Made by a program: the position numbers and the translations under genes. The notes under the pieces were generated by a model that was not told where the DNA came from, did no database searches, and saw nothing but the letters and a program-made list of their open reading frames with translations. Below are positions 1-38,064 of a stretch of 38,064 nucleotides of DNA, piece by piece. The DNA comes from Kutzneria sp. 744 (GTDB taxonomy: Bacteria; Actinomycetota; Actinomycetes; Mycobacteriales; Pseudonocardiaceae). The stretch covers positions 8,433,852-8,471,915 of the forward strand of contig NZ_KK037166.1 in assembly GCF_000568255.1 (NCBI RefSeq), written 5' to 3'. Within the stretch, counting starts at the first letter, position 1; each line of letters begins with the position of its first letter.

Positions 1-2
1 CC

Positions 3-95
3 CGGCGCTCTTTCGTGCTGCACATCCTCGACGAGCTGATCCACCACGGCGCCGAGGCCGCCCTGCTTCGTGACCTCTACGGCCACAAGGCCTGA
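3..95 (+). CDS. DinB-like protein, C-terminal end (partial)
   Basis: Only the last 30 codons are present; the gene starts before the window. The frame reads FVLHILDELIHHGAEAALLR and ends GHKA-stop. The helix with Leu-Ile-His-His-Gly-Ala-Glu resembles the C-terminal helix of DinB/mycothiol-dependent maleylpyruvate isomerase-like proteins, where a late His helps bind metal. The stop lies 2 nt before the GTG of the next gene, so the two are probably cotranscribed and translationally coupled. The family call rests on this short tail and is tentative. Confidence 0.5.
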   Translation, partial: RRSFVLHILDELIHHGAEAALLRDLYGHKA

Positions 96-97
96 TC

Positions 98-1060
98 GTG
101 GGCCGCCCCACCCTGGAGGACGTCGCCCGGCTGGCCGGGGTTTCCCGGTCCACCGTCTCCCGCGTCATCAACCGTCAGCCCGGGGTCGCGCCGTCGCATC
201 GGCGGCTGGTGCAGGAGGCCGTCGTCGAGCTCGGCTACCGCCCGCATCTGGCCGCCCGGGCCTTGGCCTCCGGCCGCGCCGACACCCTCGACCTGATCAT
301 CCTCGACGACGATCCCGACGCCCTGAGCGCCAACCCGCACTACGCCCGAGTGCTCGCCGGCACGGTGAAAGCGTTGGCCGGAAACGACATCCGCCTCCAG
401 ATCCACGTGCTGCCGACGATCGTGGGCTCCTGGGCCGGCACCGGCTTCGGCGCGGTCCTGATCAACGTCCCGCCCGAGTCGGCCCAGCGGCTTCGCCGCG
501 GCTACGGGTGGGTCGTGTCGATGGGCCGCTCCGCGCCGCGGGTGTCGTCCATCGAGCCGGACAACGCCGAGGGCGGCCGGCTGGCGGTCGACCACCTCTA
601 CCGCGCCGGGCGGCGGCGCATCGCGGTGATCGACGGCCCCGAAAGCAATCCTTGTGCCGTGCAGCGCCGCGAAGGCGGACTTCGTGTCATCCGGGAGGCG
701 GGGCTGGAGCCGGTCCTGGTCCGGGGTGACTTCACCTTCGCCACCGCCGAGCGCCGGACCCGTGAGCTGATGGCCGGGCATCCCGACATCGACGGCATCT
801 TCGCCTGCTGCGACATGACCGCCGCGGGCGCGCGGCAGGCCCTGTCCGCCACCGGTCGGCGCGTCCCCGACGACGTCGCGATCGTCGGGTTCGACGACGG
901 GATCGTCGCTTCGTCGTCCGGGCTGACCTCCGTGCGCCAGACCGTCGAGGACAATGCCGGCCTGGCCGCGCGGATGGTGCTAGCCCGCGAGGGCCGCCGG
1001 GTCACGGTCCCGGTCAGCCTGACGGTTCGGGAGAGCAGCGGACACCACCGCGACGCCTAG
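98..1060 (+). CDS. LacI-family transcriptional regulator
   Basis: A 320-residue protein, normal size for LacI/GalR repressors. The N-terminus (residues 3-50) is a classic LacI helix-turn-helix with TLEDVARLAGVSRSTVSRVI followed by the hinge motif LGYRPHLAARAL. The rest is a periplasmic-binding-protein-like sensor domain, with the family motif DDVAIVGFDD near residue 260. It should bind an operator as a dimer and release it on binding a small molecule, often a sugar; the ligand cannot be told from sequence. The GTG start is fixed by the conserved N-terminus and lies 2 nt after the upstream stop. The 3' end overlaps the convergent MFS gene by about 80 bp. Confidence 0.93.
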   Translation: MGRPTLEDVARLAGVSRSTVSRVINRQPGVAPSHRRLVQEAVVELGYRPHLAARALASGRADTLDLIILDDDPDALSANPHYARVLAGTVKALAGNDIRLQIHVLPTIVGSWAGTGFGAVLINVPPESAQRLRRGYGWVVSMGRSAPRVSSIEPDNAEGGRLAVDHLYRAGRRRIAVIDGPESNPCAVQRREGGLRVIREAGLEPVLVRGDFTFATAERRTRELMAGHPDIDGIFACCDMTAAGARQALSATGRRVPDDVAIVGFDDGIVASSSGLTSVRQTVEDNAGLAARMVLAREGRRVTVPVSLTVRESSGHHRDA

Positions 1061-2146
1061 GCCGCCCAGCGCCATCGCCGCGCCCACCCAGCTCGTCACC
1101 TGGTAGCCGTCGGCGGTCGCCGCGAGGCCCGCGAGGTAGGCGCCCGAGGCGTTGCCGAGGTTGAACGCCGCCACCGCCGCCGAGGACGCCAGCGTGGTGC
1201 CGCCGCCCGTGACGAACACGCGGCTGGTGAACGCCGGCACCGTCGCGAAGGCCACCACGCCGAGGGCGAACAGCGTCACCGCCGACGGCCAGGCCGCGAA
1301 CACCAGCAACAGCACCGTCAACGCCGTCAGCAGCACGATGATCGTGGTCATCAGCCGCCAGTCCGCCGCCCGCGCGCCGAGCCAGTTGCCCAGCACCAAC
1401 CCCACCCCGAACACGACCAGCAGCCAGGACAGGTCGCCCGGAGCGTAACCGGCCAGGTCGGTCATGATCGGCGCGATGAACGTGTAGGGCGCGTACACCG
1501 CCCCGAATCCCAGCGCCGTCATGCCCAACGCCAGCCACAGCTGCGGCCGCCTGAACACCCCCGTGTCCTCACTCGACGGCCGCGACGGCAGCGGCGGCAC
1601 CAGCGCCGCGATCCCCGCCATGCCCACGACTCCGAGCGCCGCCACCGCCGCGAACGTCACGCGCCATCCCCAGTGCTGGCCGATGAACGTGCCCATCGGC
1701 ACACCGACCACTGTGGACAGTGTCAGCCCGGTGAACATGCCCGCGATGGCCCGGGCCCGCTTCGCTTCCCCCACCATGTCCGCCGCGGCCAGCGATCCCA
1801 CGCCCAGGAACGCCCCGTGGCACAGCGCCGCCAGCACCCGACCCGCCAGCATCACGCCGAACCCCTGCGCCAGCGCGGAGGTCACGTTGCCGGCCACGAA
1901 CAACACCAGCAGCGCCAGCAGCGCCGTCTTCTTCGGCCACTTCCGCACCGCCAGCGTCACCACCGGCGCCCCGACCACCACGCCCAGCGCGTAGCCCGAC
2001 ACCAGCAGCCCCGCCCCGGGAATGCTCACCCCCAGGTCCCCGGCCAGCTCCGGCAACAGCCCCGCGATCACGAACTCCGTGGTGCCAATGGCAAACGCGC
2101 TCACTGCCAGCGCCGCCAGCGCCGGTCCCGTCCTCGTCACGATCAC
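980..2146 (-). CDS. MFS transporter, DHA1 (AraJ/Cmx-like) family
   Basis: About 388 residues with 12 predicted membrane helices. The first helix reads ALAVSAFAIGTTEFVIAGLL, the signature of the AraJ/YdhP/chloramphenicol-exporter group of drug:H+ antiporters; a later helix carries the motif-C-like GVPMGTFIGQHWGWR. The open frame extends upstream to 2254, but that extension is hydrophilic and covers a repeat, so GTG 2146 or GTG 2140 is preferred; no clear Shine-Dalgarno is seen. It likely exports a small hydrophobic compound. It converges on, and overlaps, the LacI gene. The substrate is unknown. Confidence 0.85.
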   Translation of the reverse strand: MIVTRTGPALAALAVSAFAIGTTEFVIAGLLPELAGDLGVSIPGAGLLVSGYALGVVVGAPVVTLAVRKWPKKTALLALLVLFVAGNVTSALAQGFGVMLAGRVLAALCHGAFLGVGSLAAADMVGEAKRARAIAGMFTGLTLSTVVGVPMGTFIGQHWGWRVTFAAVAALGVVGMAGIAALVPPLPSRPSSEDTGVFRRPQLWLALGMTALGFGAVYAPYTFIAPIMTDLAGYAPGDLSWLLVVFGVGLVLGNWLGARAADWRLMTTIIVLLTALTVLLLVFAAWPSAVTLFALGVVAFATVPAFTSRVFVTGGGTTLASSAAVAAFNLGNASGAYLAGLAATADGYQVTSWVGAAMALGGLGVAVVSAALPNRQADRDRDPAALAG

Positions 2147-2541
2147 GCACTGCACACCCGAGAGCGCTCCCAGCTCAAGGGCCGTAGGGAATGGGTGCCG
2201 GTGACACCCCCGCGAGTCACGCTCTCCGGCACACCGAAATACGGTTTCAAGCACACCGCCGGCGTGTTGACGAAGGCTTGTCCCGGCAGCTCAGGCTTGT
2301 CCCCGTTGGTCGGCGACTTCCCCCATCCCGTAACAAATGAAGCTCACCGGGTGCGCCGCCGACGGTGTGCGGGGCCGACCGAGGGAACGGGTGGGCAAGA
2401 GCCTCCAACCCCACACCTGGCAACGGGCGGGCCGAAGCCGCCGGCCGGAGTGGACGGTCTTGACCATGGTCGAAACCGGCGGGCTCGCGCGGCGGACTTG
2501 CCCCGCCGAGGCCGCCGGGCTTGTCGACCCGGACCGGTCGA
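2147..2541. other. Gene-free interval between MFS and MerR genes
   Basis: About 395 bp without a convincing gene. It holds copy A of a 43-bp dispersed repeat (2206-2248) and two copies of AGGCTTGTCCC (about 2274-2305). The open frames here have no recognisable protein content. The left part probably carries the MFS promoter. Confidence 0.5.
2206..2248 (-). repeat. 43-bp dispersed repeat, copy A
   Basis: Read on the minus strand this segment begins GAAACCGTATTTCGGTGTG and ends GACTCGCGGGGGT. It matches 16532-16574 on the plus strand at 40 of 43 positions. The inner part ACCGtaTTTCGGT is nearly palindromic. Copy A lies upstream of the MFS gene in the same orientation. The two copies are 14 kb apart and outside coding sequence, so this is probably a genome-wide intergenic element of unknown role. 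Confidence 0.75.
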
Positions 2542-3282
2542 CTACAGGTTCCGCTCCGCGTAGATCTTCATGGCGTCGCGGACCAGTTCGGCGGTGCCGG
2601 GGGCGTGGCGGTCGTAGTTCTGGGTGAAGCGGGGGTCGGCCACGTACATCTCACCCAGGCCGATGAAGTACGGCTTGGTGACGGTGGCGGCGGTGGCGAT
2701 CCACTCGTGCAGGCGTCGGGTGACGGCCTGCACGACGTCGCTGTCGGCGGCCAGGCCGGCCTGGCGGGCGCGGCCGAAGTCGGCGGCGATGTCGAGCTGC
2801 CGCTGCTGGTGGGCCGTCTTCTCCTCCTCGGACAGGGAGGTCCACCACTGGTCTCCCTTGTCGTAGGCCTCCTTGCCCCAGCGCTCGATCACCTCCTCCT
2901 TGTACTGGGTGTGGTCGAACCCGTCGAACACCTCTTCGGCCATCAGCTGCTGGCCCCCTTCCGTCTTCTCCAACGTGGTCCGCACCGAAGCGATCTGGCG
3001 GGTGATCCGCTGCCGCTCCTGCTCCAGCAGGTCGAGATGGGTGCGCAGCGCGGCGGCGGTGTCCCGCTGGCCGGCCAGCACCTCGCTGATGGCGGGCAGC
3101 CCCAACCCCAGCTCCCGCAGGAGCAGGATCCGCTGCAACCGGACCAGGGCGTCCTGGTCGTAGTAGCGGTAGCCGTTGCTGCCGACGCGACTGGGCTGTA
3201 GCAACCCGATCTCGCCGTAGTGGCGCAGGGTCCGGCTGGTGGTGCCGGCCGAGCGGGCGATGTCCTGGATCGACCACTCCAC
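2542..3282 (-). CDS. MerR-family regulator with TipAS drug-binding domain
   Basis: A 246-residue protein. Residues 1-70 form a MerR winged helix (WSIQDIARSAGTTSRTLRHY, then GYRYYDQDALVRLQRI), followed by a dimerising coiled coil (about 75-115) and a TipAS-type C-terminal domain (about 120-240) rich in Trp, Tyr and Glu. TipA-type proteins bind thiopeptides and other peptide antibiotics and then activate by twisting a promoter with an over-long spacer. The GTG at 3282 is preferred because AGGAGG lies 6 nt upstream and the MerR domain begins there; the longer upstream frame overlaps the next gene. Autoregulation is likely. Confidence 0.9.
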   Translation of the reverse strand: MEWSIQDIARSAGTTSRTLRHYGEIGLLQPSRVGSNGYRYYDQDALVRLQRILLLRELGLGLPAISEVLAGQRDTAAALRTHLDLLEQERQRITRQIASVRTTLEKTEGGQQLMAEEVFDGFDHTQYKEEVIERWGKEAYDKGDQWWTSLSEEEKTAHQQRQLDIAADFGRARQAGLAADSDVVQAVTRRLHEWIATAATVTKPYFIGLGEMYVADPRFTQNYDRHAPGTAELVRDAMKIYAERNL

Positions 3283-3316
3283 CGCTGCCCTCCTGATCTC
3301 GTTCGGTGTGATAACC

Positions 3317-3347
3317 ACGGTAGAAGTTGACGTGACGGCAATGTCAA
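3317..3347 (-). promoter_or_regulatory. MerR-type promoter with 19-bp spacer
   Basis: On the minus strand a -35 TTGACA (3347-3342) and a -10 TACCGT (3322-3317) are separated by exactly 19 bp, the long spacer typical of MerR-activated promoters. The dyad GTTGAC...GTCAAC (3326-3331 and 3343-3348) covers the -35 and spacer, where MerR proteins bind. It drives the adjacent regulator gene, whose GTG is at 3282. Confidence 0.75.
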
Positions 3348-6047
3348 CCGTTCTGGGTCCAAGCACGCGGTAGCAGCCCCAAAGCCTGTGCGCGGAGAAC
3401 GCTGGTGAGCCGGTCGCCGGTGCCGAGCTTCCGGTAGGCGTTCTCCAGGTGTTTCTGGACGGTCCCGGTCGCGATGCCCAGCCGCCGGGCGATGGCCTCG
3501 GCGGTGAGCGACTCGGCGGCCAACGCGAGCACGGTGAGCTCACGAGGCGTCAGCAGGACCTGCACGGCCGGCTCCAGTCGGCCGGCCATGCGTGAGAACA
3601 GTGCGGCGCCGCAGGCGCGGAACAGGGCATCGGCCAGCTCGCCCTCGGCCCGGGCGGCCTTGGCCCGGCCGGCGGCGGCCAAGGCGCCGGCCGCGACGAG
3701 CCGGGCGCGGCCGGAGTCGACACGGTCACCCATGCGAGCGAATCTCTCGGCCGCGGCGATGGCGTGCTCGGCGGCCTCGGCCGGCGACGCGGAACGCAGC
3801 GCGTGGGCAAAAAGCCAACTGGGCGAAAGCCAGCGGGTGCTGCCGGCCGACGGACTCGGCGACCGCATGCGCACGGTCGGCGCAGGCCAGGGCGTCCTCG
3901 GGACGTCGGCACTCGGCCTCGGCGGCGGCCAACAGCTCCAGGTAACTCACACGGGTGACAGGTTCGAAGCCGGACAGCTCGTCGTCGCCGCCGGCCCGCC
4001 GGAGCAGCTCAACGGCCCCGACCGCGTCGCCGGCGTACATCCGGGCCTGGGCCAGCATCCCGTGCGCCACCCCGGAGAACCAGTCGCGCACCGGCCCGGC
4101 CAGCCGCACGGCCTCCTCGCCGAGCCGCACGCCCTCGTCGATGTCACCCAACCAGGTGACAATCCAGGACTGCTGGGCCAAGGCCATGGTGCGGAGCTCG
4201 TCGCTGCGGGTCAGCACCGCGGCCTCGGCGGCGTCCTCGAAGCACGCGGCGGCCTCGTGCAGCTGGCCGAGCAGACCGTACGTGGTGCCCTGGCCGATGC
4301 GCAGATACGTCACGAGGTGGTTCTGGCCGGTGGTCCGCGCGAGGTCCAGGCCGCGGGCCAGGTGCCGCAGGGCGCCGTCGAGCCGCTCGTAGACGAGCTC
4401 GTTCCAGCCGAGGAAGACCACGGCCTCCAGGTGGCGGGCGAGATCGTTGTCCAGCAACGAGTCCACCATCGAGGTCGACTCGTCCAGCAGGGCGAGCACC
4501 TCGTCGTCCACGAGGCCCTTGATGTACGCGTGCTGCACGCAGCCGCCGATGGTCGCGGCCAGCAGCGGGGCGTCGCCGACCCGGCGCGCGGTGGCCAGCG
4601 CCTCCCGCGCCCAGTCCCGGACGTCGGTGAAGTTGCCGGCGACCAGGCCGCCGGACGCCAACTCCAGTTTCAGCACCGCGGCGGCCGCGCTGTCCGGATC
4701 GGACAGTCCATTCAGCTCACCGAGTACCAACGCTTGCGCCTCCGCGTGTCGGCCGAGCAGCCGCTCGATCTGCGCGCAGAAGCCGACGACCTGGGCCCGC
4801 GGCACGGCGGGCTCGGCCGGCATGAGCGCCAACACCTCGTGCAGCACCTCGCGGCTGCGCTTGAACTCGCCGGTGACGCCGAGGGCCTTGGCCAGCATTC
4901 CCAGCAGCGCCAGCCGCATCTGCTCCTCGGACGGATCGGCCGGCAGCAGCCGCAGCGCCGCGCGCAGCCAGTGCGCCGCCGTAGTCGGAGCAGTGTTCAT
5001 ATATGCGACGGCTGCATCTACAAGCACGTCGATGGCGGCTTTGTCGCCGTGGACAGCGGACTGCTCCACGTGGTGGGCCTGCACGGTGACCGGGGCCTTG
5101 CTCGCGGCCAGCGCGGCGGCCGTTCGGGCGTGGGCGGCGAACCGCCAACCGCTGCCGATTCCTTGGTATACCACGCTTCGCAGCAGGGGGTGCCGGTAGC
5201 GCACGCCGCCCGAGGTCCCCAGTGGACGAAGAAGATCGCGCTCGGTCAATCGATCCAGTGCCGCAAGCGTTTCCGTCAAGGGAAGATCGGCGGCCGCGGC
5301 GACGAGGACGGGCTCGGCGACGTCGGCCACGACCGCGACGGCCCGCGCCACCTGAAGGTCGATGTGGCTGAGCGTGGCCAGTTCCGCGGCCAGGGCGGCC
5401 GGACCTTCCGCGTCCGGGTGACGGGCAAGCGCTTCCAGATACAGCGGGTTGCCGGCCGCGGCGTCGTAGCGCGTGTGGTCGAGATCGTCGCCGACGAGCT
5501 GCCGCGCCTCGTCGAAGGTGAGCGCCCCCAGCTCGATCTCCTCGACACCGTCGGAAAGTGCGGCCGACAGCCGCGGCGGCGCCTGCCGCGGGCGGTACGC
5601 CGCGACGATCACCACGCGGGCCCGCGGCGGATGCCGGACCAGGTGGTCGAGCAGCTCCAGGGAGGCGTCGTCGGCCCAGTGCACGTCGTCGAGCAGCAGC
5701 ACCAGGCCGGCCGGGGCGGCCAGTTCGACCAGCCGAGTGCGAATTGCACGGTGCAGTTGGTAGCGCTCGACATCGATCGCCCCGTGGATGTCCACGGTGG
5801 ACAAAGTGTCGCCCGAAAGTACGCCGAAAGGGACGTGGCGCTCGAACTCGCCGGCCCGTCCGGACACGACCGCCACGCCGGCGTCGCGGGCCGCGGCGGC
5901 GAACTCCGCGAGCAGCCGGGTCTTGCCCATGCCGGGCTCGCCGGTGACCCCGACGAATCGCGCGACGCCAAGGCCGGGGGCGAACAGCTTGCCCCGCAAC
6001 AGATCCAGTTCGTGCCGACGACCCACGAACGGCGTCCCGATGACCAC
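3344..6047 (-). CDS. LuxR-family (LAL-type) ATPase regulator, frameshifted
   Basis: A large ATP-binding regulator of the LuxR family, about 900 residues if read through one frameshift. The N-terminus has FVGRRHELDLL and a Walker A GVTGEPGMGKTRLL; LVLLLDDVHWADDASLELL is the Walker B region. A helical TPR-like middle follows. The C-terminus is a LuxR helix-turn-helix: LTPRELTVLALAAESLTAEA, then GTVQKHLENAYRKLG. The frame changes at a run of five A (3809-3813 on the plus strand): the first part ends HPLAFAQLAF, the second resumes with AHALRSASPAEAA, so one extra base explains everything. As written, the DNA-binding domain is lost. Start GTG 6047 precedes the conserved domain directly. Such regulators often control antibiotic or sugar genes; the target here is unknown. 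Confidence 0.87.
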
Positions 6048-6311
6048 ACCACAGACGCTATCGCCGACCGTCCACTCTGGTACCGCTGGAAAGAGTGATC
6101 ATGAAACGGCCATAAAGTCCAATGTGGCTGGCCGCCGCCCTGGCCGAATGTGAGTGTTCTCCCGGTGCCGGTTCTGTCAGGCGGTGTCCGTTGCTGTGCG
6201 TGCAACTGACGTGCGGTCGGCGGTAAAACGTCACTCGTACCGGTTGACCTGCCGGCACCAGTGCGGCGTGGCGAACGGGCCAACCCGTTGGGCTGAGTGA
6301 CCATCGAGGAC

Positions 6312-7496
6312 ATGAAGCTCACCGGACTGCTGTCGCGGACACAGGAAGTGCTGCCAGGCGTCACCGGTGTCGCCAGGGTGGACCGACGCACCGACGACCT
6401 GCTGCGCAGGATCGGGCCCGGCGACATCGCCGTGCTCGACGCGCTCGACCTCGACCGCCGCACCGCGGAGGCGCTCATCGCCGCCGAGGTGGTCGGCGTG
6501 GTCAACACCTCGCCCTCGATCTCCGGGCGGTTCCCCAACCTCGGCCCCGAAGCGCTGCTGCACGCCGGCATCCCGCTCGTCGACGACGTCGGCTCCGGCG
6601 TGCTGAGCTCGATCAAGGACGGCACCAAGCTGCGCCTGCACGAGGGCGTCGTCTTCCACAACGAGCGCGAGCTGGCCCGCGGCGTCGAGCAGACCCCGGA
6701 ATCGGTTGCCGACCAGCTGATCGAGGCCAAGGCCGGCATGTCGGCGCAGCTGGAGGCGTTCTCCGCCAACACGATCGAGTTCCTGCGCCGGGAACGCGGC
6801 CTGGTGCTGGACGGCCACGGCGTGCCCGAGCTGTACGTGCCGATGCGCGCCAAGCAGGTGCTGGTGGTCGCCCCCGGTTTCGGCCACGTCGAGGACCTGC
6901 GGCGGTTGCGCCGCTACATCAAGGAGTTCCGGCCGGTGCTGATCGGCGTCGACGCCGGCGCGGACACCCTGCTGGACGCCCACCTCACGCCGGACGTCAT
7001 CGTCGGCGACCCGGACGGCATCAGCACCGAGGCGCTGCGCGCGGCCACCGAGGTGGTGCTGCCGGCGCAGCCCGACGGGCACGCGCAGGGCCTGGAGCGG
7101 ATCCAGGACCTGGGCATCGGCGCGGTGACCTTCCCCGCGTCCTGCAACGCCGAGGACCTGGCGCTGCTGCTGGCCGAGGCGCACGGCGCCAGCCTGGTGG
7201 TCACCGTCGGCTTCCAGGCGACCTTGCGGGAGTTCCTGGACCGCGGCACCGGCGGCTCCATCCCGTCCACCTTCCTCACCCGGCTGAAGCTGGGCAGCAA
7301 ACTGGTCGACTCGCACGCGGTCGCCGAGCTGCACCGCTCCCGGGTGTCCGCGGGCACCGTGCTGCTGCTGGTGCTCGCCGTGGCCGCGGTGGTCGCGGTC
7401 GCGCTGCTCGTGTCCGACGTCGGCAGCGTCTATCCGGCGCTGCTGACCGGCGCGTGGCAGAACTTCGTCAGCTGGCTTGGGGGCCTCTTCCAGTGA
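6312..7496 (+). CDS. steA: SteA, putative cytokinetic ring protein
   Basis: About 394 residues, matching actinobacterial SteA (M. tuberculosis Rv1697). Family motifs recalled from known members are present: VARVDRRTDDLLRR, GDIAVLD, NTSPSISGRFPNLGPE, VGDPDGIS, and GLERIQDLGIGAVTFPAS. The central part resembles the thiamin pyrophosphokinase fold; a single membrane helix (VLLLVLAVAAVVAVALLV) sits near the C-terminus. In Corynebacterium SteA and SteB act at the division septum and affect cell-wall strength. ATG 6312 fits the family start MKL-GLLSR; a GTG at 6297 is also possible. The stop overlaps the steB start by 4 nt. Confidence 0.9.
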   Translation: MKLTGLLSRTQEVLPGVTGVARVDRRTDDLLRRIGPGDIAVLDALDLDRRTAEALIAAEVVGVVNTSPSISGRFPNLGPEALLHAGIPLVDDVGSGVLSSIKDGTKLRLHEGVVFHNERELARGVEQTPESVADQLIEAKAGMSAQLEAFSANTIEFLRRERGLVLDGHGVPELYVPMRAKQVLVVAPGFGHVEDLRRLRRYIKEFRPVLIGVDAGADTLLDAHLTPDVIVGDPDGISTEALRAATEVVLPAQPDGHAQGLERIQDLGIGAVTFPASCNAEDLALLLAEAHGASLVVTVGFQATLREFLDRGTGGSIPSTFLTRLKLGSKLVDSHAVAELHRSRVSAGTVLLLVLAVAAVVAVALLVSDVGSVYPALLTGAWQNFVSWLGGLFQ

Positions 7497-8431
7497 TCTC
7501 GTTGCGCAATCACGTCATCTCCATCGCCGCGGTGTTCCTCGCGCTCGCCGTCGGCGTCGTGCTCGGCTCCACGTCGCTGAGCAACCGGGTGCTCGGCGGC
7601 CTCGCCGGCGACCGGGCCAATCTCAGCAAGCAGGTGTCCGACCTCCAGGCCACGCAGACCGACCTGAGCGGCCGGCTCACCGACGCCGACCGGTACGCGC
7701 TGGCCACCGGTCCGCTGGCCGTGCGGGGCGCGTTGGACGGCAAGTCGGTCGTGCTGGTCACGACCGCGGACGCCAAGACCACGGACCGCGACGGCGTCGC
7801 CGCCCTACTGCGGGCGGCCGGCGCGACCGTCACGGGCGAGCTCCAGCTCACCGACGCGTTCACCGACCCGACCAAGTCCGACCAGCTGCGCTCGCTCGTG
7901 ACCCGGCTGCTGCCGGCGGGCGTGCAGCTGCCGACGGCGGCCGACCCGGGCACGCTGGCCGGCGGCCTGATCGGGCCGCTGCTGCTGCTCGACAAGAGCG
8001 GCAAGCCGCAGGCGTCCCCCCGACGAGACGGCGGGCGGCCCTGACCGTCCTGTCCAGCGGCGGCTACGTGCGCCAGGGGCAGGGCCTGCACGCGGCGCAG
8101 CTGGCGCTGGTGCTGACGCGGGGCCGTGTCGGGCAACGCCGCCGCGGACCGGGCGGCCGTCATCGCCCGCTTCGCCATACAGGTGCAGCGGTCCGGCGCC
8201 GGCACCGTGCTGGCCGGGCGCACCGGGTCGGCGGACAACTTCGGGCCGCTGGCCGTCGTGCGGGCCGACGGGGCCACGACCTCGGTGCTGTCCACCGTGG
8301 ACGACGTCGACAACGCGGCGGGACAGGTGGTGACGGTGCTCGCGCTGCGTGACGCCGCCGCCGGCAAGGCCGGCAGCTACGGGACGGCCGGCAACGCGCA
8401 GGCTCCGGCGCCGACAGCGCAGACTGGATGA
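7493..8431 (+). CDS. steB: SteB/MctB-like membrane-anchored protein, two compensating frameshifts
   Basis: Homologous to the partner of SteA (Rv1698, MctB, described as a copper-related outer channel). It starts with GTG 7493 overlapping the steA stop (GTGA): ISLRNHVISIAAVFLALAVG forms a signal-anchor, followed by a coiled coil around ANLSKQVSDLQATQ. As written the first frame stops at 8044. The family sequence continues in a second frame (ALTVLSSGGYVRQGQGLHAA) and then returns to the first (VSGNAAADRAAVIARF to the stop at 8431). The shifts lie at a C run (8016-8021, one base too few) and a G run (8120-8123, one too many). Corrected length is 312 residues. Compensating shifts 100 bp apart suggest sequencing error more than decay. 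Confidence 0.85.
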
Positions 8432-8504
8432 GTCACGGACCGGGTGAGCTGCTACTGTGAAATCCCGTGGACAGGCCGGTCGGCCCAGCCGATCGCCTAC
8501 ATAA

Positions 8505-10840
<2,336 letters not shown>

Positions 10841-10904
10841 ATCCCCCTGGCTTATGCGGACACTTCGAATGTTCGCATCATGGCGTCCTTCCCCGCATTG
10901 GGGT

Positions 10905-11813
10905 TCACCGGTACGGGGTCCACTGCGTTGTTGTGTCGCCGGTGCGGATGGAGTGGAGGCGGCGGCGGAGTTCCCTGCGGGTCTGGATGTCGCGGGCGAT
11001 GGGCATGCCGACGGCGGCCAGCTTCAGCTCACGGAGTTCGCGCAGCACGGGGAATCCCGGCCAGCGGGTGACGTCGAAGCCGTAGGCGTCGGCCAGTTGC
11101 CGCTGCTGGTCGGTGCTGCTGCGCTGATTGATCCCGGGCCGGAAGCGGAGGTGCCGCACGGCCACTGGCACCAGATCCCACTCGCGGGGGCCGACGCAGG
11201 TGGTGTCGAGGTCGCACCAGATGGCGCCGCCGGGCGTCGCGATGAGGTTGCCGATCTGGGCGTCGCCGTGGATGACGCTCTCGGGCAGCTCGTAGCGCAC
11301 GGTCGACAGCGCCTCCTCGACGGCGTCGCACCGGCGGGCCAACAGATCCAGGTCGGCGACGGGCCAGCCGCGCATGCGGGCGTCGTGGATGCGGGTCCGC
11401 AGATCGGTGATGGGATCCCAGTGCGGCAGCCCGGCCCCGGCGGCCGGCACGCGGTGCAGCCGGCGCAACAGCCGCGCCAGCTCGGAAATGGTTGGCGTGC
11501 GACCGGTATCGACCGCCCGCAGCCAAAAAGTCACCACGTGCTCCTCGATGTGCACAACCTGGGTCACGCCCTGGGCCGGCTGCACGGCCGGCACCCGATG
11601 TCGGTCCAGCAACCGTGCGGCCTCGACGGCGGCCAGGGCGCGGCGGCGCAGGCCGGGCGTGAGCGTGATCCGCACGATGATGGGATGGCGTTCCAGGCGG
11701 TACACGGCATTGTTGACGCACCGCACCACCCGCGCCCCGGTGTCGTCGAGACCGACCGTGGCGCAGGCGCGAGCCAGCACCGTCCTGATGGTGGTGTGGT
11801 CGCCGGTTACCAT
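10905..11813 (-). CDS. APH-family phosphotransferase
   Basis: A 302-residue aminoglycoside-phosphotransferase/choline-kinase-fold protein. The catalytic loop is VIHGDAQIGNLI (HGDxxxxN) and the metal-binding Asp is in AIWCDLDTTCVGPREWDL. The N-terminal lobe has lost an obvious Gly-rich loop, as is common in this family. A Shine-Dalgarno-like GGAAGGGG lies five nt before ATG 11813. The family phosphorylates small hydroxylated molecules, antibiotics included; no specific substrate can be assigned. It opens the accessory block between the Nudix gene and xerD and is divergent from the GAF-ANTAR gene. Confidence 0.88.
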   Translation of the reverse strand: MVTGDHTTIRTVLARACATVGLDDTGARVVRCVNNAVYRLERHPIIVRITLTPGLRRRALAAVEAARLLDRHRVPAVQPAQGVTQVVHIEEHVVTFWLRAVDTGRTPTISELARLLRRLHRVPAAGAGLPHWDPITDLRTRIHDARMRGWPVADLDLLARRCDAVEEALSTVRYELPESVIHGDAQIGNLIATPGGAIWCDLDTTCVGPREWDLVPVAVRHLRFRPGINQRSSTDQQRQLADAYGFDVTRWPGFPVLRELRELKLAAVGMPIARDIQTRRELRRRLHSIRTGDTTTQWTPYR

Positions 11814-11955
11814 CGTGTCCCCTTCCGCCGAACAGGGGTTACCCAGCGCGCGGGGACTCGACGCGTTTCGACGATACCCACGCTCACACGGACTTCGTAG
11901 TGGCCGCTGTTACCGTGGCATCGACCGAGGTCGAAATGCCCTCCCGGCCTGGTAC

Positions 11956-11965
11956 ACCACGTGGT
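11956..11965. promoter_or_regulatory. Palindrome ACCACGTGGT at GAF-ANTAR start
   Basis: A perfect 10-bp palindrome overlapping the proposed GTG start of the GAF-ANTAR gene. It could be an operator or could mean that the true start is downstream, for example GTG 12006. Function not shown. Confidence 0.3.
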
Positions 11966-12719
11966 ATGGCTGCACAGGGGGCCCGAAGGCCGGGGACGGT
12001 GGCGTGTGGAGGACGGCCGGGCGCGAGAGGTCACCGCGTCCATCGACAAGGCGGCGCAGGACGAGGGGGTTCCCGTCGCCGTTCGGCACGTGTGCATTGC
12101 CTGCGCCGAGCGGATGCGCGCGGTCGGCGTCGTGCAGTACGTGGTGTCGGACCTGGGGCAGGGCGAACCGGTGTACGCCACCGATCTCGCCGCCGAGCAG
12201 ATCGCGGAACTCCAGGTGACGCTGGGCGAAGGGCCCGCGGTGGACGCCCTGGCCGAGGAACGTCCGATGTTGGCCGTCGACCTGACCGAACCGTCGCGCT
12301 GGCCGACCTTCGCGCAGGCGGCCGTGGAGGCCGGTGTGCGAGCGGTGTTCGCTTTTCCGCTGCAGATGGGCTCGATCGCCGTGGGCGTGCTGGAGGTCTA
12401 CCGCGCCATGTCGGGGGATCTGACCACCGTCGAGTACCGGGACGCGCTGCTGTACTCGGACGCCGCCATGGCCTTACTCCTGGAGCACATCGACGACGAG
12501 CCGAGCGCGCGGGAGGTGGGCCTGTTCGCCGGCGGTTTCGGCAATCGCTGGGACGTGGTGCACCAGGCGACCGGCGTCATCTCCGTGCAGCTGCGCAGCG
12601 GGCTGAGCGAGGCGTTCCTTCGCTTGCGAGGCCACGCCTTTTTCACCGGGCGCGGCCTCGCCGACGTGGCCGAGGACGTGATCGAAGGGCGGCTGCGCTT
12701 CGACCGGGACGACGCCTAG
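11961..12719 (+). CDS. GAF and ANTAR domain protein
   Basis: A 252-residue protein. Residues about 30-175 form a GAF sensor domain (VTLGEGPAVDALAEERPMLA, AVFAFPLQMGSIAVGVLEVY are typical of actinobacterial GAF-ANTAR proteins). Residues about 190-245 form an ANTAR RNA-binding domain (VHQATGVISVQLRSGLSEAF, followed by a helix with LADVAEDVI). ANTAR proteins bind paired hairpins in mRNA leaders and prevent termination; the GAF domain probably senses a small ligand or redox state. The start is uncertain between GTG 11961 and GTG 12006. It ends 4 nt before the convergent oxidoreductase gene. Confidence 0.9.
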   Translation: MVWLHRGPEGRGRWRVEDGRAREVTASIDKAAQDEGVPVAVRHVCIACAERMRAVGVVQYVVSDLGQGEPVYATDLAAEQIAELQVTLGEGPAVDALAEERPMLAVDLTEPSRWPTFAQAAVEAGVRAVFAFPLQMGSIAVGVLEVYRAMSGDLTTVEYRDALLYSDAAMALLLEHIDDEPSAREVGLFAGGFGNRWDVVHQATGVISVQLRSGLSEAFLRLRGHAFFTGRGLADVAEDVIEGRLRFDRDDA

Positions 12720-12723
12720 CTCC

Positions 12724-13131
12724 TCAGACGCGGTCCAGGTGCAGGACGGGGATGCGGCGGTTGGCCGTCTTCTCGTACTCGCCGAAGCCCGGCATCTGGG
12801 CGACGGCGTTGGCGTAGAGCCGGTCCCGCTCGCCGTCGTCGGCAACGGGCACCGCGCGGGCCTGGTACTTGTCGGTGCCGACCTCCACGGTCAGCTCGGG
12901 GTGGGCGACCAGGTTGTGGTACCACGCCGGGTGCTTGGTCGAGCCGCCGGCCGACGCGATCACGTAGATCCGCTCGCCGTCCTGGAAGTACACCACCGGC
13001 GTCGTGCGCTCCGCGCCGCTCTTGGCGCCGACGACGGTCATCAGGACGACGTTCGCGCCCTCGAACGGCCCGCCGACCTTGCCGGAGTTGGCCCGGAACT
13101 CCTCGATGACCTGGGTGTTGAAGTCACTCAT
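12724..13131 (-). CDS. Deazaflavin (F420)-dependent nitroreductase-family protein
   Basis: A 135-residue protein from ATG 13131 (MSDFNTQVIEEFRANSG). It matches the Ddn-like split-beta-barrel family: VVLMTVVGAKSGAERTTPVV followed by STKHPAWYHNLVAHPELTVE, the segment contacting the F420 cofactor. Members reduce nitro compounds, quinones or other enones with F420H2. The longer frame to 13164 adds residues not typical of the family. It is divergent from the next MFS gene across about 150 bp. Confidence 0.9.
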   Translation of the reverse strand: MSDFNTQVIEEFRANSGKVGGPFEGANVVLMTVVGAKSGAERTTPVVYFQDGERIYVIASAGGSTKHPAWYHNLVAHPELTVEVGTDKYQARAVPVADDGERDRLYANAVAQMPGFGEYEKTANRRIPVLHLDRV

Positions 13132-13281
13132 ACCCACGGCAACCACCGGGGTCGGCGGATCCATCCCGGCCGGGCGGAATTCATGCGATCGGATCTGCGC
13201 CGTTCGGCGGGGGCGTCAGCGGGGCCGGGCGGTGTACCTTGCGTCACGTTCCTGATGCGGTGGGTCACCGGGGGTGGGCGC

Positions 13282-14502
13282 ATGGGCGTGTTCGCGAGCC
13301 GCGAGTACCGCGCGCTGCTGTCCGCGTACACGGTCTCCACGGCCGGCGACCAGTTCGCGCGGGTGGCGCTGTCGGTGCTGATCTTCGAGCGCACGCGGTC
13401 GCCGGCGCTGACGGCGTTGACCTACGCGCTGACGTTCCTGCCCGACCTGGTCGGCGGGCCGCTGCTGGCGGGCATCGCCGACCGGCATCCCCGGCGGACC
13501 GTGATGATCACCGCCGACGTGCTGCGGGCGGTGTTGGTGGCCGTGATGGCGCTGCCGGGCACGTCGTTCGTCGTGATCGCGGTGCTGCTGGTCGTGGTGC
13601 AGCTGGCCGGGGCTCCGGCGAACGCGGCCCGGGGCGCGCTGCTGCCGCAGATCCTGGGCGACGACGAGTACCCGGCCGGTCAGGCCGGTCTGTCCTCGGC
13701 CGGCCAGGCCGCGCAGGTCGCGGGCTTCGCCGGCGGCGGGGCGCTGATCGTCGCCATCGGTACGAGTGGCGTCTTGGTTGCGGATGCCGCCACCTTTGCC
13801 GCCTCCGCGGCGTTTGTGCTGCTGGGGATTCGCCGCCGCGAGGCGTCGGCCAAGACCGGTGAGCTCGTGAAGCGGGGCTGGGGGAGCGACCTGGTCGAGG
13901 GCGCCCGGCTGGTGGCGACGACGCCCCGGCTGCGCGCGCTGATCGCGTTCGCCTGCATCTCCGGCATCTACATCGCGGGGGAGGCGCTCGCCGCCCCGTA
14001 CGCGACGGAGCTGGGCGGCGGCCCGACCCTGGTCGGCCTGTTGTTCGCGGGCTTCGCCGCGGGTGCGGTCGCCGGCATGCTCGTGCTGACGCGACTGGCC
14101 GTGCCGACTCAGCTGCGGCTGTTGCCGCTGCTCACGGCGGGTTCGTGCGTGCCGCTGGTGGTGTGTGTGTTCGATCCGTCGGCGCCGATCGTGGTGCTGA
14201 TGTTCGTGCTCAGCGGCTTCGCCAGCGGCTACCAGGTCACCGCGAGCACCACCTTCATGCGCAGCGTGCCGGACGACCGGCGTGGGCAGGCGTTCGGGCT
14301 GGCCGTGACGGCGTTGAAGGTGTCCCAGGGAGTCGGCGTCGGGCTGGCCGGCGTCATCGCCGAGGCGCTCACCCCGCACGGCACGGTCGCGCTGGCCGGC
14401 GTGGTCGGGGTGGTGGCGGCCGTCGGCGTCGGCCTGCTGTGGCGTGCGGCTGGGGGCGCGTCGGCCGTGCCGTCGACACGGCCGACGCCCGCCCCCGGTT
14501 AA
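13282..14502 (+). CDS. MFS transporter (EntS/DHA3-like)
   Basis: About 406 residues with 12 membrane helices. The start MGVFASREYRALLSAYTVST is typical of actinobacterial MFS exporters of this type, and GIADRHPRRTVMI is the loop 2-3 motif. ATG 13282 has a G-rich ribosome-binding site and agrees with family starts; ATG 13255 is also in frame. The C-terminal repeat contains FASGYQVTASTTFMRSVPDD. Probably a proton-driven exporter; the substrate is unknown. A short, separately coded peptide gene follows on the opposite strand. Confidence 0.87.
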   Translation: MGVFASREYRALLSAYTVSTAGDQFARVALSVLIFERTRSPALTALTYALTFLPDLVGGPLLAGIADRHPRRTVMITADVLRAVLVAVMALPGTSFVVIAVLLVVVQLAGAPANAARGALLPQILGDDEYPAGQAGLSSAGQAAQVAGFAGGGALIVAIGTSGVLVADAATFAASAAFVLLGIRRREASAKTGELVKRGWGSDLVEGARLVATTPRLRALIAFACISGIYIAGEALAAPYATELGGGPTLVGLLFAGFAAGAVAGMLVLTRLAVPTQLRLLPLLTAGSCVPLVVCVFDPSAPIVVLMFVLSGFASGYQVTASTTFMRSVPDDRRGQAFGLAVTALKVSQGVGVGLAGVIAEALTPHGTVALAGVVGVVAAVGVGLLWRAAGGASAVPSTRPTPAPG

Positions 14503-14506
14503 GCCG

Positions 14507-14587
14507 TCAGCGCCATTCGCTGGGACGGCCGACGCCGCGCCACTCGGAGGGGCGGCCGGTGCGGGGGGATTCGCTGCGCTTGATCAT
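14507..14587 (-). CDS. 26-residue peptide with duplicated GRPSEWR motif
   Basis: A small gene read on the minus strand from ATG 14587 to TGA. A strong Shine-Dalgarno GGAGG lies 6 nt upstream. The peptide begins MIKRSESPRT and ends with two copies of GRPSEWR separated by Gly-Val. The copies use different codons (for example TCC GAG against AGC GAA), which points to selection on the amino-acid sequence. It is basic and has no membrane segment or Cys. It is convergent to the MFS gene and divergent from the diguanylate cyclase gene, sharing the 14588-14699 promoter region. I do not recognise a family; function unknown. Confidence 0.55.
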   Translation of the reverse strand: MIKRSESPRTGRPSEWRGVGRPSEWR

Positions 14588-14644
14588 GATCTGCCTCCGT
14601 GTGGGGGTGGAACGTGATTTTCGTTTCCCCCGAGCGGAGCACGA

Positions 14645-14670
14645 CACTGTGTCGATCCCTGATTACAGTG
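14645..14670. promoter_or_regulatory. Inverted repeat CACTGT-n14-ACAGTG upstream of diguanylate cyclase
   Basis: Perfect 6-bp arms separated by 14 bp, 30 bp before the GTG of the cyclase gene and in the shared region with the small peptide gene. A possible operator; no factor can be named. Confidence 0.3.
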
Positions 14671-14699
14671 ACTGTTTTCCGGGACGGGGGTGCCGCGTC

Positions 14700-15996
14700 G
14701 TGAATCGGGTCGACCCACGCCGCTGGCGTCTATGGTCCCTCCCACGTGGACTACTCGCGTACGTCCTCATGGTGGAGCTGGCGACCGTACTCATGCTGGT
14801 CACGACGGGCGCACTGACCCCGATTACGTCCTCGTCCTGGCTTTGGTTCGGCCTGCTGCTGGGCGCGTCGGTGATTCACCTCGAGGCCGCCCAGGGAATC
14901 GAACGTATTCGCGAAGTCTCCGCCGAGGGCAGCCCGTACACGCATATGCAGAGCGTCTGGTATTTCGCCGGCGTCCTGTTGTTGCCGCTGCCGCTGCTGG
15001 CGTTGTTGATCGTGTTGTCGTTCACCCACGAGTGGTTCCGGGTGTTCCGCGGCCAGGCGATCGCGTACCGGAAGGTCTTCTCCGCCGCCACCGTCGTGCT
15101 CGCCGTGGGCGCCGGGCAGCTGGCCTTCGCCGCCTTCTTCCCCGGTGGCGGAGCGCCGTACGCCGCCCAGCTCGACGGCCCGCTCGGCGCGGTCGCCGTC
15201 ATCGTCGCGGGGCTGGCGTACCGGATGGTCAACTACGCGCTCGTGGTCGGCGCCATCGTCGCCTCCAACCCCGAGCAGCCCGCCCGCAAGGCCCTCGGGC
15301 ACGCCTCCGACCAGCTGATCATCGCCGCCAGCGTCGGCCTCGGCTACGCGGTCGGCGTGTTCACCGTCGACCGGCCGTGGTCCATGCCGATCCTGCTGGT
15401 CACCGTGCTCGCGTTGCACATGGGCCTGCTGCTGCCGCAGTTCCGGATCGCCGCGCACACCGACTCCAAGACCGGGCTCGTCGACGCCGCCTGGTGGTCC
15501 GACCGCGCCGCCGACCAGCTCGACCGGGCGCGCCGGCTGGCCCGGACCGTCGGCGTGCTGATGATCGACCTCGACCACTTCAAGGAGGTCAACGACTGCT
15601 ACGGCCACCTCGCCGGCGACCAGGTCCTGACCGCCGTCGCCGAGGCCGTGCGCCACTCCGTCCGGTCCCTCGACCTCGTCGGCCGCTGGGGCGGCGAGGA
15701 GTTCGCCGTCCTCGTGCCCGCCGTCGGCGTCGACGAGCTCCAGGCGCCGCCGAGCGCGTGCGGCCGCCGTCCAGGCCCTCTCCGTCGACATCCACGACCT
15801 CGAGGGCCGGGACGCCACCGTCACCGCCCTCACCGTCTCCATCGGCGCCGGCCTCTACCCCGCCGCCGGCGCCGAGCTCAGCGACCTCCTCCTCGCCGTC
15901 GACGGCGCCCTGTTCCAGGCCAAGCGCCAGGGCCGCAACCGCACCGTCATGGCCAGCCGCGTCATCGCCGCCACCCCCCGCGAGCGCACCGCCTAG
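14700..15996 (+). CDS. Membrane diguanylate cyclase 1 (GGDEF), frameshifted
   Basis: About 432 residues after correcting two indels. Residues 1-250 hold about six to seven membrane helices, including SVWYFAGVLLLPLPLLALLI. The GGDEF domain follows: DSKTGLVDAAWW, MIDLDHFKEVNDCYGHLAGD and GRWGGEEFAVLVP. An allosteric I-site RSLD sits five residues before GGEEF. It should make c-di-GMP from two GTP. After DELQA the frame is lost; family sequence continues in a third frame (VQALSVDIHDLEGRDATVTA to TVMASRVIAATPRERTA, stop 15994-15996), so single bases are missing near 15743-15746 and 15761-15764. Start GTG 14700 follows a G-rich site. It is a paralogue of the cyclase at 16574-17866. Confidence 0.85.
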
Positions 15997-16006
15997 AAGC
16001 CGAGCC

Positions 16007-16025
16007 GGGTTGGTGGGCTCAACCC
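16007..16025. terminator. Weak hairpin after diguanylate cyclase 1
   Basis: GGGTTG and CAACCC arms with a 7-nt loop, 11 nt after the cyclase stop and 37 nt before the antitoxin-like gene. No T-run follows, so terminator function is uncertain. Confidence 0.3.
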
Positions 16026-16061
16026 TGGACGTGGTAATCCGAACTGTCATAGAACCGCTGT

Positions 16062-16316
16062 ATGACGCAAATGATCAGCTTTCGGCCTGACGAGCGCACA
16101 GCGCATGAGCTCAGTGCTCTCGTCGCTGGACGCAAGGTGTCCGAGGTGCTGCGAGAGCTGATCCACCAGGCGTACATCGAGCATCTCTACGTCCAGGCCG
16201 CGGCGGACGCCGAACGGCTGCGCAACGACCCGGCCGAGCGCGCGGAGATGCAGGCGGTCGCCGAGGACATGGATGACCAGCGTGCGTGCAAGGACCGATC
16301 AACCTCTCCACCCTGA
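16062..16316 (+). CDS. RHH-type antitoxin-like protein
   Basis: An 84-residue protein starting MTQMISFRPDERTAHELSAL, a ribbon-helix-helix pattern (beta strand, then two helices, here VSEVLRELIHQAY), followed by a charged helix. This matches MazE/RHH antitoxins paired with MazF toxins in actinobacteria. The final ten residues (CKDRSTSPP) look unlike the usual antitoxin end and run into the damaged toxin reading frame, which suggests that the natural C-terminus was lost in a deletion. No ribosome-binding site is obvious. Confidence 0.7.
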   Translation: MTQMISFRPDERTAHELSALVAGRKVSEVLRELIHQAYIEHLYVQAAADAERLRNDPAERAEMQAVAEDMDDQRACKDRSTSPP

Positions 16317-16519
16317 TCGTCGCTCCGACCTCGACCAGCGCCGGCCCTGCCATCTTTCGGCCGGAGATCGAGATGGACGGAACACGAACCCGCGTGCTCG
16401 TGGATCAGCTGGGCGCGGTCGACCGCGAGCTGAGGCTGGGTGACATGGCGGGTCGGCTGGATCCCGAGGAGATGGACGACGTGGACCGCGCCGTGCGGCG
16501 AATGCTCGGCCTGCTCTGA
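16286..16519 (+). pseudogene. MazF-like toxin, N-terminally deleted remnant
   Basis: The frame from about codon 6 (STLIVAPTSTSAGPAIFRPE, then TRTRVLVDQLGAVDRELRLG and DDVDRAVRRMLGLL) matches the last two thirds of MazF/PemK endoribonucleases. The first 35-45 residues, including the beta-strand with the RG-x-x-x-RP-x-V/I motif and an active-site Arg, are missing. What precedes is the end of the antitoxin gene in another frame. A deletion joining the antitoxin 3' end to the middle of the toxin explains both. The product should be inactive as an RNase. Confidence 0.7.
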
Positions 16520-16531
16520 GCGTTTCTGCTG

Positions 16532-16574
16532 GAAACCGTGTTTCGGTGTGACGGAGAGCGGGACTCGCGGGGGT
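16532..16574 (+). repeat. 43-bp dispersed repeat, copy B
   Basis: Begins GAAACCGTGTTTCGGTGTG and ends GACTCGCGGGGGT; 40 of 43 positions equal copy A at 2206-2248 (minus). It fills the gap between the toxin remnant and the convergent cyclase stop, so here it sits at a 3'-3' junction, whereas copy A sits upstream of a gene. That makes a promoter role less likely than a dispersed or processing/termination element. Confidence 0.75.
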
Positions 16575-17866
16575 CAGAAGCTGACGACCTTGTTGCGGCC
16601 GGTGTTCTTGGCGCTGTAGAGGGCCGTGTCGGCGGCGTGGAGGAGGCGGTCGACGACGGTGCCGGCGGTGGGGTACATGGCGACGCCGATGGACACCGAG
16701 AGGTCCGCGATGGTGCGGCCGTCGTCGGCGAAGTCGACGGGGACGGCGAGCTGGCTGACGGCGTGGCGGATGCGCTCGGCCACGGCGACGACGTGCTCCT
16801 CGCCGACGCCGGGCAGCAGGACCACGAACTCCTCGCCGCCGAAGCGGCCGACGGAGTCGTACGAGCGGACCTGGGCGGTGATGGTGTCGGCGACGGCCTT
16901 CAGGGCCAGGTCGCCGGCCAGGTGCCCGTAGGTGTCGTTGACCTGCTTGAAGTGGTCCAGGTCGACCATCAGCACACCGGTGGTCTCGTTCGTCCGGCCG
17001 GCCCGGGCCAGCTCGCTGGTGGCCAGGTTGTGCCAGCCCAGGGTGTTGAACAGGCCGGTCTTCTCGTCCTTGGTGGCGGCGACCTCCAGTTGCTTGACCA
17101 GCACGCCGCGATGCAGCACGAGTAGCGGCGGCACGACCATGACCACCAGCAACGGCTGCGTGGCCATGGCCAGGGCGGTCAGGGTGCCCAGGCAGAGGGT
17201 GGCCAGCTCGACCAGGTTGTCGGCCCAACCGCCGAACAACTCCCGGACCGAGTGGTGGGTCATGTTCAGGGCGCCGAGGATCAGCAGCGCGTTGGCCACG
17301 AAGTACGCCGCCACGGTGCCGGCGATCGCCCCCACGCCCAGCCAGCCGTCGACCAGAGCGCCCTCGATGCCGTGCATGCCGAACAGCTCCAGCACCAGCC
17401 GCGCCGCGTAGCAGGTCAGCACCACCACGGAGCCGTTGATCACGCTGCGGAAGGCCGGCACCCGCTGCAGCCGGTACCAGCTGCGCAGCGCGAGGTGGGC
17501 GTACAGCAGGGCGACCAGGGCCGCCACCAGCACCGGCGGCAGCAGGAGCACGCCGGCGAACGTCCACACCGAGGTCATGTTGATGTGCGGGGTGCCGTTC
17601 ACCCGTCGACGGACCCGCTCCACCTGCCGGCCCAGCTCCGCCTGCGCGATGCCCAGCACCGCCAGCGCCAGCATCACCAGCACGTCTTTCCCGCTCGGAT
17701 GAACCCACCCGGCGGCCAGCGCCGTACTCCCGACCGCGACGGCCTCGGTCACCAGGCAGAACACGATCAGCCGTGGCCGCTGCCGCCACAGGGTCCAGCG
17801 ACGGGGAGTGACCAGGAGGTCACGGACGTGCACCGAGGCACCAGCTACCGGCCCCGTGTCGTCCAT
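16574..17866 (-). CDS. Membrane diguanylate cyclase 2 (GGDEF)
   Basis: A 430-residue intact c-di-GMP synthase. The N-terminal 250 residues carry several membrane helices, with SVWTFAGVLLLPPVLVAALV matching the same helix of the upstream paralogue. The GGDEF domain has DEKTGLFNTLGWHN, MVDLDHFKQVNDTYGHLAGD and GRFGGEEFVVLLPG, with an I-site RSYD five residues before GGEEF for product inhibition. ATG 17866 has GGAG seven nt upstream; the longer frame to 17917 is less likely. Two dyads lie 29-88 bp upstream. The pair probably arose by duplication and now converges around the toxin-antitoxin remnant. Confidence 0.92.
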   Translation of the reverse strand: MDDTGPVAGASVHVRDLLVTPRRWTLWRQRPRLIVFCLVTEAVAVGSTALAAGWVHPSGKDVLVMLALAVLGIAQAELGRQVERVRRRVNGTPHINMTSVWTFAGVLLLPPVLVAALVALLYAHLALRSWYRLQRVPAFRSVINGSVVVLTCYAARLVLELFGMHGIEGALVDGWLGVGAIAGTVAAYFVANALLILGALNMTHHSVRELFGGWADNLVELATLCLGTLTALAMATQPLLVVMVVPPLLVLHRGVLVKQLEVAATKDEKTGLFNTLGWHNLATSELARAGRTNETTGVLMVDLDHFKQVNDTYGHLAGDLALKAVADTITAQVRSYDSVGRFGGEEFVVLLPGVGEEHVVAVAERIRHAVSQLAVPVDFADDGRTIADLSVSIGVAMYPTAGTVVDRLLHAADTALYSAKNTGRNKVVSF

Positions 17867-17894
17867 AATCGTGCTCCGGCACTCCCTGCGGTGA

Positions 17895-17954
17895 CTGACC
17901 CTGACCCGGTCAGCCAATCACACCGACCGAGCCAGGTCAGCCACCGTGACCTGG
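17895..17954. promoter_or_regulatory. Two GGTCA-type inverted repeats upstream of diguanylate cyclase 2
   Basis: CTGACC/GGTCAG (17895-17900, 17908-17913) and CCAGGTCA/TGACCTGG (17932-17939, 17947-17954), with 7-bp centres. The shared GGTCA half-site and the place 30-90 bp before the cyclase start suggest a double operator. The second dyad could also act as a terminator hairpin for the upstream ATPase gene on the same strand. Confidence 0.4.
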
Positions 17955-18020
17955 ATGGATCAGCGAGGGGAGGTGCGGCCGCCATGAGCAACCGCGACAG
18001 CTGAACCTCGCAGGCGCGCG

Positions 18021-19493
18021 TCAAGCGCCGTTGTAGAGACGGTGGCCGTCGACCAGTTCGATCTCATCCGTGTTGTCGGCGGCCACCAGCAGTTCGTTAG
18101 CGAAGCCGGCGCCACTGAAACACAGCAGCCGGCAGTTCGCCGCACCGGAAACACCTCGGTCCGCGAGCAGCCGGCGAATGTGCCGAAGCCGCTCCACATG
18201 GCTGGACGTCATAGTCTCGCCCCACTTGGCCTCGCCGATCGCGAGCACCGTCTGCCGGTCGGCGTCGTCCCGTCCGAAGACGACGACATCCAACTCGTGG
18301 CTGCGCTTCAGCGTCGGATCGGCCACAGATCCCGAGGCGACTGAGGTGCGGTGCCCACCAACCGAGTCCGGATCGGCGTACCAGCGCACCCAGTCTCGGC
18401 AGACACTCTCGAAATGTGGTCCGACGATCTTGCTGCGGAACGTCTGTTCGGACCGCTGCCAGACCCGCGCGGCGTTGCCGGGCCGCTCGAGGTCTGTCCA
18501 CTCGGGACGCATGATCGCGTGATAGAAGGCCACGATCGGCTCGGCGATCCGGTATGCGGACCGCTTGCCGTGAAATGCGTCCGGGGAACGATGGATCATG
18601 CCGGTGTCGTCGAGCACAGTGAGTGCGTGCCCCAGGTCCGTCGACTTCCGGGCGAGATAGCTGGCGATGCCGCTGCGGGTGTGGTTGCCGGTGGCGATCG
18701 CGGAGAGAACGCCGTGGTAAAGGGCGGTGTCCCGGAGGTCTGGTTCCTCGGCGAGCAGGAATCGCGCTTCGCGGAACAGCGGCCGGGACGGATTGAGGAC
18801 ATTGCGGACGACCCAGTCGTTGAAGTCGGCCGCACCGTTCGGTACGTCACCCAGCGTGAATTCACGGTGGTACGCAGGTGTGCCCCCGACCACTGAGTTG
18901 ACCAGTAGGGCCAGTCTCGGGTCCTCGGTGAGCCCCCAGAATTCCGCGGCCAGTCGGTAGTCCAGCGTCGGCACGACCAACTCGAGGCTGGCGCGGCCGC
19001 GGAGCGGGGCGGTCCCGGACAACAGGTTTCCCATGAAGGACAACGCAGATCCGCACAGCAGCAGCCGTACTGGTGTGGTCACGTCACGGGCTTGTGGGCC
19101 GAGTGCCCGCTGCAACAGCGACGGCAGCTCCGGAGACGCGCGCACGAGGAACGGGAACTCGTCGATGACAACCGGCAGCGGTCCACCCATCGCCACCGTC
19201 ATCAAGACGTCGACGGCCTCGTCCCAGGTCTGGAAGTGGTGTGGCGCGGGTTCGCCGCGAAAACGCGCCAACGCCTGGCCGAACTGGCGCAGCGACTCCG
19301 CCTCGGTTGCCTCGCTGGCGGCGAAGAAGAAACCGCCGGTGGCCCTGCACACCGCGTCGAGCAGGAAGGTCTTGCCCTGTCGACGGCGGCCCGACACCAC
19401 GCCGAGAGTGGCCTCCCGGCCCTCGTACGACACGAACCGGGACAGCTCCGACCACTCGAAGTTCCGGTCGAACATCTCCGCTGGACGATCCAT
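18021..19493 (-). CDS. AAA ATPase with DUF234 nuclease-like domain
   Basis: A 490-residue protein of the ATPase_2/DUF234 type. The N-terminus has FDRNFEWSELSRFV and a Walker A VVSGRRRQGKTFLLDAV; LPVVIDEFPFLV is Walker B, and VRLLLCGSALSFMGNLL is the sensor-1 region. A winged-helix part follows (AIATGNHTRSGIASYLARKS). The C-terminal DUF234 domain has HELDVVVFGRD and AIGEAKWGE, which looks like a PD-(D/E)XK nuclease core. The cellular role is not established. GGAG lies four nt before ATG 19493. Sandwiched between accessory genes and xerD, with an AT-rich promoter and visibly lower GC, it was probably acquired by transfer. Confidence 0.88.
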   Translation of the reverse strand: MDRPAEMFDRNFEWSELSRFVSYEGREATLGVVSGRRRQGKTFLLDAVCRATGGFFFAASEATEAESLRQFGQALARFRGEPAPHHFQTWDEAVDVLMTVAMGGPLPVVIDEFPFLVRASPELPSLLQRALGPQARDVTTPVRLLLCGSALSFMGNLLSGTAPLRGRASLELVVPTLDYRLAAEFWGLTEDPRLALLVNSVVGGTPAYHREFTLGDVPNGAADFNDWVVRNVLNPSRPLFREARFLLAEEPDLRDTALYHGVLSAIATGNHTRSGIASYLARKSTDLGHALTVLDDTGMIHRSPDAFHGKRSAYRIAEPIVAFYHAIMRPEWTDLERPGNAARVWQRSEQTFRSKIVGPHFESVCRDWVRWYADPDSVGGHRTSVASGSVADPTLKRSHELDVVVFGRDDADRQTVLAIGEAKWGETMTSSHVERLRHIRRLLADRGVSGAANCRLLCFSGAGFANELLVAADNTDEIELVDGHRLYNGA

Positions 19494-19502
19494 GCAGCTC
19501 CA

Positions 19503-19537
19503 ATGATAACCGTACCTATTATAGGTGTGTTCATCAT
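19503..19537 (-). promoter_or_regulatory. Promoter and palindromic operator of the DUF234 ATPase gene
   Basis: An AT-rich dyad centred on ACCTAT-T-ATAGGT (19514-19526, perfect 6+1+6), extended by imperfect outer arms ATGATAAC and GTTCATCAT. On the minus strand the centre contains a perfect -10 TATAAT (19523-19518), about 25 bp before the ATG. No good -35 is seen, so an activator or extended contacts may be needed. The overlap of dyad and -10 suggests direct repression. Confidence 0.6.
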
Positions 19538-19633
19538 AGCGCGTGCTCTTGATCGCGGGGCTAGGCTACGGCGTGAGCCGGCCCGGAATGAGGTGAACTC
19601 CCGCTGAGCGCGCCGCATGTCACCGACCTGCCC

Positions 19634-20551
19634 GTGGCCCTCCGAGAAGCGACCGCGGGCTATCTGGACCACCTGGCGGTGGAGCGGGGGACGGCCCGCA
19701 ACACGCTGGACTCCTACGCCCGCGACCTGCGTCGGTACGGCGAACACCTGGCGACGAAGGGTGTGGCGTCGCTGGCGGAGGTGACGGAGCCGCACGTGAC
19801 GGAGTTCCTCGCGGCGCTGCGGGAGGGCGACGCGGACCATCCGCCGCTGGCGGCGTCGTCGGCGGCGAGGGCGGTGGTGGCGGTGCGCGGCCTGCACAAG
19901 TTCGCGTTCCGTGAGGGCATCGCGCCGCAGGATCCGGCCCGTGAGGTGCACCCGCCGGTGCCGCCGAGGCGGCTGCCGAAGGCGCTGCCGGTGCACGAGG
20001 TGCTGCGACTGCTGGACACGGCCACGGGGGACGACCCGCGCTCGCTACGGGATCGCGCGCTGCTGGAGCTGCTGTACTCCACGGGGGCGCGCATCTCCGA
20101 GGCAGTGGGCCTGGATCTGGACGACGTCGACCGCGGCGAGCGCACGGCGCTGCTGGACGGCAAGGGCGGCAAGCAACGGCTGGTGCCGATCGGGCGGCCG
20201 GCGCTGGCCGCCGTGGACGCCTATCTCATCCGCGCGCGGCCGGATCTGGCCCGACACGGTCGAGGGACCCCGGCGGTGTTCCTGAACTCACGCGGTGGCC
20301 GCCTGTCGCGGCAGAGCGCGTGGCAGGCGTTGAAGAACGCGGCCGATCGGGCAAGCATCGACGTCGAGGTTTCGCCGCACACGCTGCGCCACTCGTTCGC
20401 CACCCACCTGCTGGAAGGCGGCGCCGATGTGCGGGTGGTGCAGGAGCTGCTGGGCCACGCCTCGGTGACCACGACCCAGGTGTACACGCTGGTCACCGTG
20501 ACCACCCTGCGTGAGGTCTACGCCACCGCCCACCCCCGCGCTGTGTTCTGA
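19634..20551 (+). CDS. xerD: Tyrosine recombinase XerD
   Basis: A 305-residue Xer recombinase that resolves chromosome dimers at dif near the terminus, with XerC. The N-terminal SAM-like domain has [20 protein letters not shown]. Catalytic residues are visible: Arg in [18 protein letters not shown], Lys in [14 protein letters not shown], His and Arg in [20 protein letters not shown], His in [11 protein letters not shown], and the nucleophile Tyr in [13 protein letters not shown] 19634 gives a family-typical start; no strong ribosome-binding site is visible. In M. tuberculosis xerD (Rv1701) follows the Nudix gene directly; here about 8.8 kb of accessory genes lie between. Confidence 0.95.
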
Positions 20552-20622
20552 CAAGCCTGATTTAGGCCGTTCGTAGCAATCGGCGCAGCTCAACCGCGTG
20601 CGACACGCTACGGCGAGGCGCG

Positions 20623-20655
20623 TTGCCGCACTCCCCGCAGCGCCTTACGCTGCGG
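20623..20655 (+). promoter_or_regulatory. Putative parA operon promoter with hairpin
   Basis: A -35 TTGCCG (20623-20628) and a -10 TACGCT (20646-20651) with a 17-bp spacer, about 40 bp before the parA ATG. A perfect 8-bp hairpin CCGCAGCG/CGCTGCGG (20635-20642, 20648-20655) overlaps the -10, so it may be an operator as well. Prediction from sequence only. Confidence 0.45.
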
Positions 20656-20690
20656 CTCAGGGAGAGTCAGGCCACGAGGAGACTGGAGCC

Positions 20691-21641
20691 ATGTCGACAC
20701 CGCAGCCTTCCGGGAACTCCGGGGAGCGGCTCGTTCGTGGACCCTCCGTCGAACTCAGCCTGGCGCCGCACGCCCGCCCCGAGAACGACGAGCCCGACGT
20801 CGCCCGGGACGGCCAGATCGGCCCCACCGGACGCCCGGTGCGCCACGTCCCCGAGCCCACGCTGATCGCCACCCACGGCCCGGCCACGATCCTGGCCGTG
20901 TGCAACCAGAAGGGCGGCGTCGGCAAGACCACCTCCACCATCAACCTGGGCGCGGCGCTGACCGAGTACGGCCGCCGGGTGCTGCTGGTGGACTTCGACC
21001 CGCAGGGCGCCCTGTCGGTGGGGCTGGGCATCCAGCCGCACCAGCTGGACCGCACCATCTACAACGTGCTGATGGAGCGCGCGGTCGGCATCGAGGACGT
21101 CGTCATGCGCACGTGCGTCCCGGACATGGACCTGCTCCCCAGCAACATCGACCTGTCCGCTGCCGAGGTGCAGCTGGTGTCGGAGGTCGGCCGCGAGCAC
21201 ACCCTGGTGCGCACGCTGCGACCCGTGATGGACCACTACGACTACGTGCTCGTGGACTGCCAGCCCTCGCTGGGGCTGCTCACCGTCAACGCCCTTGCCG
21301 CGGCGGACGGCGTCTTAATCCCACTGGAGTGCGAGTTCTTCAGCCTGCGCGGCGTCGCGCTGCTGATCGACACCATCGAGAAGGTCAAGGAACGGTTGAA
21401 CCCCAAGCTCTCCATCACGGGCATCCTCGCCACCATGTACGACCCGCGCACGCTGCACTCGCGGGAAGTGATGGCGCGCGTCGTCGAGGCGTTCGGCGAG
21501 ACCGTGTTCGACACCGTGATCAACAGGACGGTGCGCTTCCCGGAGACCACGGTCGCCGGCGAGCCGATCACCACGTGGGCCCCCCGCTCGTCCGGCGCCA
21601 AGGCCTACCGCGCGCTGGCCCGCGAGGTGATCGCCAGGTGA
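20691..21641 (+). CDS. ParA-family ATPase (segregation operon)
   Basis: A 316-residue ParA/Soj-like ATPase. The deviant Walker A is CNQKGGVGKTTSTINLGAAL near residue 75, Walker A' is VLLVDFDPQGALSVGLG and Walker B is YDYVLVDCQPSLGLLTVNAL. The first 65 residues are a charged, disordered leader. It resembles Rv1708, the ParA-like protein encoded before scpA in mycobacteria, not the main parAB pair near oriC. ATG 20691 has GAGGAG nine nt upstream. It probably helps place or load the condensin-type ScpAB complex, an inference from operon structure. The stop overlaps the next gene (GTGA). Confidence 0.92.
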   Translation: MSTPQPSGNSGERLVRGPSVELSLAPHARPENDEPDVARDGQIGPTGRPVRHVPEPTLIATHGPATILAVCNQKGGVGKTTSTINLGAALTEYGRRVLLVDFDPQGALSVGLGIQPHQLDRTIYNVLMERAVGIEDVVMRTCVPDMDLLPSNIDLSAAEVQLVSEVGREHTLVRTLRPVMDHYDYVLVDCQPSLGLLTVNALAAADGVLIPLECEFFSLRGVALLIDTIEKVKERLNPKLSITGILATMYDPRTLHSREVMARVVEAFGETVFDTVINRTVRFPETTVAGEPITTWAPRSSGAKAYRALAREVIAR

Positions 21642-21955
21642 CTCGCCGCGTCCAGCTCCCGGGTGCGGCCGAGTTGTTCCGGTCCACCAGCGCGCCCAGG
21701 GAAACAGCCGTCAGTGACGAACCCGTATCCTCGGCGGGAACCGGTCGCCGCAAGCACGAGGCGAAGATCACGGTCTACCTGACCGACGAGGAGCTCCTGG
21801 CGTTGGAACACGCTCGGCTGGCGCTGCGCGCCGCGCACGGCATCGCCGTGGACCGCGGCCGGGTGGTGCGCGCGGCGATCGCCGCGGTGCTGGCCGACTT
21901 CACCCGCCACGGCGCCGACTCACAGCTGGTCAAGGGCATCACCAGGGATGACTGA
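21638..21955 (+). CDS. Small RHH-like protein between parA and scpA
   Basis: A 105-residue protein, GTG 21638 overlapping the parA stop and its end overlapping scpA by 8 nt. The first 45 residues are flexible. KITVYLTDEELLALEHARLA followed by VDRGRVVRAAIAAVLADF is a ribbon-helix-helix pattern (strand, two helices), the usual form of small ParB-like centromere binders. Encoded next to a ParA ATPase, it is a natural candidate for its DNA-binding partner. That role is an inference; I know of no named family for it. Confidence 0.8.
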   Translation: MTRRVQLPGAAELFRSTSAPRETAVSDEPVSSAGTGRRKHEAKITVYLTDEELLALEHARLALRAAHGIAVDRGRVVRAAIAAVLADFTRHGADSQLVKGITRDD

Positions 21956-22790
21956 TGTGGACCCCGGGACCCCTGCCGAAACTCCCGTGGGCGGCAAGTT
22001 CACCGTCAAGCTGACCAACTTCGAGGGCCCGTTCGACCTGCTGCTGCAACTGATCTCGCAGCACCAGATGGACGTCACCGAGGTGGCGCTGAGCCGCGTC
22101 ACCGACGACTTCATCGCCCACCTCAAGACCATGGGCGAGCAGTGGGACCTGGACGAGACCACCGAGTTCCTGGTGATCGCCGCGACCCTGCTCGACCTGA
22201 AGGCGGCCCGCCTGCTGCCGGCCGGCGACGTCGAGGACGAGGACGACCTGGCGTTGCTGGAGGCGCGGGACCTCCTGTTCGCGCGGTTGCTGCAGTACCG
22301 GGCGTACAAGCAGGTCGCGGCGCTGTTCGGCGAGCTGGAGGCGGGGGCGCTGCGGCGGTACCCGCGGTCGGTGTCGCTGGAGGACCGCTACACGGCGCTG
22401 CTGCCCGAGGTCATGATCGGCATGAGCCCCATGCGGTTCGCCGAGCTGGCCGCCGCGGTGTTCCGGCCCAAGCCGCCGCCCACTGTGTCGTTGAGCCACC
22501 TGCACATGGGGGCGGTCTCGGTTCGTGCGCACGCCGCCGTGCTGCGGGTGCGGCTGGCCGAGGCGGGTGTGGCCACGTTCGGCGAGCTGGTGGCCGACTG
22601 CGAGAGCACGATCGAGGTGGTGGCGCGGTTCCTCGCGCTGCTGGAGCTGTACCGCGAGACCGTCATCCTGTTCGAGCAGGATGACGCGCTGGGGGAGCTG
22701 ACGCTGCGGTGGGCCGGCGGCAGCCTCGAGGAGGCACGGGCGGCGGCCGAGGTGGATCGGGCGTTCGCCGACGAGGAGGAGTACGGGTGA
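21948..22790 (+). CDS. scpA: Segregation and condensation protein ScpA
   Basis: A 280-residue kleisin subunit of the Smc-ScpAB complex, which bridges the Smc heads and compacts the chromosome. Typical motifs: FTVKLTNFEGPFDLLLQLIS near residue 20, MDVTEVALSRVTDDFIAHL, FLVIAATLLDLKAARLLP, and the C-terminal winged helix FLALLELYRETVILFEQDDA. ATG 21948 overlaps the RHH gene; the stop overlaps the scpB GTG (GTGA). Length and order are normal for actinobacteria. Confidence 0.95.
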   Translation: MTDVDPGTPAETPVGGKFTVKLTNFEGPFDLLLQLISQHQMDVTEVALSRVTDDFIAHLKTMGEQWDLDETTEFLVIAATLLDLKAARLLPAGDVEDEDDLALLEARDLLFARLLQYRAYKQVAALFGELEAGALRRYPRSVSLEDRYTALLPEVMIGMSPMRFAELAAAVFRPKPPPTVSLSHLHMGAVSVRAHAAVLRVRLAEAGVATFGELVADCESTIEVVARFLALLELYRETVILFEQDDALGELTLRWAGGSLEEARAAAEVDRAFADEEEYG

Positions 22791-23722
22791 CCGAACCCGA
22801 GGACGAACAGAGCGGCCCGGATCAGGGCGGCCCGGAGCAGAGTGGCGAGGAGCAGTTCGAGGGAGCGGCCGGTGGTGGTGCGGCCAAGCCCGCGCCGGCG
22901 GAGGTCGAGCAGCCCGAGGACGCCGAGCCGGAGACCGAGGAGCCCGAAGCAGGCGAGCCGGAGGGCGCGCAGGCCGAGCCGGAGGCGGTGCCCGAGGCCG
23001 AGGTGCCCGCCGAGCCTGAGCCGCCGCGTTCCGACCCTGAGCCTGAGGCTGAAGAGCCCGAAGCAGGCTCCGTGGACGTCGCCGCCGTGATGGGGGCCGT
23101 GCTGGACGAGGCGGCCGCCGCGCAGCAGGCCGAGGCCGGCGACGAGGACGAGGCGCTGCCCTCCGACCGTCCCGACCTCACCGACGACGCCGTGCTGCAC
23201 GCCGCCCTGGAGTCGCTGCTGCTGGTCGTGGACTCGCCGGCCGAGGACGAGCTGCTGGCGAGCACGCTCGAACAGCCGGTGAAGCGGATCCGGGAGGCGA
23301 TGCAAACGCTGTCGGCCCGGTACACCGAGTCGGGCAGCGGCATCGACCTGCGCCGGGTCGGGGACGGCTGGCGCATGCACACCCGCGATGCCTACGCCCC
23401 GTACGTGGAGAAACTGCTGCTCGACGGCCAACGGGCCAAGCTCACCCGGGCCGCGTTGGAGACGCTGGCGGTCATCGCCTACCGTCAGCCGGTCACCCGA
23501 TCGAGGGTCGCCGCGGTGCGCGGCGTGAACGTCGACGGCGTGATCAGGACCCTGGTGACACGGGGCCTGATCGAGGAGACGGGCAACGACCCGGACACGG
23601 GTGGCATCCTGTACCGGACCACCGAACTTTTCCTGGAGCGGTTGGGGCTGTCCTCATTGCAGGATCTGCCGCCGATCGCTCCGCTGCTGCCCGAAGTGGA
23701 TGCGATCGACGATGTCGGCTAA
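22787..23722 (+). CDS. scpB: Segregation and condensation protein ScpB, acidic N-terminus
   Basis: A 311-residue ScpB, GTG 22787 overlapping the scpA stop. The winged-helix pair occupies about residues 130-300: LTDDAVLHAALESLLLVVDS, LTRAALETLAVIAYRQPVTR, GVNVDGVIRTLVTRGLIEE and YRTTELFLERLGL. It binds ScpA as a dimer. The first 125 residues are an unusually long Glu/Pro/Ala-rich stretch (repeats such as EPEAGEPEG and EPEAEEPEAGS), probably disordered and strongly acidic. The family core is normally 180-220 residues. The stop overlaps the rluB start by 11 nt. Confidence 0.94.
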   Translation: MTEPEDEQSGPDQGGPEQSGEEQFEGAAGGGAAKPAPAEVEQPEDAEPETEEPEAGEPEGAQAEPEAVPEAEVPAEPEPPRSDPEPEAEEPEAGSVDVAAVMGAVLDEAAAAQQAEAGDEDEALPSDRPDLTDDAVLHAALESLLLVVDSPAEDELLASTLEQPVKRIREAMQTLSARYTESGSGIDLRRVGDGWRMHTRDAYAPYVEKLLLDGQRAKLTRAALETLAVIAYRQPVTRSRVAAVRGVNVDGVIRTLVTRGLIEETGNDPDTGGILYRTTELFLERLGLSSLQDLPPIAPLLPEVDAIDDVG

Positions 23723-24467
23723 CAACTCTGATGACGGTGTGCGCCTGCAGAAGGTGCTCTCCCAGGCGGGCGTGGCCTCACGGCGCGCGGCCGAGGAGCT
23801 GATCGCCGAGGGCCGCGTCAGCGTCGACGGCAAGGTCGTGCGGGAGATGGGGCGCCGGGTCGACCCGGACACGGCCGTCATCCACGTCGACGGCAGCCGG
23901 GTCATCGTGCGCGAGGACGTCCTGCACTTCGCCCTGAACAAGCCCAAGGGCGTGCACTCGACGATGTCCGACGAGATGGGGCGGCCCTGCGTCGGCGACT
24001 ACGTGCGCGAGCGGGCCGAGTCCGGCGGCGCCCGGCTGTTCCACGTCGGGCGGCTCGACGTGGACACCGAGGGCCTGCTGCTGCTGACCAACGACGGCGA
24101 GCTGGCGCACCGGCTCATGCACCCCTCGTACGAGGTGCTGAAGACCTACCTGGCCGAGGTGCCCGGGCCGGTGGCCAAGGACGTCGGCAAGCGCCTCAAG
24201 GCCGGCATCGTGCTGGATGACGGGCCGATCAAGGTGGACGCCTTCCGCCTGGTCGACTCCATGCCCGGCAAGGCCATGGTCGAGGTCGTGCTGCACGAGG
24301 GCCGCAAGCACATCGTGCGCCGCCTGCTCGACGAGGTCGGCTATCCCGTCAACCGCCTGGTGCGCACCGACATCGCCGGCGTCCAGCTGGGCAACCAGCG
24401 GCCCGGCTCGCTGCGGCGGCTCACGCGGGCCGAGGTCGGCACGCTCTACTCGGCCGTGGGTATGTAA
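23712..24467 (+). CDS. rluB: 23S rRNA pseudouridine synthase RluB-type
   Basis: A 251-residue RsuA/RluB-family enzyme. The S4 RNA-binding domain is at the N-terminus (VRLQKVLSQAGVASRRAAEE). The catalytic Asp is in FHVGRLDVDTEGLLLLTNDG (GRLD motif). EGRKHIVRRLLDEVGYPVNR completes the active site. It should convert a uridine of 23S rRNA helix 80 to pseudouridine. ATG 23712 lies inside the end of scpB. Last gene of the segregation operon; cmk and der, which follow in mycobacteria, are absent here. Confidence 0.95.
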   Translation: MSANNSDDGVRLQKVLSQAGVASRRAAEELIAEGRVSVDGKVVREMGRRVDPDTAVIHVDGSRVIVREDVLHFALNKPKGVHSTMSDEMGRPCVGDYVRERAESGGARLFHVGRLDVDTEGLLLLTNDGELAHRLMHPSYEVLKTYLAEVPGPVAKDVGKRLKAGIVLDDGPIKVDAFRLVDSMPGKAMVEVVLHEGRKHIVRRLLDEVGYPVNRLVRTDIAGVQLGNQRPGSLRRLTRAEVGTLYSAVGM

Positions 24468-24494
24468 CCACTGTCGCTTCAGTGACAAGTGAAA

Positions 24495-24526
24495 AAGAGG
24501 CCTCTCCCGCTCGGGGGAGGCCTCTT
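24495..24526 (+). terminator. Hairpin terminator after rluB
   Basis: Perfect arms AAGAGGCCT (24495-24503) and AGGCCTCTT (24518-24526), continued inward by CTCCC/GGGGG to a stem of about 14 bp with a four-base loop, 28 nt after the rluB stop. No T-run follows, as is usual in high-GC actinomycetes. Confidence 0.8.
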
Positions 24527-24592
24527 CGCTGTGCTCGACTTCGTGCTGGTGAAGCCCCCTGTTTTCGAGGTCCGAGTGGTAGAATCGAACGC

Positions 24593-24643
24593 GTGAGCGA
24601 ACCTTCGAACCCGGCTCCCAAGCCGTGGCCGGTGCCGCGGTAA
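24593..24643 (+). CDS. Possible leaderless 16-residue Pro-rich ORF with promoter
   Basis: A GTG-started ORF encoding VSEPSNPAPKPWPVPR, 6 of 16 residues proline. A good -10 TAGAAT (24580-24585) ends 7 nt before the GTG, so transcription could begin at the start codon, giving a leaderless message. It lies upstream of the MarR gene and could be a leader peptide for it, but stop-to-GTG distance is about 80 nt with an inverted repeat between. No homologue is recognised; it may be chance. Confidence 0.3.
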   Translation: MSEPSNPAPKPWPVPR

Positions 24644-24653
24644 CTTCCTTCCC

Positions 24654-24710
24654 CTAGCTGATGACTTTCACTGCGTCGGGGTGCGTTGTGTCGTGAAAGT
24701 CATCAGCTAG
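24654..24710. promoter_or_regulatory. 18-bp perfect inverted repeat upstream of marR gene
   Basis: Arms CTAGCTGATGACTTTCAC (24654-24671) and GTGAAAGTCATCAGCTAG (24693-24710), perfect over 18 bp with a 21-bp centre. It ends 11 bp before the MarR GTG. Each arm holds TGATGACTTTCA, itself a weak dyad (TGA...TCA), so two MarR dimers could bind. Alternatively it forms an RNA hairpin. Autoregulation of the MarR-MFS pair is the simplest reading. Confidence 0.7.
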
Positions 24711-24721
24711 GCTTAGTATTC

Positions 24722-25141
24722 GTGAGCGACGACGAGTTGGCGGTGGAGGTCCGGGAGGCCGTGTCCCGGCTGGCCCGCCGGCTGCGTCAGGAGCGGCCTC
24801 CGCATGAGCTCGGGCTGACCTCGCTGTCGGTGCTTTCGCGGCTCTACCGGCTCGGTCCGACCGGCCCGTCGGCGCTGGCCGCCGCCGAGAACGTCCAGCC
24901 CCAGACGATGACCCGCGCGCTGGCCACCCTCGTCGAACGGGGCCTCGTCGCGCGTGAGCCCCATCCGACCGACGGACGGCAGACCGTCGTCAGCATCACC
25001 GACGCCGGACGCGTCGTCCTGGAGGAGGACCGTTCGCGGCGGGACGCGTGGCTGGCCGGCGTGATCGCCGAGCGGCTCACGCCCGTGGAGCGGGAGTTCC
25101 TCGGGGCGGCCGCCAAACTCCTCGAGGCGCTCGCGCGATGA
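24722..25141 (+). CDS. MarR-family transcriptional regulator
   Basis: A 139-residue MarR regulator. The winged helix covers about residues 35-100: LTSLSVLSRLYRLGPTGPSA, VQPQTMTRALATLVERGLVA as recognition helix, and the wing EPHPTDGRQTVVSITDAG. GTG 24722 is the probable start; no clear Shine-Dalgarno is visible and translation may be leaderless. It overlaps the MFS gene by ATGA, so the two form an operon in which the regulator most likely represses its own exporter until a ligand binds. Confidence 0.9.
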   Translation: MSDDELAVEVREAVSRLARRLRQERPPHELGLTSLSVLSRLYRLGPTGPSALAAAENVQPQTMTRALATLVERGLVAREPHPTDGRQTVVSITDAGRVVLEEDRSRRDAWLAGVIAERLTPVEREFLGAAAKLLEALAR

Positions 25142-26445
25142 CCGTGCTCTCGCGCTCCGTCGGGCTGCGGCTGGTGCTGCCCGTGGTGCTCGGGACCCTG
25201 CTCAACGCCGTCAACTCGTCCATGATCGCCGTGGCGCTGGTCGACATCCAGCACGAGTTCCACGCCGGCGCCGAGGTCGTGTGGCTGGTGTCCGGGCTGT
25301 ACCTGGCCACCGCCGTCGCCCAGCCGACCATGGGCCGTCTCGCCGACCGCTTCGGCGCGCGGCGCGTCTTCTGCTGGGGCCTGGTGATCGTCATGGCCGC
25401 CGCGATCGGCGCTCCGTTCGCGCCCGATCTCGGCTGGCTCGTCGCCGCCCGGGTGCTGCTGGGCATCGGCACCTCGGCCGCGTACCCGTCGGGAATCTCC
25501 TTGATACGTCAGGGAATCGGCGGCGAGGCCACCGGCGCCCTCGGCGCCATCTCCGCCGCCGGCCAGGTCGCCGTCGCCCTCGGTCCGCCGCTGGGCGGCG
25601 TGCTCGTGCTGGTGGCCGGCTGGCGGTCGATCTTCTGGGTCAACCTGCCCATCGCCGCCCTGTCCCTGCTCCTGGTCCTGCTGTGGGTGCCCCGCGACCG
25701 TGCCCGTCAGTCCACTTCGGTCGGTCTGGACCCGTTGGGAATACTCCTGTTCGCCGCCGCCATGGTCGGCCTTCTGATGTTCCTCTTGGAGTTCCGCCGG
25801 CTCTTCCTGGCCGCCGCCGTCGTGTTGGCGATTGTCCTGCTGTGGTGGGAACTTCGCGTCTCTCGGCCCTTCATCGACGTCCGCATGCTCCGGTCCAACC
25901 GCCCGTTGAGCCGCACCTACGCCCGCGTCGCCGTCACCTACGTCGTCTTCTACACGATCTTCTACGGCGTTCCCCAGTGGCTCGAACAGGGCCGCCTGCT
26001 CTCCAGCGCCGAGGCCGGTCTCGTCGTCCTGCCCATCGCCGGCATGGGCATCGTCGCCACCGTCATCGCCACCCGCCGCCCTCGCCTGCCCCTCCTGGTC
26101 GTCGGCTCCGCCGGCCTCCTCCTCGGCAGCCTCTCTTTGCTGCTCGTCGGCGCTTCCACCCCAGTCGTGCTGTTGGTGCTCGTCTCCGCCGTCCTCGGCA
26201 TCCCCAACGGCTTCAACAGCCTCGGCAACCAGACCGCCATGTACGCCGCCGCCCCGGCGGAGCAGGTAGGCACCGCCTCGGGCTTGTACCGCACCTCCCA
26301 GTACATCGGCGCCAACCTCGCCGCGGCGTTGGTGGGCCTGGGCCTCGGCGACCACGCCACCGACGGCGGCCTGCACCTCCTGGCCGTGGTGATTTCGGTG
26401 ATCAGCGCGGCCCTGTTGGCGGCGGCGGTGTTCCGCCGATCCTAA
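25138..26445 (+). CDS. MFS transporter, DHA2-like drug exporter
   Basis: A 435-residue protein with 12-14 membrane helices. LLNAVNSSMIAVALVDIQHE in helix 1, GRLADRFGARRVFCWGLVI (motif A) and GPPLGGVLVLVAGWRSIFWV (motif C and following helix) are typical of EmrB/QacA-type proton-driven drug exporters. ATG 25138 overlaps the MarR stop (ATGA). Together they form a repressor-exporter cassette. The substrate is unknown. Immediately after the stop the base composition drops sharply. Confidence 0.9.
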   Translation: MTVLSRSVGLRLVLPVVLGTLLNAVNSSMIAVALVDIQHEFHAGAEVVWLVSGLYLATAVAQPTMGRLADRFGARRVFCWGLVIVMAAAIGAPFAPDLGWLVAARVLLGIGTSAAYPSGISLIRQGIGGEATGALGAISAAGQVAVALGPPLGGVLVLVAGWRSIFWVNLPIAALSLLLVLLWVPRDRARQSTSVGLDPLGILLFAAAMVGLLMFLLEFRRLFLAAAVVLAIVLLWWELRVSRPFIDVRMLRSNRPLSRTYARVAVTYVVFYTIFYGVPQWLEQGRLLSSAEAGLVVLPIAGMGIVATVIATRRPRLPLLVVGSAGLLLGSLSLLLVGASTPVVLLVLVSAVLGIPNGFNSLGNQTAMYAAAPAEQVGTASGLYRTSQYIGANLAAALVGLGLGDHATDGGLHLLAVVISVISAALLAAAVFRRS

Positions 26446-26985
26446 CCGTTTGAAACGTGTGAGTCGTAAGTAAGTCCCGAGTCGCCTGACATGTTAGACT
26501 GACGACGAGTGTCATTACCATATCCTTGCACTTTTATTCGCGACTCCTCACCTTCGCGACAGATTTGACGCTGGTTTCGTACTAGGCTGGCAGAAGGTGC
26601 TTTTGGATAATTGATGAGCCTAATCATATTCAACGGCTTACGATAAAGGAAAGTTAAATTGTCGTGGCCATCGTGCCTCGCAACTGCACTCTATTCACCT
26701 GTGAGGTGCACTCCAGACTCGCTGGGAAGCACCTCTAGCCTTTGAGGGGCCAGCCGTGTCTATCGGCGGCGAGATCTCAGGAGACGGCGGCCCATTTTAG
26801 TCAACGAAGATCGTCTTAAAAACCATTCAGCGTCTATAAACAAGTATGTTGGTCGTTATCGTTTGGTGGAATATGAATTCAATTGCTCCTCTCATTAGCG
26901 TAAAGTATGGCAGCTAAATCCCTCTACCTAGGGATGACCGATACCTAGGGGACGTGCAGAGCGTAGACAGCGCACGACTCATAGA
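26446..26985. other. Low-GC block of unknown origin
   Basis: About 540 bp; eight full lines counted by hand give close to 48% GC against roughly 70% around it. No coding frame of note; one 24-codon GTG ORF (from about 26664) is not supported. It contains an inverted pair GAGGTGC/GCACCTC near 26703-26733 and a direct repeat TACCTAGGG (26925-26933, 26942-26950). Its right edge cuts into the 3' end of the SARP-type regulator. Either a small foreign insertion or misassembled sequence. Confidence 0.6.
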
Positions 26986-29828
26986 GTAGCCGAAGGCGTA
27001 GGGAAGCGGCGCCGGCCAGGCCTTCCAAGGACAGGGCCAAGGCCCGGGGCTCGGCCAAGGAGCGGGCGATGGCCAGGCTGCGGAGGTGGAAAGCGGCGGC
27101 CGAGGGGAAGTCGCGGCGGAGCTCGGCGATGAAGCCCAGCTCGGCGAACAGGAGGTGGTCGCCGGCCTGGGACGACAAACCGGCGTAGCCGTCACGGATG
27201 TGGTGGAGGTGGCGCTCGGCGGAGTCGAGGTCGCCGGAGCGGCGGGCGCCGAGGGCGAGGCCCATCTCGGAGTGGATCTGGCCGTAGGTGTAGCCGTGCT
27301 CGACGGCGAGGCGGTGGGCCTGCTGGTGAAGGTCGCGGGCACGGTCCCAGTCCCGCTCCAGGAGGGCGAGGCGGCCGAGGCCGGAGAGGCGGGCGGAGAC
27401 CTCGGCCTGAAGCCCGAGCTCACGGGCGAGGGAGAGGCCCTCACGCTGGATGCGAGAGGCGTCGGCGTAAGAGCCGCGGATCTCGGCCAGAGTGGCCCAG
27501 AGGCGGGATGGTCTGCATCTCACCCCAACGGTCGCCGAGCCGACGGAAGATCTCGGCGCTGCGAAGGCCGTCGCGGCCGAGGGCGGCCAGGTCGCCGCGG
27601 CCGAGGGCGAGCATGGCCCGCAGGGCGAGGGAAGCGGCGATGCCCCAGTCCTCGGCGGAAGCGGTGAACATCTCCAAGGCGCGAGTGTTGACGGCGTCAC
27701 TGGCATCGGCGTCGCCGGCGCTGAAAAGGCCGTACGCGAACAGCCACAACGCCCGGGCGGGAGCGTCCTCAATGGACACTGAGGCGGCGGAGTGATCACC
27801 GGTGAGCAGGGCGAAAGCACCGTGCAGCACGACAAGCTCGGGGAAAGCGCTGTCCGCGACGGTGGACAGGGTACGGCGGGCCTCGGTCAGGCGGCCACGC
27901 AGCAGCCACCACCACGACAACGCCGCGGCCAGGCGGGCGGACTCGGCGCCGACCTCCAACGCGGCCCGCATGTTGCCGGCTTCGGCGTCGAGGCGGTCCA
28001 GCCAGACCCGCTGTTCGCTGCCCCGCAGCAAGGGATCGGCGCGCTCGGCGACGGCGAGGTAGTGCCGGAGGTGACGCTCGCGGACGGCTGCCAGGTCCTC
28101 CATCTCGTGCAGACGCTCGACGGCATACGCGGCAACGGATTCCAGCAGCCGGTAGCGATTCCCGGTCATGACGACCAAGGATCGGTCGACCAGCCGGGTC
28201 ACCAGATCCAGCACCTCCGCACGGGTGACGCCGTCGCCGGCGCACACCTCCTCGGCGGCGGCCAGGTCGCAGCCGTCGCGGTGAACGGCCAAGCGCCGCA
28301 ACACAATGCGTTCGGGCGCGCTCAGCAGCTCCCAGCTCCAGTCGATCATCGCCCGCAGGGTCTGCTGACGAGCCGGGGCGCCACGCTGCCCGAGGGTCAG
28401 GATGGAGAAGCGGTCGTGCAGCCGTACGGCCAACTCCTGCACGCCCAAAGCCCGCACGCGCGTGGCGGCCAGCTCCAGCGCCAAGGGGATGCCGTCCAGG
28501 CGCTGGCAGATCTCCGTGACGGCATCCAGATCCGAAGGCTCACAAGAGAAACCGGGCGCCGACGCGCGAGCACGGGCCAGGAACAGCGCAACGGCGTCGG
28601 GAGTCGGCAGCGGCTCGACGGCGAAGACGCCCTCGCCGGCCAGACCGAGCGGCTCCTGACTGGTGGCCAACACCCGCAGGCCGCTGGCGGTGCGCAGGAG
28701 CAGCTCGCTGAGCTCGGCGGCGGCGTCGATGACGTGCTCGCAGTTGTCCAGAACAAGCAAAGTGCGGCGGTCACGCAGCGCGGACGCGAGACCGGCGGCA
28801 CCGCCGGTCGCCCCGGGCAGGTCGTCGCGAATCCCCAGCACGGCGGCGACGACCTCCGCCAACTCGGCCGCGGTGCCAGAGCGGACCCCGGCGAACTCGA
28901 CGAGCCAGACGCCGTCCGGGAAGTCGGCCGCCCGCGCCAGGGACGCGGCGGCGGCCACGGCCAAGCGGGACTTCCCGACGCCGCCGGGGCCGGTGAGCGT
29001 GACCAAACGCGCCGTCCCACACAGCTCCGCCAGCAGTGCTAGCGCCGACGAACGACCGATCAGCGGCGTCAGGGCGTTGGGCAGGTTCGACCGCGCCGGC
29101 TCCGTGCCGCCCGCGAGGTCCTGCCGCAGCAAGGACTCGTGCAGGGACCGCAGCTCGGGACTCGGGTCGACCCCCAGCTCCTCGGCCAGCCGCTCACGCA
29201 GATCGGCGTACGAGGCGAGCGCCTCACCCTGGCGTCCGCTCAAATACAGCGCGCGCATCTGAGCGGCCCGCAGACCCTCCCGCAGCGGGTGCTGCGGCAC
29301 CGCGGCCGCGAGCTCGCCCAAGGCCAGGGCGTGCTCGCCGGCCTCCAGCCGGGCCTTGGCCAGCTCCTCCACCGCCGACAGCCGCAGCTCGGTCAGCCGG
29401 TGCGCGGCCGTCAGCGTGAACTCCTCGTCCGCGTAATCCGCGAACGGCGCGCCACGCCACAGCTTCAGTGCCTCCGAAAGCGCAGCACGGGGATCGGAAG
29501 TCGAACGGGCGTCCGCCACCAGCTGACGGAACCGCACGGCGTCCAGCGAGTCGGAGGCGTCCAGCCGCAGCCGGTAGCCCGGCGGCTGCCGTTCGACCCG
29601 GTCACCGAGGATCCGCCGCAGCTGGGAGACCTTGGCCTGCAACGCCCCGAGCGGCTTGCCCGGCGGGGCATCGCCCCACAGGCCGTGCACCAGGCCGTCC
29701 ACGCTGACCGGGGCGCCCTCATGGGCGAGCAGAACCGCGAGCAGGGCTCGCACCTTGGCCTCCGGGACGGTGACCGGTTCCCCCTGCTCGTCCCACACCG
29801 CCAGTGGGCCGAGTACCCCGAACCGCAT
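26945..29828 (-). pseudogene. SARP/AfsR-type regulator, frameshifted and 3'-truncated
   Basis: A large AfsR-like activator. Order: OmpR-type winged helix (MRFGVLGPLAVWDEQGEPV, LRRILGDRVERQPPGYRLRL), BTAD domain (to about 250), NB-ARC-like ATPase (Walker A VTLTGPGGVGKSRLAVAAAA; Walker B RTLLVLDNCEHVIDAA), then TPR-like repeats. The frame stops after GEMQTI; the family sequence continues in another frame as RLWATLAEIRGSYADASRIQ, explained by one extra base in the G run 27505-27507 (plus strand). The protein then ends abruptly after GLAGAAS as it enters the low-GC block, losing the usual last helices. It is divergent from the SDR-MFS-hydrolase operon, its probable target. ATG 29828 is well placed. 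Confidence 0.85.
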
Positions 29829-29923
29829 CCACCGCTCCCCTCCGCAAGCCCGTCGTCAGTCGATCGTAAGCAACCCCGAAGCGCCACCGCGCACTGTTGC
29901 CCCGTGTGAAGGGAGCGGCAGCC

Positions 29924-30478
29924 ATGGCCAAGTACGCGGGAACCAGGGCGGCGGTGATCGGCGCGGTCGACGACATCGGCCTCGCCATCGCGAAACGCCT
30001 GGTCGAAGGCGGTGCGCGCGTCGTGCTGACGGCGGACACCGCGGACCAGCGGGCCCACGCCCGGGCCGAACTGGGCTCGGCGGGACAGGTCGTCGCGCCG
30101 GCCGACATCGCGGCCGGTCTCGGCGACGAGGACGTGGACATCGTGTTCGCCGACGCCGTGGCCGACGCGACGCAGCTGCTGTCACGGCTGCGTGACGGCG
30201 GCTCGGTCGTGCTCACCACCCCCGCGTCCGCCGCAGGTGTCGAGGCGCTCGCCGCGGCGCTGGCGGTGCGCAGCATCCGGGTGAACGCGGTGACGCCGGG
30301 CTGCATCGCCGGCGGCGAAGCCACCCCGCTGCCGCCGCTCGGCCGGCTCGGTTCCGCCGAGGAGGTGGCCCGCGCCGCGCTGTTCCTGGCGACGGAGGCC
30401 ACCTTCACCACCGGCGCCCGCATTCCCGTCGACGGTGGCGGGAGCCATCGGAAGTCAACCAGGAGAACCGGAGCATGA
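29924..30478 (+). CDS. Short SDR-like protein lacking the catalytic Tyr-Lys
   Basis: A 184-residue Rossmann protein of the short-chain dehydrogenase family, about 60 residues shorter than normal. ATG 29924 follows GAAGGGAG. The nucleotide motif is altered (GAVDDIG; the middle Gly of GxxxGxG is Asp17). Strands VVLTADTADQ and SVVLTTPAS and the C-terminal ATFTTGARIPVDGG are recognisable, but the region with YxxxK is shortened: after SVVLTTPAS the chain runs directly to a helix and IRVNAVTPG. It should not work as a normal oxidoreductase; a binding role or loss of function is possible. The stop overlaps the MFS ATG (ATGA). Confidence 0.82.
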   Translation: MAKYAGTRAAVIGAVDDIGLAIAKRLVEGGARVVLTADTADQRAHARAELGSAGQVVAPADIAAGLGDEDVDIVFADAVADATQLLSRLRDGGSVVLTTPASAAGVEALAAALAVRSIRVNAVTPGCIAGGEATPLPPLGRLGSAEEVARAALFLATEATFTTGARIPVDGGGSHRKSTRRTGA

Positions 30479-31844
30479 GCACCCAAGAGACCACCTCCCC
30501 ACCGGTGCGGGACAACAGCGCGTCAAAACTCCCCCTCTTCGCGCTGTTGTCCCTCGCCACCGCCGTGTTCATCACCAGCCTCACGGAGACGCTGCCGGCC
30601 GGTCTGCTGCCGGCCATGAGCGGCTCGCTCGGCGTGAGCGAGTCGGCCACCGGGCAGACCGTGACGATCTACGCGCTGGGCAGTTGGATACGGTTTCTTA
30701 AAGGTGGCGCCACTAGGCGAGGGGCAACGGCCATTCTCACTCTGAGTCTACTAGCTCCTAGCCGAGCCCGCAAATGTGTTTTCAAAACGCGTCTAGAGTA
30801 GACCCAGTCGGCCACCGGGCAGACCGTGACGATCTAAGGGGGGGCACCGTGCTGACGGCGATCCCCCTGTCGACGGTGACCGCGGGCTGGCGGCGCAAGC
30901 GGTTGCTGCTGACCGCCATGGCCGGCTTCGCCGTGGCCAACACGGTCACGGCCGTGTCGTCGATGTACGGCCTGACGATGGTGGCCCGGTTCGTCGCCGG
31001 TGTCGCCGCCGGCCTGGCCTGGGCCCTGCTGGCCGGCTACGCCAGCCGCATGGTCGCCCCGAACCAGCGGGGACGGGCGATCGCCATCGCCATGGCGGGC
31101 ATTCCCGTCGCGCTGTGCCTCGGCGTGCCGGCCGGCACCTTCCTCGGGCAGCTCACCGGCTGGCGGACGGCGTTCCTGGCCATGACGGCCCTGACCGTGC
31201 TGCTGCTGGTGTGGATCGTCGCGGCCGTGCCGGACTACCCGGGGCAGGGGCGCGGTGAGCGGCCCAAGCTGCTGCCGACGCTGCGCATTCCCGGTGTGAC
31301 GCCGGTGCTGTTCGTCACGCTCGTTTTCGTGCTGGCGCACACCATTCTGTACGCCTACATCGCCACTTTCCTGACGGCGCTGGGCATGGGCGGCGACACC
31401 GACCTGGTGCTGCTGACCTTCGGCATCGCCTCCATCCTGAGCATCTGGGTCGTCGGCGCGCAGATCCACCGCCACCTGCGGATCCTCAGCGTCGTCAGCT
31501 CGCTGCTGGTCGCCGTGGCCGCGGTGCTGCTGGCCACGCTGTCCCACGACCAGGCCCTGGTGTACGTCGCCGCCGCGCTGTGGGGGCTGGGCTGGGGCGG
31601 CGTGCCGACCCTGCTGCAGACCGCGGCCGGTGAGGCCGGCGGCGAGTCGGCCGACGCGGCCCAGGCCATGCTCGTCACGCTGTGGAACGTGGCCATGGCC
31701 GGCGGCGGCGTGGTCGGCGGCGTCCTGCTCGACCTGGCCGGCAGCGGCTCGTTCCCGTGGGCCGTGCTGCTGCTGATGCTGCCGGTGATCGCGGTGGTCG
31801 TGGTCGCCCGCCGCCACGGTTTCCCCGCCCCTGCCAGCCACTGA
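30475..31844 (+). pseudogene. MFS transporter (DHA1), interrupted by 164 bp
   Basis: An AraJ-like exporter that would be 401 residues with 12 helices. It starts at ATG 30475 with AGGAGA upstream; helix 1 is FALLSLATAVFITSLTETLP. After ATGQTVTIYALG the frame enters a low-GC stretch and stops at 30801. Family sequence resumes at TVLTAIPLSTVTAGWRRKRL and continues, with MAGIPVALCLGVPAGTFLG, to the stop. Removing 30683-30846 joins the halves as YALGTVLTAI in frame. The downstream edge repeats 31 bp of the upstream edge. It belongs to the SDR-MFS-hydrolase operon. Confidence 0.87.
30641..30836. repeat. 31-bp direct repeats bracketing inserted sequence
   Basis: Identical 31-bp copies at 30641-30671 and 30806-30836, both starting AGTCGGCCACCGGGC. 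The first is part of the MFS coding sequence. The second is followed by a G-run (AAGGGGGGGCA) where the real gene should read ACGCGCTGGGCA. Between them lies about 120 bp of roughly 50% GC with no gene. No transposon ends are visible. A contig join with a poor-quality overlap fits best. Confidence 0.7.
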
Positions 31845-31851
31845 GGACACC

Positions 31852-32640
31852 ATGACTCTGCACCACGTCGAGATCGGCGACGGGACCCCGGTCCTGCTGC
31901 TGCACGGCTACACCATCGACCACCGGCTCATGCTGCCGCTGGAGTCCGCCTTCGCGGCGCGGCCGGGCTGGCGCCGGCTCTACGTCGACCTGCCCGGCTC
32001 GGGGCAATCGCCCCGGCTGTCCGGTCCCGTCACCGCGGATGCCATGGGGGAGGCGGTGTTGGGCTTCATCGACACCGCCATCGGCGACGAACCCTTTGCC
32101 GTCGTGGGCATTTCGTACGGCGGCCAGCTGGCCCGGCACGTCGTCGCCGAGCGGGGCGCGCAGGTGCTGGGCACCGCCCTGATCGCTCCGCTGGTAAAGC
32201 CAAGTGGCGCAAGGGATCTGCCCGAGCGGCAGGTTCTCACCCGGGACGAGGCGCTGCTGGCTTCCCTCGATCCGGCGGACCGGGACATCTTCACCGCCAT
32301 CGCCGTGCACCAGGACGAGGCGGGCTGGGAGCCCTTCCGCGACCACGTGCTGCCCGGCATTCGCGCACACCACCGATCCGACGCCGCCGCGCTGCTGAAG
32401 GCGTACATGCTCAGCAAGACCCCGGAAGACGTGTTCGGCACGCACCACGGGCGCCACCTGCTGGTGACCGGCCGGCAGGACCACATGGTCGGCTGGCGCG
32501 ACCAGCTTGAGCTGCTGGAACACTACCCGCGCATGACGTACGCGACGGTCGACGGGGCCGGCCACAACGTCCACCTCGACCAGCCGGCGCTCGTGGACGG
32601 CCTGCTCGGCGGCTGGCTGGACGCGATCACCCGGGACTGA
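31852..32640 (+). CDS. Alpha/beta hydrolase
   Basis: A 262-residue alpha/beta-fold hydrolase. The oxyanion motif is VLLLHGYTIDHRLM; the nucleophile Ser is in FAVVGISYGGQLARHVV (GxSxGG); the acid is Asp in LLVTGRQDHMVGWRD; the base is His in VDGAGHNVHLDQPAL. ATG 31852 lies 7 nt after the MFS stop with GGA upstream. Such enzymes cleave esters, lactones or C-C bonds. As the last gene of an operon with an exporter under a SARP-type regulator, it may inactivate an exported compound; that is inference. Confidence 0.9.
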   Translation: MTLHHVEIGDGTPVLLLHGYTIDHRLMLPLESAFAARPGWRRLYVDLPGSGQSPRLSGPVTADAMGEAVLGFIDTAIGDEPFAVVGISYGGQLARHVVAERGAQVLGTALIAPLVKPSGARDLPERQVLTRDEALLASLDPADRDIFTAIAVHQDEAGWEPFRDHVLPGIRAHHRSDAAALLKAYMLSKTPEDVFGTHHGRHLLVTGRQDHMVGWRDQLELLEHYPRMTYATVDGAGHNVHLDQPALVDGLLGGWLDAITRD

Positions 32641-32647
32641 GAAGGAA

Positions 32648-32680
32648 ACGTCGGCCGCCGACAGGGTCGGCGGCCGACGT
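32648..32680 (+). terminator. Hairpin terminator after hydrolase
   Basis: Perfect 15-bp arms ACGTCGGCCGCCGAC (32648-32662) and GTCGGCGGCCGACGT (32666-32680) with a three-base loop, 7 nt after the stop codon. Very GC-rich, without a T-run. Confidence 0.85.
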
Positions 32681-32979
32681 GTCAGCGAGTCACGCTCAAC
32701 TGTCCTTTCGGCCACGAATGCCAGCGATTTCACCGTGACGGCGGCAACATTCGCGATGGCGGCGAACGGCCCGGCCGGACGTGAGTGACCGTCGTCAACA
32801 GGGTTCACACAGTCGCACCGAAGCCGTCACACGACCATGCGCGCTGGTCAGACCGGCAAATGGCTAAGTGGGCGGCGGGCACATGATTCCCCGTCGGCAC
32901 TGCCGGTACGTTAAGTCGCGTACTGACACGCCGGTGCCGGGTCGGGCATCGGCGACACGAGCTGGGGGGCTTAAGTCAC
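32681..32979 (+). promoter_or_regulatory. Gene-free upstream region of the transposase-like regulator
   Basis: About 300 bp without a credible gene. It holds a dyad GTACG/CGTAC (32906-32910, 32919-32923) around TTAAGT, and a second TTAAGT just before the ATG (CTTAAGTCACATG). The repeated TTAAGT may be a binding half-site. No transposon inverted repeats were seen, which agrees with the downstream gene being domesticated. Confidence 0.35.
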
Positions 32980-34116
32980 ATGTCGGTGAGCAAGTTACGC
33001 CTGACCGCGTTGGACAACGGCGTCCGCGTGCAGACATTCGTGGAGGACGTTTTCACGTCCCTGCGCCGAGCCGAACAACACCGGTGGGCCCGCGCCTACC
33101 TGAGCGGTCTGATTCGCGGCACCGGCCGCAAAACACCGCGGGAGCTGGCCGCCGCCGGTCGGCTGCCGCCGGCCGCGGCGAACGGCCTGCACCAGTTCAT
33201 CAACGCCAGCACGTGGGCGTGGGAACCGGTGCGCAGGCGCCTGGCGCTGCGGATCGCCGCCAACTCCACGCCGTACGCGTGGACCGTGGCCGAGATGATC
33301 GTGCCCAAACGGGGCGCGCATTCGGTCGGAGTGCACAAACGCGGCACCGTGAACTGCCAGCGGTCGCTGGGATTTTTCCTCGCGACCGACGCCGGCTGTT
33401 TCCCGGTGGACTGGAGCCTGATCCTCAACGACACGTGGGCCTGGGACGGGGAACTGCGCCGCCGGGCCCGCATCCCCGAGTCCGAGACCGGCCGTCCCGT
33501 CGGCGCGTACGTGCTCGACTACGCCGACAACGCCGCAGCCGAGCCGGACCTGCCGGATGTGCCGTGGATGCTCGATCTGACCCACTGCGACGACGCGGCC
33601 GGCGTCCTCGCCGGTCTCGTCCGGCGGCGGCTCGACTTCGCGTGCGAGGTCGACCCGGGGCAGCTGGTGGTCACCGGGCGCACGACGGTGGTCTCCGTCG
33701 GGGAGCTGATGGAGCGGCGGGACGGCAACCAGCGGCATGTGATGGTCCGCCACGCCGCCGGCGGGCGGTCCAACGCGGTGGCGATCTACGCGGCGTCGGT
33801 GCGGCTGCCGCTGTTCGACACCTTCTCCGAGGGCCGGTCCCGCCCGGTGCGGGTGCTGGAGTGGCCGGACCAGAACCGGCAGCGCCCGTCCCGCTTCTGG
33901 ATCACCGGTTTCACCAACAAGCGGGTCGGCGAGGTGCTGTCCCTGGTCCGGGCCCGGACCGCCGCCCTGTCGACCGTGACCGAGCTCCAGGAGGACTTCG
34001 GCGCGGCCGACTTCGAGGGCCGGTCCTTTCCCGGCTGGCACCACCACATGACCATGACCTCGGCCGCATACGCCTATCGGACGCTGCACGGCGACGTGCT
34101 CGCGACCGCGGGCTGA
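32980..34116 (+). CDS. IS701-like transposase-derived protein, probably domesticated
   Basis: A 378-residue protein with the fold of IS701/DDE_5 transposases: ARAYLSGLIRGTGRKTPREL at the N-terminus, HSVGVHKRGTVNCQRSLGFF, and C-terminal DFEGRSFPGWHHHMTM. The usual first catalytic motif DE-(x)n-K-K-G reads AEMIVPKRG, so Asp is replaced by Ala104. The likely second (Asp180) and third (Glu346 in FEGRS) residues are kept. One missing carboxylate should abolish strand transfer. No terminal inverted repeats or target duplication are seen. It stands 14 nt before a response regulator and next to biosynthetic genes, which suggests use as a DNA-binding regulator. Confidence 0.8.
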   Translation: MSVSKLRLTALDNGVRVQTFVEDVFTSLRRAEQHRWARAYLSGLIRGTGRKTPRELAAAGRLPPAAANGLHQFINASTWAWEPVRRRLALRIAANSTPYAWTVAEMIVPKRGAHSVGVHKRGTVNCQRSLGFFLATDAGCFPVDWSLILNDTWAWDGELRRRARIPESETGRPVGAYVLDYADNAAAEPDLPDVPWMLDLTHCDDAAGVLAGLVRRRLDFACEVDPGQLVVTGRTTVVSVGELMERRDGNQRHVMVRHAAGGRSNAVAIYAASVRLPLFDTFSEGRSRPVRVLEWPDQNRQRPSRFWITGFTNKRVGEVLSLVRARTAALSTVTELQEDFGAADFEGRSFPGWHHHMTMTSAAYAYRTLHGDVLATAG

Positions 34117-34130
34117 GGGGGACCGGGGAA

Positions 34131-34820
34131 ATGACCAACATCCTGGTGGTGGAACGCGACACGGCCGCGGCCGAGTCGGTGGTTTTCGAGCTGCGCAGAC
34201 AGGGACACGCGGCTCGCAGCGTGCATACCGGAAAACGGGCCCTTGAGGCTTATCGGGACGCCGATCTGGTGCTGCTCTCGCTGGACATGCCCGATATCGA
34301 CGGGCTGGAGGTGTGTCGGTCGTTACGTTCGGTCAGCGATGTCCCGATGATTGCCCGATCGCATCGTGACGACGAGTTGGAGCGGGTTCTCGCGCTGCGG
34401 GAAGGCGCGGACGACTGCGTGGCCAAAACGTGGGGAATGCGTGAGGTCGGGGCCCGTATCGACGCGGTGTTGCGGCGGGCCCGCAGTAGGTCGAGCGTGC
34501 CGGAGATTATTTCCATCGACCCGCTTCGCCTCGATCAGCGGACGCGTGAAGTGCATCTGCACGACCAGTTGGTCGATGTCACGTCCAAGGAATTCGAACT
34601 GCTGTACACGCTGGCGGCCAAGCCGGAGACCGTGGTGTCGCGCAAGGAGCTGATGGCCAGCGTCTGGGGGACCACCTGGGCCACCACCAGCCGCACCATC
34701 GACACGCACGTGAGCAGCCTGCGGGCCAAGCTCGGCTCCAGCCGGTGGATCATCACCGTGCGCGGGGTCGGCTACCGGATCGGCCACGCCTGGGGCGTGC
34801 CGGCCGAATCGGCCGTCTGA
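34131..34820 (+). CDS. Atypical OmpR-family response regulator (no phospho-acceptor Asp)
   Basis: A 229-residue orphan regulator with no histidine kinase nearby. The receiver domain (1-120) keeps Lys99 (DCVAKTWG) and a Ser at the switch position (Ser77), but the phospho-acceptor site reads LVLLSLDMPDIDG, with Ser50 where Asp is expected, and the acidic pair is reduced (VERD). The C-terminal winged helix (130-225) is intact: VDVTSKEFELLYTLAAKPET and RTIDTHVSSLRAKLG then GVGYRIG. Such receivers work without phosphorylation, sometimes by binding pathway products (JadR1 is a known case). ATG 34131 follows GGGGA. It probably controls the divergent racemase/HCS-like promoter. Confidence 0.9.
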   Translation: MTNILVVERDTAAAESVVFELRRQGHAARSVHTGKRALEAYRDADLVLLSLDMPDIDGLEVCRSLRSVSDVPMIARSHRDDELERVLALREGADDCVAKTWGMREVGARIDAVLRRARSRSSVPEIISIDPLRLDQRTREVHLHDQLVDVTSKEFELLYTLAAKPETVVSRKELMASVWGTTWATTSRTIDTHVSSLRAKLGSSRWIITVRGVGYRIGHAWGVPAESAV

Positions 34821-34832
34821 GCTGGAGACAGG

Positions 34833-34862
34833 AAAGGCGCCCGGTGTCCCCGGGCGCCTTTT
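34833..34862. terminator. Bidirectional hairpin terminator
   Basis: Arms AAAGGCGCCCGG (34833-34844) and CCGGGCGCCTTT (34850-34861), 5-base loop, followed by TTTT on the plus strand. It separates the response regulator from the convergent racemase-like gene and should work for the plus strand, possibly for both. Confidence 0.85.
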
Positions 34863-34868
34863 CGTGTC

Positions 34869-35663
34869 TCAGGCCGGCTGCCGCTCCAGGCGTCGCAGGA
34901 GCGGGTGCGCGGGTTCGGCGCCCACCGCCCGCGCCGCCCACCACGCCGAGGCGAGGTTCGAGGTCAGCAGCGTGCGGTCGGTGTTTTCGCCGGCCAGCTG
35001 GGTGACGGCGGCGAGCGTGCCCATGCCGGTGCCGGTGAACAGGAACGCGCTGCCGTCCCGCACGCGATGGTCGCGCAGGCGGCTCAGGATGGCCTCGGTG
35101 GTCACCTCGTACGGGTCGAAGTGGCCGTCCCGGACCGGCACGAGCACCACGTCGTCGACCGTCAGGCCGGCCCGCAGCCAGAAGTCGCGGGAGGTGTCGG
35201 TGAGCCAGGGCTGGTACGGGGAGACCAGGGTCAGGCGGGTCACGTCGAGCGCCTCGCACGCCGCGAGGATCGCCTGCGTCGACGACTGCACGGGGAAGCC
35301 GACACGCTCGGACAGCTCGTCGCAGAAGGCCCGGTCGCCGTCCGGGTTCAGCAGGTAGTGCGAGGCGCTGCAGGCCACGACGGCGGCGTCGAGACGCATG
35401 CCGCCGAATCCGGCGAGTGTGGCCGGCAGCACATTGTTGTACGTCTCCAGCATTTCCCGGAGCCCGATTCCGGGCGTGGTCGGAAAGCGAGCGGTGTACA
35501 CATTCGCGGCCGAACCGAGCAGGTGGTTGAACTCCGGTTCCGCGGTGGGGTTCTCCGGCGGGACGACGACGCCGACCCGGGGCAGCGAGAAAAGGTCCAT
35601 GTCGACACGGTAGGTCGCCACGGCCGTGACCGGGTCGGATTTGACGGTCGACCCATCGGTCAC
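34869..35663 (-). CDS. Asp/Glu racemase-family enzyme (maleate isomerase-like)
   Basis: A 264-residue protein of the aspartate/glutamate racemase superfamily, nearest in pattern to maleate cis-trans isomerases and arylmalonate decarboxylases: LPRVGVVVPPENPTAEPEFN, then the first active-site Cys in AAVVACSASHYLL (Cys98). The second Cys, normally in S-C-T-N, is replaced (FLFTGTGMGTL), while the following TSNLASAWWAAR is kept. With a single Cys it may be an isomerase or decarboxylase with changed mechanism. GTG 35663 is the longest start; ATG 35600 is possible. Divergent from the HCS-like gene with a shared control region. Confidence 0.8.
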   Translation of the reverse strand: MTDGSTVKSDPVTAVATYRVDMDLFSLPRVGVVVPPENPTAEPEFNHLLGSAANVYTARFPTTPGIGLREMLETYNNVLPATLAGFGGMRLDAAVVACSASHYLLNPDGDRAFCDELSERVGFPVQSSTQAILAACEALDVTRLTLVSPYQPWLTDTSRDFWLRAGLTVDDVVLVPVRDGHFDPYEVTTEAILSRLRDHRVRDGSAFLFTGTGMGTLAAVTQLAGENTDRTLLTSNLASAWWAARAVGAEPAHPLLRRLERQPA

Positions 35664-35680
35664 GCACGTTTCTTTCGTTC

Positions 35681-35724
35681 CTTGACATACCTTGACACTC
35701 CCTGACCCCGCCCTGACGCGTGAC
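35681..35724. promoter_or_regulatory. Phased TGAC direct repeats in divergent promoter
   Basis: TGAC occurs at 35683, 35693, 35703, 35714 and 35721, first as CTTGACA twice, then CCTGACC and CCTGACG. The first four are 10, 10 and 11 bp apart, so they lie on one face of the helix. Tandem direct repeats with this period are the usual binding sites of OmpR/PhoP/SARP-type winged helices. It sits between the racemase-like and HCS-like genes; the atypical response regulator is the obvious candidate protein. Confidence 0.6.
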
Positions 35725-35735
35725 TCCTTGATCGG

Positions 35736-35755
35736 CCCTGCCGAATAAAGCAGGG
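35736..35755. promoter_or_regulatory. Short hairpin CCCTGC/GCAGGG
   Basis: Perfect 6-bp arms with an AT-rich 8-base loop (CGAATAAA), about 70 bp before the HCS-like ATG. It may be an operator or a leader hairpin. Confidence 0.3.
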
Positions 35756-35823
35756 TTGTTCACGTACTCGCCGAACCGTTTCATTCCGATTCGACGACCC
35801 CACTACGGAAGGAGTCGAAGGCG

Positions 35824-36969
35824 ATGTCGGCAGAAGCGAACAACACGGATTCGCGGCCCCGGATCTCCGACGCCACCCTGCGCGATTCCGCGCACATGGC
35901 GGGTGTCGAGTTCGGTCCCCGCGACGCCGCGGTCATCGCCGACCTGCTGGTGCGCACCGGCATCGAGCTGGTCGAGGTGGGCATGGTGTCCGGCCCCGGC
36001 TCGAAGGACGCGGACCTCATCGAGGCCGTGCACGCCGCCGTCACCCCCGAGCACAGCATGACGCTGGTCGTGGTGCGTGACCGCCAACAGGTGGCCAAGG
36101 CGCTGGACGAGGCCGAGCGCCTCGGCGTGCGCCACATCATGTACTCCATCCCCACCTCGGCCGCGCACGCCGAGCTGAAGCTGGGCTCGTCCAGCCTCAA
36201 GTTCCTGCAGACCCTGGCCCGCTCGGCCATCACCCAGGCCAAGGACCGCGGCTTCCACGTCACATTCAGCGGCGAGGACGGCGCCCGCACCCCGCGCGAG
36301 CGGCTCGTTCCCTACGTCGCCGGCGGTTTCGAGGCCGGCGCGGACCGCTTCCGGCTGGCCGAGACCGTCGCCTACCTGTCGCCGTGGCAGATGCAGGCCA
36401 AGATCGCCGACCTGACCGCGATCGACGGCGCGGAGATCGAGATCCACTCGCACAACATGCTGGGCATGGCCGTGGCCAACTCGCTGGCCGCGGTCCGGGC
36501 CGGCGCGCAGTGGATCTCGGCCACGGTCGGCGGCATCGGCGAGCGCGGCGGCAACGCCCCGCTGGCCGAGCTGCTCACCTCGCTGCGTGTGGTCAACGGC
36601 GACACGCGGTTCGACCTGACCCACCTCACCGAGCTGTCCCGGGTGGCGCTCAAGGGAGCCGGCCTCGGCGAGTCGTTCCAGTCCGGTCCGACCACCGCGC
36701 ACGCCTTCGCCTACGAGCTGCCGGGCCAGCTCACCAACCCCGAGGCGTACGAGACGCTGCCGGCCGAGCTGGTCGGCAACACCCGCGAGCTGAAGGTCCG
36801 CACCCGCCTCACGCCGGCCCTGGTCCGCTGGGCGCTGGCCGACTCCGGCGTGGTCGTCGACGTGGAGGCCTTCACGCCGTGGCTGGTGCAGCGGCAGCTG
36901 CGCGACGGCAGCCCGCTGCTGGACCGCGACGCCATCCGCAAGGCCGCCGTCGACTTCCTCGCCGCATGA
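35824..36969 (+). CDS. Homocitrate/isopropylmalate synthase-like DRE-TIM enzyme
   Basis: A 381-residue TIM-barrel protein of the HMGL-like family. Metal ligands: Asp21 in ATLRDSAHMAGVEF and His208/His210 with Asn211 in IEIHSHNMLGMAVAN. VTFSGEDGARTP and FRLAETVAYLSP match synthase motifs. The core TLRDGEQ is changed to TLRDSAH, losing the usual Glu, and HxHND to HSHNM, so the acyl acceptor or reaction may differ. Normal members join acetyl-CoA to a 2-oxo acid. GGAAGGAG lies nine nt before ATG 35824. It leads a run with lysW, lysX and an argC-like gene, suggesting that it makes the 2-oxo/amino-acid precursor handled on the carrier protein. Confidence 0.85.
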   Translation: MSAEANNTDSRPRISDATLRDSAHMAGVEFGPRDAAVIADLLVRTGIELVEVGMVSGPGSKDADLIEAVHAAVTPEHSMTLVVVRDRQQVAKALDEAERLGVRHIMYSIPTSAAHAELKLGSSSLKFLQTLARSAITQAKDRGFHVTFSGEDGARTPRERLVPYVAGGFEAGADRFRLAETVAYLSPWQMQAKIADLTAIDGAEIEIHSHNMLGMAVANSLAAVRAGAQWISATVGGIGERGGNAPLAELLTSLRVVNGDTRFDLTHLTELSRVALKGAGLGESFQSGPTTAHAFAYELPGQLTNPEAYETLPAELVGNTRELKVRTRLTPALVRWALADSGVVVDVEAFTPWLVQRQLRDGSPLLDRDAIRKAAVDFLAA

Positions 36970-37013
36970 ACCTGGCACAGCCTGAATCCCTCTACACAGC
37001 AAGGAGTTCACCC

Positions 37014-37199
37014 ATGACCGCGCCCACCCTCACCGGCGTCTGCCCCGAGTGCGAGACCGACCTGACCGTGCCGCCGATCGTCGAGGGCGAGACCCTGTCC
37101 TGCCCGGAGTGCCTGCTGACGCTGCGGGTGGAGGACATCCGGGACGGCCAGCTGACGCTGCAGATGATCGAGGTCCAGCTCCGCGACTGGGGTCAGTGA
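37014..37199 (+). CDS. lysW: LysW-type amino-group carrier protein ending in Gln
   Basis: A 61-residue protein. Two CxxC pairs (Cys10/Cys13, Cys30/Cys33) form the zinc knuckle, followed by an acidic strand region. LysW normally ends EDWGE and its last Glu side chain is joined to the substrate amino group. Here the end is RDWGQ: the final Glu is Gln61 (codon CAG before TGA). Unless deamidated, Gln has no free gamma-carboxyl. AAGGAG lies seven nt before ATG 37014. The stop overlaps the lysX ATG (TGATG), so the two are tightly coupled. Secondary-metabolism LysW proteins are known from vazabitide-type clusters. Confidence 0.88.
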   Translation: MTAPTLTGVCPECETDLTVPPIVEGETLSCPECLLTLRVEDIRDGQLTLQMIEVQLRDWGQ

Positions 37200-38050
37200 T
37201 GGGCCCGAGCATCGCGATCGTCGCCGACCGCATCGGCTGGGAGGAGCGGCGGCTGCTGGACGTGGCCGGCGACTTCGGCCTGCGGATCGACTGGGTCAAC
37301 GACGAGTCGCTGTGCCTCGGCGACCCGGCCGCGCCCCAGCTGCGGGACTACGACGTGGCCATGGTCCGCAGCCGCAGCTACACCCGCGGCGGCCTGATCG
37401 CCACGCTGGCCGAGGCGGCCGGCGTGCGGACCCTCAACTCGGCCCGGGCGATCCACGCCTGTGAGAACAAGGCGGCGCTGCGGGCCGAGCTGGGCGCCGC
37501 CGGCGTTCCCGTGCCGGAGTTCCGGCTTGTGCTGTCCCGCAAGGACTTCGACAAGGCGCTGGCGGAAATGGCGCTGCCGCTGGTGTTCAAGCCGGTCTTC
37601 GGCGGCATGGGCAAGCGGGTCACGCTGATCCGTGACGCCGACATCGCCGCGTCCGTCTACGACTACGTCGAGGACCTCGGGCACGCGTTCGAGCAGGCCT
37701 GCCTGCTGGAGCCGTACATCGGCGGCGGCACCTCGGTGCGCTGCCTGGTCGTCGGCACGGAACTGGTCGGCGCGGCCGAGTTCAGCAGCGGTGGCACGGA
37801 CTGGCGCAACAACGCGGCGCTGGGCAACAGCCACCGGGCCGTCGAGCACGACCCCGAGGTGCTGAAGATCGTCGACGGCGTGCTGGGCGTGCTCGGCGCG
37901 GGCATCTACGGCGTCGACCTGTTCCGCACCGCCGACGGCTTCGTCGTCAACGAGGTCAACCACGCCCCCGGCTTCCGGGCCGTGGCCGCGGCGACCGGGA
38001 CCGACATCGCCTCGGCCGTCGGTCGGCACCTCAAGGAGCAACTGTCATGA
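37199..38050 (+). CDS. lysX: LysX-like ATP-grasp ligase (carrier protein-amino acid)
   Basis: A 283-residue RimK/LysX-family ATP-grasp enzyme. It has an N-terminal region MGPSIAIVADRIGWEERRLL, substrate part VRTLNSARAIHACENKAALR, ATP-binding Lys in LVFKPVFGGMGKRVTLI, and metal ligands in VNEVNHAPGFRAV. LysX ligates the alpha-amino group of aminoadipate (or an analogue) to the C-terminal Glu of LysW with ATP. ATG 37199 overlaps the lysW stop, and its own stop overlaps the next ATG. The partner ends in Gln, so its active site may be adapted; otherwise the motifs look intact. Confidence 0.9.
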   Translation: MGPSIAIVADRIGWEERRLLDVAGDFGLRIDWVNDESLCLGDPAAPQLRDYDVAMVRSRSYTRGGLIATLAEAAGVRTLNSARAIHACENKAALRAELGAAGVPVPEFRLVLSRKDFDKALAEMALPLVFKPVFGGMGKRVTLIRDADIAASVYDYVEDLGHAFEQACLLEPYIGGGTSVRCLVVGTELVGAAEFSSGGTDWRNNAALGNSHRAVEHDPEVLKIVDGVLGVLGAGIYGVDLFRTADGFVVNEVNHAPGFRAVAAATGTDIASAVGRHLKEQLS

Positions 38051-38064
38051 TCCGTGCCGGTGTC
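38047..38064 (+). CDS. ArgC/LysY-like reductase start (partial)
   Basis: Only MIRAGV is in the window, with ATG 38047 overlapping the lysX stop (ATGA). This is the usual opening of N-acetyl-gamma-glutamyl-phosphate reductases (ArgC/LysY), whose Rossmann motif GxxGYTG should follow. In LysW pathways this enzyme reduces the phosphorylated carrier-bound substrate. The call depends on six residues plus context. Confidence 0.5.

Follow-up and report, generated by a model that had tools for sequence, protein, structure and literature searches.

The window, the whole stretch of 38,064 nucleotides from Kutzneria sp. 744 that was analyzed, contains near its end a short forward-strand gene (positions 37014..37199) that encodes a LysW-like amino-group carrier with the C-terminus RDWGQ, as indicated by its translation, its NF041070 and PF21344 scores and its relatives. 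The translated product, MTAPTLTGVCPECETDLTVPPIVEGETLSCPECLLTLRVEDIRDGQLTLQMIEVQLRDWGQ*, has 61 residues, contains two CPEC knuckles and ends in the tail QLRDWGQ. On the same strand, a ribosome-binding-like site (AAGGAG, 37001..37006) precedes lysW, the C-terminal Gln codon CAG (37194..37196) is followed by TGA, and lysX starts at position 37199 within the sequence TGATG, overlapping the lysW stop codon by one base. The four CPxC cysteines and the DWG motif are intact, the zinc-binding residues being judged by sequence only. The earlier note had read the last codon as CAG and the end as DWGQ, had described the zinc knuckle and DWG as intact and lysX as overlapping, and had considered the gene to look functional. 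All of these readings were borne out: the Gln is real, the frame and motifs are intact, and 53 of 54 related loci share the CAG codon.

The carrier scored below the cut-offs of both families (NF041070, 41.5 versus 75 bits; PF21344, 23 versus 27 bits), and the NF041070 cut-off was reached in none of 394 genomes of the class, Glu-ended carriers included. It resembles the LysW/ArgW system of Thermus, Sulfolobus and haloarchaea in its four-cysteine zinc-knuckle-like domain, its DWG tail and its adjoining gene for a LysX-type ligase, after which lysY and lysZ follow. However, it ends in DWGQ and lacks the C-terminal Glu to which LysW/ArgW substrates are attached (EDWGE); the known tail is EEDWGE, whereas that of the clade described below is LRDWGQ. 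In the source genome, a single contig of 11.6 Mb, one carrier match was found at E ≤ 0.001, together with a further weak, partial match (E 0.004), and six sampled genomes of the same genus, Kutzneria, contained no carrier match.

The upstream gene of the operon (35824..36969, forward strand) encodes an HMGL/homocitrate-synthase-like enzyme (PF00682, 169.1 bits; 48/54 related loci), and lysX (37199..38050, forward strand) encodes a LysX/RimK-family ATP-grasp ligase in which GGMGK stands for GSWGR and Phe195 for a conserved Arg. The divergent neighbor (34869..35663, reverse strand) is arylmalonate-decarboxylase/EutA-like (PF17645, 40.8 bits; 34/54 related loci). A response-regulator-type transcription factor (34131..34820, forward strand) has a relative in 37 of the 54 loci, a count (tblastn, E ≤ 1e-10) to which any OmpR-type regulator may contribute. 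An IS701-family transposase-like gene (32980-34116; NF033540, 229 bits), perhaps a domesticated gene of the cluster, has a relative in 26 of the 54 loci. A frame for an MFS transporter (30475-31844), relatives of which occur in 47/54 loci, seems to be broken close to a direct repeat of 36 bases (30636-30671 and 30801-30836).

Distribution of the glutamine-ended carrier

Using four aligned relatives as the query, we scanned 84,980 species genomes and obtained 54 loci on 50 contigs; the patterns applied (G[VIE]CPECET and M[VI]EVQLRD) exclude the last residue, but limit the scan to near relatives. The loci belong to Streptomyces, Kitasatospora, Actinacidiphila, Lentzea, Amycolatopsis, Nocardia, Kribbella, Actinoplanes, Sphaerisporangium, Nocardiopsis and Actinopolyspora. 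The carrier ended in DWGQ in 53 of the 54 loci, with CAG as the Gln codon in every one of these 53, and the sole exception was Actinopolyspora alba (L094), the only one of 10 genomes of its genus to contain the gene, where the end is DWGE with GAG. In Streptomyces, the gene was present in 25 of 392 genomes, and all 26 loci, a set that overlaps the 54, ended in DWGQ. Among distinct carriers, counted from the first knuckle on and with the window included, 69 of 70 ended in Gln (69 of 71 once a Rhodococcus sequence was added); the D, W and G ahead of the last residue were invariant in the 70, and two CPxC motifs were found in all 70, as the search pattern itself demanded (CPEC). Because 53/54 and 26/26 loci agree on DWGQ, chance is excluded, and a sequencing error or a decayed gene can be set aside with near certainty; the operon was open from the HMGL gene to the GATase gene described below wherever it was readable. 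The earlier note had described the Gln end at this one locus and had proposed a survey of homologs in actinomycete clusters. The Gln end proved to be real and the survey found it elsewhere, not as a local oddity but as the rule of a widespread clade (25/392 Streptomyces genomes and ten other actinomycete genera) that has almost always lost the attachment Glu.

In contrast, canonical actinomycete control carriers, some of which form near-identical pairs, ended in Glu in 18 of 18 cases (16 EDWGE and 2 EDFGE). One search gave 30 matches, of which 19 were full length (16 Glu-ended and 3 Gln-ended), while 11 weak or partial ones, including one in the window's own genome, were left out; the controls are the 16 Glu-ended full-length matches and two from another search. 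Nine plasmid records also had a carrier match, and of the four that were read, two from Streptomyces had the Gln end, and those from Rhodococcus fascians A21d2 and R. erythropolis MGMM8 had DWGE. Among 401 genomes of another family, two had a match: one ended in DWGE (G1222), with a LysX nearly identical to that of the R. erythropolis plasmid, and the other in DWGQ (G1247), its locus being the same place as that of Nocardia sp. CDC159 (L095).

In the two Rhodococcus strains (L160 and L161) the cluster is thus plasmid-borne with a DWGE carrier, which is unannotated in L161. We considered whether this plasmid cluster is linked to the att virulence locus, a set of ten genes according to passages of two reports (PMC4092121, PMC7261884), but could not establish a link, as nothing found there ties att to the plasmid stretch examined.

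The literature searched, which did not include the primary papers on actinomycete carriers, contained no mention of a Gln-ended carrier, so that prior notice is possible; nor did we see the C-terminal residue treated in the literature on LysW and Streptomyces that was searched. In the literature covered, the terminal Glu is treated as the essential attachment point, and the exchange of Glu54 for Ala in the carrier is described as breaking the haloarchaeal arginine system, with arginine auxotrophy in Natrinema (passages of PMC10433800).

Gene set and the GATase/C26-type enzyme in the place of LysK

The usual gene order was HMGL, lysW, lysX, lysY, lysZ, class I GATase, dehydrogenase (of the Glu/Leu/Phe/Val type), AMP-binding ligase, PLP aminotransferase and FAH/GguC-like. 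In the 54 loci, some of which are cut by contig ends, the core genes were counted 48 (HMGL), 50 (LysX), 54 (LysY), 53 (LysZ) and 53 (GATase) times, and the tailoring genes 52 (dehydrogenase), 52 (AMP ligase), 49 (aminotransferase) and 46 (FAH-like) times. Nocardia sp. CDC159 (L095) has a reduced cluster, in which HMGL, lysW (DWGQ), lysX, lysY, lysZ and the GATase gene remain, and a search of the 20 kb of this locus gave no dehydrogenase, AMP ligase, aminotransferase or FAH-like gene. The GATase, HMGL, dehydrogenase, GntC-like aminotransferase and FAH-like genes had no detected relative at any of the 18 control loci (tblastn, E ≤ 1e-3), where AMP ligases do occur.

The class I GATase/C26-type gene follows lysZ in 53 of the 54 loci and encodes 49 distinct proteins besides that of the window genome, four locus pairs sharing one GATase gene; the only locus in which it is missing (L074) lies on a contig that ends before that place. 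In 52 of the 53 loci, no more than 181 bases separate lysZ from the GATase gene; in L095 the distance is 467 bases. The triad Cys82, His168 and Glu170 is present in all 54 GATase sequences (53 loci and the window genome), that of A. alba included. A linked amidase-like gene, for which the earlier note had recommended a search, hence exists. The known LysW/ArgW system has LysK instead of such a gene, and we found a LysK relative (M20) in none of the 54 Gln-clade loci, compared with 16 of the 18 Glu-ended controls (by similarity to the query, the L098 protein, which Pfam assigned to PF01546). The M20 relative was also absent from six further loci (four on plasmids, G1222 and G1247), one of which repeats L095, and the LysK family model TIGR01902 exceeded its cut-off in none of four clade genomes, where weaker M20 matches exist. 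Among the 13 controls with both genes, LysK lies at most 261 bases downstream of lysZ in 10 and elsewhere in three. Since LysK stands just after lysZ in most controls and the GATase gene stands there in the clade, the GATase occupies the slot where LysK usually stands.

The GATase protein exceeded the Pfam cut-offs of both GATase class I (PF00117, 75.7 bits) and Peptidase_C26 (PF07722, 39.7 bits), and four homologs are publicly annotated, by annotation only, as members of the gamma-glutamyl-gamma-aminobutyrate hydrolase family. It accordingly resembles PuuD and gamma-glutamyl hydrolase (GATase class I/C26) in its Cys-His-Glu triad, its PF07722 score and the PuuD-type annotation of the four homologs. 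Unlike the PuuD group, however, it is encoded inside a carrier operon, is characterized by sequence alone, and scores closest to the GATase part of GMP synthase (TIGR00888, 79.5 bits), although below that family's cut-off (172.15 bits); the solved relatives found were GMP synthases. Passages of PMC4673825 and PMC10526850 describe Asp172 of PfGMPS as the GMP-synthase residue that binds the ammonium of glutamine. This Asp is lost in the clade GATases (Leu132 in 53 and Arg in 1), whereas 53 of 54 retain the Gln reported as the ligand of the carboxylate, and the motif FHRHTL is compatible with the use of free glutamine. We rejected the argument that the lost ammonium anchor proves a peptidyl substrate, because a similar motif (HSL) occurs in a TrpG-like protein from the same genome, which makes the loss neutral between free and protein-bound glutamine.

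In four Streptomyces strains (L051/L092, L053/L078, L055/L086 and L065/L068), there are two DWGQ carriers, encoded on opposite strands and separated by about 10 to 11 kb, the second adjoining an aminotransferase gene and a FAH-like gene and having no LysX of its own. Genome G786 likewise contains two DWGQ carriers at this spacing and in this orientation.

The LysX ligase and the order of events

The window LysX exceeded the cut-off of the RimK-family model TIGR00768 (169.9 versus 143.4 bits) and not that of the LysX equivalog TIGR02144 (165.5 versus 275.6 bits), and its nearest solved relative was 3vpb (Sulfolobus ArgX). It keeps K91, K131, D240, E252 and N254, which we take to be the Mg/ATP residues of LysX. 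It also has Arg203 and Leu208, like ArgX (3vpb) and unlike Thermus LysX; as this ArgX-type motif presumably means glutamate, a glutamate-like substrate is likely.

We compared LysX among the 50 of 54 loci with a LysX match, the other four being the second-carrier loci. In the LysX-type ligase, a GSWGR loop is reported to recognize EDWGE (passages of PMC10433800). SWGR was found in 17 of 17 control LysX sequences, compared with GGMG[K/R] in 50 of 50 clade sequences and in A. alba, the window having GGMGK. Position 195 is Phe in all 51 clade sequences, whereas 14 of 17 controls, three solved LysX/ArgX proteins and E. coli RimK have Arg there. Position 258 is Glu in 17 of 17 controls, Gly or Ala in the clade and Gly in E. 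coli RimK. However, GGMG[K/R], Phe195 and the changes at position 258 also occur in the Glu-ended Rhodococcus lineage. We therefore rejected the possibility that the loop change is specific to Gln; the LysX changes mark the GATase clade with its LRDWG tail, not Gln as such.

In phylogenetic trees, the clade LysX sequences formed one group against the controls (support 100/99 in the larger set without Rhodococcus and 100/100 in the set with it). In a tree of concatenated LysX-LysY-LysZ from 38 loci (five controls lacked a part), Rhodococcus (DWGE) was sister to all other clade members (SH-aLRT 82, bootstrap 93), a split also recovered with LysX alone (SH-aLRT 83, bootstrap 93). Nocardia CDC159 (DWGQ) branched next, with 99.9/99 for the rest, and A. 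alba (DWGE) then stood beside the remainder (98.3/68); the larger LysX set, which lacks Rhodococcus, placed A. alba with S. pini (DWGQ; 98/82). With this moderate support, the Rhodococcus lineage probably branches first, and the swap of LysK for the GATase may be older than the change of Glu to Gln. As the outgroup and Rhodococcus both have Glu, the most parsimonious history would be that the GATase replaced LysK and LysX was remodeled first, and that Glu changed to Gln later; the DWGE end of A. alba is then either a reversal or a relic.

A candidate mechanism of priming and release

The best explanation for the cluster is a LysW-type amino-group carrier system for a natural-product amino acid. 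Actinomycetes have amino-group carrier clusters of the vazabitide, s56-p1 and azinomycin types. The clade resembles them in that carrier-based amino-acid building takes place inside a natural-product cluster (for the azinomycin and vazabitide clusters, passages of PMC9570651), and the DWGQ carrier marks a family of such clusters. Amino-group carriers are already known, and the Gln-ended form with a GATase for LysK is a new variant, for which we infer the mechanism, including every catalytic step, linkage and substrate. The Gln end and the GATase suggest, at the level of sequence, a new way to prime and unload carriers, and they pose a clean biochemical question, namely which enzyme creates the site of attachment and which one releases the substrate.

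In chemical terms, Gln at the C-terminus amounts to Glu with ammonia capping its gamma-carboxyl. LysK cuts a gamma-glutamyl amide beside the free alpha-carboxylate at the carrier C-terminus, and a C-terminal Gln presents the same type of bond. Since the Gln is LysK's bond with ammonia in it, a GATase/C26 release enzyme would also be fit to recognize and prime the encoded Gln. We tentatively hypothesized, at a little under even chances, that the GATase-like enzyme is a carrier gamma-glutamyl amidase that replaces LysK in release and uncaps Gln to Glu for LysX. In this mechanism, the enzyme would first hydrolyze DWGQ to DWGE; on the gamma-carboxyl thus exposed, LysX would then ligate an amino acid that is probably glutamate-like; LysZ would phosphorylate and LysY reduce the carrier-bound substrate; and, after tailoring, the GATase-like enzyme would hydrolyze the gamma-glutamyl isopeptide to release the product. 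The earlier note had raised deamidation of the Gln, as Dop performs on Pup, a small protein that is likewise encoded with a C-terminal Gln requiring deamidation before ligation. A linked amidase-like gene is indeed present, but it belongs to a family other than that of Dop, and deamidation cannot be its only job, because the Glu-ended Rhodococcus and A. alba keep the enzyme; recruitment solely as a Gln deamidase is ruled out.

The amidase hypothesis accounts for the swap (GATase after lysZ in 53/54 versus 0/18 Glu-ended control loci; LysK relative in 0/54 versus 16/18), for the retention of the GATase in L095, where tailoring genes were not found, and for the triad enzyme of Rhodococcus and A. 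alba, which have no LysK in their loci, as expected if the enzyme also releases. The GATase class I and Peptidase_C26 scores, the hydrolase annotation of four homologs and the position of Rhodococcus outside the rest of the clade, which may place the swap before Gln, are consistent with it. However, with Glu as the working form there is no strong reason for the conservation of Gln (69/70), which one base change in the codon would turn into Glu. The branching order for an early swap has no more than moderate support, the loci that show the co-occurrence belong to a single family of related clusters and are not independent evidence, and, FHRHTL being compatible with free glutamine, the active site does not favor a peptidyl substrate. 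Outside L095, the FAH-like protein (46/54 loci) is another possible candidate hydrolase.

The conservation of Gln would be explained, as would a dispensable LysK, if the remodeled LysX joined the substrate to the free alpha-carboxylate of Gln, the amide staying in place and blocking competition by the side chain. RimK-type ligases extend C-termini, and the window LysX passes the RimK-family model and not the LysX equivalog, has GGMGK where the EDWGE-recognizing loop would be, and belongs to a clade with Gly or Ala at position 258, where E. coli RimK has Gly and all 17 controls have Glu. Nevertheless, we consider alpha-carboxylate loading unlikely: Phe195, where RimK has Arg, indicates that LysX is not simply RimK-like, the same signature occurs in the DWGE Rhodococcus and so is not tied to Gln, and no conserved peptidase for an alpha-linked product was recognized among the flanking gene families scanned, which cover part of the flanks.

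Similarly doubtful is the idea that the GATase has nothing to do with the carrier end and serves as an ordinary source of ammonia in tailoring, such as acyl phosphate amidation or reductive amination, with the Gln deamidated otherwise or used via its alpha-carboxylate. The enzyme's likeness to GMP synthase, in both family score (79.5 bits, below the cut-off) and solved relatives, fits a role in which it could simply supply ammonia to another step, and an amino-acid dehydrogenase gene often adjoins it; yet the GATase is kept in L095, in which neither the dehydrogenase nor the AMP ligase nor the aminotransferase was found, and it takes LysK's place in the gene order. Transamidation, in which the GATase would form a gamma-glutamyl thioester from the carrier Gln and pass it to the substrate amine, ammonia later regenerating Gln as the resting state, would explain the conservation of Gln and its coupling to a Cys-His-Glu amidotransferase, but is very improbable, as LysX with its retained ATP-grasp residues would be superfluous and the A. 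alba and Rhodococcus carriers end in Glu. To our knowledge, neither an alpha-carboxylate nor a transamidation linkage is known in amino-group carrier chemistry.

Returning to the amidase hypothesis, gating of the unloaded carrier is one possible reason for the strict conservation of Gln, alpha-carboxylate loading being another. With chances somewhat below even, the carrier may be self-gated, made in a form that its ammonia-capped Gln keeps unloadable until one GATase-type enzyme uncaps and later unloads it, or, more boldly, the Gln may stay, with linkage through the alpha-carboxylate or by transamidation from a GATase thioester. If the carrier is self-gated, priming and release would share one active site.

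As for the product, the reduced cluster of L095 also contains a LysR regulator and a LysE-type exporter, the latter suggesting an exported amino acid. The best NCBIfam match of the PLP aminotransferase (14798-16045 in locus L002) was GntC (131 bits, below the cut-off of 415), a PLP cyclodehydratase of gamma-hydroxyarginine, and this resemblance may hint at a cyclized amino acid product.
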